DNA of 64,000 bases, from the NCBI RefSeq assembly GCF_913063105.1, contig NZ_CAJXYQ010000013.1:62001-126000 (forward strand), read 5' to 3'. The position numbers were made by a program, and so were the translations under genes. This document shows positions 1 to 64,000 of this stretch, piece after piece; position 1 is the first letter of the stretch, and every line of letters begins with the position of its first letter. The notes under the pieces are model-generated. The model did not search any database, had not been told where the DNA came from, and worked only from the letters and a program-made list of their open reading frames with translations. Source of the DNA: an uncultured Draconibacterium sp. GTDB taxonomy: Bacteria; Bacteroidota; Bacteroidia; Bacteroidales; Prolixibacteraceae.

Positions 1-126
1 GGATTAGTTTTGGTGGGCTTAAGAGAAGAAATGATTAAACATGAAAAAGAAAACATTTTTGCCGGTTACGACGAATTGGGGACCATACTTTTTGTGCACT
101 CGAAAGACCAGAAAGCGATTGAGTAA
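1..126 (+). CDS. C-terminal fragment of an unknown protein (5' end outside window)
   Basis: Frame 1 is open from the first base to a TAA at 124-126 and gives the last 41 residues of a protein. The tail alternates a hydrophobic strand (LVLVGL), a polar helix and a second strand (TILFVHS) followed by the charged end DQKAIE. This order resembles the last strand-helix elements of STAS (anti-sigma-antagonist-like) domains, but 41 residues are too few for a family call. The next gene begins 63 bases downstream on the same strand. Confidence 0.5.
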   Translation, partial: GLVLVGLREEMIKHEKENIFAGYDELGTILFVHSKDQKAIE

Positions 127-189
127 AATAACATCAGGTGCTAAAAAAATATTTTGTACCTTCCCGTAGCAACTTGAGAGGCCAGCAAT

Positions 190-1095
190 ATGAGGGAAAT
201 TAACGACTTTATTACCGACCAAACCGGATTAAGTGCCGACACGCAGCATAAGATTGTGCTTTCGTTCCTCATCATCATATTTCTTTCGGTTATCCGTTTA
301 CTAATTTTACGAGTGGTATGGCGTCAAACCGACAATGTTAAAATCCGCTACCAATGGAAACGAACACTGTCGTTTGTAGTACCTTTTTCCAGCGTTGTAT
401 TAATTGGTGCGGTATGGATACAGGCATTTGAACAGTTCGGAACTTTCCTGGGCCTTTTTACGGCAGGTATTGCCATTGCACTGAAAGAACCTTTGACAAA
501 TCTGGCTGGCTGGTTTTTTATTCTGTTTCGTAAACCTTTCGCGGTTGGCGACCGGGTGCAGGTGGGGCCTCACACCGGAGATGTAATTGATATTCGCCTG
601 TTCCAGTTTACTATTCTCGAAATTGGCAACTGGGTGGAAGCCGACCAAAGTACCGGAAGAATTATTCATATGCCAAACGGAAAAGTTTTTCTTGAACCAC
701 AAGCGAACTACAGCTCGGGGTTCGAGTATATCTGGAACGAAATTAAGGTGAATATTACTTTCGAGAGCAACTGGGAAAAAGCACAATCTTTATTGGAAAC
801 CATCATTTCTGAGTTTTCTGAAGACATTCATATAAAAGCCCAGAAAGAAATTCAGGAGGCCAGCAAAAATTACATGATTTATTATAAACACCTCACCCCT
901 ATTGTTTATACCAAGGTGATGGATTTTGGTGTAAACTTAACCATACGCTACCTTTGCAATCCACGTCAGCGAAGAGGCTCTGAAAATGTAATCTGGAAAA
1001 AGGTACTAACGGCTTTTAATCAACAAAACGATATTCAATTCGCCTATCCAACAACCCGCTTTTACCGCGCCAATGAAGCTTCCGAATCAGTTTAA
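190..1095 (+). CDS. MscS-family small mechanosensitive ion channel
   Basis: 301-residue inner-membrane protein with three predicted membrane spans near residues 18-42, 58-80 and 88-115. The third span runs into the pore-lining motif of the MscS family (TAGIAIALKEPLTNLAGW) and is followed by the beta domain signature GDRVQVG near residue 120 and a second signature, HMPNGKVF. Channels of this family open under membrane tension and release solutes during hypo-osmotic shock. The length is close to that of E. coli MscS (286 residues). The first ATG of the frame at 190 is used; there is no clear Shine-Dalgarno sequence, as is usual in Bacteroidota. It stands alone, with a 207-base AT-rich gap before the thioredoxin gene. 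Confidence 0.93.
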   Translation: MREINDFITDQTGLSADTQHKIVLSFLIIIFLSVIRLLILRVVWRQTDNVKIRYQWKRTLSFVVPFSSVVLIGAVWIQAFEQFGTFLGLFTAGIAIALKEPLTNLAGWFFILFRKPFAVGDRVQVGPHTGDVIDIRLFQFTILEIGNWVEADQSTGRIIHMPNGKVFLEPQANYSSGFEYIWNEIKVNITFESNWEKAQSLLETIISEFSEDIHIKAQKEIQEASKNYMIYYKHLTPIVYTKVMDFGVNLTIRYLCNPRQRRGSENVIWKKVLTAFNQQNDIQFAYPTTRFYRANEASESV

Positions 1096-1302
1096 ATACC
1101 TCAGCCAGAAAAGTTGTTTATGAATTATACCCCATCCTTAATTAGTTGTTTGCAAAACTTTTCTTTAAGTAAGTTGTTTTTCTACGCATAAAAACCATTT
1201 AAGATTTTTAAACATTAAAATCCCATTATTTACAAAATAAGGAAGACAAAAAAGAGTTATTCATATCTATTACTCTAGATATGTAGATTTAAAAACAAAA
1301 AT

Positions 1303-1761
1303 ATGGGCAAACAATCGATGCTTCTAAAAGCTTTACTAAGCTTTATGCTAATCTTTATTATTGTGGGCATAAGCTTTGGCCAAAACTGGCAAACTAATTT
1401 TCAAGCGGCACAAAACAAGGCCAAAACCGACCATAAACCAATTGTACTGGTTTTCTCGGGGTCAGACTGGTGCGCACCTTGCATGAAACTGGAGCAGGAA
1501 ATCTGGAATTCGGATACGTTTAAAAGCTATTCTGATGCTCATTTGGTTTTATATAAAGCCGATTTTCCGCGAAAGAAAAAGAACCAGCCCGACAACGAAC
1601 AGCTGAAAAAAAATAAAGAACTGGCCGAAAAGTATAACTCCAAAGGATTTTTCCCGCTTGTGGTTGTTTTAGATGAAACCGGAAAAGTTCTTGGAGAAAC
1701 CGGCTATAAAAAGATGACCGCCGATGCTTACATCAAACATCTTGAATCGTTTATAAAATGA
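1303..1761 (+). CDS. Exported thioredoxin-fold protein
   Basis: 152 residues with an N-terminal signal peptide (hydrophobic stretch about 7-25, cut near FGQ) followed by a thioredoxin fold whose active site is C57-A-P-C60 in the context SDWCAPCMKL. A cis-proline region (GFFPLVVVLD) follows near residue 112. It is probably a periplasmic disulfide reductase or a protein related to the thioredoxin_7 group. Its stop overlaps the start of apbE by four bases (ATGA), so the two are translationally coupled. In many Gram-negative bacteria this type of thioredoxin is the first gene of a conserved set with ApbE, DUF4266 and DUF3570; the substrate is not known. Confidence 0.9.
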   Translation: MGKQSMLLKALLSFMLIFIIVGISFGQNWQTNFQAAQNKAKTDHKPIVLVFSGSDWCAPCMKLEQEIWNSDTFKSYSDAHLVLYKADFPRKKKNQPDNEQLKKNKELAEKYNSKGFFPLVVVLDETGKVLGETGYKKMTADAYIKHLESFIK

Positions 1762-2744
1762 AAGGGCTAAGCGTACTTTTACTTCTTGCTTTTTCGGTTT
1801 TTGGCCTTAGCGGCCAGCAAGCCCACAAGCGTACGCTAAAATTAATGGGCAGCCGTTTCGAGATAACTGTTGTTGCAACTAGCGAAGATGAAGCCAACCA
1901 ATACATTGACGAAGCGATTGCTGAAATCAAACGTATCGAAAAACTAATTTCTTCATGGGATGCCGGTTCTGAAACTTCAGCCATTAACAAACAGGCAGGA
2001 ATAAAACCGGTTAAAGTTTCTGCCGAGCTTTTTTCGTTAATCGAACGAAGCCTGCGCATTTCAGCACTTACTGATGGGGCATTTGATATTAGTTATGCCT
2101 CGATGGACCGTATTTGGAAATTTGATGGCACCATGACCGTTATGCCATCAGAAGCGGTAATTGCAGCTTCGGTAGCGAAAGTTGGTTATGCCAATATAAA
2201 ACTCAACAAACAGGAATCAACCGTATTTTTAACCCAAAAGGGAATGAAATTAGGCTTTGGTGCCATTGGCAAAGGTTACGCTGCCGATAAAGCCAAAGAA
2301 TTGTTAATAAACAGGGGGGTAATTGCCGGAATTATCAATGCATCAGGCGATATGAACACCTGGGGTACTCAACCCGATGGCAGTCACTGGAAAGTAGCCA
2401 TTACCAACCCGCTGAACAAAAACAAGGCCTTTGCGCTTTTACCCATAAAGAATGGTGCCGTGGTAACATCGGGCGATTACGAGAAATTTGTATTTCTTAA
2501 CAATACCAGGTATGCACACATTATCGATCCAAGAAGCGGTTATCCGGCAAAGGGAATAATTAGCGTTACTGTTTTTGCACCAAGCGCCGAACTGGCCGAT
2601 GCTCTGGCTACCTCTGTTTTTGTTATGGGCATTAATGTGGGGCTCGACCGAATAAATCAATTACCAAAAACAGAATGCATTATTGTTGATGACCAAGGGA
2701 ACATTCATCAATCAAAAAACATTGAAATAGAAACAGAAAAATAA
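1758..2744 (+). CDS. apbE: FAD:protein FMN transferase (ApbE family)
   Basis: 328 residues with a signal peptide (about 1-20). ApbE enzymes split FAD and attach FMN through a phosphoester bond to a Thr or Ser of extracytoplasmic target proteins. Family motifs are visible in order: SWDAGSETSAINK near 65, GFGAIGKGYAADKA near 170 (FAD and metal binding), GDMNTWG near 200, VVTSGDYEKF near 235, and YAHIIDPRSGYPA near 255. Its start overlaps the thioredoxin stop (ATGA) and the lipoprotein gene follows 2 bases later. The only protein in the window with a clear flavinylation motif is the FMN-binding protein at 9657-10220, a plausible target although it is not in this operon. Confidence 0.95.
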   Translation: MKGLSVLLLLAFSVFGLSGQQAHKRTLKLMGSRFEITVVATSEDEANQYIDEAIAEIKRIEKLISSWDAGSETSAINKQAGIKPVKVSAELFSLIERSLRISALTDGAFDISYASMDRIWKFDGTMTVMPSEAVIAASVAKVGYANIKLNKQESTVFLTQKGMKLGFGAIGKGYAADKAKELLINRGVIAGIINASGDMNTWGTQPDGSHWKVAITNPLNKNKAFALLPIKNGAVVTSGDYEKFVFLNNTRYAHIIDPRSGYPAKGIISVTVFAPSAELADALATSVFVMGINVGLDRINQLPKTECIIVDDQGNIHQSKNIEIETEK

Positions 2745-2746
2745 CA

Positions 2747-2962
2747 ATGAAGAAAAAAATCATGCTACTTGCAGGGCTGGCTTTTATCATACTCAGCTCG
2801 TGCACAATACTTAAGGAGTACGAAAAAGTTAATATCAACGATCCGGATATGGCACTGGCCGACCGTAAAATCGATAAGTTTCAAACCACTTTTCAATCAT
2901 ACAGAGAGGCCGCTTCGGGTGCCAATGGAGGAAAAACCGGAGGTGGTTGTGGCTGTAATTAA
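2747..2962 (+). CDS. DUF4266-family small lipoprotein
   Basis: 71-residue protein with a lipoprotein signal: a hydrophobic stretch ending in ILSSC, where C19 would be acylated. The mature part carries the short conserved DUF4266 region (DMALADRKIDKF) and ends in a glycine-cysteine tail, GGGCGCN, typical of this family. The function of DUF4266 is unknown; the terminal cysteine pair could bind metal or be a thioredoxin substrate, which is inference. The gene sits between apbE (2-base gap) and the DUF3570 gene (14-base gap), the usual order for these families. Confidence 0.9.
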   Translation: MKKKIMLLAGLAFIILSSCTILKEYEKVNINDPDMALADRKIDKFQTTFQSYREAASGANGGKTGGGCGCN

Positions 2963-2976
2963 GCAATTATTTTACT

Positions 2977-4317
2977 ATGAAAATTATACTCATATTACTA
3001 CTTACCGCCGCGGTATTTGTACTACATGCACAGGAAAATGAAAGCGGTGAATACAAAAAACGGGTACTTGAAAATACCGAAATAGATATTCTGTTTAATT
3101 ATTATGAACAAGACGGAGAGAATGCCGCGGTTACAGGGGGGATAGGCACCGAAGAGCTTACTGATATTTCGCCAACCCTTATTGTTGCCATTCCGTTAAA
3201 CGACGATGACGTACTGACCATAAACGCTAATATTTCAGCATACACCTCTGCCTCATCAAGCAATATTAATCCCTTTGATGGTGCCCAACCAGCCGACCCT
3301 TTTGTTGCCAGCAGCGGCGCCTCAAAATCAGACACCTGGGTTAATCTTATCGGCAGTTACAGCCACAGTTCCGACGACCGCAACCGCATCTGGACAAGCA
3401 ACGTTTCGGTGGCAGCTGAATACGATTATTTCTCGCTGGGATTGGGTGGAAGCCATACCTGGTTATTTAACGAAAAGAATACGGAATTATCGCTGAATGC
3501 CAATATATATTTCGATTCGTGGAGCCTGATTTATCCGGTTGAACTGCGCCCGCAAGGCAACGACGAACCAGATGAAGACGATTACTTGCTGGATGACGAA
3601 GATGACTTTTACGGAAATGCATTTGGAACTTTGGTTCCCGGCTATGATCCTTCGTTTACAGAACATCCCGACAAAGGAAGAAATTCCTATTCGATCGGTC
3701 TTGGTTTTTCACAGATTCTTTCGAGCAAGCTGATTGGCTACCTGTCTGCCGACTTTATTTTACAGGACGGGTTGCTTTCAACACCCTACCACCGGGTATA
3801 TTTTAGCGATAAAGAGGATTACTTTTTTCAGAATTTCCATTTGGCCGATGATGTGGAACGCTTGCCCGATTCGCGTTTTAAAATAGCGCTGGGCGGACGC
3901 CTGAATTACTTTATTAACCATAGAGTAAGCCTGCGAACCTATTACCGCTTTTATACTGATGACTGGGGAATTGCTTCGCATACAGCCAGTATTGAAGTAC
4001 CGGTAAAAATTACCGATAAATTTACCCTTTACCCCTCGTACCGATATTACATGCAAACAGCTGCCGACTATTTTGCTCCTTACAACCAGCATTTATCATC
4101 CAGCGAGTTTTACTCCTCCGATTATGACCTGTCCGAATTTTCGGCCAACAATTTTGGCTTTGGCATAAGCTACACCGATGTTTTTACCAAAACGAAGCTT
4201 GGAAAATTTGGATTAAAAAGCATTGATTTTAAATACAATAAGTACGATCGCGACACAAAGTTTAGTGCATCAATGTTTTCGTTTGGAGTAAAGTTTATTA
4301 TTGATTCAGCAATTTAA
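2977..4317 (+). CDS. DUF3570-family outer-membrane beta-barrel protein
   Basis: 446 residues with a signal peptide ending near AVFVLHAQ (about residue 19). The rest is rich in alternating aromatic and polar strands (for example GLGGSHTWLF and YPSYRYYMQT) and ends with a hydrophobic C-terminal strand, FGVKFIID, as in outer-membrane barrels. An acidic stretch (DEPDEDDYLLDDEDDFYG) lies near residues 193-211 and could be an extracellular or metal-binding loop. DUF3570 proteins are regularly encoded next to DUF4266 and ApbE; their role is unknown. It is the last gene of the operon and converges on the aldo/keto reductase gene 37 bases away. Confidence 0.88.
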   Translation: MKIILILLLTAAVFVLHAQENESGEYKKRVLENTEIDILFNYYEQDGENAAVTGGIGTEELTDISPTLIVAIPLNDDDVLTINANISAYTSASSSNINPFDGAQPADPFVASSGASKSDTWVNLIGSYSHSSDDRNRIWTSNVSVAAEYDYFSLGLGGSHTWLFNEKNTELSLNANIYFDSWSLIYPVELRPQGNDEPDEDDYLLDDEDDFYGNAFGTLVPGYDPSFTEHPDKGRNSYSIGLGFSQILSSKLIGYLSADFILQDGLLSTPYHRVYFSDKEDYFFQNFHLADDVERLPDSRFKIALGGRLNYFINHRVSLRTYYRFYTDDWGIASHTASIEVPVKITDKFTLYPSYRYYMQTAADYFAPYNQHLSSSEFYSSDYDLSEFSANNFGFGISYTDVFTKTKLGKFGLKSIDFKYNKYDRDTKFSASMFSFGVKFIIDSAI

Positions 4318-4354
4318 ACAGTTGAATAACAACTTTTAACAGTAAACGAGTTTT

Positions 4355-5221
4355 TCAGGCCTGTTGTAATCTGTCGGGCCAGATATTGGGCAATTCACCA
4401 CTAAATCCCATTTCCGGCAAGTTGTTAATCTGTGCCATTTCCTCCTCAGAGAGTTCGAAATCGAAAAAGTCAATATTTTCGTCGATTCTATTTTTTGTGT
4501 TTGATTTAGGAAGAACAACTACCTGGTGTTGAACAATCCAGCGTAGACAAACTTTAGCTATGGATTGCTTATATTTTTTTGCAATTTGCTGTAACAGTTC
4601 ATTATCAAACACCCGCCCACGTGCCAAAGGCGACCAGGCTTCAATCACAATTTTATAGGCCTGGCAAAACTTTACCAGTTCGGGTTGCCAGTACCCGGGA
4701 TGAAACTCAATTTGATTAACAGCAGGAATTACCCGGGCTGTTTTAAACAAAGCTTCAAGATGCTCTTGCCAGAAATTGCTCACGCCTATCGATTTTATCT
4801 TACCTTCGGCCTGTAATTCTTCAAGCGCGCGCCAGGTGTCGGCATTGGTTTGTTTCCAGTTATTGTAGTTTTTAGCATTAGCGGGCCAATGCACCAGGTA
4901 AAGGTCAATATAATCAACATTTAGCCTTTCTAAGGACTTATGAAACTCCTTTTTGGCTGATTTATACCCCAAACAATCGCGCCAAAGTTTAGATGTCAGG
5001 ACAATTTCTTCGCGCGGAATTCCACTGGCTTTTATGCCTTTCCCAACCGCCTCTTCATTTTTATATACAGCAGCCGTATCAATTAAGCGGTAGCCTTTTC
5101 TCAGAGCATATTCAACCGCATTTGCACCTTCCTGTTCTGTTGATTTGTACGTTCCCAAACCAACTACGGGTAGGTAGTTACCATCGTTTAAAAGTAGTTT
5201 CATGGTTTTATTGTTGTTCAT
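4355..5221 (-). CDS. Aldo/keto reductase
   Basis: 288-residue cytosolic NADPH-dependent oxidoreductase of the AKR superfamily, (alpha/beta)8 barrel. The catalytic tetrad can be placed at D48 (LIDTAAVYKNE), Y53, K78 (LTSKLW) and H111 (YLVHWP). The signatures GVSNFW and VLPKSNTKNRIDEN, the second of which binds the NADPH phosphate, are also present. The length and pattern fit the 2,5-diketo-gluconate reductase/prostaglandin F synthase subgroup; the physiological substrate cannot be read from sequence. It is a single gene, with 216 bases to the next one. Confidence 0.94.
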   Translation of the reverse strand: MNNNKTMKLLLNDGNYLPVVGLGTYKSTEQEGANAVEYALRKGYRLIDTAAVYKNEEAVGKGIKASGIPREEIVLTSKLWRDCLGYKSAKKEFHKSLERLNVDYIDLYLVHWPANAKNYNNWKQTNADTWRALEELQAEGKIKSIGVSNFWQEHLEALFKTARVIPAVNQIEFHPGYWQPELVKFCQAYKIVIEAWSPLARGRVFDNELLQQIAKKYKQSIAKVCLRWIVQHQVVVLPKSNTKNRIDENIDFFDFELSEEEMAQINNLPEMGFSGELPNIWPDRLQQA

Positions 5222-5422
5222 TTAGTTTTTATCGCCTTTGTTTTGAGGGAATTTTTCAGCAGTTATTTCTGAGAACTCCGCGAAATAATCATACGCAATT
5301 TTTTAGATGAGCAAATAAAATGAGCCGTAGAACATTGTTATTTTTCGCTTATTACCCCAATAGCCAAAGTTCACATATAGCTTATTTTTTGTTGCTTAAA
5401 ATTAGCATAATATCGACAGAAG

Positions 5423-5446
5423 AAAAAAGGAACTCCCTTAAAGTTC
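5423..5446 (-). terminator. Possible intrinsic terminator of the TraB/GumN-like gene
   Basis: On the minus strand a 5-base-pair stem (GAACT / AGTTC) with a 7-base loop overlaps the stop codon and is followed by C and six T. The short stem makes this weak. Confidence 0.4.
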
Positions 5447-6385
5447 ATCAAAAAGCGTAATCTGTATTTCAGGAAACTGCTGTTCAAGTTCTTTTCGTAA
5501 TCCCACAATATGAGCTGCTCCAACAAACAGAATGCTTTTACTAAAATTGTTTTGAATGATTTGAGTGCCCAGGTTATTGGCATATCGTTGATTGCGCTGA
5601 TCAAAATAATTTACTGCAGCAGCACAATCACATATCGTTTGATTGGTGTAACGTAAAGCACTCAAACTATCAAGCAATTGAAGATGTTTGGGTTTGTTAT
5701 TTACAATTCCGTACCGGCCAGCAATCGAGGGAAAAATTTCACGTAAAACCAGTTTTCGTATTATACGTTTTTCGCGTCTGGCATAGGCAGTTCCTTGTAT
5801 GGAATCGTCGCAGGCGTTCCAATGTCGATGAAATTCGCCATTTGTTTGCTGATCGTCGGCTGCATAAACTTTTTTATGCTGAAGTTCAAGTGCCAGTTTT
5901 CGGGTTAATTCGTAATTTTCGTTTCGCTTTGATTTTTTATGTCCATCCGGGTAATAGCTATCAAGGTATTGGTAATAATAATAATTAGCTTCATCGCGCA
6001 AATACGCAAAAGATAAGAGCAAGCTGTCGTAGTCTGGCTTTTTTAACTGATGAAAGGGCAAAGCCAACAACGAATCAAAATGTTCAGGCTTAAAATTATA
6101 AGTGCTTTTAATTTTATTGCTGTATTTAAAAAATGCTTGAGATGATTTACTGTAGCCATTTTTCAAATAATCCCAGCTTAACGAATCATCGGGCATCGAA
6201 TACTCCACAAAAATGGCCTCTGGCCGATACGCTAAAGATTTTTTATACAAAGGGTGATAGCTGTTTTTCACAATTCCCGAAACCTGATGCATGGTTCCCA
6301 CCAAAACCAATTCGTGCTTTTTGGGTTGAGAAATAATGGATGAAAAAGTGAAGAAAAAGATTAGAAACAGTCCTGAATACTTCAT
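5438..6385 (-). CDS. Exported TraB/GumN-like protein (DUF5694-like)
   Basis: 315 residues with an N-terminal signal peptide (about 1-19). The layout matches the TraB/GumN/EreA-ChaN-like superfamily: an N-terminal GTMHQ motif (G30, H33) after a beta strand, an acidic motif FVEYS near residue 60, a central helical region, and a C-terminal FVGAAHIVGL motif (H292). In this superfamily the two histidine motifs and the glutamate are thought to bind metal for hydrolysis. It is most similar in plan to DUF5694 proteins. It stands alone between intergenic gaps. Substrate unknown; a peptidase or esterase-like activity is only inference. Confidence 0.75.
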   Translation of the reverse strand: MKYSGLFLIFFFTFSSIISQPKKHELVLVGTMHQVSGIVKNSYHPLYKKSLAYRPEAIFVEYSMPDDSLSWDYLKNGYSKSSQAFFKYSNKIKSTYNFKPEHFDSLLALPFHQLKKPDYDSLLLSFAYLRDEANYYYYQYLDSYYPDGHKKSKRNENYELTRKLALELQHKKVYAADDQQTNGEFHRHWNACDDSIQGTAYARREKRIIRKLVLREIFPSIAGRYGIVNNKPKHLQLLDSLSALRYTNQTICDCAAAVNYFDQRNQRYANNLGTQIIQNNFSKSILFVGAAHIVGLRKELEQQFPEIQITLFDEL

Positions 6386-6502
6386 TAATATTGTTTATTA
6401 GATTAACGTTTCAGATTTTAATACTAGCAAAAACGTTTAACAATAAAAATTGTTGAAGGACTTTCTTGATTTGCAAAATTTATTTAAAACAATGCCGAGA
6501 AA

Positions 6503-7087
6503 CTACTCTTTACGCTCCTTGTTGTTAAGCGTATACACCTCATCAACATACCTTAATGCACACATCAAATACACACCTCGCTCGAACTGACGCAGGACAT
6601 GGCTTTCAAACTCCATGATATCATCAATATAATAGGCATTAAAAACAGCTTTCATTTCTTCGTGTACAGCCAGTTTAAATAATAAATCATTCTTTTCGCG
6701 CTTAAAATCTTCGCGTAGGTGTTCTTCTAACTCCTTATGATAATCTGCCGGAAATTGAGGCAATAATTTACTTCGTCGTTTCGCTTGCCTATTTTCAAGA
6801 TCGCTTATTGTGTCAACCGGATTTAAATCGGGCATAGGTCCGCCGTTAACATTGTATGAACAACAGAAATTATATTCTTCCCAGATTTCGCGAATATACT
6901 TTTTTGCAATAGAAGTAAGCATGGGGGTAAATTTTAATTTGTTTGCTGCCATTTTTGGCAGAAAGGAAAAGACTACCTGGTTTAATGCACTCGGAAACTG
7001 TGCGCTAAAGCCTTTGTAGAGTTCTTTGTAATGAGCTTCCAGCGCTTCTTGTTGTCGAATCAGGTTTTCAAAATCTTCGAGTCCCAT
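6503..7087 (-). CDS. Hypothetical cytosolic protein
   Basis: About 194 residues from the ATG at 7087 (MGLEDFENLIRQQ). The open frame extends upstream to 7159, but that extension is hydrophobic junk overlapping the preceding gene, so the later start is preferred. The protein is helical and charged, with no signal peptide or membrane span, and repeated aromatic-acidic segments (EEYNFCCSYN, FNAYYIDDIMEFESHV). I do not recognise a family. Its start lies 38 bases beyond the stop of the small beta-rich gene at 7126-7473, suggesting one transcript. Confidence 0.7.
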   Translation of the reverse strand: MGLEDFENLIRQQEALEAHYKELYKGFSAQFPSALNQVVFSFLPKMAANKLKFTPMLTSIAKKYIREIWEEYNFCCSYNVNGGPMPDLNPVDTISDLENRQAKRRSKLLPQFPADYHKELEEHLREDFKREKNDLLFKLAVHEEMKAVFNAYYIDDIMEFESHVLRQFERGVYLMCALRYVDEVYTLNNKERKE

Positions 7088-7125
7088 GCCATTTTTTCTA
7101 AAAGGTAGGGCAGAAAAAAGAAAAA

Positions 7126-7473
7126 TCAAAACTTTCGTTCCAGAACAAATACACCACAAACATCTTCACTATCGAAAGTTGAACCAACAATTTGGTTTTC
7201 AGAAATACGGTGTACCTCGAAAGTATTGGGCAGGTAGCTGATTTCGCGGCCATTTTGAATGGCTTTTACCTCCATGCTTTCCAACAGCAGTTTTCCCTCA
7301 TCAAAAGTTCCTTTAACCTTTTCGGTAACCGTAATCTTGTAATTATTTTCAACCTCTTCGGTAAAAACAAACAGCCCGCTTACTTCCTCTCCATTTTGAA
7401 TAAGTTCTACTTCACCTTCCGATTTTCCATAAGCAAAGTCTTCTTTATATTTCCAGTGCCCGCTAATATCCAT
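7126..7473 (-). CDS. Hypothetical small beta-rich protein
   Basis: 115 residues, no signal peptide, starting MDISGHWKYKED. The alternating pattern (EVELIQNGEEVSGLFVF, KGTFDEGKLLLESMEV, NQIVGSTFDSEDVCGVFVL) repeats a strand-turn-strand plan like small lipocalin/calycin-type beta barrels, where a G-x-W near the N terminus is common (here GHW, residues 5-7). The family is not recognised and a ligand cannot be inferred. It lies directly upstream of the helical hypothetical gene on the same strand. Confidence 0.65.
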   Translation of the reverse strand: MDISGHWKYKEDFAYGKSEGEVELIQNGEEVSGLFVFTEEVENNYKITVTEKVKGTFDEGKLLLESMEVKAIQNGREISYLPNTFEVHRISENQIVGSTFDSEDVCGVFVLERKF

Positions 7474-7534
7474 AGTGATAATTTTGGGGCAAACTTAACG
7501 AAAAAACCTTTTTACAGGCCCGCCGGTTTTCTAA

Positions 7535-8203
7535 CTATTGATGAAATTTATACCCTACTGAAAACATAAATGTGCGGTTGCGGGCAACCATGTCATAATC
7601 AGATTGTGGAGAGATGTTATTTAGTCCGAAGTGGCTGGAAAATTCAAAAATTAGTGAATTAATTTCTACTCCGCCACCAACAGCCATACCAAAACCAAGT
7701 CGCTTAAGGTCGTCTTCGTCACCCGAACCCCATTCAATGTCCCACTCTTCATCGTAAGTCTCTGATCCTCCTTTTTCTTCAACTTTTGTTTTACCACTCA
7801 AACCAATTCCAACATAGGGTCCTAACATTCCGTAAATCCGTGCATTACCAACATCGGCATACAACTTGCCCATTAACGGAATATCAAGATAATAGAGATT
7901 AACTTTAGCATTCGAGCTATACGAAATGCCCTCGTAGGTTTCTGTTTCATCCATTTTTATTCCTTTCGTAGTTAGTAACAAGGCGGTTTCAAAACCGGCA
8001 CCTTCACTTATTTCCCATTCAAGAGTTGGCCCGAAATGGAAACCGGATTTCATTCCAAATTCATCACTTACCGATTCACCGTCTTCTTTTAACAACAAAT
8101 CAGATAAAGTATATCCGCCTTTAAGTCCAAAGGTTTGAGCCAGCAAACCCGCCGAAATATGGAGAAAAATAACCACAAGTAGTACGCTGATTAGTGATTT
8201 CAT
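7535..8203 (-). CDS. PorT-like outer-membrane beta-barrel protein
   Basis: 222 residues with a signal peptide (about 1-22, ending LLAQ). The mature part begins FGLKGGYTLSDL, the typical opening strand of the outer-membrane beta-barrel domain (OMP_b-brl_2, PorT-like) common in Bacteroidota, continues with amphipathic strands (GPTLEWEI, YGMLGPYVGIGL), and ends with the barrel-closing strand RTFMFSVGYKFHQ. An acidic loop lies near 150-165. Function unknown; many such small barrels are stress-induced. It is transcribed away from the porin gene, sharing a 237-base intergenic region. Confidence 0.85.
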   Translation of the reverse strand: MKSLISVLLVVIFLHISAGLLAQTFGLKGGYTLSDLLLKEDGESVSDEFGMKSGFHFGPTLEWEISEGAGFETALLLTTKGIKMDETETYEGISYSSNAKVNLYYLDIPLMGKLYADVGNARIYGMLGPYVGIGLSGKTKVEEKGGSETYDEEWDIEWGSGDEDDLKRLGFGMAVGGGVEINSLIFEFSSHFGLNNISPQSDYDMVARNRTFMFSVGYKFHQ

Positions 8204-8374
8204 AATTTTTGATTTTTGGTTTATAGTATGCTATACGACAAGAAACCTATTTAGTTGTTTCTTTGCTTAAACAAGCTTTTCCGTAGCCCCAAAACCCATG
8301 CTCAACGCTTTTCAGGTTCTGTTTTATCATTATTAGTAAGGTGAATAGCTTATTAAAATCACAACATTTTGGGA

Positions 8375-8405
8375 TTTCACACCTGAAGAGGGCTGGTTAT
8401 TTTTG
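8375..8405 (+). promoter_or_regulatory. Putative Bacteroidota sigma-A promoter of the porin operon
   Basis: TTTC at 8375-8378, a 19-base spacer, and a perfect TAnnTTTG -7 box (TATTTTTG) at 8398-8405. Transcription would start near 8412, about 30 bases before the porin ATG. Confidence 0.5.
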
Positions 8406-8440
8406 CCACAAGAAATTGAAACATTTTTAATCCAAAAATC

Positions 8441-9646
8441 ATGAAAACAAGTTTACTCATTTTAATGTTGTTAAGTGTTGCTTTTACCACTTTTGCACAA
8501 GATTCCGAATTAACGGATAATCAATACAATAATTCTGCCGACAACTTATTGGGGAAAGACTCAAAACTACTTGTTGGTGGCTATGGCGAAGTTCATTTTA
8601 ATCAATCACTGTCCGGAGAGAGTTATAATAACGGAAAGTTAGACGTACACCGCATAGTAATGCTGCTGGGTTACAATTTCAACGAAAAGACTCAATTTAT
8701 TACTGAAATTGAGTATGAACATGTAAAAGAAGTATATGTGGAGCAGGCTTTCCTGCAATACAAACTGAATAATGCCATTAGTTTTAGGGGTGGTTTAATG
8801 TTGGTTCCAATGGGAATTATTAACGAATATCATGAACCCACAACCTTTAACGGTGTTGAAAGGCCGCTGATTGACAACACCATTGCGCCCACAACATGGC
8901 GCGAGATTGGTTTTGGAATAACGGGTACAATTCTTCCGGTATCGCTGAAATACCAGGCTTACCTGATGAATGGTTTTAACGGCTACGATGGTTCGGGTAA
9001 ATTAAATGGCGCAAAAGGGCTGCGCAGTGGCCGCCAAAAAGGGGCAGAGTCATACATCAGTTCGCCCAATTTTGCAGGAAAAGTTGAATACTATGGCATA
9101 CGTGGGCTAAACCTTGGGTTCTCGGCCTATCTCGGAAAAACACAGAGTACATTATACGATGGAATTGGTAAAGATGATGACGCAGCAATAGCTGTTGCCG
9201 ATTCTTCGGTTGTGGGCATTGCCATGCTTGGCCTCGATGCCCGATATGCCATAAAAGGACTTCAGCTGCGGGGGCAACTCTATTATGCCAACTTATCAAA
9301 CACTAACGAATACAACCAATTTACTGCCGGCACCAGCGGCACTTTGAATGATTTGGGTAGCGCAATGCTTGGCTATTATGCTGAAGCGGCCTATAATGTT
9401 TTCCGTTCGGTTGAAACCGAGCTGCAACTTATTCCCTTTATTCGTTACGAAGTACTGAACACCCACAGTTCGGTAGAAAATAATATTGTAAAAAACCTGG
9501 CCTACGATAAAACAGCAATAACAACCGGACTTACACTGGCATTAACCAAAGGTGCAGTGGTAAAAACCGATATTCAATTTGTAAAAAATGCTGCCACCGA
9601 CAAATATGCCAAAACCTTTAATGCGGGTGTTGGAGTAATGTTTTAA
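8441..9646 (+). CDS. Outer-membrane porin (OprP/OprO-like)
   Basis: 401 residues with a signal peptide (about 1-19, ending FAQ). The mature protein has the strand pattern of phosphate-selective-type porins: an opening strand LLVGGYGEVHF, a central loop region with GLMLVPMGIINEYHEP and the WREIGFGITG segment, and a final strand FNAGVGVMF ending in F for insertion by the BAM complex. It probably forms a passive channel in the outer membrane. The gene for an FMN-binding protein follows after 10 bases, and a cytochrome gene lies further down, so it may belong to a redox process rather than anion uptake; that is inference from context. Confidence 0.85.
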   Translation: MKTSLLILMLLSVAFTTFAQDSELTDNQYNNSADNLLGKDSKLLVGGYGEVHFNQSLSGESYNNGKLDVHRIVMLLGYNFNEKTQFITEIEYEHVKEVYVEQAFLQYKLNNAISFRGGLMLVPMGIINEYHEPTTFNGVERPLIDNTIAPTTWREIGFGITGTILPVSLKYQAYLMNGFNGYDGSGKLNGAKGLRSGRQKGAESYISSPNFAGKVEYYGIRGLNLGFSAYLGKTQSTLYDGIGKDDDAAIAVADSSVVGIAMLGLDARYAIKGLQLRGQLYYANLSNTNEYNQFTAGTSGTLNDLGSAMLGYYAEAAYNVFRSVETELQLIPFIRYEVLNTHSSVENNIVKNLAYDKTAITTGLTLALTKGAVVKTDIQFVKNAATDKYAKTFNAGVGVMF

Positions 9647-9656
9647 ACCGTTTATA

Positions 9657-10220
9657 ATGAGTAGTAAATCAGTAATTGTATTTATAATTTTTGTAGTAAA
9701 TGCCTTTTTGGGCATGGCTCAAACGGAAATTAATTATTCGCCCAAAGCACTTGAAAAAGTGTTACAAAAACAAGGCTTAACAGATTTTAAGGCGATAAAA
9801 GAACTTACTGTGCCAAATAATCAGGTATTAACAACTGGTATTAACGGTAAATACTTTCTGATTACTGAAAACAATAAAATCGCTTACATTTATATAGGAC
9901 GGGTAAATAGCTGCCGGGGCGGAGGCTGCAAAGCACAGCCGGTATTTATGGAGAATCGTGAGTCGGAATATTTTGATTATTTTATTCTGTTCAATAAAGA
10001 TAAAACGGTTCTCGAAATAAAAGTCTTTAATTACCAGGCCACGCATGGGCACGAAATTACAGCAAAAGGCTGGCTAAAGCAGTTTGTTGGCTACAACGGA
10101 ACAAAACAGCTAAAAGTGGATAAAAACATTGATGCCATCTCCGGAGCAACAATTTCGGTTTATGCCATTACTGCTGATGTTGAAAATAAAACAGCCTTAC
10201 TTAAGGAAGTAATGCAATAA
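9657..10220 (+). CDS. Exported FMN-binding-domain protein (predicted ApbE substrate)
   Basis: 187 residues with a signal peptide (about 1-21). The C-terminal half is an FMN-binding domain as in RnfG and NqrC: it contains D159-A-I-S-G-A-T165, which fits the known flavinylation motif in which the last Thr is esterified with FMN by ApbE. An unusual cysteine motif, CRGGGC, lies near residues 86-91 and might bind metal or form a disulfide. The protein is probably a soluble periplasmic electron carrier. It is cotranscribed with the upstream porin (10-base gap) and ends at a strong terminator. The ApbE gene at 1758-2744 could supply the modifying enzyme. Confidence 0.85.
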   Translation: MSSKSVIVFIIFVVNAFLGMAQTEINYSPKALEKVLQKQGLTDFKAIKELTVPNNQVLTTGINGKYFLITENNKIAYIYIGRVNSCRGGGCKAQPVFMENRESEYFDYFILFNKDKTVLEIKVFNYQATHGHEITAKGWLKQFVGYNGTKQLKVDKNIDAISGATISVYAITADVENKTALLKEVMQ

Positions 10221-10247
10221 TCAGTGAAATTCAGATATTAACGTTTA

Positions 10248-10286
10248 AAGCTCCGGCAGGGATAGCCATCACCCTCCGGAGCTTTT
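10248..10286 (+). terminator. Intrinsic terminator after the porin/FMN-binding operon
   Basis: Stem AAGCTCCGG / CCGGAGCTT at 10248-10256 and 10276-10284, extended inward by AGGG/CCCT past a one-base bulge, with T residues at the 3' side. It separates this operon from the cytochrome gene. Confidence 0.8.
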
Positions 10287-10409
10287 CTGGTTTTAAAATT
10301 CTGATAAAAAAACAAGGATATTTACCAAAGACGAATCAGCAAAAAAAACACGATAAAGAACACAAGTTTGATTAAATTTAGGTGTCAAAAACAATAAACG
10401 CCTTTATTT

Positions 10410-12254
10410 ATGAAATTTATAAAACTCACCATTGCGGCAATTATCGTGCTTTTGGTATTACCATCTGGCTACCTTATTTATCAGAGAAACTTGTCAAGCA
10501 GCACCAACCATTGGTTTTCAGCATCGGGTAATTGCGAATTGTGCCACGGAACAAGCGATGTTGCCTCGCGCGATGCACAAGGAAACGATGTTTCGCCCAT
10601 TACCCACTGGCGAAGCACCATGCTGGCCAACTCGTCGAACGACCCGTTTTGGAGAGCAAAAGTAAAACACGAGGGGCTTGTTAATCCGGAGCATAAAGAG
10701 GCGCTGGAAAATGTTTGTACCCGATGCCATGCACCAATGGGCATGATAAATGCCTTGTTAAATAATGCTGCAGCTTATACTTTTGCCGATTTACAAAACG
10801 ACGAAATGGGACAAGATGGCATCTCCTGTACGCTGTGTCATCAGATAAACGGTTTTCAGGCGGGTGAATTTTCAGGGGTGTTTAACCTTAATGAGGCAAA
10901 AGAAATCTACGGCCCATTTACAAGTCCAATTACGCAACAAATGTTTTCAAATACTGGCTATACTCCTGTTCATAACACCATAATTAACGAGTCACGATTG
11001 TGTGGTTCGTGCCATACACTAATAACCAATTCGGTTGACGATGACGGAAATTTTACCGGCCATACATTTGTTGAGCAAGCTCTTTACCACGAGTGGGAAA
11101 ACTCGGTTTACAAGCAGCAAAACAAATCGTGCCAGCTGTGCCACATTCCTCGTATTGATGAAGGGGTACAAATTAGCAGCCGTCCCAATTTTGCAGCTAA
11201 ACGCGAGCCCTTTGGAGTACATAGCCTGACCGGAGGAAACAGCTTTATGCTTGGTTTATTAAAACAAAATCACGAAGAGATGAACCTTGCGGCCGGAGAA
11301 GAAAACCTTACTGCTTCAATAAAACGAACTGAGGAGCTGCTGACACAAAATACCATAACAATTAGCCTCCAGGAAGAAAAGCGCACCTCCGACTCTGTTT
11401 ACTTTGCTGTTCATTTAAGAAATAAGGCAGGCCATAAGTTTCCTACCGGATTTCCAAGCCGAAGAGCTTATCTCGAATTTATCGTAAGCAACAACCAGGA
11501 TACCCTTTTTCATTCAGGTGCTGAAAACGCAACTGGATTAAACCACATTACCGACGGTAAGTACGAAAAGCATTACAATACCATTTCAAAACAAGACCAG
11601 GTTCAGATTTATGAATTTGTGATGGGTGACACCGAAGGAGAAGTTACCACTATTCTTGAACGCGCCTATGAACCATTAAAAGATAACCGAATTCCGCCCG
11701 AAGGGTTTAGTGTTACACATAGCAATTATGATACCGTTAGAATAGTTGGAAATGCTGTTTTTGACCCGGATTACAGCAATGGATTAGGTTCTGAACAACT
11801 TATTTATGCTTTACCGCTTTCGCTATTAAATGGCCTAACAAAAATAGGGGTAAAGATGCATTACGAAACAGTACCCGAAAGTTGGGTGCAGGATTTATTC
11901 AGCCACTCCGAAAATGATGAAAACATTGGACAGTTTAAAATGATGTATGAACAACTTGAGCATAAATCGATAGTAATTGCACGCGATTCTCTCGAGATGT
12001 TGTTTACAGGCCTGAACCAGGACAAATCCACCCCTGTTATCATTTACCCTAACCCAAGTGCCGGTACTATTCAACTAAAAGGCATTAACAAAACCTATAG
12101 GTACACCGTATATTCGCAGAATGGAAAATACCTAAAAGGAGGAACCATCAATGCTGATGTTGAGCTCAACTTAGATTTACCGGGTGGATATTACTTCCTC
12201 CATTTGGAGTCAGGTAATCAACAACACGTAAATCAGCTAATTATAAAATCGTAG
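10410..12254 (+). CDS. Pentaheme cytochrome c with T9SS type A sorting domain
   Basis: 614 residues. An N-terminal signal peptide or anchor (about 5-24) is followed by five CxxCH heme-binding motifs at 42-46 (CELCH), 103-107 (CTRCH), 140-144 (CTLCH), 198-202 (CGSCH) and 241-245 (CQLCH). The central part (about 300-530) is beta-rich with an HKFPTGFPSRRAYLE segment seen in multiheme proteins of the cytochrome c554/nitrite reductase-like group. The last 70 residues, starting IIYPNPSAGTIQLKG, form a type A T9SS C-terminal sorting domain. The protein is therefore predicted to be heme-loaded in the periplasm and then exported to the cell surface, where it could pass electrons to or from external acceptors. 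It is bounded by terminators on both sides. Confidence 0.9.
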   Translation: MKFIKLTIAAIIVLLVLPSGYLIYQRNLSSSTNHWFSASGNCELCHGTSDVASRDAQGNDVSPITHWRSTMLANSSNDPFWRAKVKHEGLVNPEHKEALENVCTRCHAPMGMINALLNNAAAYTFADLQNDEMGQDGISCTLCHQINGFQAGEFSGVFNLNEAKEIYGPFTSPITQQMFSNTGYTPVHNTIINESRLCGSCHTLITNSVDDDGNFTGHTFVEQALYHEWENSVYKQQNKSCQLCHIPRIDEGVQISSRPNFAAKREPFGVHSLTGGNSFMLGLLKQNHEEMNLAAGEENLTASIKRTEELLTQNTITISLQEEKRTSDSVYFAVHLRNKAGHKFPTGFPSRRAYLEFIVSNNQDTLFHSGAENATGLNHITDGKYEKHYNTISKQDQVQIYEFVMGDTEGEVTTILERAYEPLKDNRIPPEGFSVTHSNYDTVRIVGNAVFDPDYSNGLGSEQLIYALPLSLLNGLTKIGVKMHYETVPESWVQDLFSHSENDENIGQFKMMYEQLEHKSIVIARDSLEMLFTGLNQDKSTPVIIYPNPSAGTIQLKGINKTYRYTVYSQNGKYLKGGTINADVELNLDLPGGYYFLHLESGNQQHVNQLIIKS

Positions 12255-12279
12255 AACATTTTATCGAAAAGAATACAAC

Positions 12280-12315
12280 AAAAAGCCGGCACTGAAAATT
12301 CAATGCCGGCTTTTT
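12280..12315. terminator. Bidirectional intrinsic terminator between cytochrome and cysH
   Basis: Twelve-base-pair stem AAAAAGCCGGCA / TGCCGGCTTTTT with a 12-base loop. A-run on one side and T-run on the other let it serve both convergent genes. Confidence 0.88.
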
Positions 12316-12332
12316 GCTCGCTGCCGAAAATG

Positions 12333-13040
12333 CTATTTTTTTAGCGAATGCAGGCCACACTCTTTGCCTGAGCCCTGCTCCCACCACCAGCGTCCTGCGC
12401 GAAAATCTTCGCCCGGTTGAATGGCGCGTGTGCAAGGCTGGCAGCCAATACTAACAAAACCTTTATCGTGTAACACATTGTACGGCACATTGTATTTTTT
12501 TACCCAGTCGATAGTTTCTTCCAGGCTCCATTCCATCAGCGGATTGAATTTCACGATCTTGTTACCTTCATCAAATTCAAAAAATTTCATTTCGCTGCGG
12601 TTTTCCGACTGCGAAGCACGTAATCCGGTAATCCAGATTTCGTTTCCTTTTAAAGCACGTTTTAATGGAATTACCTTGCGGATGTAACAACACTCTTTTC
12701 GGTTTTCAAGCGATTCGTAAAAACTAAACGGCCCCTTTTCATCCAACAGGTTTTCTACTTCGTTGGTTGGCGGGAAATAAGCTTTTATGGGCTTTTTATA
12801 TTTTTCGAGCGTGCTGCGGTATACTTTATAGGTTTCAGGAAAAAGTCGGCCGGTATCTAAAGTAACAACTTTTACAGGCAGGTCGTTTTTAAAAATAATA
12901 TCAGTTATCACCTGGTCTTCGTAACCAAAACTGGTAGTAAAAACCACTTTCCCGGGATGCTCTTCCACCAGGAATTGTAATTTTTCAACAATCGATTTTT
13001 CTTTCAGTAGAGTATTGTACTTGTTTGTTAGTTCTTGCAT
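12333..13040 (-). CDS. cysH: Assimilatory APS (adenylyl-sulfate) reductase, CysH family
   Basis: About 235 residues from the ATG at 13040 (preceded by TAGGA); in-frame ATGs at 13064 and 13079 are alternatives. It reduces activated sulfate to sulfite in cysteine synthesis, using thioredoxin. The PP-loop ATPase-like fold begins VVFTTSFGYEDQ, with VVTLDTGRLFPET following. The cysteines ECCYIRK and SIGCQPCTR are the 4Fe-4S ligands that mark the APS-using (rather than PAPS-using) branch, and the catalytic KECGLH motif is at the C terminus. No other sulfate-assimilation gene is adjacent. It converges on the cytochrome gene across a terminator. Confidence 0.92.
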   Translation of the reverse strand: MQELTNKYNTLLKEKSIVEKLQFLVEEHPGKVVFTTSFGYEDQVITDIIFKNDLPVKVVTLDTGRLFPETYKVYRSTLEKYKKPIKAYFPPTNEVENLLDEKGPFSFYESLENRKECCYIRKVIPLKRALKGNEIWITGLRASQSENRSEMKFFEFDEGNKIVKFNPLMEWSLEETIDWVKKYNVPYNVLHDKGFVSIGCQPCTRAIQPGEDFRAGRWWWEQGSGKECGLHSLKK

Positions 13041-13119
13041 ATTCCTATAATTATTTTTTACCATTAAGTTCTGCCTCATTCACGCACACACCTCTTTAGT
13101 CCTTTATCCTTTGCTCTTT

Positions 13120-14310
13120 TTACTCCACATACAAAACCAACCCCTTCAAATATTCGCTTTCGGGGTGGTAAATATTTACCGGATGATCAACCGGTTGGCT
13201 CATTTGGTGTAATATCCGCACATTTCGTCCTGAAATTGCAGCTGCAGAAAATACCGCTTCTCTGAATTTTTCTTTTGACACCACCTGCGAACACGAAAAG
13301 GTAAACAAAATGCCACCTTTACGAATCTGTTCGAAAGCACGGGTATTTATTCGCTTGTATCCTTTTAATGCCTGTGGCAGGGTATTCCGGTGCTTGGCAA
13401 ATGCCGGCGGATCCAGAATTATCAGGTCGTATTTGTCCTGAATATCTTTCAGGTATTCGAAACCATCAATTACCGTTGATTTATGGCGTTTGTCGTTCGG
13501 AAAATTAAGCTCAACATTTTCATCTGTCAGGTCGATAGCCTTAGCCGATGCATCAACCGAATGTACCGATTTGGCACCACCCTGCATGGCGTAAAACGAA
13601 AATCCTCCGGTGTAACAAAACATGTTCAGCACATCGCGGTTTTTCGAGTAGTCTTGCACCAGTTTCCGATTTTCACGCTGGTCAACAAAAAATCCGGTTT
13701 TTTGTCCGCGCTCCCAGTCTACTTTAAAACGTAAACCATACTCCAGCACTTCATTTTCTGAATCCGACCCAAAAAGATAACCGTCTTCTGATTTTACTTC
13801 GGCTTTAAACGGTAATGTCTTTTCGCTTTTATTGTAAACGGCCTTAAGCTTATCGCCCAGCACTTCCTGCAAAGCTTTTACCAGCTCTTCGCGAATAAGA
13901 TACATACCAATGGAATGCATTTGCATGACCGCCGTTCCGTTATAAAAATCGATAATCAGGCCGGGCATGCCATCGCCTTCGGCATGTACGAGGCGAAAAA
14001 CATTGGTTTCGGTATTGTTTTCAAAACCTAAGTTCATTCGTAGGTTCCAGGCTCGTTCTATTTTGCTTTTCCAGAAATCGTAATCAGGCACAACCTCATC
14101 AAAGGATACAATTCGCACTGCTATCGATCCTACCTGGTAGTGTCCGATTCCCAAAAACTGGTCTTTATTTGAATACACTTTTACCAAATCACCTTCGGCA
14201 GGGGTGCCATACATTTTTTTTATTGCTCCGGAAAACACCCAGGGATGAAAACGCAGTAATGACTGGTCTTTACCCGATTTCAAAACCACTTTGACAAACT
14301 CTTTTGTCAT
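13120..14310 (-). CDS. rlmI: RlmI-like 23S rRNA (cytosine-C5) methyltransferase
   Basis: 396 residues from the ATG at 14310 (MTKEFVKVVLKSG); an upstream ATG at 14355 lies inside the preceding gene and is rejected. It has an N-terminal PUA domain (about 1-75, KSGKDQSLLRFHPWVFSGAI), a middle EEHEE domain, and a C-terminal SAM-dependent Rossmann fold with VLNMFCYTGGFSFYAM for SAM binding, ILDPPAFAKH, and FSCS bearing the probable catalytic Cys. E. coli RlmI makes m5C1962 in 23S rRNA; the exact target here is inferred. The gene follows the exonuclease gene by 2 bases, so DUF5063, exonuclease and methyltransferase form one operon. Confidence 0.92.
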   Translation of the reverse strand: MTKEFVKVVLKSGKDQSLLRFHPWVFSGAIKKMYGTPAEGDLVKVYSNKDQFLGIGHYQVGSIAVRIVSFDEVVPDYDFWKSKIERAWNLRMNLGFENNTETNVFRLVHAEGDGMPGLIIDFYNGTAVMQMHSIGMYLIREELVKALQEVLGDKLKAVYNKSEKTLPFKAEVKSEDGYLFGSDSENEVLEYGLRFKVDWERGQKTGFFVDQRENRKLVQDYSKNRDVLNMFCYTGGFSFYAMQGGAKSVHSVDASAKAIDLTDENVELNFPNDKRHKSTVIDGFEYLKDIQDKYDLIILDPPAFAKHRNTLPQALKGYKRINTRAFEQIRKGGILFTFSCSQVVSKEKFREAVFSAAAISGRNVRILHQMSQPVDHPVNIYHPESEYLKGLVLYVE

Positions 14311-14312
14311 GC

Positions 14313-14885
14313 TTAATTTTTTGAAAAGTTCTTGAAAATTTCCAATGCAGCCCACGCATCGGTAGCCGCATAATATTGTTGTGCTTCTGTTAATTCATCA
14401 GCCTCCCAGTTGGTAAGCTGCTGTCCTTTCGATATACGAAACCCACAGGCAATGGCTGTTAATTTTTTCAGGCTAAAATTCTGAATTCCCATTTCTTTAG
14501 CTTCGTCCTGCAGTTCTACAAAGCCACCGGGTTTAAAAGCAACAAATTCCTGCAATCCTTTAATATCGTCGCGAATAGCCACACCCGGTTTAATCACCTT
14601 ATCATCGGCCAATAGCTCCACAATTTCGCGTGGCAATCCAATGCGGTTAATCCGAAATAAAAAGGCCTTGTTCTTTGTCGACAATTGCAGTAATGCCACT
14701 TTGTTTACCACCCCTTTTTTAAATGAAGGTTTGGTCTCCGTATCAAAACCAATGGTACTTTCTCTACTTAGCTCCTCAATCGCGTATTTTACTTTCCGCA
14801 ACGAATCTACCAATACAATTTGCCCTTCAAAACGTTTTAAAGGCAGGTCGGTTAATTCTTCGTTTGATATTCTTTCTCTAAACAT
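14313..14885 (-). CDS. 3'-5' exonuclease, RNase D/DnaQ-like DEDDy family
   Basis: 190 residues forming a single DEDDy exonuclease domain. Metal-binding acidic residues are visible in GFDTET (D48, E50), in IRDDIKGL near residue 106, and in the YAATDAWA motif near 170, where the tyrosine four residues before the last Asp defines the DEDDy class. There is no HRDC domain, unlike full RNase D, so it is the short form common in Bacteroidota. The likely role is 3' end trimming of RNA or DNA. Its ATG abuts the stop of the DUF5063 gene, indicating cotranscription. Confidence 0.9.
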   Translation of the reverse strand: MFRERISNEELTDLPLKRFEGQIVLVDSLRKVKYAIEELSRESTIGFDTETKPSFKKGVVNKVALLQLSTKNKAFLFRINRIGLPREIVELLADDKVIKPGVAIRDDIKGLQEFVAFKPGGFVELQDEAKEMGIQNFSLKKLTAIACGFRISKGQQLTNWEADELTEAQQYYAATDAWAALEIFKNFSKN

Positions 14886-15491
14886 TTATTCCTCCTCTTC
14901 GTCAGTTCCCCAGAATTTATCCAGCCACTGCGGATTACCGGTTCCCGGAACTACGTCCTCGTTATTATTTTGTACCGAAAAATCGGCGTCGCTATAAACC
15001 AACATATGCACGGCGCGTAAAACGTTAACCAGCTGTTGCCCCCAGAATTCCTCAAAATGCAGCTTACATTCTGCAAGTGTATCATTCATTACCTCTTCGT
15101 TGCCAATGCTGTAATTGGTAATACAGTCCTTTAAATCCTGGTAAATATCCAGCAGATTTTCTGAGATACTTGCCCGTACGGTTTCTTCGCCAAATTGAAT
15201 ATTCGGATCAAAAACTTCGTAAAATCCATCATGTTCACCAAGTACCTGCATCCATTTTTGGTGCAACATATTATAATCAAGTTCGCTAACAAATTTCTCC
15301 AGTTCGTCTTCCATTACCGTTTCAATTTTGGGTAAAACCGATGCTTTTAAATAAAGCAAGGGAAGCATTTTCTGAAGTTTGCCCAAATTCTCTTCGGCAC
15401 TAAGATGCGCTACATTCTCGATGGTAGAACAGTACTCGTTGGCTACTGTTACAAATTCGACCACATTTTTTGAATATACGACCTGATCCAT
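14886..15491 (-). CDS. DUF5063-family protein
   Basis: 201 residues, acidic and helical, with no signal peptide. It starts MDQVVYSKNVVEFVTVANEYC and has the conserved pattern of DUF5063 (two long helices, then a W-containing C-terminal helix, LHFEEFWGQQLVNVLRAVH). The C terminus is very acidic (DKFWGTDEEEE). DUF5063 has no known activity; it is found in the same small operon with a 3'-5' exonuclease and an RlmI-type methyltransferase, which suggests but does not show a role in RNA metabolism. It is the first gene of that operon. Confidence 0.85.
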   Translation of the reverse strand: MDQVVYSKNVVEFVTVANEYCSTIENVAHLSAEENLGKLQKMLPLLYLKASVLPKIETVMEDELEKFVSELDYNMLHQKWMQVLGEHDGFYEVFDPNIQFGEETVRASISENLLDIYQDLKDCITNYSIGNEEVMNDTLAECKLHFEEFWGQQLVNVLRAVHMLVYSDADFSVQNNNEDVVPGTGNPQWLDKFWGTDEEEE

Positions 15492-15525
15492 TCTTAATTA
15501 TAAATTGCCCGTTAAAAAACTGCTG

Positions 15526-15533
15526 CAAAAGTA
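15526..15533 (-). promoter_or_regulatory. Putative -7 box of the DUF5063-exonuclease-rlmI operon
   Basis: On the minus strand TACTTTTG is a perfect TAnnTTTG match 34 bases before the DUF5063 ATG. No good -33 TTTG is seen. Confidence 0.4.
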
Positions 15534-15688
15534 GTAAAGTTTTTTAAGAGAGCAGGGTAATGGAAAAAGTTGGTTGACAGGAAAAATTGGATTCGATAAG
15601 GAGGAGTAATTAAAACTATGGCCTTGCGGTAGTTTTTTTAAGCACAACAAAAAATTATCAACACCGTTTTCTGAAGTTTTAAAGCTCT

Positions 15689-17590
15689 TTAATCATTCCA
15701 TTCCAGCAGGTTATCTACCCGATAGATTATTTTTTTGTTATCAAGAAGCCATTTAATTACTTCGCGCATTTTTTGCTGGTCGCCTTTTAATTTAAATAAC
15801 AAACTCTCATACGAACATGGCTTTTCAATCAGCTTTTTTACCCGTTTGCTTATGGTTTCAAATTCGTAATCGCTTAAAGCAAGCGTATTTTTTGCTTTGC
15901 AAATATCGCAGGTTCCACAAGCCGGAGCGTCCGTTTCGCCAAAGTAATTCAATAATATCTGGCTTCGGCATGTTGCCGAATCGGTAGCATAATGAATAAC
16001 CGCCTCAATCTTTTCTATGTAATCTTTTTTACGCAGGTCGTAATTCTCTTTCGAAATCTTTAAGCGATCAACAGGCACACGCTCTTTGGTAAAATAAATA
16101 AAAGGGGTCTGGCTCCTTGGCACATAATCAATTACTTTCGACTGGCGTAGGTGTTTCAGGTAGTTATAAACCTGGTCGCCATCAAGCCCTGTACGTTTCG
16201 ATAGCAGTTCTTCATCAATCGCCACGTAACCGCTAAACAATCCGGTATACGAGCGCAATAATAATTTTATAAAATCGTCGAGTTTGGCATTGGCCACCTG
16301 AAATTTGTACAGCTCGTCGCGCGATATTGGGAAATACACCCGCGAAGGGCTATCCACCTGCTCGGTAAATTCGAGATAGGCCTGCCGCTGTAATATTTTT
16401 AAACTATTGTAAACCATGGCCTGCTGAAACTTATAAGCCTGTGCAAACCCCTGAAGGCTAAACTCGTGCACCATTCCTTTTCCGTGGCCAACCGCCACCT
16501 GAAAATAGTTACAAAGCGAATCGTATATACGTTTTATATTATCAATATCGGGGAACGATACAGTAATATGTTTTTTGAGTTTGGTGGTATCGGCATTATT
16601 GTATAAAAGTACCGCAGCTGATTTCTTTCCATCGCGCCCTGCCCTGCCTGCCTCCTGGTAATAGGCTTCAAGCGAATCGGGCGAATCAATATGAATAACA
16701 AAACGAACGTTCGGTTTGTCAATCCCCATTCCAAACGCATTGGTAGCCACAATTACCCTTGTTCTTCCGTTCAGCCAATCGTCTTGCCGTGCGCTACGTA
16801 TGGCATTGCTTAAACCGGCATGATAATAGTTGGCCGAGACACCATTCTTCCGCAATTCGATGGCTACTTCGCGGGTTGCTTTTCGGTTGCGAACATATAC
16901 AACACCCGAGCCTTTCACTTTTTGCAGGGTATCAAGCAGGTAACCGGTTTTGTTTTCGACGTGGCGCACCAGGTAACTCAAATTTTCGCGCTGAAACGAG
17001 ATTTTTAACAAATTCTTCTCTTTGAAGCCCAGTTTATCCTGTATGTCGTCGGCCACTTTTGGCGTTGCCGTTGCTGTTAAAGCCAATACTTTTACAGTTG
17101 GCAAAAGTTTGCGTACCTCAACAATATTTAAATAGCTGGGCCGAAAATCGTATCCCCACTGCGAAATACAATGTGCCTCATCAACCGTTAACAGGTTGAC
17201 GTTCATTTGCTCCAAGCGCTCCAGAAAACGTTGCGAATTCAGTCGTTCCGGAGAAACGTATAAAAACTTATAATTCCCCCAAACGGCATTATCAAGGGTA
17301 AGTTTTATTTCGCGTGCCGACATGCCGCTATGCACTGCCAATGCTTTTATTCCTTTCCTGTTCAGGTTTTCTACCTGGTCCTTCATTAAGGCAATTAAAG
17401 GAGTAACCACCACACAAATACCTTCGTGCGCCAAAGAATAAATCTGAAAAGTTATGGATTTTCCTCCTCCCGTTGGCATCAGTCCAAGCGTATCCTTTCC
17501 GGAGGCAACAGCTTCAATAATTTCAAGCTGCAGCGGCCGGAATTCGGGGTAGCCCCAATAGCGGGTAAGTATCTGCCTGAAGTCTTCCAT
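15689..17590 (-). CDS. recQ: RecQ-family ATP-dependent DNA helicase
   Basis: 633 residues. Superfamily 2 helicase motifs run in order: LMPTGGGKS (Walker A, near residue 37), VTPLIALMKDQV, TVDEAHCISQWGYDFRPSY (DEAH, near 135), LALTATATP, a helicase C lobe with VATNAFGMGIDKPNVRF and a QEAGRAGRDG motif. The zinc-binding RQC region follows (CRSQILLNYFG, CGTCDIC near 540-565). A canonical C-terminal HRDC domain is not evident, giving the shorter Bacteroidota form. It unwinds DNA 3'-5' in recombination repair. It is a single gene, divergent from guaB. Confidence 0.95.
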   Translation of the reverse strand: MEDFRQILTRYWGYPEFRPLQLEIIEAVASGKDTLGLMPTGGGKSITFQIYSLAHEGICVVVTPLIALMKDQVENLNRKGIKALAVHSGMSAREIKLTLDNAVWGNYKFLYVSPERLNSQRFLERLEQMNVNLLTVDEAHCISQWGYDFRPSYLNIVEVRKLLPTVKVLALTATATPKVADDIQDKLGFKEKNLLKISFQRENLSYLVRHVENKTGYLLDTLQKVKGSGVVYVRNRKATREVAIELRKNGVSANYYHAGLSNAIRSARQDDWLNGRTRVIVATNAFGMGIDKPNVRFVIHIDSPDSLEAYYQEAGRAGRDGKKSAAVLLYNNADTTKLKKHITVSFPDIDNIKRIYDSLCNYFQVAVGHGKGMVHEFSLQGFAQAYKFQQAMVYNSLKILQRQAYLEFTEQVDSPSRVYFPISRDELYKFQVANAKLDDFIKLLLRSYTGLFSGYVAIDEELLSKRTGLDGDQVYNYLKHLRQSKVIDYVPRSQTPFIYFTKERVPVDRLKISKENYDLRKKDYIEKIEAVIHYATDSATCRSQILLNYFGETDAPACGTCDICKAKNTLALSDYEFETISKRVKKLIEKPCSYESLLFKLKGDQQKMREVIKWLLDNKKIIYRVDNLLEWND

Positions 17591-17687
17591 TAATACAAAT
17601 TAAGAAATCATTTTAAGCTTTAACAATTTTTATCCTTCAAAACTGGGTATGCCTTAAATAATTCGGCTCTGGTCCACTATTTTTTTG

Positions 17688-17695
17688 TAGTTTTG
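17688..17695 (+). promoter_or_regulatory. Putative -7 box of guaB
   Basis: TAGTTTTG is a perfect TAnnTTTG match 32 bases before the guaB ATG. The -33 region (TTCG near 17662) is poor. Confidence 0.45.
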
Positions 17696-17720
17696 CGCTT
17701 TAATAAAAACATAAAAATAG

Positions 17721-19202
<1,482 letters not shown>

Positions 19203-19285
19203 ATGCAGGCTGCTTTGCCAAAACAAAATAAATACACGGAAACGGGACATTATTAACGTTCAAAATTTTTAAACGTAAGTGTAAA

Positions 19286-21181
19286 ATGAACAGGATTTTC
19301 TTTTCGTTGATTGTTATTGTTGTCTTATCTTTTCAGGCATTGGCCCAGCAATCGGAAATACTTTTAACAGTTGGCCATCAAGAAATTAGTAAAGATGAGT
19401 TCGAGCACATTTACAAAAAAAACAACAGTAACCTGTATGCAGAAAGTGATAAGAAATCGCCCGAAGAGTACATGGAATTGTTTATTAATTTTAAACTTAA
19501 AGTTGTTGAAGCCGAAACGCTGAAAATGGATACCAGCCAGACCTTTATAACAGAGCTGGCCGGTTATCGGAAAGAAATTGCCGCACCTTATTTAACCGAT
19601 ATTAATTTTAACGAACAGCAGGTAAAAGAGCTTTATCGTCGAATGACGCACGAAGTACATGCCAGCCATATCCTATTGAAGTTAGATAACAATGCTCCGG
19701 CAGGAACCAAACAAGAAGTGCTCGGTAAAATTAACAAAATACGCAATGAAATTCTGGCCGGAAAATCATTTGAAGACGCAGCTGTTGAATATTCGGAAGA
19801 CCCCTCGGCAAAAACCAATAAAGGAGATTTGGGCTATTTTTCGGCATTTACCATGGTTACGCCTTTTGAGGACGCAGCTTTTACTACTAAGGTTGGAGAA
19901 GTAAGTGAGCCGGTAAAAACTGATTTTGGCTATCATTTACTGAAAGTAAACGACATCCGCACCAATAAAGGCGAAATACAGGTGGCACATATTATGAAAA
20001 ATACACCTAAAAATGCTACCAAAGAGGAAATTGCTCAAGCCAAAGCAGCCATTGATTCGATTTATCAACTGTTGCTTAATGGTGCCGACTTTGCAGAACT
20101 GGCAAAACAAGAATCACAAGACCGCCGTTCAGCAGTTCGTGGTGGCGAAATGCCCTGGTTCTCGGCAGGCAGAATTGTAAAGGAATTCTCTGATCCGGCA
20201 TTTGCACTCGAAAACAACGGTGATATTTCGGCCCCGGTACGAACGCCTTTTGGCTTCCACATCATAAAACGACTCAATGCTCGACCAGTACCTCCTATCG
20301 AGGAAGCACGTGCCGCTATCGAAAGCCAGATAAAAAAAGATGCTACACGTTCCTCGTCAGGAAAAAAGGCCTTTGTTCAGCAACTAAAAGAAATGTATGA
20401 CTTTACGGAAAATGAAGCCGCAAAAGAGCAACTAAAAGGAGTAAACATAGGCGATAGCATCGTTCCCCAACTTACTTTTTTTACCATCGATAATCAAAAT
20501 TTTGGCACCAAAGAATTTCAAAATTTTATTGTGGCCAAAAAAATCAGGTATGGCTCCTTTCTTTCGGTTTACGAGCGCTGGGTAATGGACGAAATAATTC
20601 AACTGGAAGATGCCAGGCTGGAAGAAAAGTACCCGGAATTCCGGTACCTGATGAACGAATACCACGATGGGATTTTGTTGTTTAACATTTCGCAGGAAAA
20701 AATTTGGGACTACGCAGCAAAAGATAGCACAGGCCTTGAATTGTTTTACGAAAAAGATAAAGACAAACATTTGTGGGGGCACCGTTTTAAAGGGCATATT
20801 ATCAACTGTAAAAACCCTGAAGTACGTGAAGAAGCTGAGAATCTTTTTGGTGCCGGAATGACAGCCGACGAAGTTGTTGCACATCTTAACACCGATGAAG
20901 ATGAACTTATTACCATTGAAACCGGCGCCTGGGAAGAAGCAGAAAATCAGGTGGTTGATTATTACGTATGGAATGGCAAAGAGCCTGAAGATTTTGATAG
21001 CTCAACTACCTTTATCCGAGGCGATAAAATAGAACCACAACCAAAAACACTGGACGAAGCACGCGGACTGTTTATTTCAGATTATCAGGATTACCTCGAA
21101 AAAGAGTGGTTGAAAGAGCTTCGGAAAAAGCATAAAATTAAGGTTAATAAAAAACTGCTAAAAACCATTTCTGGTGTATAA
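19286..21181 (+). CDS. Periplasmic parvulin-type peptidylprolyl isomerase with two PPIC domains
   Basis: 631 residues with a signal peptide (about 1-20, ALAQ). Two rotamase domains are clear: residues about 115-220 (VHASHILLK ... DLGYFSAFTMVTPFEDAAF ... TDFGYHLLKV) and about 230-335 (QVAHIM ... MPWFSAGRIVKEFSDPAF ... TPFGFHIIK). The C-terminal 280 residues have no recognised domain. It is likely an outer-membrane protein chaperone or foldase of the SurA type. Its last 8 bases overlap the next gene, and three PPIase-family genes follow each other, which implies a common role in envelope assembly. Confidence 0.93.
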   Translation: MNRIFFSLIVIVVLSFQALAQQSEILLTVGHQEISKDEFEHIYKKNNSNLYAESDKKSPEEYMELFINFKLKVVEAETLKMDTSQTFITELAGYRKEIAAPYLTDINFNEQQVKELYRRMTHEVHASHILLKLDNNAPAGTKQEVLGKINKIRNEILAGKSFEDAAVEYSEDPSAKTNKGDLGYFSAFTMVTPFEDAAFTTKVGEVSEPVKTDFGYHLLKVNDIRTNKGEIQVAHIMKNTPKNATKEEIAQAKAAIDSIYQLLLNGADFAELAKQESQDRRSAVRGGEMPWFSAGRIVKEFSDPAFALENNGDISAPVRTPFGFHIIKRLNARPVPPIEEARAAIESQIKKDATRSSSGKKAFVQQLKEMYDFTENEAAKEQLKGVNIGDSIVPQLTFFTIDNQNFGTKEFQNFIVAKKIRYGSFLSVYERWVMDEIIQLEDARLEEKYPEFRYLMNEYHDGILLFNISQEKIWDYAAKDSTGLELFYEKDKDKHLWGHRFKGHIINCKNPEVREEAENLFGAGMTADEVVAHLNTDEDELITIETGAWEEAENQVVDYYVWNGKEPEDFDSSTTFIRGDKIEPQPKTLDEARGLFISDYQDYLEKEWLKELRKKHKIKVNKKLLKTISGV

Positions 21182-22034
21182 GCGGAGAATAATATATGGC
21201 TATTTAATTGCACTGGTGGCGTTTACAGGTTGTTCGACGGCACCCGAAGATGAAGCAGTTGCACGGGTAGGTGAAAAAACGCTATACCGGTCGAAACTGC
21301 TTGAAATATTGCCAAAAGATATAAGCCGCGACGACAGTATTACACTGAGTAACGATTACATTGACAAGTGGATAAAACAGGAGCTCCTGATTCAGAAAGC
21401 CGATGAAAATTTGAGTGCCGAACAAAAAGATTTAAGCGCAGAATTGCAGGAATACCGAAATTCGCTTATTATTTACAAATACAAAAACGAGCTGATAAAA
21501 CAACGCATGGACACCACTGTTTCAGGCCAGCAAATTGAGGAATACTATGCCCGTAACCAGGCCAATTTCAACCTCAGTTCAAGTATTGCAAAAGCCACTT
21601 TTGTAATGATACCGACCGATTTGGCCAATCCGGAACTGGTTAAGGAATTGGTGGCCGACACTTCCCCCGAAGGCATTGACGAACTGCGCGAGTATTGTGG
21701 ACAATATGCAAAAAAAGCAAACATTTCTGTTGATGAGTGGATTAACTTTCAGGTGCTAAAAAAAAACTTTCCTGAAAATATTACTGACGACGAAGCATTT
21801 TTATCCGGTAAATCCTTCTACGAAATGAATGATTCAAATTATTATTATCTTGTCAGCATTCATGATTACAAATTAAGCAACGACCTGGCTCCGCTTGAAT
21901 TTGTGGAGAACAACATTAAGAACCTGATTTTGAATCAGCGAAAAATCCGGTTTTTAAAAGAAATGGAAGAAAACATTTACACAGAAGGTGTAAGACAAAA
22001 GAAATTCAAAATTTATGACACGAAAACAAATTAG
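21174..22034 (+). CDS. SurA-like lipoprotein lacking a recognisable PPIase domain
   Basis: 286 residues with a lipobox (VAFTGCS, Cys near residue 20). The N-terminal segment VARVGEKTLYRSKLLEILP and the following helices resemble the N-terminal chaperone part of SurA and PPIase proteins. The place where a rotamase domain would follow holds a diverged region (SSIAKATFVMIPTD) that lacks the H-I-L and G-Y-H motifs of its neighbours. It may therefore be a chaperone-only, outer- or inner-membrane-anchored partner. It overlaps the preceding gene by 8 bases and its frame runs past the likely start region of the next. Confidence 0.82.
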   Translation: MYKRRIIYGYLIALVAFTGCSTAPEDEAVARVGEKTLYRSKLLEILPKDISRDDSITLSNDYIDKWIKQELLIQKADENLSAEQKDLSAELQEYRNSLIIYKYKNELIKQRMDTTVSGQQIEEYYARNQANFNLSSSIAKATFVMIPTDLANPELVKELVADTSPEGIDELREYCGQYAKKANISVDEWINFQVLKKNFPENITDDEAFLSGKSFYEMNDSNYYYLVSIHDYKLSNDLAPLEFVENNIKNLILNQRKIRFLKEMEENIYTEGVRQKKFKIYDTKTN

Positions 22035-22044
22035 AGAAAATAAG

Positions 22045-23388
22045 ATGACTAGATTTTTTTTAACAACAATGCTGTTGCTTGCCATGCTAACAGCAACAAA
22101 TGCCCAGGATAAAGTTGTAGACCAGATTGTAGCCGTGGTGGGTGGAAATATTATTCTGAAATCCGACATCGAAAATATGCACATTAATCAGCAGGCACAG
22201 GGAATTACTTCCGAGGGCGATATGAAATGTGAAATTCTGGAAGATTTCTTAATTAATAAACTGCTGGTAGCCGAAGCAGAACTGGATACCCTAATTACAG
22301 TTACACCAAGCCAGGTAAACCAGCAAATGGACGGACAGTTGCAAATGTACCTCCAGCACTTTGGTACTGAAGCTGCTGTTGAAGCCTACTTTAACAAACC
22401 CATTGCCAGTATTAAAGCTGATATGCAAGATGCCATCCGCGAACAGTTACTAAGCCAGCAAATGAGGTCAAAAATTGTTGAAAATGTTACCGTTACCCCC
22501 TCCGAGGTGCGTTACAATTACCGCAACCTTACTAAAGAGGAAATTCCGACCATACCTACCCAGTACGAGTATGCACAGATTACTGTTCAGCCAAAAGTAG
22601 ATATTGAAGAAGAAAACCGCGTAAAAGCCAAATTGCGCGAAATAAAAAAACGAATTGAAAACGGGTCGAGCTTTGCAGCAATGGCCGTTATTTACTCTGA
22701 GGGGCCATCAGCCAAAGATGGAGGAGTTATAGGCTACTCGGGTCGCGCACAACTTGATGCCGCTTATGCATCAGCCGCCTTTAACCTAAAAGGCGATAAA
22801 GTATCAAATGTGGTAAAAAGTGCATTTGGTTACCACATTATTCAACTGGTTGACAAAAAAGCAGGCAAAGTAAACACACGCCATATTTTGATGAAACCAA
22901 AAATATCGGTAGAAGCAAAAGAAGAAGCCTACAACCGTTTGGATAGCCTTGCCAACTTAATCCGCAAAGATGAAATAGCTTTCGAACAGGCAGCACAAAT
23001 GTTCTCGTACGATAAAAACACCCGAAATAACGGAGGTGTAGCTATTAACACAAATACCATGTCGTCGAAATTTGCCATTGAAGAAGTAGATGCCGACGTG
23101 AGTAAAGTGATTACAAAAATGAATTTAAACGAAATATCAGATCCGTTTGAAACCATTGACATGGAAAACCAACAGCAGGTTTATAAAATTATTAAGCTGG
23201 TAAATAAAATCGACTCACACAAAGCTGACCTGCAAAACGATTACCAAACACTGGCCGAAATGTATTTGGCGAAAAAGAAAGAACAAGTTCTGCAGGAATG
23301 GATTTCCGAGCGACAGTCGCAAACCTACATTCGTATTGACAGAACCTATGCCAACTGTAACTTTAATTTCGAAAACTGGATTAAATAA
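22045..23388 (+). CDS. surA: SurA-like periplasmic chaperone/peptidylprolyl isomerase
   Basis: 447 residues from the ATG at 22045 (MTRFFLTTMLLL), chosen because it starts the signal peptide; an ATG at 22015 inside the previous gene would add ten polar residues. The SurA N-terminal domain begins VDQIVAVVGGNIILKSDIE, just as in E. coli SurA. Two parvulin domains follow, at about 175-280 (YEYAQITVQP ... GGVIGYSGRAQL ... SAFGYHIIQL) and 280-390 (NTRHILMKP ... NGGVAINTNT). It escorts outer-membrane barrels to the BAM complex. The third gene of the PPIase set; moxR follows after 18 bases. Confidence 0.93.
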   Translation: MTRFFLTTMLLLAMLTATNAQDKVVDQIVAVVGGNIILKSDIENMHINQQAQGITSEGDMKCEILEDFLINKLLVAEAELDTLITVTPSQVNQQMDGQLQMYLQHFGTEAAVEAYFNKPIASIKADMQDAIREQLLSQQMRSKIVENVTVTPSEVRYNYRNLTKEEIPTIPTQYEYAQITVQPKVDIEEENRVKAKLREIKKRIENGSSFAAMAVIYSEGPSAKDGGVIGYSGRAQLDAAYASAAFNLKGDKVSNVVKSAFGYHIIQLVDKKAGKVNTRHILMKPKISVEAKEEAYNRLDSLANLIRKDEIAFEQAAQMFSYDKNTRNNGGVAINTNTMSSKFAIEEVDADVSKVITKMNLNEISDPFETIDMENQQQVYKIIKLVNKIDSHKADLQNDYQTLAEMYLAKKKEQVLQEWISERQSQTYIRIDRTYANCNFNFENWIK

Positions 23389-23406
23389 CCCACGAATCTT
23401 CTGATA

Positions 23407-24369
23407 ATGAATTTTAAAAACGACGTTGAAGCTTTGGATACTCTGCAGGCGAAATACCAGGACCTGAAGCAGGAAATAACAACCGTAATATACGGGCAGG
23501 ATGACATTGTAAAACAAGTACTTATTTCGCTGTTCAGCAAAGGACACGTTCTGCTAATTGGTGTTCCGGGACTGGCAAAAACACTACTGGTTACCACCAT
23601 TGCTAAAATTTTGGGGTTAAACTACAACCGCATACAATTTACGCCCGACCTTATGCCGTCGGATATTATAGGCACCGAAATTCTGGATAACGAACGAAAC
23701 TTTAAATTTATACAGGGCCCTTTATTTGCCAATATTATTCTGGCCGACGAAATTAACCGTACCCCTCCAAAAACCCAATCGGCATTGCTCGAAGCCATGC
23801 AGGAACGTGCAGTAACTGCTGCCGGTCAGCATTTCGAACTCGATCGTCCGTTTTTTGTACTGGCCACTCAAAACCCCATTGAGCAGGAAGGAACCTATCC
23901 CCTGCCTGAAGCACAGCTCGACCGTTTTATGTTTTCGGTATGGCTTGACTACCCAAAACTGGAAGACGAAATTACCATTGTAAAAAATACAACCACCATA
24001 CAAAACACCGAGTTAAAACCGGTTATTTCAGGTAAAGAAATTCTTTACTTTCAAGACCTTATTCGTAAAATTCCGGTAAACGACAATGTGCTGCGTTATG
24101 CCGTTACTCTGGCTGCCAAAACACGCCCCGAGAGCGAAAATGCCGCCGAAATTTCAAAACAGTACCTAAAATGGGGAGCCGGACCTCGTGCTTCGCAATA
24201 CCTGGTATTGGGCGCCAAAACCCATGCTGCCCTTAACGGAAAGTACTCGCCCGATATTGAAGATGTAAAAGCCATTGCACCCTCAATTTTACGACACCGC
24301 ATTATAAAAAACTACAAAGCCGAAGCTGAAAACATTTCAATCGACCAAATCATCGACAAACTGCTTTAA
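23407..24369 (+). CDS. MoxR-family AAA+ ATPase
   Basis: 320 residues. Walker A is GVPGLAKT (near residue 59), Walker B is ILADEINRTPPKTQSALLEAM (split here: ILADEIN binds metal, the rest is the MoxR signature), followed by sensor motif LATQNPIEQEGTYPLPEAQ and the C-terminal AAA lid (GAGPRASQYL). MoxR ATPases act as chaperones for maturation of protein complexes, often with VWA-domain proteins. No VWA or DUF58 gene follows here: the next gene, overlapping by one base, is OstA-like, so this copy sits in an envelope-biogenesis operon. Confidence 0.95.
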   Translation: MNFKNDVEALDTLQAKYQDLKQEITTVIYGQDDIVKQVLISLFSKGHVLLIGVPGLAKTLLVTTIAKILGLNYNRIQFTPDLMPSDIIGTEILDNERNFKFIQGPLFANIILADEINRTPPKTQSALLEAMQERAVTAAGQHFELDRPFFVLATQNPIEQEGTYPLPEAQLDRFMFSVWLDYPKLEDEITIVKNTTTIQNTELKPVISGKEILYFQDLIRKIPVNDNVLRYAVTLAAKTRPESENAAEISKQYLKWGAGPRASQYLVLGAKTHAALNGKYSPDIEDVKAIAPSILRHRIIKNYKAEAENISIDQIIDKLL

Positions 24370-25952
24370 TGCTGCTTATCAAAATTTATAAAAACGTTGT
24401 TTCGCGCAATTTTATGCTTTTTGCGCTCTTGCTGGTACTTACCTTTGTAGCCGGCACTACCTCTGCACAACAGAAAAAACGGGTGGAAATTTTACAGGCA
24501 GAATCACTGGAACAAAGCCAGGAAATTGCCAACGCCCAACGCCTGATTAACAATGTAATTATTCGCCATCAGGACATTTTAATGTACTGCGACAGCGCAT
24601 ACACATACGAGGGCACCAACCGGGTAGACGCATTTGGCAACGTTCATATTAACCAGGCTGATACGCTGCACCTTTATGCCCGTAAAGTTTATTACGATGG
24701 CGACAGAAGTTTTGCCCAGGCCATCAACAATGTAAAGCTGGTGAATACGGAGATGACACTATACACCGACACATTGGATTACGACATGAATTTAAATGTT
24801 GGTTACTATGATTGTTTCGGAAAAATTGTAGACAGCACGAACACACTTACAAGCAAAGTAGGGAAATACTACCTTGATGACAACACCGCCCACTTTACCG
24901 ATAGCGTGGTGGGATTTAGCCATAAATACACCATCAACAGCGAAGACCTTCGTTACAACACCCAAACCGAAGTAATCTTTTTTAAAGGTCCAACCACCAT
25001 TCGCGACTCGGTTAATACGCTTTATGCCGAAGATGGCTGGTACAACACCCAAAGCGGAGAGGCCGATCTGACTTTACGCCCCATGGTTTTCAACGAAACC
25101 CAATCGATACAAGCCAGGCAAATCAGCTACAACCAGGAAAACGGCGATGGTTATGCCATCGGAAACGTACACATTGAAGACTTTGATAACCGTACCATAA
25201 TAAAAGGTAACAGTGTTATTTATAACGATTTGAATGAAACAGCAACCGCAAGCGACTCGGCGGTGTTTATATCGTACAACGAAACCGACAGCCTTTTTTT
25301 GCATGCCGACACGCTAAAAAGTATTCCGGACACCATTGAAGGCGAAAACCTGGTGATGGCCTATTACGGTGTACGTTTTTTCCGTACCGACGTGCAGGGC
25401 ATTTGCGACTCGCTGATGTATTACACCAAAGACTCGCTGGTGGAATTACACAACAACCCGGTAATCTGGAGCGACCAACACCAACTCAGCGCCAATTACA
25501 TTGAGATGATACAGCACACCAACGCGCCCAATGAAATGCACCTGATGAAAAACAGTTTTATTATCTCGAAGCAAGATTCGGGGCGTTTCGACCAAATTAA
25601 GGGAAAAGACATGATTGGCTATATAATTAACGGAAAGCTGAATAACATTGATGTTGACGGCAACGGCCAAACCTTATATTACGCCCGCGATAAGGAAGCA
25701 GTTATTGGTTTAAACAGAGCCGAAAGCAGTAATATTGCTATCCGTTTTAAAGAAGGCAAAATTCACTCCATTGCCTTTCAAAAACAACCCGAAGGACAAC
25801 TAAAACCCATCCTGAAACTCGACGAAAGCGAAAAAACACTGCCCGGTTTCGAGTGGAAAATAAACCTTCGACCTTTATCTAAAAACGATATTTTCTGGAG
25901 ACCGAAAAAGAAAGATGTTTCTCCAGAGCAAGATATTGTTACTGAGCAATAG
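24369..25952 (+). CDS. OstA-like (LptA/LptD N-terminal-type) envelope protein
   Basis: 527 residues with an N-terminal hydrophobic signal (about 13-34, ending TTSAQ). Repeating short beta strands (ILMYCDSAYTYEGTNRVDAFGNVHI, NEDLRYN-type units, AIGNVHIEDFDN) match the OstA-like jelly-roll repeat that carries lipopolysaccharide across the periplasm in LptA and the N-terminal part of LptD. No barrel domain follows, so it is not a full LptD. The likely role is LPS transport; this is inferred from fold and from its place after the SurA-type genes. Starts at the ATG overlapping the moxR stop (TAATG). Confidence 0.85.
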   Translation: MLLIKIYKNVVSRNFMLFALLLVLTFVAGTTSAQQKKRVEILQAESLEQSQEIANAQRLINNVIIRHQDILMYCDSAYTYEGTNRVDAFGNVHINQADTLHLYARKVYYDGDRSFAQAINNVKLVNTEMTLYTDTLDYDMNLNVGYYDCFGKIVDSTNTLTSKVGKYYLDDNTAHFTDSVVGFSHKYTINSEDLRYNTQTEVIFFKGPTTIRDSVNTLYAEDGWYNTQSGEADLTLRPMVFNETQSIQARQISYNQENGDGYAIGNVHIEDFDNRTIIKGNSVIYNDLNETATASDSAVFISYNETDSLFLHADTLKSIPDTIEGENLVMAYYGVRFFRTDVQGICDSLMYYTKDSLVELHNNPVIWSDQHQLSANYIEMIQHTNAPNEMHLMKNSFIISKQDSGRFDQIKGKDMIGYIINGKLNNIDVDGNGQTLYYARDKEAVIGLNRAESSNIAIRFKEGKIHSIAFQKQPEGQLKPILKLDESEKTLPGFEWKINLRPLSKNDIFWRPKKKDVSPEQDIVTEQ

Positions 25953-26137
25953 GTATTAAGGCTTGACATCAGTCGCTGAACATTTTATATTGATGAAACT
26001 TTTGCATTCAACAAAAGTTACTTCAATGTTAACACAAAACAGACATTTCGGTATTATTCTTCTTTTTTTAAGAAAAAACAGGCTTTTCATTTTCATTTTA
26101 AAATAATATTTTCATATTTGCAGCAAATCATAAGCAA
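25953..26137. other. Intergenic region between the OstA-like gene and the leucine leader
   Basis: AT-rich, with no open frame or clear terminator for the upstream operon. It contains the putative promoter described next. Confidence 0.5.
26091..26120 (+). promoter_or_regulatory. Weak putative promoter of the leucine operon
   Basis: TTTC at 26091-26094, 18-base spacer, and CATATTTG at 26113-26120, matching seven of eight positions of TAnnTTTG. Transcription would start near 26127, just before the leader peptide. Confidence 0.35.
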
Positions 26138-26209
26138 ATGACAAAAAATATCAACATTTCTCTTCTTAGCCTCATTATTGGTATTCTTCTTCTAACAAGA
26201 CAGAATTGA
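26138..26209 (+). CDS. leuL: Leucine/isoleucine leader peptide of the leu operon
   Basis: A 23-residue open frame from ATG 26138 to TGA 26207-26209. It holds six Leu codons (residues 9, 10, 12, 17, 18, 19) and five Ile codons (5, 7, 13, 14, 16), far above chance, and precedes a mutually exclusive antiterminator/terminator pair in front of leuA. A ribosome stalled at the Leu17-19 run would leave the antiterminator strand starting at the stop codon free; a ribosome reaching the stop would cover it. This is the classical logic of ribosome-mediated attenuation. The gene symbol is by analogy with the enteric leuL, to which it need not be homologous. Confidence 0.85.
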   Translation: MTKNINISLLSLIIGILLLTRQN

Positions 26210-26255
26210 GAATGGTGTGTTGATTAACGATATTGGAATAAAGAAGCCATTCTCA
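26207..26255 (+). promoter_or_regulatory. Antiterminator of the leu operon attenuator
   Basis: TGAGAATGG at 26207-26215 is the exact reverse complement of CCATTCTCA at 26247-26255. The right arm is shared with the terminator stem, so the two structures exclude each other. The left arm begins with the leader peptide stop codon. Confidence 0.82.
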
Positions 26256-26274
26256 CATTGAGGATGGCTTTTTT
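26244..26274 (+). terminator. Attenuator terminator of the leu operon
   Basis: An 11-base-pair stem, AAGCCATTCTC (26244-26254) with GAGGATGGCTT (26260-26270), including one G-U pair, loop of five bases, running into six T (26269-26274). It ends 55 bases before the leuA ATG. Confidence 0.88.
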
Positions 26275-26329
26275 CATGAATGACAGACACTTAGCTTAAA
26301 AGAAAAATAACATAAATAGATAACAAATC

Positions 26330-27835
26330 ATGAGCGACAGACTTTACATTTTCGACACAACTTTAAGAGACGGCGAACAGGTGCCGGGTTGCCAGTTGAA
26401 CACGGTAGAAAAGATTGAAGTTGCCAAAGCATTGCAGGAATTGGGAGTAGATGTTATTGAGGCAGGATTCCCTATTTCGAGCCCAGGCGATTTTGAATCG
26501 GTAGTAGAGATTTCGAAAGCGGTTACATGGCCAACAATTACAGCCTTAACCCGCGCAGTACAAAAAGACATTGACGTTGCAGCCGAATCACTCAAATACG
26601 CTAAAAAAGGGCGCATCCATACAGGTATCGGAACATCTGATTTTCATATTTACCACAAACTCAACTCAAATCCTGATGCCATTTTAGAACGTGGGGTTGA
26701 GGCTGTTAAGTACGCTAAGAAATACGTTGAAGACGTAGAGTTTTATGCCGAAGATGCCGGACGTACCGGTAACGAATACCTGGCCCGTGTTATTGAGGCG
26801 GTTATTAAAGCCGGTGCTACAGTTGTAAATATTCCTGACACTACAGGTTACACGCTTCCTCACGAATTTGGAGCAAAAATCAAATACCTGATGGACAACG
26901 TGCCAAACATTCATAAGGCCATCATTTCAACTCACTGCCACAACGACCTTGGTATGGCCACTGCCAACACCATTTCGGGCATTCTTAATGGCGCACGCCA
27001 GGCTGAAGTTACCATTAACGGTATTGGTGAACGTGCCGGTAACACTTCGTTGGAAGAAGTGGTAATGACCTTAAAAACGCATTATAAAGCACTGGGTATT
27101 GAAACCGGAGTAAACACTCAGAAAATTTATGGAACCAGCCGACTGGTTTCTACTTTAATGAACATGCCGGTGCAACCCAACAAAGCAGTGGTTGGGCGTA
27201 ATGCATTTGCACACTCCTCAGGTATTCATCAGGATGGCGTATTGAAAAACCGCGAGAATTACGAGATTATGGACCCAACTGATGTGGGAATCAACGAATC
27301 GGCAATTCTGTTAACTGCCCGTAGTGGCCGTGCTGCATTAAAACACCGCTTAGAATTGTTGGGCTTTGAGCTGGATAAAGAAAAGCTGGATGAAGTTTAC
27401 GAAGAATTTTTGAATCTGGCCGATAAGAAAAAAGACATTCGTGATGACGATATTGCCTTGCTCGTTGGCGATGCAACCCGTAAAGAACGTCGGATAAAAC
27501 TGGACTACCTGCAAGTGGTTTCAGGAAAAAGTCTGAAACCCATGGCAACAGTTCGTTTGGACATTGCAGGCGAAAAATTTGATGCCACCTCTGCCGGAAA
27601 CGGCCCTGTTGATGCAGCCATCTCTGCCGTTAAACAAATTATTCACCGCCAGGTTATAATTGAAGAATTCCTAGTACAGGCGATTACTCGTGGCAGCGAC
27701 GATATTGGGAAAGTACACATGCAGGTAGATTATCAGGACAAAATGTACCACGGCTTTGGTGCACACACCGATATTATCACCGCATCAGTTGAAGCTTTTC
27801 TTGATGCAATAAACAAATTGCCTGTAGCAGAATAA
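26330..27835 (+). CDS. leuA: 2-isopropylmalate synthase
   Basis: 501 residues. It condenses 2-ketoisovalerate with acetyl-CoA, the first step of leucine synthesis. The HMGL-like barrel starts [15 protein letters not shown]; metal binding by [15 protein letters not shown] near residue 200 and the GIGERAGN motif follow. The C-terminal part from about 380 ([21 protein letters not shown]) is the LeuA regulatory/dimer domain, which in the family gives feedback inhibition by leucine. It is the first structural gene after the attenuator. The leuC start lies 111 bases downstream, across a REP-like hairpin. Confidence 0.95.
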
Positions 27836-27851
27836 GTATAGAATTTAAGGC

Positions 27852-27929
27852 TGTTATTTCGACGACGCAGGAGGAGAAATCTGACTCCCATCAGAACAGT
27901 TTTCTCTGGCTTCAGCCTTCGAAATGACA
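27852..27929. repeat. REP-like imperfect palindrome between leuA and leuC
   Basis: Outer arms TGTTATTTCGA (27852-27862) and TCGAAATGACA (27919-27929) pair over 11 bases with one G-U; inner arms GAGAAA/TTTTCTC and CTGA/TCAG also pair. The left arm, with GACGCAGGAGGAGAAATCT, has the look of dispersed intergenic hairpin elements in Bacteroidota genomes. Only this copy is clear in the window. Confidence 0.55.
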
Positions 27930-27946
27930 AGAAGAAAAGAAAAATT

Positions 27947-29350
27947 ATGACAGCAAAAACATTATTTGATAAAATTTGGGATGCACATGTGGTAAAACAG
28001 GTTGAAGGTGGCCCCAATGTATTGTACATCGACCGACATTTTATACACGAAGTAACCAGCCCGGTTGCCTTTTTAGGACTTAAAAACCGCGGATTAAAAG
28101 TGTATCGCCCGGATCAAACAACAGCAACTCCCGACCATAACGTACCAACCATAAACCAGCACCTGTCGATAAAAGACGAACTATCGCGCAACCAGGTGGA
28201 GATGTTAAAAAAGAACTGTGCCGAAAATGGCATTACCTACCACGGTTTAGGAACCGAAGGACACGGCGTTGTACATATTATTGGCCCAGAAATGGGACTG
28301 ACACAACCGGGTATGACCATAGTTTGTGGCGATAGCCATACTTCCACCCACGGTGCATTTGGCGCCATTGCTTTTGGTATTGGCACCAGCGAGGTAGAAA
28401 TGGTTTTGGCCAGCCAGTGTATTATGCAGCCTAAACCCAAAAAAATGCGCATAACCATTAACGGACAACTAGATAAAGGTGTTACAGCAAAAGATATCGC
28501 GCTATTTATCATTTCTAAAATATCAACAAGCGGCGGTACCGGCCACTTTATCGAGTATGCCGGATCGGCTATCACCAGCCTGTCAATGGAAGGCCGCATG
28601 ACCCTTTGTAACCTGAGTATTGAAAGTGGTGCCCGTGGCGGAATGATTGCGCCCGACGAAACTACATTTAGCTATGTGAAAGGCCGCCAGTTTGCACCTC
28701 AGGGAGCCGATTGGGATAAAGCAATGAAAAAATGGACCGAATTAAAAACCGATGAAGGAGCTGCATTCGATACAGAATACACCTTTGAGGCGGCCGATAT
28801 TGAGCCGATGATTACCTACGGTACAAACCCGGGAATGGGAATTGGTGTTTCACAGACTATTCCAACTTCAGAAGGTTTGTCGGGAACAGATAAAACAACT
28901 TATCAGAAGTCGTTGCAATACATGGGTTATAACGAAGGTGAAGCCATGAAAGGGAAACCTGTGGATTATGTATTTCTGGGTAGCTGTACCAACGGAAGAA
29001 TTGAAGACTTCCGTGAATTTGCCAGCTTTGTAAAAGGCAAGAAAAAAGCCGATAACGTTACAGCATGGCTGGTACCCGGATCAAAACAAGTACAAAACCA
29101 AATTGAGGCCGAAGGCCTGGTTCCGATTCTGGAAGAAGCCGGTTTTGAGTTGCGTCAACCGGGTTGCTCAGCCTGTTTGGCAATGAACGACGATAAAATT
29201 CCTGCGGGAAAATACGCTGTTTCAACATCAAACCGAAACTTCGAAGGCCGCCAGGGACCGGGAGCACGCACCTTGCTTGCCAGCCCGTTAACCGCAGCAG
29301 CAGCCGCAGTGTCTGGTGTAATTGCCGACCCGAGAGAGCTGATGGAATAG
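27947..29350 (+). CDS. leuC: 3-isopropylmalate dehydratase large subunit
   Basis: 467 residues of the aconitase family. With LeuD it isomerises 2- to 3-isopropylmalate and, in organisms with citramalate synthase, also citramalate to 3-methylmalate. Substrate-site motif [20 protein letters not shown] is near residue 128, and the 4Fe-4S ligands lie in [14 protein letters not shown] near 346 and GCSACLAMN near 406-409. It begins [15 protein letters not shown] as usual for LeuC. The gene is cut off from leuD by an inserted S23-type gene. Confidence 0.96.
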
Positions 29351-29401
29351 GGAATATTGGAATGGAGAATTTAGAATAAAAAATCGCAAATTGTAACTGA
29401 A

Positions 29402-29773
29402 ATGTCAACAAGTAATCTGGCAGAATTTAAGGAGAACCTAAAACTTCGGACAAAGAGATTTGCTCACGATTGTGTTAAGTTTTCTCTGGATTTGCCTAAA
29501 AATACGCTTGGAAACCATATTCGGGGGCAATTGATTCGCTGTTCTACTTCTGTTGCTGCAAATTACTGGGCATCCTGTGTTGCGCATACCGTTCCTATGA
29601 TTATTTCCAAACTGAGTATATCAATTGAAGAAGCCGATGAAAGCGAATTCTGGTTAGAATTTGCAGTTGATGAAAAATTAGCGATAAAAGAGCGGACCGA
29701 AAAAATGATCCAGGAGGCTCATGAAATAGCTTCAATACTCATCAAATCTCGTCAAACGCTTCAAAACAGATAA
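29402..29773 (+). CDS. Four-helix-bundle protein of the S23 family
   Basis: 123 residues with the signature of the small four-helix-bundle family first described from 23S rRNA intervening sequences: FAHDCVKFSLDLPKNTLGNHIRGQLIRCSTSVAANY followed by the acidic helix SISIEEADESEFWLEF (both shown only in part in the family model). These genes are scattered through Bacteroidota genomes and their function is unknown. This one splits leuC from leuD in an otherwise canonical operon; its flanks are AT-rich with repeated ATTCTAA/ATTCAAA units, suggesting a mobile or recently acquired cassette. Same strand as the operon, so probably cotranscribed. Confidence 0.85.
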   Translation: MSTSNLAEFKENLKLRTKRFAHDCVKFSLDLPKNTLGNHIRGQLIRCSTSVAANYWASCVAHTVPMIISKLSISIEEADESEFWLEFAVDEKLAIKERTEKMIQEAHEIASILIKSRQTLQNR

Positions 29774-29836
29774 ACTCTAATATTCAAAATTTTAACATTC
29801 TAAGATTCGAGATTCTAACATTCAAATATTCTAAAA
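29774..29836. repeat. AT-rich short-repeat tract between the S23 gene and leuD
   Basis: About 60 bases with variants of ATTCTAA and ATTCAAA occurring five or six times. Similar AT-rich sequence (GGAATATTGGAATGGAGAAT) precedes the S23 gene. It may mark the edges of the insertion. Confidence 0.4.
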
Positions 29837-30424
29837 ATGGCATACGATAAATTTTCAGTAATAAATACACCGGCAGTACCTCTGCCAATCGAAAACGTTG
29901 ATACCGACCAGATTATTCCTGCACGTTTCCTGAAAGCAGTGGAACGTAAAGGTTTTGGCGATAATCTTTTTCGCGACTGGCGATACGAGAACGATGGAAG
30001 TCCGAAAGCTGATTTCCCTTTGAATAATAAAAAATACACCGGAAAAATTCTGGTTGGCGGAAAAAACTTTGGCAGTGGCTCGAGCCGTGAACATGCCGCA
30101 TGGGCAATTTACGATTACGGGTTCCGAGTGGTAGTATCAAGCTTCTTTGCCGACATTTTTAAGGGCAATGCCTTGAACAACGGACTGCTACCCGTTGTTG
30201 TTTCTCCCGAGTTCCTTGAGAAAATATTTGCTCAGATTGAAAAAGATGCAGACTCAACTTTTGAAGTTGATTTGCCAAACCAAAAATTCACCATAACGGC
30301 AACAGGCGAATCGGTTGATTTTGAGATTAATCCATACAAAAAACACTGTTTACAAAACGGCTTGGATGATATCGATTACCTGGTTGATATGAAAGAGCAG
30401 ATTGCAACTTTTGAAGAGGCATAA
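29837..30424 (+). CDS. leuD: 3-isopropylmalate dehydratase small subunit
   Basis: 195 residues. It forms the swivelling small subunit that completes the LeuC active site. Motifs: [14 protein letters not shown] near residue 20, the substrate-binding loop [18 protein letters not shown] near 77, and [16 protein letters not shown] near 110. Length is normal. Followed after 117 bases by the citramalate synthase-like gene. Confidence 0.96.
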
Positions 30425-30541
30425 TAGCTGGCGAGCCGCTCTCTCCGAATGAGTTTCTCGCTGCAATATATAAACAGACAGACATAGACAACAGTGAGGC
30501 ATCACAGGAAGTGAAGCCGCCACTTAAGCTCATAAAAAAAT

Positions 30542-32122
30542 ATGACAGGCAAAACAATAGAAATTTCAGGTAAGCAACTTACCATTATGGACACCACCCT
30601 TCGCGATGGCGAGCAAACTTCCGGAGTTTCGTTTAGCGAAGGGGAAAAACTCAGTGTGGCAAAGGTTCTGCTTGAAGATGTAAAGGTCGACCGCATTGAA
30701 ATTGCTTCGGCACGGGTGTCGGAAGGCGAATTTAAAGGCACCCAAAAAGTGATGCGTTGGGCAGCTCAAAAGGGGCATCTCGATAAGGTTGAAGTACTTG
30801 GCTTTGTTGACGGAAAAATTTCGCTGGAATGGATTGCCAAAGCCGGTGGAAAAGTGTTGAATTTGCTGTGCAAAGGGTCGTATAAACACGTAACCGAGCA
30901 ACTGCGAAAAACACCCGAAGAACACGTTGCCGATATTAAGGAGGTAATTAACTTTGCCGATGAGATGGGCATTAGCGTAAACATCTACCTGGAAGATTGG
31001 TCGAATGGAATGCGTAACTCGAAAGACTATGTTCATTTTATGATTGCCCAGCTGAAGGATGAGAAAATTGAGCGTTTTATGCTTCCCGATACGCTGGGTA
31101 TACTTGATCCGGATGAAACCTATGACTTCTGTCGCGAAATGATAGAAAGTTTCCCTGATGTGGAGTTTGATTTTCATGCACACAACGATTACGACCTTGC
31201 CATTGCCAACGTATTTCACGCCATTAAAGCCGGTATGCGCTGTGTTCACACCACGGTTAACGGCCTTGGCGAAAGAGCCGGTAATGCTCCATTATCGAGT
31301 GTAATTGCAACGGTAAAAGATCACCTGAAGATGAAAACCAATGTTAAAGAAGGTGAACTTAACAAGGTTTCAAAACTTGTTGAATCGTTTTCAGGCATCC
31401 GAATACCCACTAACAAACCACTTATCGGCGAATTTGTATTTACGCAATGCAGTGGAATTCATGCTGATGGCGATACCAAAAACAACCTGTATTTTAACGA
31501 GTTACTACCTGAGCGTTTTGGCCGCACAAGACAATATGCACTGGGAAAAACTTCAGGTAAAGCCAATATCAACAAAAATTTAAAAGCACTGGGTATCGAA
31601 CTGGACAAGGCTTCGCTGAAAAAGGTTACCGATAAAATTATAGAGCTTGCCGACCAGAAAGAAACCATTACCAGCGACGAGCTGCCCTACATTGTGGCCG
31701 ATGTACTGGAAAACGATTTCTTTGAACAAAAGGTAAAAGTGGTTAATTACTCGGTTAGCTACACCATGGGATTACGCCCCGTTGCCAATGTTTCGCTCGA
31801 AATTGCCGACAAAATTTACGAAGAATACAGCGATGGCGATGGCCAGTATGATGCGTTTGTAAAAGCCTTGCGAAAAATTTACGAACGGCTCGACAAACAA
31901 TTTCCGATGCTCGTTGACTATGTGGTTACCATTCCTCCGGGAGGAAAAACAAGTGCCCTGGTTGAAACGGTAATTACCTGGCGTAACGATCACGAGTTTA
32001 AAACCAAAGGTCTGCACCCCGACCAGAACGCAGCGGCTATTTTAGCAACCATCAGAATGTTAAACGTTATTGAAAACGAATTTGACGCTACAAAACTAGA
32101 AGAATTTAAAAACGAAGAATAA
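30542..32122 (+). CDS. cimA: Citramalate synthase-like HMGL enzyme with LeuA regulatory domain
   Basis: 526 residues, a second LeuA-type paralogue. The barrel starts [18 protein letters not shown] (residues about 16-33) and has the metal site FHAHNDYDLAIANVF and VNGLGERAGN. The C-terminal domain (SVSYTMGLRPVANVSLEI onward) is of the LeuA dimer type. It is more distant from LeuA than expected for a duplicate and lies in a leu operon with leuB; related proteins make citramalate from pyruvate and acetyl-CoA for isoleucine synthesis. The family also includes homocitrate and re-citrate synthases, so the substrate is an inference supported by the Ile codons in the leader. Confidence 0.72.
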   Translation: MTGKTIEISGKQLTIMDTTLRDGEQTSGVSFSEGEKLSVAKVLLEDVKVDRIEIASARVSEGEFKGTQKVMRWAAQKGHLDKVEVLGFVDGKISLEWIAKAGGKVLNLLCKGSYKHVTEQLRKTPEEHVADIKEVINFADEMGISVNIYLEDWSNGMRNSKDYVHFMIAQLKDEKIERFMLPDTLGILDPDETYDFCREMIESFPDVEFDFHAHNDYDLAIANVFHAIKAGMRCVHTTVNGLGERAGNAPLSSVIATVKDHLKMKTNVKEGELNKVSKLVESFSGIRIPTNKPLIGEFVFTQCSGIHADGDTKNNLYFNELLPERFGRTRQYALGKTSGKANINKNLKALGIELDKASLKKVTDKIIELADQKETITSDELPYIVADVLENDFFEQKVKVVNYSVSYTMGLRPVANVSLEIADKIYEEYSDGDGQYDAFVKALRKIYERLDKQFPMLVDYVVTIPPGGKTSALVETVITWRNDHEFKTKGLHPDQNAAAILATIRMLNVIENEFDATKLEEFKNEE

Positions 32123-32199
32123 ATAATTGACAGGAATATTTTGAGTTTTGTAAACAGGCGCAAAACCATTATAAATAGGCCGACAAATAAAAATTTGAA

Positions 32200-33264
32200 A
32201 TGAAACTGAACATCGCATTACTTCCCGGCGACGGGATAGGTCCTGAAATTATCGATCAGGCAATGAAAGCAGTGAAAGCTGTTGCAAGCAAATTTAATCA
32301 CGATTTAAAATATACTGAAGCTTTAACCGGTGCCACTGCCATCGACCAGGTAGGCGATCCTTATCCCGAAGAAACGCACGAGTTGTGCATGCAATCGGAT
32401 GCCGTGCTTTTTGGTGCCATTGGCGACCCAAAATTCGACAATAACCCAAAAGCTAAGGTGCGCCCGGAACAAGGCCTTCTGGCCATGCGTAAAAAACTTG
32501 GTTTGTACGCCAACATTCGCCCGGTAGAAACTTTTGAATCGTTGTTGCACAAATCACCACTTCGCCGCGAGTTGGTTGAAGGTGCTGACTTTGTTTGTAT
32601 ACGTGAGTTAACCGGTGGTATGTATTTTGGCGATAAAGGCCGCAAAGACAACGGCAACACCGCTTTCGATACCTGCATTTACACCCGCGAAGAGGTTGAA
32701 CGTATTTTAAAACTCGGTTACGAATTTGCAGCAAAACGCAATAAAAAACTTACTGTGGTTGATAAAGCAAATGTATTGGAGAGTTCGCGTTTATGGCGCG
32801 AAGTGGCTCAGGAAATGGCGCCAAACTATCCGGAGATTACCACCGAATACATGTTTGTTGATAATGCAGCCATGCAAATTATTCAGTGGCCCAAAAACTT
32901 TGACGTAATGGTTACCGAAAATATGTTTGGCGACATCCTTACTGATGAAGCCAGCGTAATTACCGGTTCGCTTGGGTTGCTGCCATCGGCTTCGGTTGGT
33001 ATTCATACTTCGGTATTCGAACCCATCCATGGTTCGTACCCGCAAGCCGCCGGAAAAGACATTGCCAACCCCATTGCAACCATTCTTTCGGCAGCCATGA
33101 TGTTTGAATATGCCTTCGACCTGAAAGAAGAAGGTAAGCTAATTCGTGATGCTGTAGCTGCCTCGATGGCAGAAGGATTTGTTACTGAAGATATTGCCGA
33201 AGGGCCTGCGCAAGGTACAGCGGCTGTAGGTGACTGGATTGCCGACTGGATTACTAAAAATTAG
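32200..33264 (+). CDS. leuB: 3-isopropylmalate dehydrogenase
   Basis: 354 residues. It oxidatively decarboxylates 3-isopropylmalate with NAD+, and in the citramalate route it also handles 3-methylmalate. The protein starts [14 protein letters not shown]; substrate Arg residues are in [13 protein letters not shown]; the signature [15 protein letters not shown] binds Mg2+ and NAD(H); and [15 protein letters not shown] is near the C terminus. Last gene of the operon, ending at a strong terminator. In enteric bacteria leuB follows leuA; here it is last. Confidence 0.96.
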
Positions 33265-33298
33265 AAGAACCGTGGTTTCCAACCACATCCAAAATATT

Positions 33299-33339
33299 AA
33301 AAAAGCTTCAAGATTTTCAACACCTTGAAGCTTTTTTTT
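33299..33339. terminator. Terminator of the leu operon, probably bidirectional
   Basis: Stem of 14 base pairs (AAAAAAGCTTCAAG with CTTGAAGCTTTTTT) and an 11-base loop, followed by further T. It can also end the convergent Gfo/Idh/MocA transcript. A smaller hairpin, GTGGTT/AACCAC, lies just upstream at 33272-33286. Confidence 0.88.
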
Positions 33340-33384
33340 ATTCCTTACTTTTATTGAAAACAAACAGCTCAACCTTACCGCTTC

Positions 33385-34725
33385 TTAAACCACATAAGGG
33401 TTTCTCATGTCGCGTGTAAAATACTGGTTTGCCCCTTCGTTATCAATTACCCTATTTTGTTTGGAGTCCCAGGTAATTTTTGTACCTGTCCGAATGGCCA
33501 TATCGCCCATGTGGCTGATAGTATCCGACATAATTGCTTCATCCAACGGATTGGTTTCGGCAATAGTACCTTTAATTACATCCACAAACATTTGCCCAAA
33601 CTCTTTTGGAGTACTTTGTGCAACTTCCAGCTTGGCATTCAATTCGGGGTCGCTGGCTTCAGCTGCACCACGGCTCAACGAAATCCATCCCTTTGTTCCC
33701 CAAAAAGTTGTTCCATTACCATGCTTTTTCTTACGGTAATGCAAGAAATCTTTCTCTGCTAATCTATCCGAACTCAGAAAATTAACCTTTAATCCGGAAT
33801 CATATTTCAACTTTAAATCCCAGCTTTTAATATTGTTGTAAACACCTCCGGCATCCCAATATTTACCTTCTCCTTCGCAAGTATAATTTCCTTTAAGCTG
33901 CTCTTTAATTCCCCAAACCATAATGTCCAGCGGGTGGGCGCCCCAGCCGCCAAGCCAACCAATACTAAAATCATAATTATACCACGATCCTTTGTTGGTA
34001 ACACGCTCGGCACAATAAGGATTCATTGGCGCAGGACCTGTCCACAAATCGTAATCAAAACCTTCGGGCACTGCAGCCTCTACACACATTGCATTTCCAT
34101 GATTACCTGAACCGGCACACCAAACATCCACCTGTTCAATTTCACCAATAGCTCCTGATTTTATCATGTCAATTCCGGCAATCATTTGCCCTTGTGCCCG
34201 TTGTTGGGTCGCATAATGAAATTTTACATTATTGGCAGCAACTTCTTTTTCAAGTATCTTAAAATTATCGATGCTTAATCCCAAAGGCTTGGCAACCATT
34301 ACGTGTTTTCCTGCGCGTGCCGCATAAATGCTCATGGGTACGTGCCAATGGTCGGGTGTGGTAATATGTACTGCATCCACATCATCCCTGCTCAACACCT
34401 CTTCGTAATGTTTTATGGATTCAACTTCGGGAACATTATACCCCCGCTCTTTGTATTTTGCATTAATAAAAGCGGCGGTGTTGTCGCGTCGGGTTTTAAA
34501 CGGATCGCAGGTAGCTACCGAAAACAATGTTTCGCGGTCAACAAAATAGAATTTTATTTCGTGCTGCGACTGTGCGCCAACGCCGATATGGGCAATTCGT
34601 ATTTTATCGCTTGGTGCAGCACCGGGTGCACACGATTTTAAAATGGTTGGCGCAAGAATTATCCCAGCTCCACCAATCGAAGCATTTTTTAAAAAATTCC
34701 TTCTGGTTCGATTTTTAGTTGTCAT
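33385..34725 (-). CDS. Gfo/Idh/MocA-family oxidoreductase with Tat signal
   Basis: 446 residues. The N terminus NRTRRNFLKNASIGGAG is a twin-arginine signal, followed by a possible lipobox (LKSCAP), so the folded enzyme would be exported. The Rossmann domain (IRIAHIGVGAQSQHEIKF) binds NAD(P), and the family motif normally EKP is AKPLGLS here, with KPLG conserved. The second half is the substrate domain (GWLGGWGAHPLDIMVWG). Such enzymes oxidise or interconvert sugars and inositols. It is last in a three-gene minus-strand group with ThuA-DUF6807 and a sugar isomerase; a gap of 4 bases separates it from the ThuA gene. Confidence 0.92.
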   Translation of the reverse strand: MTTKNRTRRNFLKNASIGGAGIILAPTILKSCAPGAAPSDKIRIAHIGVGAQSQHEIKFYFVDRETLFSVATCDPFKTRRDNTAAFINAKYKERGYNVPEVESIKHYEEVLSRDDVDAVHITTPDHWHVPMSIYAARAGKHVMVAKPLGLSIDNFKILEKEVAANNVKFHYATQQRAQGQMIAGIDMIKSGAIGEIEQVDVWCAGSGNHGNAMCVEAAVPEGFDYDLWTGPAPMNPYCAERVTNKGSWYNYDFSIGWLGGWGAHPLDIMVWGIKEQLKGNYTCEGEGKYWDAGGVYNNIKSWDLKLKYDSGLKVNFLSSDRLAEKDFLHYRKKKHGNGTTFWGTKGWISLSRGAAEASDPELNAKLEVAQSTPKEFGQMFVDVIKGTIAETNPLDEAIMSDTISHMGDMAIRTGTKITWDSKQNRVIDNEGANQYFTRDMRNPYVV

Positions 34726-34729
34726 GATT

Positions 34730-36388
34730 TTATTGATTTAGATGTTCTTTATAGTGCTGATATTCCTCTTCTAATCGTTCAAGGCTAACCGCTCCGGCAA
34801 TATGATTGATGCGGTAATTTAACACCAATTTTTCACCTTCTGAAAAACTATACGGTTTCTCAAACAGGTATGCTGGGCTGAAATAGAAAAAGGGCAGTTC
34901 TGCGCTGTTGGTTAAATACCAGGCGGCCTCATCTCTCCTAGAATTTGGGTGGATAATAATTTGCGCCCCTACCTTTTTCCCGTCAAGACCAGTGACCCCC
35001 ATATAAAACCAATCTCGTTTTTGACCGTGTAATGCCGCCTCTGTGCCACTGGGTATAAAAAACGCATCGAAAAAACTCTGGTTAAACCGTATGGACAAAC
35101 CACCATAACCGCCCCAGTTTTTCCCATTGGGTTCGCCTTCAATTGGTGTACGATTCAGTTCAACCTCCTCGGCCAGTGCGGTAAATTCAAAGGTATAATC
35201 CATACTCAGTTTACCTTTTTCGTTTGGTGCGGCAACATTAATTGTTCGGGTTTCGGCTAAAACTGCCCTGCCATTTTCAGGATGATAAACAATCTCTAAT
35301 TCTATTTTAGCCGAAAAATCGGGCTTCCTGGTAAAGTGAATATCCTTAATTTCATTAATGCCTTCCGAGCGGTATTCTTTATTATTCGCATACTCCCAAT
35401 AATTTACACCGTTTATGTATTTCCACGAAAACCATTGCCCGGCGTGCCAGTGATGGTCGTCGGGGCTTACACAAGTCATGTTATTCTGCCCCAAAAAAAC
35501 AGGATTAAAATGTGGTTTTTGATGTTTTTCCCTGAAGTTGTATTGCCACAGCACATCCGCCCCGTTTAGCAAAGCATAACTAGAATCGGTTTCTGCCCAT
35601 TTATACTTTGCCTTTACCGCTGTTTCAGTCCTTGATTTTAAGTCCTGCGGGATTTCTTGTTTCACCCTACCAGTAGCTGCCCACTCGGTGGCGCGTAGCA
35701 TTAAGGTTTGAAAGCCGATGTTTCGCATTTGCCGAACCTCGTGCCCCAGGGCGTTGTGGCAAATTCGTCCTTTGCCGTATTCAAAAACAGAAATAACGGG
35801 TTGTTTGCCCAATCCGGCTTTGTTGGTATTTTCATTTTTGGCCGTGGCCAATACCATAAAATAAGGATTTACTTCAGCTTGCATCCACAATTCTTCAAAA
35901 GTTGAGAAATCACCCATCCCTTTTGTTATGGGATGTTTTTGTTTTTCGATAATAACCCGGGCTTCGCATTTTTTCCCATGGTTCGTTTCTTTTATCCAGG
36001 CTCCGGTTGAAATCTCTTTAAACGCTGGCCAATTGTAAAAGGCTGTTGTTGCAGCATGAAGCGTTAAAAATCCGCCCCCATTTTTTATGAAACTTAGCAA
36101 AGCCTGTTCGGTTTCAGCAGGCCAGCGGTATTCTTTATCGGGAAAAGAACTCCAGTTACTCACCACCACATCAATTTCAGTAAAATCTACTCCCGACAAC
36201 CGCTCCGGTTTTTCAGTAATTTTCACCTCAAACAAACCGGTACTCTCGTACATTTTTTTCAAAAAAGGTGTTGAGGTTTTCCAGTCATGGTTATTCCTTC
36301 CGCTTAAAAGCAGAACTTTAATTTTTGCAGAACTTTCGAAGCCCAACAAAACAAAAACGACCCAAAACAAAAATAAAATTCGTCTCAT
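34730..36388 (-). CDS. ThuA-like and DUF6807 (PmoA-type) two-domain exported protein
   Basis: 552 residues with a signal peptide (about 1-21). The N-terminal domain to about residue 245 is ThuA-like, a glutamine-amidotransferase-fold found in sugar utilisation clusters (VLLLSGRNNHDWKTSTPFLKK, GGGFLTLHAATTAFYNW, GRICHNALGHEVRQM). The C-terminal half from about 265 matches DUF6807/PmoA-like proteins (HFNPVFLGQNNMTCVSPDDHHWHAGQWF, many His). Both families are linked to carbohydrate breakdown in Bacteroidota and Planctomycetota but their reactions are not settled. It lies just upstream of the Gfo/Idh/MocA gene and is probably cotranscribed. Confidence 0.85.
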   Translation of the reverse strand: MRRILFLFWVVFVLLGFESSAKIKVLLLSGRNNHDWKTSTPFLKKMYESTGLFEVKITEKPERLSGVDFTEIDVVVSNWSSFPDKEYRWPAETEQALLSFIKNGGGFLTLHAATTAFYNWPAFKEISTGAWIKETNHGKKCEARVIIEKQKHPITKGMGDFSTFEELWMQAEVNPYFMVLATAKNENTNKAGLGKQPVISVFEYGKGRICHNALGHEVRQMRNIGFQTLMLRATEWAATGRVKQEIPQDLKSRTETAVKAKYKWAETDSSYALLNGADVLWQYNFREKHQKPHFNPVFLGQNNMTCVSPDDHHWHAGQWFSWKYINGVNYWEYANNKEYRSEGINEIKDIHFTRKPDFSAKIELEIVYHPENGRAVLAETRTINVAAPNEKGKLSMDYTFEFTALAEEVELNRTPIEGEPNGKNWGGYGGLSIRFNQSFFDAFFIPSGTEAALHGQKRDWFYMGVTGLDGKKVGAQIIIHPNSRRDEAAWYLTNSAELPFFYFSPAYLFEKPYSFSEGEKLVLNYRINHIAGAVSLERLEEEYQHYKEHLNQ

Positions 36389-36639
36389 TCGCAGATAGCA
36401 TTACTTTCTCACTTGAATATAATTAAGTTAATATTTTGTATTTCAAACACATATAATATCTGTTTAAAATTTGCTGGTCGATACCCCTGGAACTCGCATG
36501 ACTTAATAAACCGCCTATGAGTGAATTACTTCTCACGCTTGTTTCATTAGTCTTCACTGAGCATTAAAAAGATTACTCGCTCTGCCCAGAATGATATGCT
36601 TACTGAGGTTTTGGGCGGCGAAGAAACTTTTCAATATCT
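36389..36639. other. Intergenic region with no gene seen
   Basis: 251 bases. AT-rich near the ThuA gene, then a more mixed stretch (36480-36610) with short inverted repeats GTGA/TCAC and AGCAT/ATGCT, and a CTCGCTCTGCCCAGAATGAT segment that could be a decayed REP-like element. No RNA gene recognised. Confidence 0.4.
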
Positions 36640-37488
36640 TTATTCAGCTCCCAGACTTTTCAAAAATTCGTAGCTGCCTTTTACGGCTTCTTCTCCTGCA
36701 ATTTCAAGGGTTGAATAGCCATCAAATCCACTTTCAACTAACTTAGTATAAATTTCTTCAATGCCAATAACCCCCTGTCCTAAAGTGGTGAGACTCATTC
36801 CGCAGCCAAATAGTTGACCGCGTTGTTCTACAAATTCTTCAGGCAAATCCTTCCAGTGTACATGTTCTATTTTATTACCAAACTTTTCAATCATTTCCAA
36901 GGGTTCGCCACCACCGAGCCACAAATTTCCGGTATCTAGATTTACTCCCAGGGCTTCAGCATTACAACGGTCGAGTATTTTTTCCATGTGTGCCACCGAG
37001 TCAGAATATTTACCGTGTGGTTCAATCAGAATTTTTACACCATAATCGGCTGCCATGCGAAGTGGTTCATTCAATTTTTCGGCAATTGAAAAAATAGCTT
37101 CGGCATCGGTTAAATTATATCCAAACCCGGTTGTTGGGTCGCCCTCTGATGTTACAATGTGCTTTACCCCAATGGCTGCTGCAATTTTAACGGCTTTCAT
37201 CAGTTGTGCTGTTCCGTAGCGGAATGGCGCTGCAGGGTCTAACAAATTAGCATGAGCACAAACGCTGGTCATTGTAATGCCACGGTCTTCAAACATTCGT
37301 TTTAGGTCGAAGGGATTGGCATCTAAACTGGCTAAAGCCGTAAAACCATATTCTGCACCTAAACAAGCCCCGTCAGAGCTGTCGGTTAAATCGGCGTACT
37401 TGAATCCCCATTCTTTAATGGTGTCTAATTGTTTGTCTAGGGTTGCAAACGGATTAATTAAAGCAAAGCATCCCACTTTTATTGCCAT
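36640..37488 (-). CDS. Sugar phosphate isomerase/epimerase (TIM barrel)
   Basis: 282 residues of the xylose-isomerase-like AP endonuclease 2 fold. Metal-binding residues are likely in SEGDPTTG, ILIEPHGKYSD, GVNLDTGNLWLGGG, EHVHWKDLP and STLEIAGE, the usual order of E, E, D, H and E ligands. These enzymes interconvert keto-sugars or inositol derivatives; the substrate is unknown. No signal peptide, so it acts in the cytosol. It is the first gene of the minus-strand sugar cluster and is divergent from the AraC regulator across 109 bases, which suggests control by it. Confidence 0.9.
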   Translation of the reverse strand: MAIKVGCFALINPFATLDKQLDTIKEWGFKYADLTDSSDGACLGAEYGFTALASLDANPFDLKRMFEDRGITMTSVCAHANLLDPAAPFRYGTAQLMKAVKIAAAIGVKHIVTSEGDPTTGFGYNLTDAEAIFSIAEKLNEPLRMAADYGVKILIEPHGKYSDSVAHMEKILDRCNAEALGVNLDTGNLWLGGGEPLEMIEKFGNKIEHVHWKDLPEEFVEQRGQLFGCGMSLTTLGQGVIGIEEIYTKLVESGFDGYSTLEIAGEEAVKGSYEFLKSLGAE

Positions 37489-37597
37489 GATATTTCTGTT
37501 TTATTGATTTAGTTAATTCTCTACCCTACAAACCTAAAAAACACAATCCAAATAAAATTCCGAAATTCCCCATTGAAATATTTCTTAATTTTGAAAA

Positions 37598-38608
37598 ATG
37601 GAAAATGCTGTGCCAAAATACTACGACCCCACCACCGATATGATTTATGAAGCTGATTCGTGTTCTCCATTGCGCGATGCCTGGTTAAATGCCGACCTGG
37701 AGTTAACTACTCTTGGGCGCGGAACCTACCCGGGTAAAGCCTTACATGAAGGAGAACTGGAAGGAGTAAAAAGCATTGGTTACTGGGACATTAAAAAGTT
37801 GCAAAACTGGGGACTAGACTGGCATACCAACGAAGGGATTGAAATTTGTTTACTGGAGTCGGGAACACTTGGCTTTGAAATAAAGGGAAGTGAGTACCAG
37901 TTGCAAACCAACAACATAACCATTACCCGCCCCTGGATTACACACCGACACGGAGCCCCAGTAGCAGACCTCAGCAAGTTGCATTGGCTGATTCTGGATG
38001 TTAATGTTCGGCATCCCCATCAAAAATGGGAATGGCCCAGTTGGATTATACTAAACAATAACGATTTAAACGAACTAACACTTTACCTGCGCCAAAACGA
38101 ACAGCCGGTTTGGAACGCAAACAACGAATTCAGAAACTGTTTTATTGAAATTGGGAATATCATAAAGCATAGTCAGTCAAAACCTTTCGACTCAAAAATT
38201 AAAATCTTAATCAACCAGCTTCTTATTGTTCTTCTGGAAATTTTAAAAGCCGAATCGGTAGAACTGGACCATTCGTTGATTGAGAGCAAACGTTCGGTTG
38301 AATTATTTCTTAACTCAGTAAAAGAGAACCTTGAGGAAGAATGGACTGTAGTTAAAATGGCCAACGATTGCCAGTTGGGAGTAACTCGTTTTACCTACTA
38401 TTGCAAAGAAATAACCAATTGTTCGCCCATTGAATATCTAAACCGCCTGCGTTTACGAAAGGCAGCCAAAATTTTACTTAAAGAAAAAAAAATGCCAGTT
38501 ATTGATGTGGCTTTCAAATGTGGTTTCTCATCAAACCAGTACTTTAATTATGCTTTTAAAAAGCATTTCAAATTATCCCCTGGACAGTATCGTAAAAAAG
38601 CGGTGTAA
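37598..38608 (+). CDS. AraC-family transcriptional regulator
   Basis: 336 residues: an N-terminal cupin-like ligand domain (about 40-160, NEGIEICLLESGTLGFEIKG) and a C-terminal double helix-turn-helix domain (about 235-335) ending in the AraC signature IDVAFKCGFSSNQYFNYAFKKH. It is likely a local activator of the divergent sugar isomerase/ThuA/oxidoreductase genes. A perfect TAnnTTTG box (37586-37593) lies only 5 bases before the ATG, so the messenger may be leaderless or the true start is the Met at residue 14. It converges on the CPBP gene with a 1-base gap. Confidence 0.93.
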   Translation: MENAVPKYYDPTTDMIYEADSCSPLRDAWLNADLELTTLGRGTYPGKALHEGELEGVKSIGYWDIKKLQNWGLDWHTNEGIEICLLESGTLGFEIKGSEYQLQTNNITITRPWITHRHGAPVADLSKLHWLILDVNVRHPHQKWEWPSWIILNNNDLNELTLYLRQNEQPVWNANNEFRNCFIEIGNIIKHSQSKPFDSKIKILINQLLIVLLEILKAESVELDHSLIESKRSVELFLNSVKENLEEEWTVVKMANDCQLGVTRFTYYCKEITNCSPIEYLNRLRLRKAAKILLKEKKMPVIDVAFKCGFSSNQYFNYAFKKHFKLSPGQYRKKAV

Positions 38609-38609
38609 A

Positions 38610-39542
38610 CTACTCCACCTCTTTTTCCACTTTATTTATAAGAACAGTAAAATCCCATTTCAGTATAAGTTTATATACCAGCAACATTATAAGCGAAGAA
38701 ATAAACAAAGTAACAAACTCACCGGCCGGATCAACCTCTTTCTGGAAAAACAACGAAGGAGTTTGAATGGCCGATTCTTTGCTGGTAACCAAAATAGCAC
38801 CAAGGGTATTGTTAACAGCATGTGTGCCAATGGCCAGTTCAATGCCATCATCCAGCACAGCCATTACGGCAAAAGCCACCCCAAAAATAAAATACTGTGG
38901 CATCATCATCCAAAAACCATGTTCTTTAACCTCGGGATTAGCCGCGTGCATTAATGCAAATAAGAGCGATGGAATTAAAATTACCAGCCACCCTTTTTTG
39001 GTCCAGCCGGCTACACCCTGCGCCAGGTAACCTCTGAAAATAAACTCTTCGGTACTCGACTGAACAGGAATAAACAAGATGGCCACCACCACCAATATAA
39101 AAAACGAGGTGGCATTAAAACGGAACTCCAGCTCTCCGGGATTTATTAGCAATTGAGCCCCAAAAATCAACAACATTATTGCTCCCCATACCAATATGCC
39201 CAGCCAAAACCTATTCCAACGGAAAGGTCTTCCGCCATTTACTACATCAACCGCCGTGCGCTGATGTAAGGCTTTTATTAAAACAATGGCCAAAACAAGC
39301 GTAACCATAAAAGGTATTACCATAAGCGCCAGCCCCAGATTTGGATCAATTCCGTAGGCGGCAAAATTCATTGCATTGTCGGGGGTGGCCATCTCGCCTC
39401 CATTCATGGCAATAGCTATTCCCATAGCAACAACAAGTGGAATAGCCCCAACCAACTGACCAACGATTAAGGCAACTGCAATCACCACCAGGTATTTCCA
39501 CCATTGGTTTTGTCCGTCAAAAGCACGCGATAAATGTTTCAT
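38610..39542 (-). CDS. CPBP-family intramembrane protease
   Basis: 310 residues with about eight membrane spans. The CPBP (Rce1-like/Abi) motifs are present: EEFIFRGYLAQG (glutamate pair and Arg, near residue 165), a His in FALMHAANPE near 205, and the third motif GTHAVNNTLGA near 250. Members cleave or bind prenylated and other membrane peptides; in bacteria most are of unknown substrate. Single gene, divergent from ilvA and convergent with the AraC gene. Confidence 0.93.
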   Translation of the reverse strand: MKHLSRAFDGQNQWWKYLVVIAVALIVGQLVGAIPLVVAMGIAIAMNGGEMATPDNAMNFAAYGIDPNLGLALMVIPFMVTLVLAIVLIKALHQRTAVDVVNGGRPFRWNRFWLGILVWGAIMLLIFGAQLLINPGELEFRFNATSFFILVVVAILFIPVQSSTEEFIFRGYLAQGVAGWTKKGWLVILIPSLLFALMHAANPEVKEHGFWMMMPQYFIFGVAFAVMAVLDDGIELAIGTHAVNNTLGAILVTSKESAIQTPSLFFQKEVDPAGEFVTLFISSLIMLLVYKLILKWDFTVLINKVEKEVE

Positions 39543-39618
39543 TCTCTGATTTATTACTGAAGGTTATAATCGGTTTCGAAATTAAAACTATTTTCAGATT
39601 TAGCAAACATAATATGAG

Positions 39619-39649
39619 TTTGTAAATTGTTCCAGCCCGCGTATATTTG
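39619..39649 (+). promoter_or_regulatory. Consensus promoter of ilvA
   Basis: TTTG at 39619-39622, a 19-base spacer and TATATTTG at 39642-39649: a perfect match to both elements of the Bacteroidota housekeeping promoter. The start of transcription would be near 39656, 11 bases before the ATG. Confidence 0.7.
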
Positions 39650-39666
39650 TATAAAATTCAAACAGA

Positions 39667-40929
39667 ATGACAATAGTAAAAACATATTTCCCTCAGCTTC
39701 AAGACATAACAAAGGCAAAACACAATCTCAGCGAAATTGTGTTACAAACCCCGCTTCAGAAAAACCTAAACCTATCAGAAGAATTTAATGCCAACATATT
39801 TTTAAAACGCGAAGACCTACAAATTGTACGCTCGTACAAAATCAGGGGTGCCTACAATAAAATTGCCCAGCTAACCGAAGCCGAGCAAAAAAAAGGAGTG
39901 GTTTGTGCCAGTGCCGGGAACCATGCACAAGGGGTTGCCTACTCGTGCAGACTGTTGGGTATTGAAGGCAAAATTTACATGCCATCAACCACGCCCAAAC
40001 AAAAAATAAAGCAGGTAAAAATGTTCGGAAAAACCCATGTGGAGGTGGTACTTACCGGCGACACTTATGACGATGCTTACTACGCAGCATTGGAGGATGC
40101 GAAAAAAACAAGCATGGCTTTCATTCATCCCTTTGATGATGCCCAAATCATTGAAGGGCAGGCAACGGTTGGCCTGGAAATACTTCAGGATTCGAAAGAA
40201 ACCATCGACTATTTGTTTATCCCTATTGGCGGAGGAGGCCTGGCAGCAGGCGTTGGAGCCTATTTTAAACAGATTAGTCCGGGCACAAAAATAATTGGCG
40301 TAGAGCCGGCCGGAGCTCCGTCGATGCAAAAATCGCTTGAAGCAAATAAAGTGCTTACCCTGGAGAAAATAGACAAATTTGTTGATGGTGCTGCGGTGCA
40401 ACGGGTGGGCAACATTACATTCGAAATTTGCAAGCAGGTGGTGGATAACTATCAGTCGGTACCCGAAGGGAAGATTTGCACAAAAATACTCGAGCTTTAT
40501 AACCGCGATGCCATTGTTATTGAACCGGCCGGGGCGCTGTCGATTGCCGCCCTCGATTTTTTCCGAGAACAGATAAAAGGCAAAAATGTAGTTTGTGTTG
40601 TTAGCGGAAGTAATAACGACATCACCCGCACCGAAGAAATAAAAGAACGATCGTTGCTTTACGAGGGACTGAAACATTATTTTATTGTTCGATTCCCTCA
40701 ACGAGCCGGAGCGCTTCGTACCTTTGTTGATGTAGTTTTGGGCCCCACCGATGACGTCACTCATTTTGAATATTCAAAAAAAACCAATCGCGAAAAAGGG
40801 CCGGCTGTAATAGGTATTGAGGTTCAGAACAAAGAAGATTTTAACGGCTTGGTAAAACGCATGGAAGAGCATGGTTTTATCTACGAATACCTGAACGAGA
40901 AACCTGATTTGTTCCAGTTTCTCATTTAA
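39667..40929 (+). CDS. ilvA: Threonine ammonia-lyase (threonine dehydratase)
   Basis: 420 residues, the short biosynthetic form. It deaminates threonine to 2-oxobutanoate for isoleucine synthesis. The PLP lysine lies in VRSYKIRGAYNKI near residue 59, with ASAGNHAQGVAYS and the phosphate-binding loop PIGGGGLAAGVG near 190, and a C-terminal ACT-like domain (RFPQRAGALRTFVDVVL, about 340-420) that may sense isoleucine. The genome segment thus encodes both a threonine and possibly a citramalate entry to isoleucine. Single gene. Confidence 0.94.
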   Translation: MTIVKTYFPQLQDITKAKHNLSEIVLQTPLQKNLNLSEEFNANIFLKREDLQIVRSYKIRGAYNKIAQLTEAEQKKGVVCASAGNHAQGVAYSCRLLGIEGKIYMPSTTPKQKIKQVKMFGKTHVEVVLTGDTYDDAYYAALEDAKKTSMAFIHPFDDAQIIEGQATVGLEILQDSKETIDYLFIPIGGGGLAAGVGAYFKQISPGTKIIGVEPAGAPSMQKSLEANKVLTLEKIDKFVDGAAVQRVGNITFEICKQVVDNYQSVPEGKICTKILELYNRDAIVIEPAGALSIAALDFFREQIKGKNVVCVVSGSNNDITRTEEIKERSLLYEGLKHYFIVRFPQRAGALRTFVDVVLGPTDDVTHFEYSKKTNREKGPAVIGIEVQNKEDFNGLVKRMEEHGFIYEYLNEKPDLFQFLI

Positions 40930-41069
40930 AACCATACGTGTTTTCGGTAAAACAATCGTCATTGAATTACAACTAAAAACCATTACAATGAAACGAACAT
41001 AAACTATTTAAATCATAGATTCAAAAACAAGAATGATTTAAATTTATGTGAGTTCCTGAAAGTCTTCTC

Positions 41070-41081
41070 CGTCAGCTGACG
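41070..41081. repeat. Perfect 12-base palindrome upstream of the sulfatase gene
   Basis: CGTCAGCTGACG, flanked by TTCTC and AATGA. It may be a regulatory site or a decayed REP-like element; no second copy was found in the window. Confidence 0.35.
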
Positions 41082-41114
41082 AATGAACATTTAGAAATCA
41101 AAAAAATTAAAAAG

Positions 41115-42692
41115 ATGAAACGTGTATTTATAAATCTGGCTATAATTTCGGTACTTATATTCGGTAGTTTTATTGTTTACAAACAAGTTACTGAAACTGA
41201 CGTAACAAGCACAGAGCGCCCAAATATTATTGTAATACTTGGCGACGATATTGGTTATTCCGACATTGGCCCGTATGGCTCTGAAATCCAAACACCTCAT
41301 CTTGATCGCCTGGCTGATGAAGGCATTCGCTTTGCGCAATTTTACAATATGGCAAAATGCGAACCATCGCGGTCGTCGTTGTTTACCGGGTTATACACGG
41401 GGGGCCCCAGGGCGGTAAACATTGCTCAACTGTTAAAAAACGAGGGCTATTACATCATTCATTCGGGTAAAGAGCACTGGATGAAATGGGCTCCAGAGCA
41501 GGTGTATGCGGCGAACATTGCCGATCAGGCGCTTACGTTTCATGCGATGAATGAATTTTTTGAACCTCCCGGCGGCAAGTGGTCTAATCCCTTTATTTTA
41601 AATGGTAAAGAAGTAGGCGTAAGTGAAATATATCACGAGAAAAAACCCTTTTTTAAAACCGATGTATTAACCGATAATGCCCTAAAGTGGCTGGAAAAAC
41701 CGGTTGACGAAGGACAGCCGTTTTTCTTGTTTTTAGGTTACGGTGCTGCACATTACCCGCTGCAGGCCCGCCCCGATGACATTGAAAAATACCGCGGAAC
41801 CTACAAAAAGGGCTGGGATATGATTAGGGAAGAACGACTGCAAAGACTTATAGAAAAAAAATACTTTCCGGAGCAGACAAAACTTAGTCCGCCAAGTTCC
41901 AATATCAACAAATTCAGAGGTCACCCTAAAGACAATGAAGAAATACGAGCCAAGATTCCACAATATCGGCCATGGGAATCATTATCAGCAAGCGAGCAAG
42001 ATGAAATGGATTTGGAAATGTCGGTTTTTGCTGCCATGGTTGACCGCATGGACCAAAATATTGGGAGGGTGTTAAATTTCCTCGATGAAAAAGGCATTGC
42101 CGACAACACCATCGTTATTTACCTTTCCGACAATGGCTCCTGTCCTTACGACAGCAACCGCAATTTCGACTACCCTCCGGGAGTAGCAGAAGGTTTCAGA
42201 ACACTTTGCGCAGCCTGGGCAAACGTGGGTAACACCCCATACAAATATTTTAAGCAGTACGGCCACGAAGGCGGATCGCAAACCCACTTTATACTGCGTT
42301 GGCCGAAGCAGGTTGAAGCGGGACAGCTCACCCACCAGCAAGGCCACATTGTTGATATTGTACCAACCTTACTTGAAGCAAGCAAAACACATTTCCCCTC
42401 GAAATTAAATGGCATGGAGCCCCAGGCACTACAGGGTAACTCATTTTTACCTGTTTTAAAAGGAGAACAACGCGAAGAACCTGAGTTTTTTATGTCGGGA
42501 TGGACCGATAAATTCAGAATGTTCAGAAGTGGCCAATGGAAAATTGTAAAGCTAAACAATAGCGAATGGGAATTATATAACCTGCAAAACGACCCTACTG
42601 AAATAAATAATCTCGCAGCGGAATTCCCCGATAAAGTTACTGAACTGGAACAACTCTATCGGCAAAAAAAACAGGAAACCGAGCCTGAATAA
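41115..42692 (+). CDS. Sulfatase of the arylsulfatase A family
   Basis: 525 residues with an N-terminal signal anchor (about 5-24). Metal ligands begin IVILGDDIGYSDIG. The active-site motif is C82-E-P-S-R (AKCEPSRSSLFTG), the cysteine type whose Cys is converted to formylglycine by an FGE or anSME enzyme; none is in the window. Further motifs are SGKEHW near 118 and a C-terminal substrate part (LNNSEWELYNLQNDPTEINNLA). The loop after the active site (TGLYTGGPRAVNIAQLL) is much shorter than usual. Substrate unknown; there is no SusC/SusD pair nearby, so it is not in a standard polysaccharide locus. Confidence 0.9.
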   Translation: MKRVFINLAIISVLIFGSFIVYKQVTETDVTSTERPNIIVILGDDIGYSDIGPYGSEIQTPHLDRLADEGIRFAQFYNMAKCEPSRSSLFTGLYTGGPRAVNIAQLLKNEGYYIIHSGKEHWMKWAPEQVYAANIADQALTFHAMNEFFEPPGGKWSNPFILNGKEVGVSEIYHEKKPFFKTDVLTDNALKWLEKPVDEGQPFFLFLGYGAAHYPLQARPDDIEKYRGTYKKGWDMIREERLQRLIEKKYFPEQTKLSPPSSNINKFRGHPKDNEEIRAKIPQYRPWESLSASEQDEMDLEMSVFAAMVDRMDQNIGRVLNFLDEKGIADNTIVIYLSDNGSCPYDSNRNFDYPPGVAEGFRTLCAAWANVGNTPYKYFKQYGHEGGSQTHFILRWPKQVEAGQLTHQQGHIVDIVPTLLEASKTHFPSKLNGMEPQALQGNSFLPVLKGEQREEPEFFMSGWTDKFRMFRSGQWKIVKLNNSEWELYNLQNDPTEINNLAAEFPDKVTELEQLYRQKKQETEPE

Positions 42693-42880
42693 TAATTTTG
42701 GTCATAGGTTTCAGTCCTGCCGCCGTCAAAAATCTAAATGAAAACGGTATTAATTTGTGCTTTCATTTAAAAAAGATAAATTAGCGCACCTGACTAAAAC
42801 TTGCATCAACATTGGGTTTAAATGCATGATGCAACGTGCAGTTTAACTGGTAAATCCGTAAAACAGAAGTATAAAAGCAT

Positions 42881-44107
42881 ATGCAAATTCTGAAAATGAA
42901 ATTACACTGGCAAATTCTAATCGCATTGGTTCTTGCCGTACTATTTGGCTATTTGGCACCTGCTGCAACCCATTACACTTCGTGGATGGGAGATATTTTT
43001 TTGCGAGCGCTTAAAATGGTTATTATTCCTTTGATCCTAAGTTCCATTATTAGCGGAGTAACCAGTATGGGCGAAGGAAAAAACCTGGGGCGCCTGGGAC
43101 TAAAAACCCTACTTTACTACCTGGCAACCAGCACCCTGGCCATTTTAACCGGTTTATTTTTGGTGAACCTTATAAAACCGGGCGTTGGTGTCGACCTGGG
43201 TTTTAGCCAGCCCGTTGACGATTTAAGCGAAAAAGCAGGTTCGGTAAAAGACATATTATACCGCCTGGTACCCGACAATATTGTTGATGCAATGGCACAA
43301 GGCACCATTTTATCAGTTATCTTTTTTGCCATTGTTTTTGGCTATTTTATTACCAGAGTTGACGAGCCTTTTAAGGGAACATTAAAGACTTTTTTTGATG
43401 CTATTTTTGAGGTAATGATGAAGGTTACCCTTTTTATCATCAAATTTACACCACTCGGAATTTTTGGAATTGTTGCCGCCGAAGTAGCCCGAAATGCCAA
43501 CCAACTGGCCAACATTGCCGGAAGCCTGGCTGTTTACAGCCTTTGCGTTATCGGCGGACTACTCATTCATGCTTTTGTCATTCTGCCATTAATTGTTCGT
43601 TTCATCGGAAAAGGAAAACCTTTTGCCCATTTCCAAAATATGGCTACTCCCTTGCTAACAGCTTTCTCCACCTCATCATCGAGCGCTACATTGCCGCTAA
43701 CCATGGAAGCCCTTGAACACAAAAGTGGCGTTTCAAATAAAATTACCAGCTTTACCCTACCACTGGGGGCCACCATAAATATGGACGGTACAGCTTTATA
43801 CGAATGCGTTGCAGCCATGTTTATTGCACAGGCTTATGGCGTTGAACTGTCAATTGCACAACAAGCCTTTGTTGTTGTTACTGCTCTGCTGGCATCAATT
43901 GGTGCCGCCGGAATCCCCATGGCCGGACTGGTGATGATAACGGTAGTACTAACGGCTGTTGGCCTTCCGCTTGAAGGTATTGGCTTAATTTTGGCTGTTG
44001 ATCGTCCGCTTGACATGCTTCGTACTTCTGTAAACGTTTGGAGCGACAGCTGTGGCGCGGTTACCGTGGCCCGTTCTGAGAATGAAGAAACGGCAGTAGC
44101 CTTATAA
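42881..44107 (+). CDS. Dicarboxylate/amino acid:cation symporter (DAACS family)
   Basis: 408 residues with eight membrane spans plus two re-entrant loops, as in the glutamate transporter family. The serine-rich hairpin AFSTSSSSATLPLTMEAL is near residue 265, the NMDGTALYE motif with Na+ and substrate binding residues near 305, and a second hairpin, IGAAGIPMAGLVM, near 347. It imports C4-dicarboxylates or acidic amino acids with Na+ or H+. An in-frame Met five residues downstream (MKLHWQ) could be the true start. Single gene, convergent with the zinc-ribbon gene. Confidence 0.94.
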   Translation: MQILKMKLHWQILIALVLAVLFGYLAPAATHYTSWMGDIFLRALKMVIIPLILSSIISGVTSMGEGKNLGRLGLKTLLYYLATSTLAILTGLFLVNLIKPGVGVDLGFSQPVDDLSEKAGSVKDILYRLVPDNIVDAMAQGTILSVIFFAIVFGYFITRVDEPFKGTLKTFFDAIFEVMMKVTLFIIKFTPLGIFGIVAAEVARNANQLANIAGSLAVYSLCVIGGLLIHAFVILPLIVRFIGKGKPFAHFQNMATPLLTAFSTSSSSATLPLTMEALEHKSGVSNKITSFTLPLGATINMDGTALYECVAAMFIAQAYGVELSIAQQAFVVVTALLASIGAAGIPMAGLVMITVVLTAVGLPLEGIGLILAVDRPLDMLRTSVNVWSDSCGAVTVARSENEETAVAL

Positions 44108-44170
44108 GTCCTTCTCTCAAAAAATAATCCATTACTTATTTTAACGTGCAATTCACCCTGGTGCTACAAA

Positions 44171-44383
44171 TCAGGAAGAGGTAATAAAATCAAGTATACT
44201 ACCAGCTGTGCTTCCCCTGCGTCCTTTGTAAAATTCGGTATAGCCACAGCGTTTGCACGAAATCGCAATAAATCTTCTGTTTTGTATATCAAAGAAACGG
44301 GAAAAGCCGGAGCCGGTGGTTCTTATTTCATCTTCCTCGTACTCCCAGCTGCTGCATTTAGGACAACTAAAGTGTTTTTTCAT
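44171..44383 (-). CDS. Small zinc-ribbon protein (DUF2082-like)
   Basis: 70 residues with two CxxC knuckles, CPKC (7-10) and CKRCGYTEFYKG (about 43-54), forming a zinc ribbon. The sequence between, EIRTTGSGFSRFFDIQNRRF, fits the DUF2082 family of putative nucleic-acid-binding ribbons. It is the last of six minus-strand genes that begin with the SPFH gene; a 40-base gap separates it from the small membrane protein. Function unknown. Confidence 0.85.
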   Translation of the reverse strand: MKKHFSCPKCSSWEYEEDEIRTTGSGFSRFFDIQNRRFIAISCKRCGYTEFYKGRRGSTAGSILDFITSS

Positions 44384-44423
44384 GGTTTTCTGTTAAAAAA
44401 AAATTGTTTTCACCCAATTGGTA

Positions 44424-44561
44424 TCAGTTTTTCAAATAAATTACGAGTTGAACTGCAATTAAAACCAATCCGATTACCACCGCCATAATAAAACGTTTCT
44501 GTGTTGAAGTTAGCGTTCTTTTTGGCGGTTTCCTACTCCCTGAATATCTGTATCTACTCAT
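44424..44561 (-). CDS. Tiny single-span membrane protein (first of two)
   Basis: 45 residues, start ATG at 44561, stop TGA at 44424-44426. A basic N terminus (MSRYRYSGSRKPPKRTLTS) leads to one hydrophobic span (IMAVVIGLVLIAVQLVIYL, about 25-43) and a KN end, an N-in topology. It shares the plan and opening (M-x-R-Y) with the neighbouring 48-residue protein, suggesting duplication. Family not recognised. Gap to the preceding gene is 14 bases. Confidence 0.7.
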   Translation of the reverse strand: MSRYRYSGSRKPPKRTLTSTQKRFIMAVVIGLVLIAVQLVIYLKN

Positions 44562-44575
44562 TTTTTTTGCAAATT

Positions 44576-44722
44576 TTATATTTTATTTAAACCATGCAAT
44601 AACTGAACAATCAGTCCTACCAGTGCCAGCAAAATCATGAGCACCAGCGCTATTCTTTGCATTTCTTTAATGGGGCTTACTTTCTTCTTTGGTGTTGTTT
44701 TTAAATGCTCGTACCTACCCAT
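44576..44722 (-). CDS. Tiny single-span membrane protein (second of two)
   Basis: 48 residues, start ATG at 44722, stop TAA at 44576-44578. It opens MGRYEHLKTTPKKKVSPIK, basic, then a span (ALVLMILLALVGLIVQLL, about 25-42). Its first 8 bases overlap the end of the ribbon-helix-helix gene (ATGGGTAG), which implies translational coupling. It resembles the 45-residue neighbour in layout. Family not recognised. Confidence 0.72.
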   Translation of the reverse strand: MGRYEHLKTTPKKKVSPIKEMQRIALVLMILLALVGLIVQLLHGLNKI

Positions 44723-44882
44723 TACCTGTACCCTTTTTTAAACGTTTAGCATCTTTTAATGCCTGGTGTATAATCCACTCCAACTGGCCGTTTATACTCC
44801 TGAAATCATCGGCAGCCCATTTTTCCACAGCTTCCATCATTTCAGGACTTACTCTTAATACAAATGATTTTTTCTTCGCCAT
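44715..44882 (-). CDS. Arc/MetJ-type ribbon-helix-helix protein
   Basis: 55 residues, start ATG at 44882, stop TAG at 44715-44717. The N-terminal ribbon KKKSFVLRVSPEMMEAVEKW is followed by two helices (AADDFRSINGQLEWIIHQAL), the fold of Arc-like DNA-binding proteins, which act as dimers. The basic tail is KDAKRLKKG. It starts one base after the stop of the upstream membrane protein and overlaps the next gene, so the whole set is one operon. It may be an autoregulator binding the tandem repeats at 46283-46303; this is inference. The Arc family also includes antitoxin-like proteins, but no toxin is seen. Confidence 0.82.
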   Translation of the reverse strand: MAKKKSFVLRVSPEMMEAVEKWAADDFRSINGQLEWIIHQALKDAKRLKKGTGNG

Positions 44883-44883
44883 T

Positions 44884-45414
44884 TTACTCCTCCTCTTTCA
44901 TTAGCTTATGCATGGCGTATTCGATAGCTTGTTGTTTTTGTGTTCCAATTAAAAATTTCTTTCCATTTATCAGCTGCAGTTGCAAACCGGTTCTTCCCGA
45001 AACAATCCATGCACTTCCGTATTTTCGCCTGCGCTTTATACCGTAACCACCATATTCCCAATTAGGTTTATACTGCCGCACAGCATAGCTGGCAATTTCT
45101 TCAGGCTTTATTATTTTCCATTTTCGAACTAAAGGCGGAAAGGAAACATAAAGCTTTTCGCTTGTAATTTTTGTGCGAAGTTTTAAACGCATTACTATAA
45201 AAAAAACAAAAGCTAATAGCAGCAGCAACGACAAGCCGGTAACAATCAATCCTTCGGTACTCATTGGATTATCGCCAAATGGCCGATTTAACACCTTCTG
45301 GTTGTAAATTCCTACACCAAAAGGTATGGCAACACAGGCAATAGTTGAACCAATTATAAGCCACATCCACCATTGGTTAAACCGTTGTTCTTCTTGAAAA
45401 AGAACCTTTTCCAT
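44884..45414 (-). CDS. Membrane protein with PH-like C-terminal domain
   Basis: 176 residues. Two membrane spans at about 16-37 and 56-78 are followed by a soluble domain of about 90 residues rich in beta strands (KITSEKLYVSFPPLVRKWKIIKPEEIASYAVRQY, shown in part by its YVSFPPL and IIKPEEI elements), with the GLQLQLINGKKFLIGTQ strand near 145. The layout resembles bacterial PH (DUF304-like) proteins. It lies 5 bases after the SPFH gene, with which it probably forms a membrane complex; a family name such as DUF6141 is possible but unsure. Confidence 0.7.
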   Translation of the reverse strand: MEKVLFQEEQRFNQWWMWLIIGSTIACVAIPFGVGIYNQKVLNRPFGDNPMSTEGLIVTGLSLLLLLAFVFFIVMRLKLRTKITSEKLYVSFPPLVRKWKIIKPEEIASYAVRQYKPNWEYGGYGIKRRRKYGSAWIVSGRTGLQLQLINGKKFLIGTQKQQAIEYAMHKLMKEEE

Positions 45415-45419
45415 GGTTT

Positions 45420-46265
45420 TTAATATAAGGTTCCTGTGTTTACAATCGGCGTAGCATCCTTATCGCCACATAATACAACCATTAAATTACTAACCATGGT
45501 AGCTTTTTTCTCCTCATCAAGGTCTACAATTTGCTTCTGACTGAGTTCTTCGAGAGCCATTTCCACCATACTAACAGCGCCTTCAACAATTTTATAACGT
45601 GCAGCAACGATTGCTGTTGCCTGCTGACGTTTCAACATGGCCTGCGCAATTTCCTGGGCATAAGCAATATGGTTTATGCGTGCTTCAATAACGTGTATTC
45701 CCGCAATCTCCAGTCGTTCAACAATTTCTTTTTCAAGTTGCTCGTTTACTTCCTCGGTACCATCACGCAAGGTAACTTTGGCCGATTCGTCTTCAATATT
45801 GTCATACGGATACATACCGGCTAATTTTCGCAGAGCGGCCTCGCTTTGCACCACCACAAAATGCTCGTATTCATCTACTCCAAAGGCAGCTTTATAGGTT
45901 TCCTCCACCTTCCACACCAACACTAAACCAATCATTATCGGGTTACCCAATTTGTCGTTTACCTTAATCGTTTCGCTATCAAAATTACGGGCACGCAGCG
46001 AAATCTTTTTCTTAACAAAAAAGGGGTTTACCCAATAGAAACCATTGGTTTTAATGGTTCCGCGGTAAGCTCCAAATAAAATCATTACGCAACTTTGATT
46101 CGGATCGACTACCGTAAAACCAATGGCTCCCAAGATAAAAACAGGGATTAAGACGATTGCGGGCCCAATCATTCCTCGCATAAAACCAAAAACGATTAAA
46201 ACCAACAAAACAAGTTCCAGAAATAAGAACAGATAACCAGATAATGCAGAATATTGTTTTTCCAT
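45420..46265 (-). CDS. SPFH/band 7-domain membrane protein
   Basis: 281 residues. An N-terminal hydrophobic hairpin (about 10-50) is followed by the SPFH domain from about 53 (VVDPNQSCVMILFGAYRGTIKTNG) through 210, with the conserved EARINHIAYAQEIAQAMLKRQQATA stretch and a C-terminal coiled-coil-like part (VEGAVSMVEMALEELSQK). Such proteins oligomerise in membrane microdomains and scaffold other proteins. It is the first of six minus-strand genes. Start ATG at 46265 (MEKQYSALSG). Confidence 0.93.
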   Translation of the reverse strand: MEKQYSALSGYLFLFLELVLLVLIVFGFMRGMIGPAIVLIPVFILGAIGFTVVDPNQSCVMILFGAYRGTIKTNGFYWVNPFFVKKKISLRARNFDSETIKVNDKLGNPIMIGLVLVWKVEETYKAAFGVDEYEHFVVVQSEAALRKLAGMYPYDNIEDESAKVTLRDGTEEVNEQLEKEIVERLEIAGIHVIEARINHIAYAQEIAQAMLKRQQATAIVAARYKIVEGAVSMVEMALEELSQKQIVDLDEEKKATMVSNLMVVLCGDKDATPIVNTGTLY

Positions 46266-46282
46266 GACATTAATTTTTTAGT

Positions 46283-46311
46283 ATTTTGATATTATTTTGA
46301 TATCAAATATC
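46283..46311. repeat. Tandem 10-base repeats in the SPFH leader, candidate operator
   Basis: ATTTTGATAT occurs at 46283-46292 and 46294-46303 (11-base period), running into GATATCAAATATC, a partly palindromic stretch. It lies between the putative SPFH -7 box and the SPFH ATG. Arc/MetJ-type proteins bind tandem repeats of this spacing, and one is encoded in the operon. Confidence 0.45.
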
Positions 46312-46335
46312 GGAAAAATATATTTACCAGGCAAT
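46304..46335 (-). promoter_or_regulatory. Putative promoter of the SPFH operon
   Basis: On the minus strand ATTG, 20-base spacer, and GATATTTG (seven of eight TAnnTTTG positions) at 46304-46311. The divergent nhaA promoter starts 27 bases away. Confidence 0.4.
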
Positions 46336-46361
46336 ATTTATTCTCGAAATAATTTTTGCAA

Positions 46362-46393
46362 TTTGACTAATCTCTTTAAACAAATTATCTTTA
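46362..46393 (+). promoter_or_regulatory. Putative promoter of nhaA
   Basis: TTTG at 46362-46365, 20-base spacer, TATCTTTA at 46386-46393 (last base differs from TAnnTTTG). Start of transcription would be near 46400. Confidence 0.5.
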
Positions 46394-46422
46394 CTCACGT
46401 TTTTTCCTAAAACAAAGTAAAA

Positions 46423-47736
46423 ATGAAATTCATAAAAGAACCTATAAATCGATTTATTAAGCTTGAAACATCAAGCAGTATTATATTATTTACAGCCTCC
46501 ATTGCAGCTTTAGTTCTGGCCAACTCAAGTTTAAGTGAATCTTTTCTGGGTTTCTGGAAAAATTACGTCACTATTAGTTTACCTGGATTTGAGCTATCTA
46601 AACCCGTATTAAAATGGATAAACGATGGCTTAATGGCCATTTTCTTTTTTCTAATTGGTTTAGAAATAAAACGTGAAATTTTAATAGGAGAATTAAGCGA
46701 CATTAAAAAGGCTTCGTTACCTATTTTAGCAGCTCTCGGAGGAATGATTTTTCCCGCCCTCCTTTTTGTAGCCTTAAATAAGGGAAATGCAGGAATGGAA
46801 GGATGGGGAATCCCAATGGCAACCGACATCGCATTTTCTCTCGGTATTTTAACCTTGCTCGGCAAGCGGGTTCCGGTTGGGTTGAAAGTTTTTTTAATGG
46901 CCTTTGCTATTATTGATGATCTGGGGGCAGTACTGGTCATTGCTTTCTTTTACAGCTCGAAATTAATTTGGGCCAACATAGCAATTGGCTTAGCTATTGT
47001 TGTCGCGCTTGCCATTCTGACGCGATTTAAACTTTATACAAAATACTTATATTTTATTGCCGGCGCCATCGTTTGGGTGCTATTTCTGAAATCCGGAATT
47101 CACTCAACAATTGCCGGAGTACTAATGGCACTTACCATTCCTATTGATCGACATATTAACACCAATATTTTTTATGAGAAAGGAAAAGAAATACTTGACG
47201 GTTTTAAACAGGAGTGTGATAATCAGGATGAGAACAAAACCATTCTTAATCACCATCAATTAAATGCCATCGATCAGATGGAAGAACTTACCGAAAAAAC
47301 GGCCTCTCCCATTCAATTTCTCGAACATCGTCTGCATGGCTGGGTAGCTTTTATAATTTTACCATTATTTGCTTTTGCAAATGCCGGTGTAGTTTTTAGT
47401 TTTTCGGGAGATACCAATACCACCCTGGCAAGTAATATTGCTTTTAGTCTTGTAATTGGAAAGTTTGTGGGAATTTTCCTTGTATCGTTCATTGCTATAA
47501 AGTTTAAACTCTCAGAACTACCTAAAAATGTCAATTACATGAATCTGGCCGGCGTATCCATGCTTGGTGGGCTTGGATTTACAATGGCTTTATTTATCAA
47601 TAACCTTGCCTTTAGCGACGAGATTCTTATTAATTCTGCAAAAATGGGCATTTTACTTGGCTCGTTTGTGGCAGGATTAGCTGGTTATGTATTGCTACGA
47701 ATTTCAGCGGGCAAAAAAAATCCTTCAGCAATTTAG
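46423..47736 (+). CDS. nhaA: Na+/H+ antiporter NhaA
   Basis: 437 residues with about twelve membrane spans. The ion-binding aspartate pair is in AFAIIDDLGAVLVIAFFY near residue 165, as D163-D164 in E. coli, and the N-terminal segment INDGLMAIFFFLIGLEIKREIL is characteristic. A hydrophilic insert of about 60 residues (FEKGKEILDGFKQ region, about 250-300) sits before the last spans; such inserts occur in other Bacteroidota NhaA. It exports Na+ and helps pH homeostasis. Its stop codon is embedded in the terminator that follows. Confidence 0.95.
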   Translation: MKFIKEPINRFIKLETSSSIILFTASIAALVLANSSLSESFLGFWKNYVTISLPGFELSKPVLKWINDGLMAIFFFLIGLEIKREILIGELSDIKKASLPILAALGGMIFPALLFVALNKGNAGMEGWGIPMATDIAFSLGILTLLGKRVPVGLKVFLMAFAIIDDLGAVLVIAFFYSSKLIWANIAIGLAIVVALAILTRFKLYTKYLYFIAGAIVWVLFLKSGIHSTIAGVLMALTIPIDRHINTNIFYEKGKEILDGFKQECDNQDENKTILNHHQLNAIDQMEELTEKTASPIQFLEHRLHGWVAFIILPLFAFANAGVVFSFSGDTNTTLASNIAFSLVIGKFVGIFLVSFIAIKFKLSELPKNVNYMNLAGVSMLGGLGFTMALFINNLAFSDEILINSAKMGILLGSFVAGLAGYVLLRISAGKKNPSAI

Positions 47737-47751
47737 CTGAAGGATTTTTTT
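47713..47751. terminator. Terminator overlapping the nhaA stop codon
   Basis: Stem ATCCTTCAGC / GCTGAAGGAT with a 6-base loop AATTTA, extended by an A-run before and a T-run after. The stop codon TAG lies in the loop and stem start. The A/T runs make it work in both directions, also for the minus-strand sigma-factor operon. Confidence 0.88.
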
Positions 47752-47769
47752 AAATCCATTACTTTAATT

Positions 47770-47958
47770 TTAATTCAAGTTCATTTCAACATGTCCCGTC
47801 AATTCGCTTTCTAAAACATCATACGACCGGGCAAAATCCAGTATGTTTTTTACACACTGGTCTGATGGTTCTAAATCCATCGGTTTTGTTTCACTTTCAA
47901 ATTCGCTTTGAATATTGTTTACAAAATAAATCAAGGTAGAGTAATCCATCATAGGCAT
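47770..47958 (-). CDS. Small protein downstream of the ECF sigma factor
   Basis: 62 residues, acidic, no membrane span or signal (MPMMDYSTLIYFVNNIQ opens with a helix; SDQCVKNILDFARSYDVLES follows). A Met at residue 3 could be the start. It lies 55 bases after the sigma-factor gene on the same strand and ends close to the terminator, so it is likely cotranscribed. I do not recognise the family. It lacks the membrane span of a typical anti-sigma factor, although a soluble partner of the sigma factor is possible. Confidence 0.65.
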   Translation of the reverse strand: MPMMDYSTLIYFVNNIQSEFESETKPMDLEPSDQCVKNILDFARSYDVLESELTGHVEMNLN

Positions 47959-48013
47959 TAAAATTATTTTCTTTTAAAACGCCTTACTCTCCTCAATATT
48001 GTGTTAACAATAG

Positions 48014-48607
48014 TTAAATAGCTGTGAGGTTCAGCTTTTTTTCTTCCATTAATTTTCGAAGATTTATTAAAGCATACCGCATACGCCCCAGGGCCGTATT
48101 TATACTTACATCGGTTTGCTCAGCAATTTCCTTAAAGCTCAGCCCCATGTAGTGTCGCATATGAATTACTTGTTGCTGATCCTCAGGAAGTTCATTTACC
48201 AGGTGTTTCACTTCTTTTAAAATTTGCGCATACACCATCTGATCCTCAATAGTTTGTTCTGAAAACTTTTGCGAGTTAAAAATATCTACATCTGTACTGT
48301 CGTTTGATATGGTACCCTGCAGCTTTTCTTTTCTGAAATGATCGATAATCAGGTTGTGGGCAATCCGAAGCACCCAGGATACAAACTTACCGTTTTCAAT
48401 ATACTTTCCTCTTTTTAGGGAACGGATAACCTTAATAAAAGTATCCTGAAAGATATCTTCCGCCAGTTCCTGATTTTTGACAATAAGCAAAATATACGAA
48501 AACACTCTGCTTTTGTGTCTAACTATTAATGTCTCAAGTGATTCTTGATCGCCTTGTATAAAACGTTGAACGAGTTCATTATCGTTCAGTTTACTTAGTC
48601 TGAACAT
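48014..48607 (-). CDS. ECF-type RNA polymerase sigma factor
   Basis: 197 residues. Region 2 (SYILLIVKNQELAEDIFQDTFIKVIRSLKRG) and region 2.4 (FVSWVLRIAHNLIIDHFRKEK) lead to region 4 (LPEDQQQVIHMRHYMGLSFKEIAEQ, then TDVSINTALGRMRYAL), the layout of extracytoplasmic-function sigma factors. No anti-sigma gene with a membrane span is adjacent. Divergent from uvrA by 160 bases. This type, followed by a small protein, is frequent in Bacteroidota next to uvrA; the regulon is not known. Confidence 0.92.
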   Translation of the reverse strand: MFRLSKLNDNELVQRFIQGDQESLETLIVRHKSRVFSYILLIVKNQELAEDIFQDTFIKVIRSLKRGKYIENGKFVSWVLRIAHNLIIDHFRKEKLQGTISNDSTDVDIFNSQKFSEQTIEDQMVYAQILKEVKHLVNELPEDQQQVIHMRHYMGLSFKEIAEQTDVSINTALGRMRYALINLRKLMEEKKLNLTAI

Positions 48608-48661
48608 TACCTTCTATTTATGTGTAAACAAAAAGTAAAGTTTATCTATAGGCGTTTAATT

Positions 48662-48693
48662 TTTAGTGAAGTAAAACTATTATTCTAATTTTG
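48662..48693 (+). promoter_or_regulatory. Putative promoter of uvrA
   Basis: TTTA at 48662-48665, 20-base spacer and a perfect TAATTTTG -7 box at 48686-48693. The 5' untranslated region would be about 68 bases. Confidence 0.45.
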
Positions 48694-48767
48694 TACCGTT
48701 CAAAAATGAAACATTTTACCGACAAAAGCAAGTTTTTTTAACATTTTATCGCATTTCTTAAAAAATT

Positions 48768-51566
48768 ATGTCCAATAGCAAAAATGCTAAATACATTGAG
48801 ATTCAGAACGCAAGAGTTCATAATCTCAAAAATATAAGCCTAAAAATTCCACGAAACAAATTCATTGTTGTAACAGGCGTTTCGGGGTCGGGGAAATCAT
48901 CGCTGGCCTTCGACACTTTGTTTGCAGAAGGGCAACGGCGTTACGTTGAAAGCCTTTCGTCATACGCACGTCAGTTTTTAGGCCGAATAAATAAACCCGA
49001 GGTTGATTTTATTAACGGCATACCGCCTGCCATTGCCATCGAACAAAAAGTGAATACACGTAATCCGCGATCAACAGTAGGTACTTCAACCGAAGTGTAC
49101 GATTACCTGAAATTACTTTATGCAAGGGTTGGACAAACTATCTCTCCGGTATCGGGGCAAGTGGTTTCGCGCAACAGTGTTACCGACGTGGTAGATTTTG
49201 TAAACGGTTTTAAGGAAGGTACTCGTTTAATTATTGCAGCTCCGCTAGCGGCAAAAAATGGAAGAACCATGCTTCAGGAAATCGAATTGCTGATGCAACA
49301 GGGATTTTCGCGCATTGAAACCGACAACGAAATTCTGCGTATTGATGAGCTTGTTCAGAACAATTCTGATAAGTTATGTTCGGATACCTGTAACCTGGTT
49401 ATCGACCGCATTGCGGTGAAGCACGATGAAGACACACAAAGCAGGTTGGCCGATTCGGTTCAAACAGCATTTTTTGAAGGCCATGGCGAATGCACCGTAA
49501 AAATTTACCTGAAAGAAGGTGTTGAAACAAAAATTTTCTCGAACCGATTTGAAGCCGATGGAATTGAGTTTGAAGAACCAACAGTTCACATGTTCAGCTT
49601 TAACAACCCGGTTGGCGCGTGTCCTACCTGCGAGGGTTACGGCAAAGTAATTGGGATTGATGAAGACCTGGTAATTCCGAACAAATCATTATCGATTTAC
49701 CAGGATGCCATTGCCTGCTGGAAAGGTGAAAAAATGAGTAAATGGAAAAACCAACTTATTTACACCGCAGATAAATTCAATTTTCCGATACACAAGCCCT
49801 TTTACGAACTCAGCGACGAACAAAAGTTTTTGATTTGGACAGGCAACGGCTATTTTGAAGGACTCAATCAATTTTTTAAGCACCTCGAAGAGGGCAGCTA
49901 TAAAATTCAATACCGGGTAATGTTATCGCGCTACCGCGGAAAAACCATTTGTCCGGAGTGCAAAGGAAGCCGCTTAAAAAAAGAAGCCGCTTATGTAAAG
50001 GTCGCCGGAAAATCGTTGCAAGAATTGGTTTTAATGCCGGTTTCAGAGCTTCGCGGTTTTTTCGCTTCACTTGAGCTTAGCCCACACGAACAAAAAGTTG
50101 CTAAACGCATACTCATCGAAATCACTAATCGTCTCGAGTTTTTATGCGATGTGGGCTTGGGTTACCTTACTTTAAACCGACTTTCGTCAACCTTGTCGGG
50201 TGGCGAATCGCAACGCATAAACCTGGCAACATCCTTAGGTAGCAGCCTGGTGGGCTCGCTTTATATTTTAGATGAACCCAGCATTGGGCTTCACTCCAGA
50301 GATACTGAAAAACTAATAAAAGTATTGCGCCGCTTACAAAAAGTTGGCAATACGGTATTGGTTGTTGAGCACGATGAAGACATTATCCGTGCTGCCGACC
50401 TTGTAATCGATATTGGCCCGCTTGCCGGTCAACACGGAGGCGAGGTTGTTTTTCAGGGAACACATAAAGAACTGGAAGAAAGCCCGACCAGTTTAACCAC
50501 CAAATATTTGGTTGGAACCGAAGAAATACCGCTACCCCATCAACGGCGTAAGTGGACCAATGCAATTGAAGTGGTTGGCGCACGCGAAAACAACCTTAAA
50601 AATGTAACGGTAAAATTCCCGCTGAACACCCTCACTGTTATCACCGGTGTTAGCGGATCGGGAAAATCATCGCTTATTTCAAAAATTCTTAGTCCGGGTT
50701 TAACAAAAATTCTTGGTGGCTACGGCGAAAAAACAGGGCACCACGATGCCATTTTAGGCGACTACAAAATGATAAATGCGGTAGAATTTATCGACCAGAA
50801 TCCTATAGGAAAGTCATCACGATCGAACCCGGTTACCTACCTGAAAGCTTACGATGAGATTCGGAAGTTATTTTCGGAACAGCAGGCCGCAAAAATACAG
50901 GGACTTAAGCCTTCTCATTTTTCGTTTAATGTTGATGGTGGCCGCTGCGATGAATGCCAGGGCGAAGGAACAATTAAAGTTGAAATGCAGTTTTTGGCCG
51001 ATGTTTACCTCTTATGCGAAAGTTGTGGCGGGAAAAGATTTAAGGAAGACATATTGGATGTGCGCTACCGGGAGATGAATGTTGATGACATTTTAAACCT
51101 TACGGTTAACGAAGCTATTGAATTGTTCGCACAAGGAAAAAGTTCGACCGAAAAAAAGATTACAAAACGACTGAAGCCACTTCAAGATGTAGGCTTAGGC
51201 TATATTAAACTTGGACAATCGTCGAGTACTTTGTCGGGTGGTGAAAGCCAGCGTGTTAAACTTGCTTCGTTTTTGGCAAAAGAGAAGGACTCGCCTACCC
51301 TATTCATTTTTGACGAGCCAACCACGGGATTGCACTTTCATGATATCCGAAAACTACTGGATTCATTTAACGCGCTTATCTCTCGTGGCCATTCCATTTT
51401 AGTAATCGAGCACAACATGGATATTATTAAATCGGCCGACTGGATTATTGACCTTGGTCCAGAAGGTGGTGATAAAGGGGGAACACTGGTTTTTGAAGGA
51501 ACACCTGAGGAGATTATAAAAAAGGAACAATCGTATACCGGCTTGGCACTTAAAGAAAAACTATAA
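48768..51566 (+). CDS. uvrA: Excinuclease ABC subunit A
   Basis: 932 residues, close to the usual 940. It is the damage-recognising ATPase of nucleotide excision repair, acting as a dimer with UvrB. Two ABC cassettes are visible: Walker [16 protein letters not shown] near 37 with signature [18 protein letters not shown] near 482, and [13 protein letters not shown] near 628 with [15 protein letters not shown] near 825. Zinc knuckles [16 protein letters not shown] and [16 protein letters not shown] are present. The protein begins [16 protein letters not shown] as expected. Monocistronic, ending at the minus-strand terminator region. Confidence 0.97.
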
Positions 51567-51594
51567 AAAAAGAGCCGCCTCATCAGGCGGCTCT
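51564..51594 (-). terminator. Terminator of the OsmC-family gene
   Basis: Perfect 10-base-pair stem AGAGCCGCCT / AGGCGGCTCT with a 4-base loop; on the minus strand it runs into seven T. It overlaps the uvrA stop codon, and may also slow the plus strand. Confidence 0.85.
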
Positions 51595-51615
51595 GAACCA
51601 TTAAAATCTCACTAT

Positions 51616-52062
51616 TTAAACAGTTGCATCTTCTACTACAACCGGTTTAATTACACTGGTTTTTGCAATATTATCTGCTATTGGGCAGCGCAATGCAATT
51701 TCCTTTAGCAGCTCTTCCTTTTCTTTTGTCGAAAGATCAGCATCAATATGCACATAGCTTCTTATTTCGGTAAACCCAGCTCTGCCTTCAGTCGTTTTTC
51801 CAAGCAAAAAGTCTTTGTCAATATCACCTTCTGCCATTACTCGAATTCCCTTAAGAGGTATGCGCCTTTGCTGCGCAATAATTCGCCCAATTGCACAAAT
51901 GCAGGCGGGTAAAGAACTCAGAAAAATTTCTAACGGGTTGGGACCTTCGTCATTTCCTCCGGCCATTTTAGGCTGGTCGATTACAAATGGGTGCGAACAG
52001 TTAATTTGAGTGCTAAAAGTACGGCCCATTTCTCCGCTTACTTTTATAGTTGAAGTTGCCAT
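51616..52062 (-). CDS. OsmC/Ohr-family protein
   Basis: 148 residues from the ATG at 52062 (MATSTIKVSGEMG); an upstream ATG at 52110 would lie within the promoter and is rejected. The OsmC fold holds two cysteine positions, SSLPACICAIGRII near 60 and LRCPIADNIAKTSVI near 130, consistent with a thiol peroxidase. Members detoxify organic hydroperoxides, but many uncharacterised members exist, so only the family is certain. Single gene with its own putative promoter. Confidence 0.88.
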   Translation of the reverse strand: MATSTIKVSGEMGRTFSTQINCSHPFVIDQPKMAGGNDEGPNPLEIFLSSLPACICAIGRIIAQQRRIPLKGIRVMAEGDIDKDFLLGKTTEGRAGFTEIRSYVHIDADLSTKEKEELLKEIALRCPIADNIAKTSVIKPVVVEDATV

Positions 52063-52088
52063 AACATATACTATTGATTCATAATGAA

Positions 52089-52096
52089 CAAATGTA
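52089..52096 (-). promoter_or_regulatory. Putative -7 box of the OsmC-family gene
   Basis: On the minus strand TACATTTG, a perfect TAnnTTTG match, 26 bases before the ATG at 52062. No matching -33 seen. Confidence 0.4.
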
Positions 52097-52163
52097 ATTT
52101 TAATTATCACAATCTTTTATGACTTTAGTCAAATAAAGAACATAATTTCATTATAAATTAAAA

Positions 52164-52589
52164 TTAGGGTTTTAGTCGTTTCCACAAATTCCGTAGGAAT
52201 AAAACCGCATACACCACTAACGGAGTTAACAAGACTAGAGCAGTAAGAATTAGCCAGCTTTTAAATTCCAGAGGAGCATTTTTGAACGAAAAAGTCCAAT
52301 TTCCGGAAAGCAAAAATGCAATCAGGCCCCAAAACAGTGCCAATAAAATATTTAGCTGCAAAATTTTAACCATAACTGTTTTGACAGCATTAGTTTCTTT
52401 TTGAGGAAATAGCTGGAGCATTAACAATGCATACAAAGTAAGTAACAACCAAATAATGAAATTACCAAAAGGCAGCTCCCGGTCAGGAATGATACTCCTG
52501 GCCAATAAATCGGTATTAATAAACAGCAGGTAGGCTGTAAAAATTACCAATACCGGAAACAGAATAATATTAATTTTCTTCAACAACAT
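52164..52589 (-). CDS. Small four-span membrane protein
   Basis: 141 residues with four predicted spans (about 6-28, 42-62, 76-98, 108-130) and a basic C terminus (LRNLWKRLKP). Its start overlaps the end of the MATE gene by 20 bases, so it is translationally coupled to that exporter. I do not recognise the family; the fold would be a helical membrane protein with no catalytic motif. It may help the exporter, but that is only context. Confidence 0.7.
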   Translation of the reverse strand: MLLKKINIILFPVLVIFTAYLLFINTDLLARSIIPDRELPFGNFIIWLLLTLYALLMLQLFPQKETNAVKTVMVKILQLNILLALFWGLIAFLLSGNWTFSFKNAPLEFKSWLILTALVLLTPLVVYAVLFLRNLWKRLKP

Positions 52590-53940
52590 TATTTTGAACT
52601 AAAAGCGGCAGTTTTTTCCATTCGCGAACCAATAAAAACCCAACAACGATAGCCGACATGGTATCAGCCAGGGGATAGCTGAGCCAAATTCCATCAATCG
52701 CCCAAAACTGCGGCAGAATGTACAACAGTGGAATTAATCCGATAACTTGTCTGAAAATTGTAGCGAACATCGATAACCCCGCCTTCCCAATGGCCTGGAA
52801 AAAATTAGATGCCACCACCTGAAATCCAACAAGGGGCAATGCCAAAACAACCAGCCTGAGACCTCTTACTGCTATTTCATAAAGTACCTGGCTATCGTTA
52901 TTAAAAACCTTAATAATTGCACCAGGAAAGGCTTCAAGAAGAGCATAAGAAACAATGGCAATAAGCGTTGCTGCAATAAGCGATATTCGCAAAGTATCTT
53001 TTATACGTTTAACCGATTTGGCTCCATAATTAAAACCAATAATGGGTTGCGAAGCCATGTTTAAGGCCACAATTGCCATTATAACCAGGGTTAGAACAGA
53101 GTTTATAATCCCCATCGCTCCAACGGCCAGGTCGCCACCAAAATCAATTAGTTTTTTATTGAGAAGGCCTTGTACAAAACTACCGGCAATTTGCATGGAA
53201 AACGGTGCCATGCCAATTGCCAGAATTTCAAGTACAATATCCCACTTAATGTTGAGGTATTTTAATTGCAGCCTAACAACCGCACGCTTGCTTTTTGTAA
53301 AATGATACAACACCCACAGCATTAACACAAACATGGAGATTACAGTGGCATAAGCAGCTCCTTTTACCCCCATATCAAAAACAAAAATAAATATTGGATC
53401 GAGGATAATGTTGGTAACCGAACTGATTAGCATCGACACCATTGCCACACGCGCATTCCCTTCAGAACGAATTACATTATTTAACGAGAAGCCTATTACC
53501 ATAAAAGCTACGCCTGCCAAAATAATATTGAGGTAATCGTTGGCATATTGAAATGTTTCTTCCGTCGACCCGAACGACCGTAAAATAGGAACTTTAAGTG
53601 CGTAAGTCACAATCATTATTATAATTGAAACCAAAATCATGAGCAGCAAACTCGTACCCAGGGTTTGTTCTGCACGCTCCATATTCTTTTTCCCCAGGTT
53701 TATCGACACATAAACACTGGCTCCGATACCAATGAGCATCCCGAAACCCATCATAATTAGCATTATGGGAAAAATTACAGAAATACCGGATAAAGCTTCA
53801 GCGCCAACACCTTGCCCAATAAAAATACGATCGACAATATTATAAAGTGCATTTACAAAAACCCCGATAAAAGCAGGTATAAAATATTTGAGCATTAAAC
53901 GCCCAACATTTGCCTCCCTTAATTCTTCAATGTTTTTCAT
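52570..53940 (-). CDS. MATE-family efflux transporter
   Basis: 456 residues with twelve predicted spans in two six-span halves. The N-terminal half holds GRLMLKYFIPAFIGVFVNALYNIVDRIFIGQGVG (first helices) and the second half the MATE signature FNYGAKSVKRIKDTLRISL near residue 305. It exports toxic cations or drugs by Na+ or H+ antiport; the substrate cannot be inferred. Start ATG at 53940 (MKNIEELREANVGRLM). It precedes and overlaps the small membrane gene. Confidence 0.94.
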   Translation of the reverse strand: MKNIEELREANVGRLMLKYFIPAFIGVFVNALYNIVDRIFIGQGVGAEALSGISVIFPIMLIMMGFGMLIGIGASVYVSINLGKKNMERAEQTLGTSLLLMILVSIIIMIVTYALKVPILRSFGSTEETFQYANDYLNIILAGVAFMVIGFSLNNVIRSEGNARVAMVSMLISSVTNIILDPIFIFVFDMGVKGAAYATVISMFVLMLWVLYHFTKSKRAVVRLQLKYLNIKWDIVLEILAIGMAPFSMQIAGSFVQGLLNKKLIDFGGDLAVGAMGIINSVLTLVIMAIVALNMASQPIIGFNYGAKSVKRIKDTLRISLIAATLIAIVSYALLEAFPGAIIKVFNNDSQVLYEIAVRGLRLVVLALPLVGFQVVASNFFQAIGKAGLSMFATIFRQVIGLIPLLYILPQFWAIDGIWLSYPLADTMSAIVVGFLLVREWKKLPLLVQNNVVEEN

Positions 53941-53986
53941 GTGCCCGGTAAAGGTAAGTAATCTGATTAAACATTTACCTCACTGC

Positions 53987-54018
53987 TTTGTTTTCGCACA
54001 TTTAATAACGTAAATTTG
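53987..54018 (+). promoter_or_regulatory. Consensus promoter of the HEAT-PorP operon
   Basis: TTTG at 53987-53990, 20-base spacer, TAAATTTG at 54011-54018: perfect at both elements. Start of transcription near 54025, 15 bases before the ATG at 54040. Confidence 0.7.
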
Positions 54019-54039
54019 CACCCTGATAAAAACGGAAGA

Positions 54040-54546
54040 ATGAAGAAAACAAAAGTCGATCAGGCCATTAACAGTCAGCTCTTTTCTGCTGACAGCAAAC
54101 AGGTTTTGCAGGCGTTAAACCTTTTAAAAGAACAAGGAAATGCGGAATACCTGCCCATTTTATTTGATTTGTTGCTTGCAGGTTGCGAACCAGAGGTGGA
54201 GCAGGAAATAGTAAAGTTGCTGGGCACTATTAAGGACAAGAATTCCATACCGTTTTTTGTGGATGCCCTGAAAAATGAAAAATATGTACCTATACGAAAA
54301 AAGATAACAACGGTTTGCTGGCAAAACGGGCTTGACTTTTCTGAACATATAGAAACTTTTACCGACCTGGTTATTACAGAAAACTGGGAAACGGCCTTTG
54401 AGGCATTTACGGTTATTGAAAATTTTGAACATTTTCCGGCACCGGATGTAATGAAACCCTTAAAGCTAAAAATTGCAGCCGCATTAAAGCTTGCCCAGGA
54501 ACAAAAGGCCTACTTGCTTGAAGAACTGTTAAAATTATCTACCTGA
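54040..54546 (+). CDS. HEAT-like repeat protein
   Basis: 168 residues from the ATG at 54040 (MKKTKVDQAINSQLF), preceded by GGAAGA; a TTG at 54016 in the same frame falls in the -7 box and is rejected. Two to three helical pairs of the HEAT/ARM type are visible, for example LNLLKEQGNAEYLPILFDLLL and LLGTIKDKNSIPFFVDALKN. Such repeats bind other proteins. The role is unknown; it is the first gene of an operon with two PorP/SprF-like barrels. Confidence 0.8.
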   Translation: MKKTKVDQAINSQLFSADSKQVLQALNLLKEQGNAEYLPILFDLLLAGCEPEVEQEIVKLLGTIKDKNSIPFFVDALKNEKYVPIRKKITTVCWQNGLDFSEHIETFTDLVITENWETAFEAFTVIENFEHFPAPDVMKPLKLKIAAALKLAQEQKAYLLEELLKLST

Positions 54547-54559
54547 CAGCCTAGCGACA

Positions 54560-55540
54560 TTGCGTAACACCATAAAAATACTGGTTTTTTGTGTTTTGCT
54601 GGGCCAGGCAAGCGGAAGTAGTGGGCAAAACGAAACCTACCTTCTGCCCTTTGGTAACCGGGCAGCCTTAAATCCGTCGTTTGCCGGGCTCAACAACAAT
54701 TATTCGTACCATACGGGCAACCAGTATTATTTTATCAACAGCGAACAAACCTACAACCTTTTTTACGCCTCGTGGGACGCTTACTCCGATAAACTTAAAG
54801 GAGGTGTGGCATTAAGTTTTTCACAGGGACTGATAAGCCAAAGAAATATAAGCACCTCGCAGTTTGGGGCCTCCTATTCCGGGTTTCCAATCGCTACAAA
54901 AAATGGTGAGATTTTATTATCGGCAGGTACCAACCTGGGAGTAGGCACCAAACAATGGTCTGTTGCATTCCTTGACGAGGTACTAACTGATAAAGATGAT
55001 GCTTCAAGTTTGCCGGGCAAAGCATTTTTGCGCTACGCCCTTATAAAACCACAGGTAGGTTTTTTGTGGATGAGCGAACAATTTCAGTTGGGACTTACGG
55101 CTGCCGTACCTTATCGGTTTGACATTGCCACGGACGCCATCGAACCTTTGGAGGAAAGCACACCGTTAAGCCTTACCTTATATCTGGCCAAAAAAATGAA
55201 TAAAAAAATTCGGGACCTTTACTCCCGCCCCTTTTTGTTGTCGCCGGAATTAATTGTTTTTTACCACGAAGAGTTTATTTTTAGCCGCCTGCGCATGGTG
55301 TCGGAGCACACCAATAAAACATGGGGATTTTTTATTCAAAACGACTTTACCAACCAAATTCACACCTTTGGCGGAACGCTTGGTTATCGGAATAATTACG
55401 TGCGTTTAAACATTAATACGGGGCTGGGTATTCCAGGTCTTTCTGACTCGAATGCTTTTCTTTGCGAATTGTCGCTTCATATTATTGTCCCTCCTTTTAA
55501 TTATTCGAAAAATTATCCGTGGTCGCCCGATAAAAACTAA
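54560..55540 (+). CDS. PorP/SprF-family T9SS outer-membrane protein (first copy)
   Basis: 326 residues with a signal peptide (about 1-22, ending GSSGQ). The PorP/SprF signature, LLPFGNRAALNPSFAGLNNNY (opened by LNPSFAG), is followed by barrel strands to a final amphipathic strand. PorP/SprF proteins dock with the type IX machinery and help secretion of large surface proteins with type B sorting domains. No ATG fits the signal peptide; the start is TTG at 54560, 14 bases after the upstream stop, so reinitiation is likely. A PorP paralogue follows after 45 bases. Confidence 0.85.
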   Translation: MRNTIKILVFCVLLGQASGSSGQNETYLLPFGNRAALNPSFAGLNNNYSYHTGNQYYFINSEQTYNLFYASWDAYSDKLKGGVALSFSQGLISQRNISTSQFGASYSGFPIATKNGEILLSAGTNLGVGTKQWSVAFLDEVLTDKDDASSLPGKAFLRYALIKPQVGFLWMSEQFQLGLTAAVPYRFDIATDAIEPLEESTPLSLTLYLAKKMNKKIRDLYSRPFLLSPELIVFYHEEFIFSRLRMVSEHTNKTWGFFIQNDFTNQIHTFGGTLGYRNNYVRLNINTGLGIPGLSDSNAFLCELSLHIIVPPFNYSKNYPWSPDKN

Positions 55541-55585
55541 TTTGATTTTGTATTTTGGCGCATCTTTTTAACCAATAATAGCTTA

Positions 55586-56566
55586 ATGAGCCTAAAAAAA
55601 CTGGTATTTCTCTTTCTCCTGTTTCCATGTATCGCTTTTGCACAAGATCCGGGGTATTCTCAGTTTTTTGCCAATCCTTTACATTTAAATCCGGCATTTG
55701 CAGGTACCAGCGAGCTTCCCCGTTTGGTTTTTAATTATCGTAACCAATGGCCACAACAAGGAAACTCGTTTACCACTTACGCTATCTCGTACGATTTCCT
55801 GTTAAAAAAACGAAATGCAGGTCTTGGATTTCAGGCCTACCACGATCGGGAGCCGAATAACATTATTACGAGCAGTTCGGCAACTTTAGCATATTCATAT
55901 CATTTACAACTGGGAAAGGAAAGTTTTATGACCCTGGGATTAAATGCCGGAGTTGTAGTAAAACAATTCGATACAAACAGTTTAATTTTTCCATCAGAAA
56001 TTGACCAGTTAACCGGAACCATTAGCAACAGTGTGTTTGGTGCTGTTGATGAAGTAACAAAAAGTTACCCTGACTTTGCTTTTGGCGCCGTTGGCCAGCA
56101 CCGCAGCGTTTTTTGGGGCGCCAGTGTGCATCATTTAAACACACCCAACGAATCGATTTATGAAGGCGACAACAAAGGGAAAGTTCCTATGAAAGTGACC
56201 CTTCATGCCGGAGCTCGTTTACACCGTTTTCATCATGATTTGCTCTCGCGCAGGTTTACCCTTTCGCCCAATGTGCTTTACCAACAGCAGGGTTCGTTTA
56301 AACAACTAAACCTTGGTATTTATATGATTGAAAAATCAGTATTGTTTGGGGCCTGGTTCAGGAATAATATTGATACACGCCCCGATGCACTTATTGCACT
56401 TATCGGCTTTGTGCGAAACAAATTCCAATTTGGCTACAGTTTTGATTATACCCTTTCAGAGTTATCAAATTACAGCCATGGGTCGCATGAGTTTTCATTA
56501 ACATTTTTTATAGGAAGTAAGGGGAAAACACCCATTCGAAATAAATTGCTTATTCCCACACTTTAG
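55586..56566 (+). CDS. PorP/SprF-family T9SS outer-membrane protein (second copy)
   Basis: 326 residues with a signal peptide (about 1-19, ending CIAFAQ). The signature SQFFANPLHLNPAFAGTSELPRLVFNYRNQWP is nearly the family consensus (LNPAFAG). About fourteen strands follow, ending EFSLTFFIGSK. Same length and plan as the upstream copy, yet clearly diverged, so an old duplication. It lies on the opposite strand from the type B-sorted lectin protein at 56871-59126, its plausible client. Confidence 0.93.
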   Translation: MSLKKLVFLFLLFPCIAFAQDPGYSQFFANPLHLNPAFAGTSELPRLVFNYRNQWPQQGNSFTTYAISYDFLLKKRNAGLGFQAYHDREPNNIITSSSATLAYSYHLQLGKESFMTLGLNAGVVVKQFDTNSLIFPSEIDQLTGTISNSVFGAVDEVTKSYPDFAFGAVGQHRSVFWGASVHHLNTPNESIYEGDNKGKVPMKVTLHAGARLHRFHHDLLSRRFTLSPNVLYQQQGSFKQLNLGIYMIEKSVLFGAWFRNNIDTRPDALIALIGFVRNKFQFGYSFDYTLSELSNYSHGSHEFSLTFFIGSKGKTPIRNKLLIPTL

Positions 56567-56717
56567 CAACTTTCTTTGTTTGTTCGTGTTTTAATTCCCA
56601 CGGCACAATAAAATGATCCTCTGTGTGAAAATCTCTCCTTTTCCTATCTGGATTATATCCTCCATAAAGCGGGAATTCTTTTTCCTGAAACGTATCCAAT
56701 TCAAATTTTCTCTTCAT
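56550..56717 (-). CDS. Possible small charged protein between the PorP and lectin genes
   Basis: An open frame of 55 residues from ATG 56717 (MKRKFELDTFQEKEFPLYGG), stop at 56550. It overlaps the end of the second PorP gene by 17 bases. It is highly charged, with many K, E and aromatic residues, and has no signal peptide. No family recognised and no good promoter, so it is only a candidate. Confidence 0.35.
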   Translation of the reverse strand: MKRKFELDTFQEKEFPLYGGYNPDRKRRDFHTEDHFIVPWELKHEQTKKVAKVWE

Positions 56718-56870
56718 ACCTATGCTTTTTTTTATCGATTTTTGCACCAACACCTACTTTAAAATACCAACCATTAACCAATCCTTTCTACGTAATGAAG
56801 GGACAGAAAGATACTCACAAATATGACAAAAGTCAATTGTTTTAACACATTTTAGTGCAATCGATTGTAA
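56567..56870. other. Intergenic region between the PorP and lectin genes
   Basis: 304 bases, AT-rich. Besides the candidate small frame it holds a perfect 10-base palindrome, CAATCGATTG, at 56858-56867, just after the stop codon of the lectin gene. No clear terminator. Confidence 0.4.
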
Positions 56871-59126
56871 TCAGTACAAGAGAGTTACGTTGCCTTTTTG
56901 GCGGTGTGAGATTCCCCGAAAATCGTTAAATTCGATTACCCAGGTGTACACGCCGGAGGGTGCGGGATTTCCGTTTTTCATTTTTCCATCCCAGCCATTC
57001 TGCTGGCTGTTCGATTCAAAAACAACTTCGCCCCAACGATTAAATACCAACAGCTGGTAGCCGTCGTTGGACACGCCATCGGCATACACCCGAAATTCCC
57101 GATCTTCTTCTAAGGCGGCATTGGGCGAAAAGGCATTGGGCGGAAACAGCTTATCGAAGGCTACGCTAACTTGTTTTACCAGGCTGTCGGTACAGGCAAA
57201 GCTGTTACTCACTTCAAGGCTTATGGGGTAAATACCCATGGCACTGTAACGGTGAATCGGTTCTTTTTCTTCGGAAAAGGTGCTGTCGCCAAAGTCCCAA
57301 AAATAGAACATGGCTGCATGGCTGTTATTACTAAAGCTAATTTCAGGGTCGGTAATTAATACTTCCTGCGGATTAAAATTAAAATCGGCGTGCGGAACCG
57401 GGTACACCTTAATCATCGAATCATAAACGGCTGTATTTTCACAGGCATTTACATCCAAAACTGTAAGGCTTATGGAAAAAGAAAGCAGTTCGTCGCCTGA
57501 ATTAATAAATGTATGCCCGGGATTTTCCTCGTTGGAGGTGTTACCGTCATCAAAATCCCACAGGTAACTTTGGGCCGGTTTGTTTGTAGCTGCCTCAAAG
57601 GTAGCAGAAAGTGGCGAACATCCTTCGGGGTTTTCAGCCGACACCAATATATCAGGTTTTACTTTTACTTCCATCGTGGCCGACTCATCAACACACCCTT
57701 TCTCGTTAACTTTAAGGGCAACGCTACGCTCAACATCCTCAAATCCCAACGGAATAAGCACACTGTCGACACCTACACCTACCTGAAAAACCTGCTTGTT
57801 ATAATACCATGTAAACTCGGTTTCTTCAACAATAGTACCGGTAAAAGCAAGCTGCAGATTATAACCATAACATTCTGTTGAATCGAGGTCGAACACGGCC
57901 TGTGGCTGGTTGTAAAATTCGAAAAATATCGTATCCGCATACGGACAACCGGCGTCATCGATGGTATTTAACAGAAAAGAATAAACGCCATATTCTTCAA
58001 CGCTTATTGTTGGCTGAAGCGTTAAGCTGTCGGCAACCTGAACGATGGACTCAAAAGGAATGAGCTCAACCAATGGCTTTTCATCCCCAATAAAAATTAA
58101 ATCCACGGTGGCAGTTTTTGTTCCACAAAATAATGTTTGCACACGGTTGTAATCTAATTCCGGATGTTTGGTATCACGCACTTCGATGTAGGCTGTTGCC
58201 GAGAGTTGTAAATCGAGATTTTCCATTCCACCAAATTCAACAACATAGCCTTGCGGGAAATAATAACCGTTAGGGCTGTTTTTATCTCCCTCGTCAGAAA
58301 GGTCGTTCCATGATTTTGCTTTACCACTGGGGTCTACCACCATATGTGCATAATCTTCATCGTCGCCCCAGTTTTTTTGCACATTATTAGGTTCACCGTT
58401 GTTCCAGTACGAAAAATTACCGCCAACTGCTGAACCATTGTAGTTACCCCGCCAAAACTGAGTTCCGGCTTCGGGACCGGTTTCCCAAAACCATTCACCC
58501 TCATTTTTTGCATCGCTGGCACCAATCCATCCCACGCCATCAATTTTCGACCAGATAAAATTATTTTCAGTACTTGAAGTTATGGTAGCCAGATAACCTT
58601 TAAGGCCGTAATACTCCATTTCTTCTGCCGCTTTGCGTGCTTCGGTCCAACGAATTCCACGTTTTGCAATGTACTGGTAAAAGTGTTTGGTATACGGCAG
58701 ATAATCGGCATCTAAAAGGCTTATTGAAAATTCGCGAATACCTACCTCCCTGTTTCCATTCTGATTGTAGTAATATATTTTTGATATGGCTTCGCGGTAT
58801 TGTTCGTCTGTACCAACACCACTTATTTCGAGTGTTCCATTGGCACTGTTCCAGTTATACTTTAAAGAGCCAACAGCTTCGTATCCGAGCATATCCTCGT
58901 TACGCTCATAGTTAACAATTGACACTTGCATTCCTTTGTCAGCAGCATCTATATCAATATGTTGCACAATAATACCTGGTGCCACCAATACTGATTCGGA
59001 ACAATAAACGACAGCCTCTGTATCGGCATTATCAATAACCGGCACATTATTTTGCGCATATAAAAAACCGGCCCTTCCAACAATACAAAAAAATGCAATA
59101 AGAAAAACCGGTTTAATTTTATACAT
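56871..59126 (-). CDS. C-type-lectin and PKD surface protein with T9SS type B sorting domain
   Basis: 751 residues with a signal peptide (about 1-24). A C-type lectin-like domain lies at about 150-300 (GIRWTEARKAAEEM, GYLATITSSTENNFIW, WIGASDAKNEGEWFWETG, EPNN motif). Two PKD-type domains follow at about 500-660 (YLWDFDDGNTSNEENPGHTF; FYFWDFGDSTFSEEKEP). The C-terminal 90 residues (FPPNAFSPNAALEEDREFRV, then LVFNRWGEVVFES and SGVYTWVIEF) form a type B (gliding-motility-associated, CHU_C) sorting domain. It is predicted to be a T9SS-exported adhesin or carbohydrate-binding protein. It follows the DHOD-like gene by 12 bases on the same strand. Confidence 0.93.
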   Translation of the reverse strand: MYKIKPVFLIAFFCIVGRAGFLYAQNNVPVIDNADTEAVVYCSESVLVAPGIIVQHIDIDAADKGMQVSIVNYERNEDMLGYEAVGSLKYNWNSANGTLEISGVGTDEQYREAISKIYYYNQNGNREVGIREFSISLLDADYLPYTKHFYQYIAKRGIRWTEARKAAEEMEYYGLKGYLATITSSTENNFIWSKIDGVGWIGASDAKNEGEWFWETGPEAGTQFWRGNYNGSAVGGNFSYWNNGEPNNVQKNWGDDEDYAHMVVDPSGKAKSWNDLSDEGDKNSPNGYYFPQGYVVEFGGMENLDLQLSATAYIEVRDTKHPELDYNRVQTLFCGTKTATVDLIFIGDEKPLVELIPFESIVQVADSLTLQPTISVEEYGVYSFLLNTIDDAGCPYADTIFFEFYNQPQAVFDLDSTECYGYNLQLAFTGTIVEETEFTWYYNKQVFQVGVGVDSVLIPLGFEDVERSVALKVNEKGCVDESATMEVKVKPDILVSAENPEGCSPLSATFEAATNKPAQSYLWDFDDGNTSNEENPGHTFINSGDELLSFSISLTVLDVNACENTAVYDSMIKVYPVPHADFNFNPQEVLITDPEISFSNNSHAAMFYFWDFGDSTFSEEKEPIHRYSAMGIYPISLEVSNSFACTDSLVKQVSVAFDKLFPPNAFSPNAALEEDREFRVYADGVSNDGYQLLVFNRWGEVVFESNSQQNGWDGKMKNGNPAPSGVYTWVIEFNDFRGISHRQKGNVTLLY

Positions 59127-59138
59127 AGCTTTTGCGGC

Positions 59139-60128
59139 TTACTTCCTGTTGGAAAAATATTTCATGAATTGTGAGCGCTCGTACATAAACGGATCGGGAA
59201 TATTTTTATAGGAAAGTCGTCCTCTGAAATCGTCGATTGATTTAAAGTTCCAATTTTGCATAAAAGTTCTTAGTTCCTTCAATATTTCGCCAACAACCGG
59301 GGTACCGTTAAGGTATAAGGTAGAACACAGTTGTGCGACCTGGGCGCCGGCAAGTAATTGTTTCACCACGGCAGTTCCGTCGTGAATACCGGTTGATGCT
59401 GCAATATCAAGTTGTGTAACTGATGATGCTACCATACCCACCCAACGCAGTGAGCGGCGCAAATCGGCCGGAGTACTAAATACTTCAGACGATACCAACT
59501 CGAGGGTCTCCAGGTTAATATCGGGCTCGTAAAAGCGGTTAAACATTACCACACCTTTTGCACCGTGGGCTTTTAATTTATCGGCCATACCAATAATATT
59601 ACTATGGTTTAGCCCAAATTTTACCGAAACCGGAATATTTACTTCCTGTTTTACTTTATCCAGCACATCGAGGTAAAGCTGTTCGATAAGGCCCGGTTTC
59701 TCGTGGCGGTCGGTTGGTAAATAAAAAATATTTAACTCGATAGCATCGGCACCGGCTTCTTCAAAATCTTTTGCAAAGCTTGTCCATTCGCTCGACGACA
59801 CACAATTTACACTGGCAATTATGGGTACATCAACGGCAGCTTTTGCTGTTTTCACCAATTCCAGGTGGCGGGTTACCGAGTTGTCGCGCAGGTAATTTTT
59901 TATATAATCTTCAGCCTCGGGGTAAGCCATATTTTGCTGATCTTTCTCAAGCATACTGCTTACCTCGTTATTAATTTGCTCTTCAAAAATGGATTTTAAT
60001 ACAATTGCTCCAATTCCGGCATCGGCAAGTTCCTTAATTTTTTCAACAGAGCTGGTTAATCCGGAGCTGGCTGCAAGCAGTGGGTTTTTAAGCGTTAATC
60101 CGAGGTATGTAGTTTCTAAATTTGCCAT
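59139..60128 (-). CDS. Dihydroorotate dehydrogenase-like flavoprotein
   Basis: 329 residues of the FMN TIM-barrel type. The family motif YLGLTLKNPLLAASSGL opens the barrel; PIIASVNCVSSSEWTSFAKDFEEAGADAIELNIF holds the substrate loop, and VSVKFGLNHSN plus GVVMFNRFYEPDIN lie at the FMN site. It resembles PreA and dihydroorotate dehydrogenase-like proteins of Bacteroidota. It differs from PyrD in pattern and no pyrimidine gene is near, so the substrate is uncertain. It is 95 bases downstream of yggS on the same strand and 12 bases upstream of the lectin gene. Confidence 0.88.
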   Translation of the reverse strand: MANLETTYLGLTLKNPLLAASSGLTSSVEKIKELADAGIGAIVLKSIFEEQINNEVSSMLEKDQQNMAYPEAEDYIKNYLRDNSVTRHLELVKTAKAAVDVPIIASVNCVSSSEWTSFAKDFEEAGADAIELNIFYLPTDRHEKPGLIEQLYLDVLDKVKQEVNIPVSVKFGLNHSNIIGMADKLKAHGAKGVVMFNRFYEPDINLETLELVSSEVFSTPADLRRSLRWVGMVASSVTQLDIAASTGIHDGTAVVKQLLAGAQVAQLCSTLYLNGTPVVGEILKELRTFMQNWNFKSIDDFRGRLSYKNIPDPFMYERSQFMKYFSNRK

Positions 60129-60223
60129 AATAAAAGTTTTAAGTTAAAAGCTCAGCATTGTTTGTTCGAAAACTGTTAGCTTCTCGCCGCGCTGTTCTTA
60201 TTTAAAAAATCTGTTTGTTTCAA

Positions 60224-60892
60224 TTAATAATTTCGTGCTCCAAAAATTTTACTGCCTACACGAATCATTGTGCTTCCTTCTTCAACAGCAATCGGATAAT
60301 CGCCCGACATGCCCATTGATATTTCTGTAAAAGATTCGGAATCGGAAAAATATCTATTTTTCAGCGAATTAAAAATATTTTTTAACACGCGAAACTCGTT
60401 TCTTACCTGATTTTCGTCGTTACTATAAGTTGCCATGCCCATAACGCCCACAATAGCTACATGTTGCAATTGCTGTACAGCCTCTGAACTTAAAATCTCG
60501 TCGGCCTCCCCGGGCGAAAGACCAAATTTTGTGCTTTCCTGAGCAATATGAAATTGCAACAACACCTTAATTACCCGCTTGTTTTTAGCACCTTCTTTAT
60601 TTATCGTTTTTAAAAGCTTTAACGAGTCTACTCCGTGGATAAGAGCAATAAACGGAGCAATATATTTCACCTTATTGCTTTGCGGGTGACCAATAAAATG
60701 CCATTCAATATCTTTTGGAAGCTCTTCGTATTTTTTGCATAAATTCTGCACTTTGTTTTCGCCAAAAATACGATGCCCCACCCGGTAAGCTTGCATTATT
60801 TCTTCGTTGGGTTTGGTTTTCGATACCGCAACCAGGCGCACGTTATTGGGTAAACTGCTTCGTATTTCTTCAATATTCCTCCCTATATCCAT
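60224..60892 (-). CDS. yggS: YggS-family PLP homeostasis protein
   Basis: 222 residues of the alanine-racemase-like barrel without the C-terminal domain. The PLP lysine is K25 in VAVSKTKPNEEI; GENKVQNLCKKYEELP, EWHFIGHPQSNKVKYI and the C-terminal SMGMSGDYPIAVEEGSTMIRVG (phosphate-binding) are all family motifs. It controls vitamin B6 levels and amino-acid balance. HFIGHPQ replaces the usual HFIGHLQ. Divergent from pabB. Confidence 0.94.
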   Translation of the reverse strand: MDIGRNIEEIRSSLPNNVRLVAVSKTKPNEEIMQAYRVGHRIFGENKVQNLCKKYEELPKDIEWHFIGHPQSNKVKYIAPFIALIHGVDSLKLLKTINKEGAKNKRVIKVLLQFHIAQESTKFGLSPGEADEILSSEAVQQLQHVAIVGVMGMATYSNDENQVRNEFRVLKNIFNSLKNRYFSDSESFTEISMGMSGDYPIAVEEGSTMIRVGSKIFGARNY

Positions 60893-60987
60893 CGAATGTG
60901 TGAATTTGCTGTAAAAATAGAAATAAAGTTGGAATGGTTTTACATATTCCTATTCAATATTGGGTGTGGCGGTACCGGCTATTTTAA

Positions 60988-60995
60988 TATTTTTG
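60988..60995 (+). promoter_or_regulatory. Putative -7 box of the pab genes
   Basis: TATTTTTG, a perfect TAnnTTTG match 40 bases before the ATG at 61035. The -33 element is poor (ATTG, spaced too far). It supports the later pabB start. Confidence 0.4.
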
Positions 60996-61034
60996 CAGCA
61001 CAAAATGCATAAAAAAGAAAACATACGGGTGCAG

Positions 61035-61982
61035 ATGAACGAATTGGGGCGGTTAAACCAAGCCTTCGTTTTTATCATTAATTTTGAGGCCGACCATGCG
61101 CTAATTTTTTCTCCCGATGATAGCTCGCAGCTGTTGTGGCAAACCAGGCAAGCAGGCAATTTTGAAACGGCCAAAACAAAAACCACCACGATGCAATGGG
61201 AAATCGATCCGGTTGCTTTTAGTGCCTATCAGCAAGGATTTTCGCGGGTACAGCAACACATTCACAACGGCGATACCTATTTGTTAAACTACACCCAACC
61301 AACGGCTGTAAAAACCAACCTATCGCTTGAAGAAATTTTTCATGAAAGCCAGGCGCGCTATAAAGTGTTGCTAAAAGATAGATTTGTTTGTTTTTCGCCC
61401 GAGATTTTTGTCCAAATTGAGGCGGGTAAAATTTCGTCGTTCCCGATGAAAGGGACGATGGATGCAACTTTACCAAACGCCAAGGAACACCTGTTAAACG
61501 ACTCGAAAGAACTGGCCGAACACCATACCATTGTTGACCTCATTCGTAACGACCTGAGCCTGGTAGCCGAAAATGTTACCGTAGAAAAATTCAGGTACCT
61601 GGAGCGTTTGAAAACCAATAGGCGCGACTTATGGCAGGTTAGCTCGAAAATTAGCGGTCAATTGCCCCAAAACTACACCGAATGTATTGGCGATATTGTA
61701 TACAAGCTGTTACCGGCGGGCTCGATATGTGGGGCGCCAAAAAAGAAAACGGTTGAAATTATAAAAGCAACAGAAGGATACAAGCGTGGTTTTTACACCG
61801 GTGTTTTTGGTTATTTTGATGGTAAAAACCTGGACAGCTGTGTTTTGATACGGTACATTGAAAAACAAGAAAACCAGCTGGTATATAAAAGTGGCGGCGG
61901 GGTAACTTTTTTAAGCGATGCAAAAAGTGAATACGAAGAACTGGTGAAAAAAGTTTATGTTCCGCTGAAGGACAAAGATTGA
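61035..61982 (+). CDS. pabB: Aminodeoxychorismate synthase component I
   Basis: 315 residues from the ATG at 61035 (MNELGRLNQAFVFI), chosen because the homologous N terminus starts there and a promoter box lies upstream; ATGs at 60960 and 61005 are alternatives. The chorismate-binding domain motifs are: GDTYLLNYTQP near 80, CFSPEIFVQI near 115, PMKGTMDAT near 135, DLIRNDLSLVAENV near 180, PAGSICGAPKKKTVEIIK near 230, and YTGVFGYFD near 255. It makes aminodeoxychorismate for folate with a PabA amidase that is not in the window. The lyase gene follows after 32 bases. Confidence 0.93.
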   Translation: MNELGRLNQAFVFIINFEADHALIFSPDDSSQLLWQTRQAGNFETAKTKTTTMQWEIDPVAFSAYQQGFSRVQQHIHNGDTYLLNYTQPTAVKTNLSLEEIFHESQARYKVLLKDRFVCFSPEIFVQIEAGKISSFPMKGTMDATLPNAKEHLLNDSKELAEHHTIVDLIRNDLSLVAENVTVEKFRYLERLKTNRRDLWQVSSKISGQLPQNYTECIGDIVYKLLPAGSICGAPKKKTVEIIKATEGYKRGFYTGVFGYFDGKNLDSCVLIRYIEKQENQLVYKSGGGVTFLSDAKSEYEELVKKVYVPLKDKD

Positions 61983-62014
61983 AGGGGATGACAAGTACTT
62001 ACAATTAACGATTT

Positions 62015-62614
62015 ATGGAATTACTTGAAACAATAAAATGCAAGGATGGCAGGCTTTTTAACCTCCCCTATCACCAGGCGCGCTTTAATCTGGCCCTAAC
62101 AAAATTTTTTCCTGGAGCGCAAAAACCCGAGCTTTCCGAGCTGATTAAAATCCCTGAAAGCTGTGCCTCTGGCTTGTTTAAATGCCGGGTTGTATATTCC
62201 GAAAAAATTAAACTGATTGAATTTTTACCTCACCAATACCGGCCTGTAAACAGTATCCGGTTAGTTGAAGCCAATAATATTAACTATAGCTGTAAATATG
62301 CCAACCGAAATGCGCTTCAGCAATTGTTTAGCCAGCGCGGCGGTTGCGACGATATACTGATGGTTAAACAGGACTGCATTACCGACAGCTTTACTGCAAA
62401 TCCTGTTTTTTTCGATGGCATAAAATGGTGGACCCCCGACACCCCATTACTTGCCGGAACACAACGTGCCCGCCTGCTTGCCGAAAATAAAATATCGCTT
62501 TGCAGAGTTACCCTTAACAACCTGCACCGCTTTACAAAAATTGGCTTAATAAATGCCCTCCAGGATATGAGTGATATGCCTGTAATTCCCATCTCGCAAC
62601 TAAAACACCAGTAA
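62015..62614 (+). CDS. pabC: Class IV aminotransferase-like lyase (4-amino-4-deoxychorismate lyase)
   Basis: 199 residues, shorter than E. coli PabC (269) but typical of the Bacteroidota form. The PLP lysine is in INYSCKYANRNALQQL near residue 96, with CDDILMVKQDCITDSFTANPVFF and TPLLAGTQRARLL for the cofactor and substrate sites. It releases pyruvate from aminodeoxychorismate to give p-aminobenzoate. It follows pabB in the same operon. Confidence 0.9.
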   Translation: MELLETIKCKDGRLFNLPYHQARFNLALTKFFPGAQKPELSELIKIPESCASGLFKCRVVYSEKIKLIEFLPHQYRPVNSIRLVEANNINYSCKYANRNALQQLFSQRGGCDDILMVKQDCITDSFTANPVFFDGIKWWTPDTPLLAGTQRARLLAENKISLCRVTLNNLHRFTKIGLINALQDMSDMPVIPISQLKHQ

Positions 62615-62717
62615 AAAAATAGCACAATGTATTTGTTTGGTTACAATGTTTTTGCATTCATTACCATTTTTATTTAACAAAAGTGAGTATATTTAGAGCA
62701 CCAAAAACAGTAAACCG

Positions 62718-63854
62718 TTGAATACGCACCCACAAATAATACTGCAAAAAGGAATACACCACGCGCAACAGGTTATTTTTGTTCTTTTTGATTATAATAA
62801 AGAATTGAAAAAACACTTACGCGAGTTAACTCCTGCCATGTGGAGTAAAACCTACAACTGCTGGTACATTAAAGAAAGCGATTTTAACCTGAATTTCTTT
62901 TTTGTAAAATTCAGCGAACTGGCCTACATTGATTATTCAGAGCTAAAGAAACCGCTTAACAAGGTTCTGCAGCCAACGGCACGTCGCGACTATACATACC
63001 GCAACAATATTAAGCTTCCCAAACCCTATTCCGATAAATTAATTCAGAAACGGTATAGCGAAAGTACCCAACGCACCTACTCGGCTTATTTTAAGGACTT
63101 TCTGCATTTTTTCAGAGATGCTGACATTAATGATTTGAGCAAAGACGATATTAATGATTATATGCTAAAACTTGTGGCGGAAGATAAAATATCGGCAAGT
63201 GAGCAGAACCAACGCATAAATGCCATTAAGTTTTATTATGAGAAGATATTGGAGCGAGAGAAATTTCTTTACCATATTGACAGGCCCAGACGGAGCAGGC
63301 AATTGCCTAAAGTTTTGAGCAAAAGCGAAGTAAAAGAAATTATTAAACAGTGCAACAACTTAAAACACAAATGTATATTATCGTTGATTTATTCGGCTGG
63401 CTTACGCCGAAGCGAATTAATTAATTTAAAGGTTACAGAGATATACTCGGAGCGCCGATTAATAAAGATTGCTGATGCAAAAGGGAATAAAGACCGGTAC
63501 ACCTTGCTATCCGACGCCCTTTTAAATATGCTTCGTGATTATTATAAACAATTTCGTCCAAAGTTTTGGCTTTTTGAAGGAAATACAAATGGCTCGCAAT
63601 ACAGTGCCACTAGTATTGCAAATATTTTAAAAGAAGCTGCACGAAAAGCACGAATCTACCGAAGAGTAACACCACATATGTTACGACATTCGTTTGCCAC
63701 ACATTTACTGGAGCAAGGCACAGATCTAAGGTACATACAGGAACTCTTGGGCCATAGCTCGACAAAAACTACAGAGATTTACACCCATGTAACCAATAAA
63801 AATATTAGTAATATTAAAAACCCGTTGGATGAACTTTTTAACGATTCAACATAA
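62718..63854 (+). CDS. Tyrosine-type site-specific recombinase
   Basis: 378 residues. The catalytic residues fit the family: R230 (SAGLRRSELINL), K near 255 (DAKGNKDRY), H320-x-x-R323 (PHMLRHSFATHLLEQG), H346 (LGHSSTKTTEIYTH) and the nucleophile Y355. A SAM-like core-binding domain lies at about 105-200, and an extra N-terminal domain of about 100 residues (HHAQQVIFVLFDYNKELKKH, MWSKTYNCWYI) is present, as in other Bacteroidota recombinases. The end (YTHVTNKNISNIKNPLDEL) is like that of integron integrases, but the integron-specific insert is absent. The only start is TTG at 62718. Followed by short repeats to the window edge. Confidence 0.9.
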   Translation: MNTHPQIILQKGIHHAQQVIFVLFDYNKELKKHLRELTPAMWSKTYNCWYIKESDFNLNFFFVKFSELAYIDYSELKKPLNKVLQPTARRDYTYRNNIKLPKPYSDKLIQKRYSESTQRTYSAYFKDFLHFFRDADINDLSKDDINDYMLKLVAEDKISASEQNQRINAIKFYYEKILEREKFLYHIDRPRRSRQLPKVLSKSEVKEIIKQCNNLKHKCILSLIYSAGLRRSELINLKVTEIYSERRLIKIADAKGNKDRYTLLSDALLNMLRDYYKQFRPKFWLFEGNTNGSQYSATSIANILKEAARKARIYRRVTPHMLRHSFATHLLEQGTDLRYIQELLGHSSTKTTEIYTHVTNKNISNIKNPLDELFNDST

Positions 63855-64000
63855 TATGTGTTCTTTCCACACCTATTTGGGTGTATAACAACAATAAGAA
63901 ATTACGCTATAAGCGATATAACAACAATGATGATACACAGTAGTTACCAGCTAGTTAAAAACGCTTTTTAAAGCGTTTAAACAAGATAGACCCGACATGA
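63855..64000. repeat. Repeats and palindromes downstream of the recombinase
   Basis: TATAACAACAAT occurs at 63884-63895 and 63917-63928 (33-base period) with the small palindrome CGCTATAAGCG between. A longer palindrome, AAACGCTTT-TT-AAAGCGTTT, lies at about 63958-63977. Together they resemble a recombination or attachment site, but the sequence is cut by the window end. Confidence 0.45.

Follow-up and report, generated by a model that had tools for sequence, protein, structure and literature searches.

The leucine operon of an uncultured Draconibacterium sp. is very probably preceded by a transcription attenuator of the classical ribosome-mediated type, sensing both Leu-tRNA and Ile-tRNA. 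A first-pass annotation had proposed this logic of amino acid attenuation for positions 26138–26274 of the 64,000-nt stretch of DNA that was analysed (the window), and the leader open reading frame (ORF), the mutually exclusive pairings, the ribosome geometry, the conservation and the codon bias described below all support it. Re-reading of the letters upheld the 23-codon leader ORF (26138–26209, forward strand, like all features of the leader and operon given here; MTKNINISLLSLIIGILLLTRQN, then the stop codon) with six Leu and five Ile codons, the last Leu codon standing five codons before the stop. The chance of finding at least 11 Leu or Ile among 22 residues is 3e-4, based on the window composition alone. 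It likewise upheld the antiterminator arm 2 (TGAGAATGG, 26207–26215), which opens with the leader stop codon, and its exact complement CCATTCTCA (26247–26255), the two giving 9 bp plus a tenth G-U pair; the whole 5′ arm is TGAGAATGGT (26207–26216). Arm 3 (AAGCCATTCTCA, 26244–26255) serves both as the 3′ arm of the antiterminator and as the 5′ arm of the terminator, whose stem AAGCCATTCTC/GAGGATGGCTT (26244–26254/26260–26270) has the 11 bp proposed, one of them G-U. The statement that six T follow this stem needed correction: of the T at 26269–26274, two already lie in the stem and four follow it (arm 4 with the T run, GAGGATGGCTTTTTT, 26260–26274). Upstream, a promoter-like block (TTTTCATTTT ... 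ATATTTGC, 26084–26121) approximately 17–54 nt before the leader start appears conserved in relatives, as judged by eye from 19 of 83 upstream stretches, and may be the promoter; the strict box TANNTTTG, which we take to be the Bacteroidota −7 consensus, was not enriched upstream of the leaders (4/83 versus 3% in a shuffled control).

The attenuator stands before a biosynthetic operon for the amino acids that it would sense. This operon comprises leuA for 2-isopropylmalate synthase (26330–27835; TIGR00973, 686 bits, cut-off 599), leuC (27947–29350; TIGR00170, 659 bits, over the cut-off), a four-helix-bundle protein gene (29402–29773; TIGR02436) between leuC and leuD, leuD (29837–30424; TIGR00171, 194 bits, over the cut-off), a citramalate-synthase-like (cimA-like) gene (30542–32122) and leuB (32200–33264; TIGR00169, 454 bits, over the cut-off). 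The citramalate route to isoleucine can also use LeuB, LeuC and LeuD, and an operon with cimA therefore makes parts of both pathways. The first-pass annotation had argued that sensing of Leu and Ile fits a leu operon that holds a citramalate-synthase-like gene; the gene content agrees with this, while the best match of that gene, NF042433 for (R)-citramalate synthase CimA, reaches 671 bits against a cut-off of 950, and the tie between leader Ile codons and cimA is suggestive only (see below). A threonine ammonia-lyase, IlvA (39667–40929; TIGR02079, 666 bits), lies 6.4 kb downstream of leuB and could be another source of 2-oxobutyrate; isoleucine therefore may not depend on citramalate alone.

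Folding of the leader RNA gave a minimum-energy structure that holds the terminator, its stem reaching 16 bp there, together with a further helix, P1, which pairs ATCAACAT (26150–26157, within leader codons 5–7) with GTGTTGAT (26217–26224), the eight bases directly after arm 2. Both the whole leader (z = −3.64) and its terminator part (z = −3.90) fold better than expected, with 0/200 shuffles as good; the region before the terminator, on its own, was no better than shuffles (z = −0.19). A simple terminator scan of the window did not list the 26244–26270 hairpin, we think because its stem runs into the T run. When the window's own RNA is folded, arm 2 pairs with a stretch of Leu codons (CTCTTCTTA, 26160–26168, leader nt 23–31) and not with the arm 1 drawn from the alignment. 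This arm 1, ATTCTT (26183–26188), is an Ile-Leu codon pair and a potential partner of arm 2, but in the minimum-energy fold it pairs elsewhere. For a protector (1:2) structure there are thus the compensatory pairs of P1 and an arm 2 that is paired in the fold; arm 2 has no settled partner, and this half alone behaves much like shuffled sequence.

What happens in the cell, namely leader translation, stalling, termination, read-through and the response to starvation, we infer as follows. Leader RNA that is not translated would adopt the protector structure, with P1 formed and arm 2 on the Leu/Ile codon stretch, and the terminator 3:4 would form. With ample Leu and Ile, the ribosome would run on to the stop codon and hide arm 2 under its footprint; the 3:4 terminator would then form and end transcription near 26274. 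A shortage of charged Leu- or Ile-tRNA would instead stall the ribosome on the leader codons; even a stall at the last control codon, five codons before the stop, would just leave arm 2 free, and free arm 2 would capture arm 3 before arm 4 is made, letting RNA polymerase read into leuACD-cimA-leuB. The folds computed for these states run parallel: if the ribosome is stalled at the last Leu, the unoccupied RNA as far as arm 3 adopts the antiterminator fold (−14.4 kcal/mol), and with the ribosome at the stop the remaining free RNA folds as the terminator. Once arm 4 is present, the terminator (−22.0) is more stable than the antiterminator (−18.1), and the choice between arms must therefore be kinetic, as is the choice between folds in textbook attenuators. 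The ribosome's front edge is assumed here to lie 12 nt ahead of its A site. Under a footprint of this size, a ribosome at the stop codon covers arm 2, while stalling at 8–13 Leu/Ile codons per leader leaves it free; in 66/83 leaders, the final Leu/Ile codon precedes the stop by four or five codons. The site joins an ORF rich in codons for the operon's products to exclusive 2:3 and 3:4 pairings, the latter with a U run.

LeuA was detected in 133/140 genomes of the family, the closest among named relatives being those of Maribellus, Draconibacterium and other Prolixibacteraceae, and the 5′ regions of 89 of the 133 were examined. The arm-3 core was found in 79/89 and the complete set of leader ORF, arm 2 (matched at ≥7/9 bases) and arm 3 in 77/89, with the distance from arm 3 to leuA ranging from 47 to 228 nt in other genomes. 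In the two partial cases, the leader frame runs past arm 2 (G138) or the leader is lost (G060). In all 10 regions without the motif, an ilvC- or ilvN-type gene immediately precedes leuA, at 5–209 nt, and was recognised by Pfam in six (five ketol-acid reductoisomerases and one acetolactate synthase small subunit) and by eye in the other four; leuA therefore probably lies within an ilv operon there. G073, one of these genomes, has a match to R1, our model of the leu leader, before its own ilvD.

Covariation of both stems in relatives had been named by the first-pass annotation as the check on its proposal, together with conservation of the Leu/Ile codons. The codons and both stems are indeed conserved, and compensatory changes were found in the terminator and in the additional helix P1; the antiterminator shows none. 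Pairings were scored in an alignment of 82 sequences (A1), drawn from the family regions plus eight named loci after omission of G060 (degenerate), G101 (arm 2 only 7/9, other spacing), G062 and N_L104 (same species, same genome as another row) and G052 (leader like that of G038). In it, the antiterminator is paired in 99.6% of cells versus 38–53% in slid controls, and it lacks covariation of its own because its arms are nearly invariant (CCATTCTC of arm 3 does not vary at all). The terminator is paired in 99.2% of cells with three compensatory pairs, and P1 has changes on both sides in 6/8 pairs, with 74.9% of cells paired and a quarter unpaired. Arm 1 and arm 2 are pairable in 89.8% of cells, with no compensatory change. 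Taken together, the three helices have 73 cells changed on both sides versus 33.5 in shuffles (0/500), while the count of pairs with changes on both sides, 9 versus 7.8, is not above the shuffles (118/500). An unbiased mutual information analysis of A1 returned mostly column pairs unable to base-pair, owing to kinship noise; the terminator pair 131:158 and the P1 pair 24:95 are among the 45 pairs listed. Conservation of the entire peptide is only loose, since pairwise single-nucleotide codon differences among 20 leaders of the same genus comprise 589 synonymous and 649 non-synonymous changes.

Codon statistics were calculated for 83 leaders (the same starting set, without G060, G062, N_L104 and G138). 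Leu makes up 26%, Ile 25% and Val 1% of their residues. They favour CTA, CTC and CTT and avoid TTA/TTG and Val: CTA and CTC account for 54% of leader Leu codons versus 14.5% in the window genes, and TTA/TTG for 6% versus 41%. Further, ATT makes up 163/177 of the Ile codons that immediately precede a Leu, versus 189/269 elsewhere (p = 1.3e-8, ignoring kinship). This ATT preference, with the pairability of ATTCT with arm 2 across most of the alignment, would suit a sensor of Leu only, in which Ile codons are present just because the ATT-CTN pair doubles as an RNA arm. We regard that as unlikely, since the cimA-less loci L157 and L322 keep the ORF, arm 2 and the terminator with no Ile codon, and Ile is thus dispensable for the RNA fold there.

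The relation between Ile codons and operon content was quantified in 134 leuA loci, 80 from the order and 54 named, some of the latter possibly duplicating genomes of our G series. Leaders were called by an ORF plus a hairpin with a Leu+Ile+Val threshold of 0.30, pairing of arm 2 not being required. The original threshold of 0.38 had missed the leader of L322 and was lowered after this leader was seen by eye; other settings were changed at the same time and 20 loci were added. In operons with cimA, two or more Ile codons occur in 74/74 called leaders (29 loci uncalled), whereas 5/6 called leaders of leuA-C-D-B operons without cimA have fewer than two (10 loci uncalled), giving a Fisher p = 2.5e-7 that ignores kinship; the 15 loci of other or incomplete content divide into 2 with Ile, 2 without and 11 uncalled. 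Leaders with at least two Ile codons number 60/60 versus 1/2 at the threshold of 0.38 (p = 0.03), 43/43 versus 1/5 when ≥7 bp of arm 2 are required (p = 2.6e-5) and 44/44 versus 1/5 for the loci of the order only (p = 2.4e-5). The ORF rule also fires on 287/1640 (17.5%) shuffled stretches, so single weak calls may be chance, such as the three Ile-poor calls in family f9 (scores 0.31–0.33; L381 with an arm 2 of ≤5 bp). Two cimA-less leaders are convincing: L157, MQNLSLNTNLSLLSLLLGLLLER, with 11 Leu, no Ile, a 10-bp arm 2 and the terminator kept, and L322, MNTTLLSLSLTSGLTLSK, with 6 Leu, no Ile, an 8-bp arm 2 and the terminator kept. Within one family, the latter (G164, no cimA) can be compared with MNDLLNLFLIFIILVLGLIM of G449, which has cimA. 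The exception, L382 (G143), has leuA-C-D-B without cimA yet an Ile-rich leader, MNKTIIILSIILLA; the LeuA proteins of L382 and L383 read GNQLN where that of the window reads GCQLN. The five Ile-poor leaders occupy three separate positions in a LeuA tree, with L322 next to L324, L157 next to L119/L326 and the f9 trio next to L376, and cimA shows 11 Fitch changes over 118 leaves. Leader Ile codons thus tend to go with cimA in the leu operons of relatives, which is suggestive, not firm.

The remaining alternatives to attenuation by a stalling ribosome fare worse. A protein- or tRNA-binding antiterminator, T-box-like or a riboswitch, that merely overlaps the ORF is very improbable; the arms vary unusually little for a plain attenuator, as such a binding element might explain, yet no Rfam family matches the window at its gathering score, the eight matches at E ≤ 10 include neither Leu_leader nor a T-box, and the best over the site lie far below their cut-offs (STnc150, 34.5 bits against 60; Phe_leader, 19.6 against 55). 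A 2008 survey likewise gives seven Bacteroidetes/Chlorobi genomes as lacking T-boxes (PMC2494555). We would put equally little weight on translational coupling, that is, reinitiation at leuA in place of transcription attenuation: leader genes have been proposed to raise downstream translation by reinitiation at short distances (PMC4833913), but here the leader stop lies 120 nt upstream of leuA with an intrinsic terminator in between, and elsewhere the distance of arm 3 from leuA varies widely, as given above. That the hairpin is only the ordinary terminator of the upstream gene (24369–25952), which ends 185 nt before the leader, next to a chance hydrophobic ORF and with no switching, is scarcely credible, good terminator though it is, given the ORF, the stop codon within arm 2 and the 2:3 complementarity conserved in 77/89 regions, the leader codon bias and the same design before ilvD.

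This design before ilvD is present in the genome of the window itself, where R1 finds the ilvD site (E = 5.2e-7), which lies outside its training set; the gene (TIGR00110, 799 bits) has the Val/Leu/Ile leader MRNLSINIVVLLVVILGNTEKGH. R1 matches 140/393 genomes of the order (E ≤ 0.01), and 23/247 of the class and 24/395 of the phylum (E ≤ 0.001), in sets that overlap, the window's own genome recurring, with weak matches that may be chance and other arm sequences missed. We examined 49 R1 sites in the order, sampling the highest-ranked matches and genomes with several, with G356 counted twice (two identical contigs) and tandem pairs counted as two; 28 precede ilvD (recognised by its N-terminal motif), 17 leuA, 3 gltB and 1 asnA. 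Taking the ORF richest in Leu/Ile/Val as the leader at each site, except before gltB, Val occurs in 28/28 ilvD leaders and at least twice in 23 of them, compared with 5/17 and 2 of the leuA leaders, respectively. Many ilvD sites carry CCTTTCTC as arm 3 instead of CCATTCTC. In L211, L212 and L213 (G496, G433 and G353), two branched-chain leaders with separate terminators stand in tandem before ilvD, and L248 (G1085) has the same layout upstream of a gene that we take to be ilvD-like. The tandem units of G496 and G433 differ in arm 3, CCATTCTC in the first and CCTTTCTC in the second, so cross-pairing would be avoided. In G817, an ilvE-like gene is preceded by two adjacent R1 matches. Salmonella mgtCBR is a known case of leader-peptide attenuators in tandem (PMC3641672).

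Other attenuator-like leaders were found at further amino acid loci. In the window's own genome (loci L260 and L263), hisG has a His leader, MTVLALHHGHHWKIQPSGRL, with a terminator, and a trpE-like gene (434 bits, cut-off 518) has the leader MRTNNNIWWWRSNFLQIS, with three Trp codons in a row and a terminator, for which a search made out no antiterminator arms; no classical leader was found upstream of its aspartokinase-homoserine dehydrogenase gene or its gltB. Nine loci with such leaders have no Rfam match at gathering score. Asn-rich ORFs lie upstream of asnA in 12/15 loci of Bacteroidales family f25 (L274/G448, L276–L281, L283 and L285–L288). Before the asnA (TIGR00669) of L274, two Asn leaders stand in tandem, MTQLLNTNPNNNFNNNLLKWEGFGV followed by one beginning MKRHLNNNNNNRPPPVGNG, each with a terminator-like hairpin, and a second Asn leader form with NNNNNRPPP occurs in 8 of the 15 loci; the pattern suggests asparagine attenuation in tandem, with a polyproline tail. 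The R1 matches before gltB, in genus g87 (L208:18975–19116 of G203, whose gltB matches NF008730; L231 of G527; L241 of G399), have His- and Lys-rich leaders with 3–4 His each, such as MKTKHTSFANKHAYKHNKIVQ. Thr/Ile-rich leaders (MTINNTTIITIITTGINFGGR and similar) with terminators were seen in family f159 of another order of the class (L242–L245 and L252), before a gene that, from its N-terminus, is presumably aspartokinase-like. In other families of the class and phylum (L247, L249, L250 and L251), Ile-rich leaders, some with Val, and terminators precede a gene that we assume, again from the N-terminus, to encode an ilvE-like aminotransferase.

A broader reading, which we hold tentatively and would not call probable, is that translation-coupled attenuators of this kind are re-codable throughout the phylum, their codons rewired along with the operon genes, while the near-invariant leu arms are locked because the Ile-Leu codons can double as the protector strand. 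The rewiring would then take in Ile with cimA, Val with ilvD, Thr/Ile with the aspartokinase-like gene, Asn with asnA, His with hisG and possibly the gltB leaders. If true, it would point to tight coupling of transcription and translation in Bacteroidota, a subject that to our knowledge has been little studied there; and if the link with cimA is true, leader peptides could predict which amino acids an operon makes. A well-conserved and testable example offers a direct handle on how closely ribosomes trail RNA polymerase in this phylum. According to a 2010 paper, leader-peptide attenuation had earlier been shown only in Proteobacteria and Actinobacteria, before the Firmicutes case of that paper (PMC2965389).

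The mechanism itself is textbook, and it is the Bacteroidota leu instance for which we found no detailed prior description among open-licence papers; in that literature the same holds for Bacteroidota leu/ilv attenuators in general, and Lopatovskaya et al. (2010) may contain Bacteroidota predictions. Within the phylum, some sORFs of Bacteroides thetaiotaomicron are described as reminiscent of such leaders (PMC7366714). For Flavobacterium psychrophilum, transcriptome data gave strong clues for leader-peptide attenuation before amino acid operons (PMC9723704), that is, the same kind of mechanism proposed in the same phylum, in a passage that gives no detail of operon, codons or structure. The Corynebacterium ilvBNC attenuator, with a uORF that is conserved according to the title of PMC10272879 (see also PMC11857589), also serves a branched-chain operon, in another phylum and before another operon.

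Among the closest known systems is the enteric leader leuL (Rfam Leu_leader), in which a Leu-codon ORF precedes leuA, followed by 2:3 and 3:4 hairpins and an intrinsic terminator. The window site has the same Leu-codon leader ORF before leuA, alternative hairpins and intrinsic terminator; unlike leuL, it adds Ile codons, and its stop codon opens arm 2. The enteric ilvGMEDA leader senses Ile, Leu and Val, and the thr leader Thr and Ile. Like these, the window leader would sense more than one amino acid through a single peptide, but it combines Leu and Ile without Val and stands before a leu operon with a cimA-like gene.
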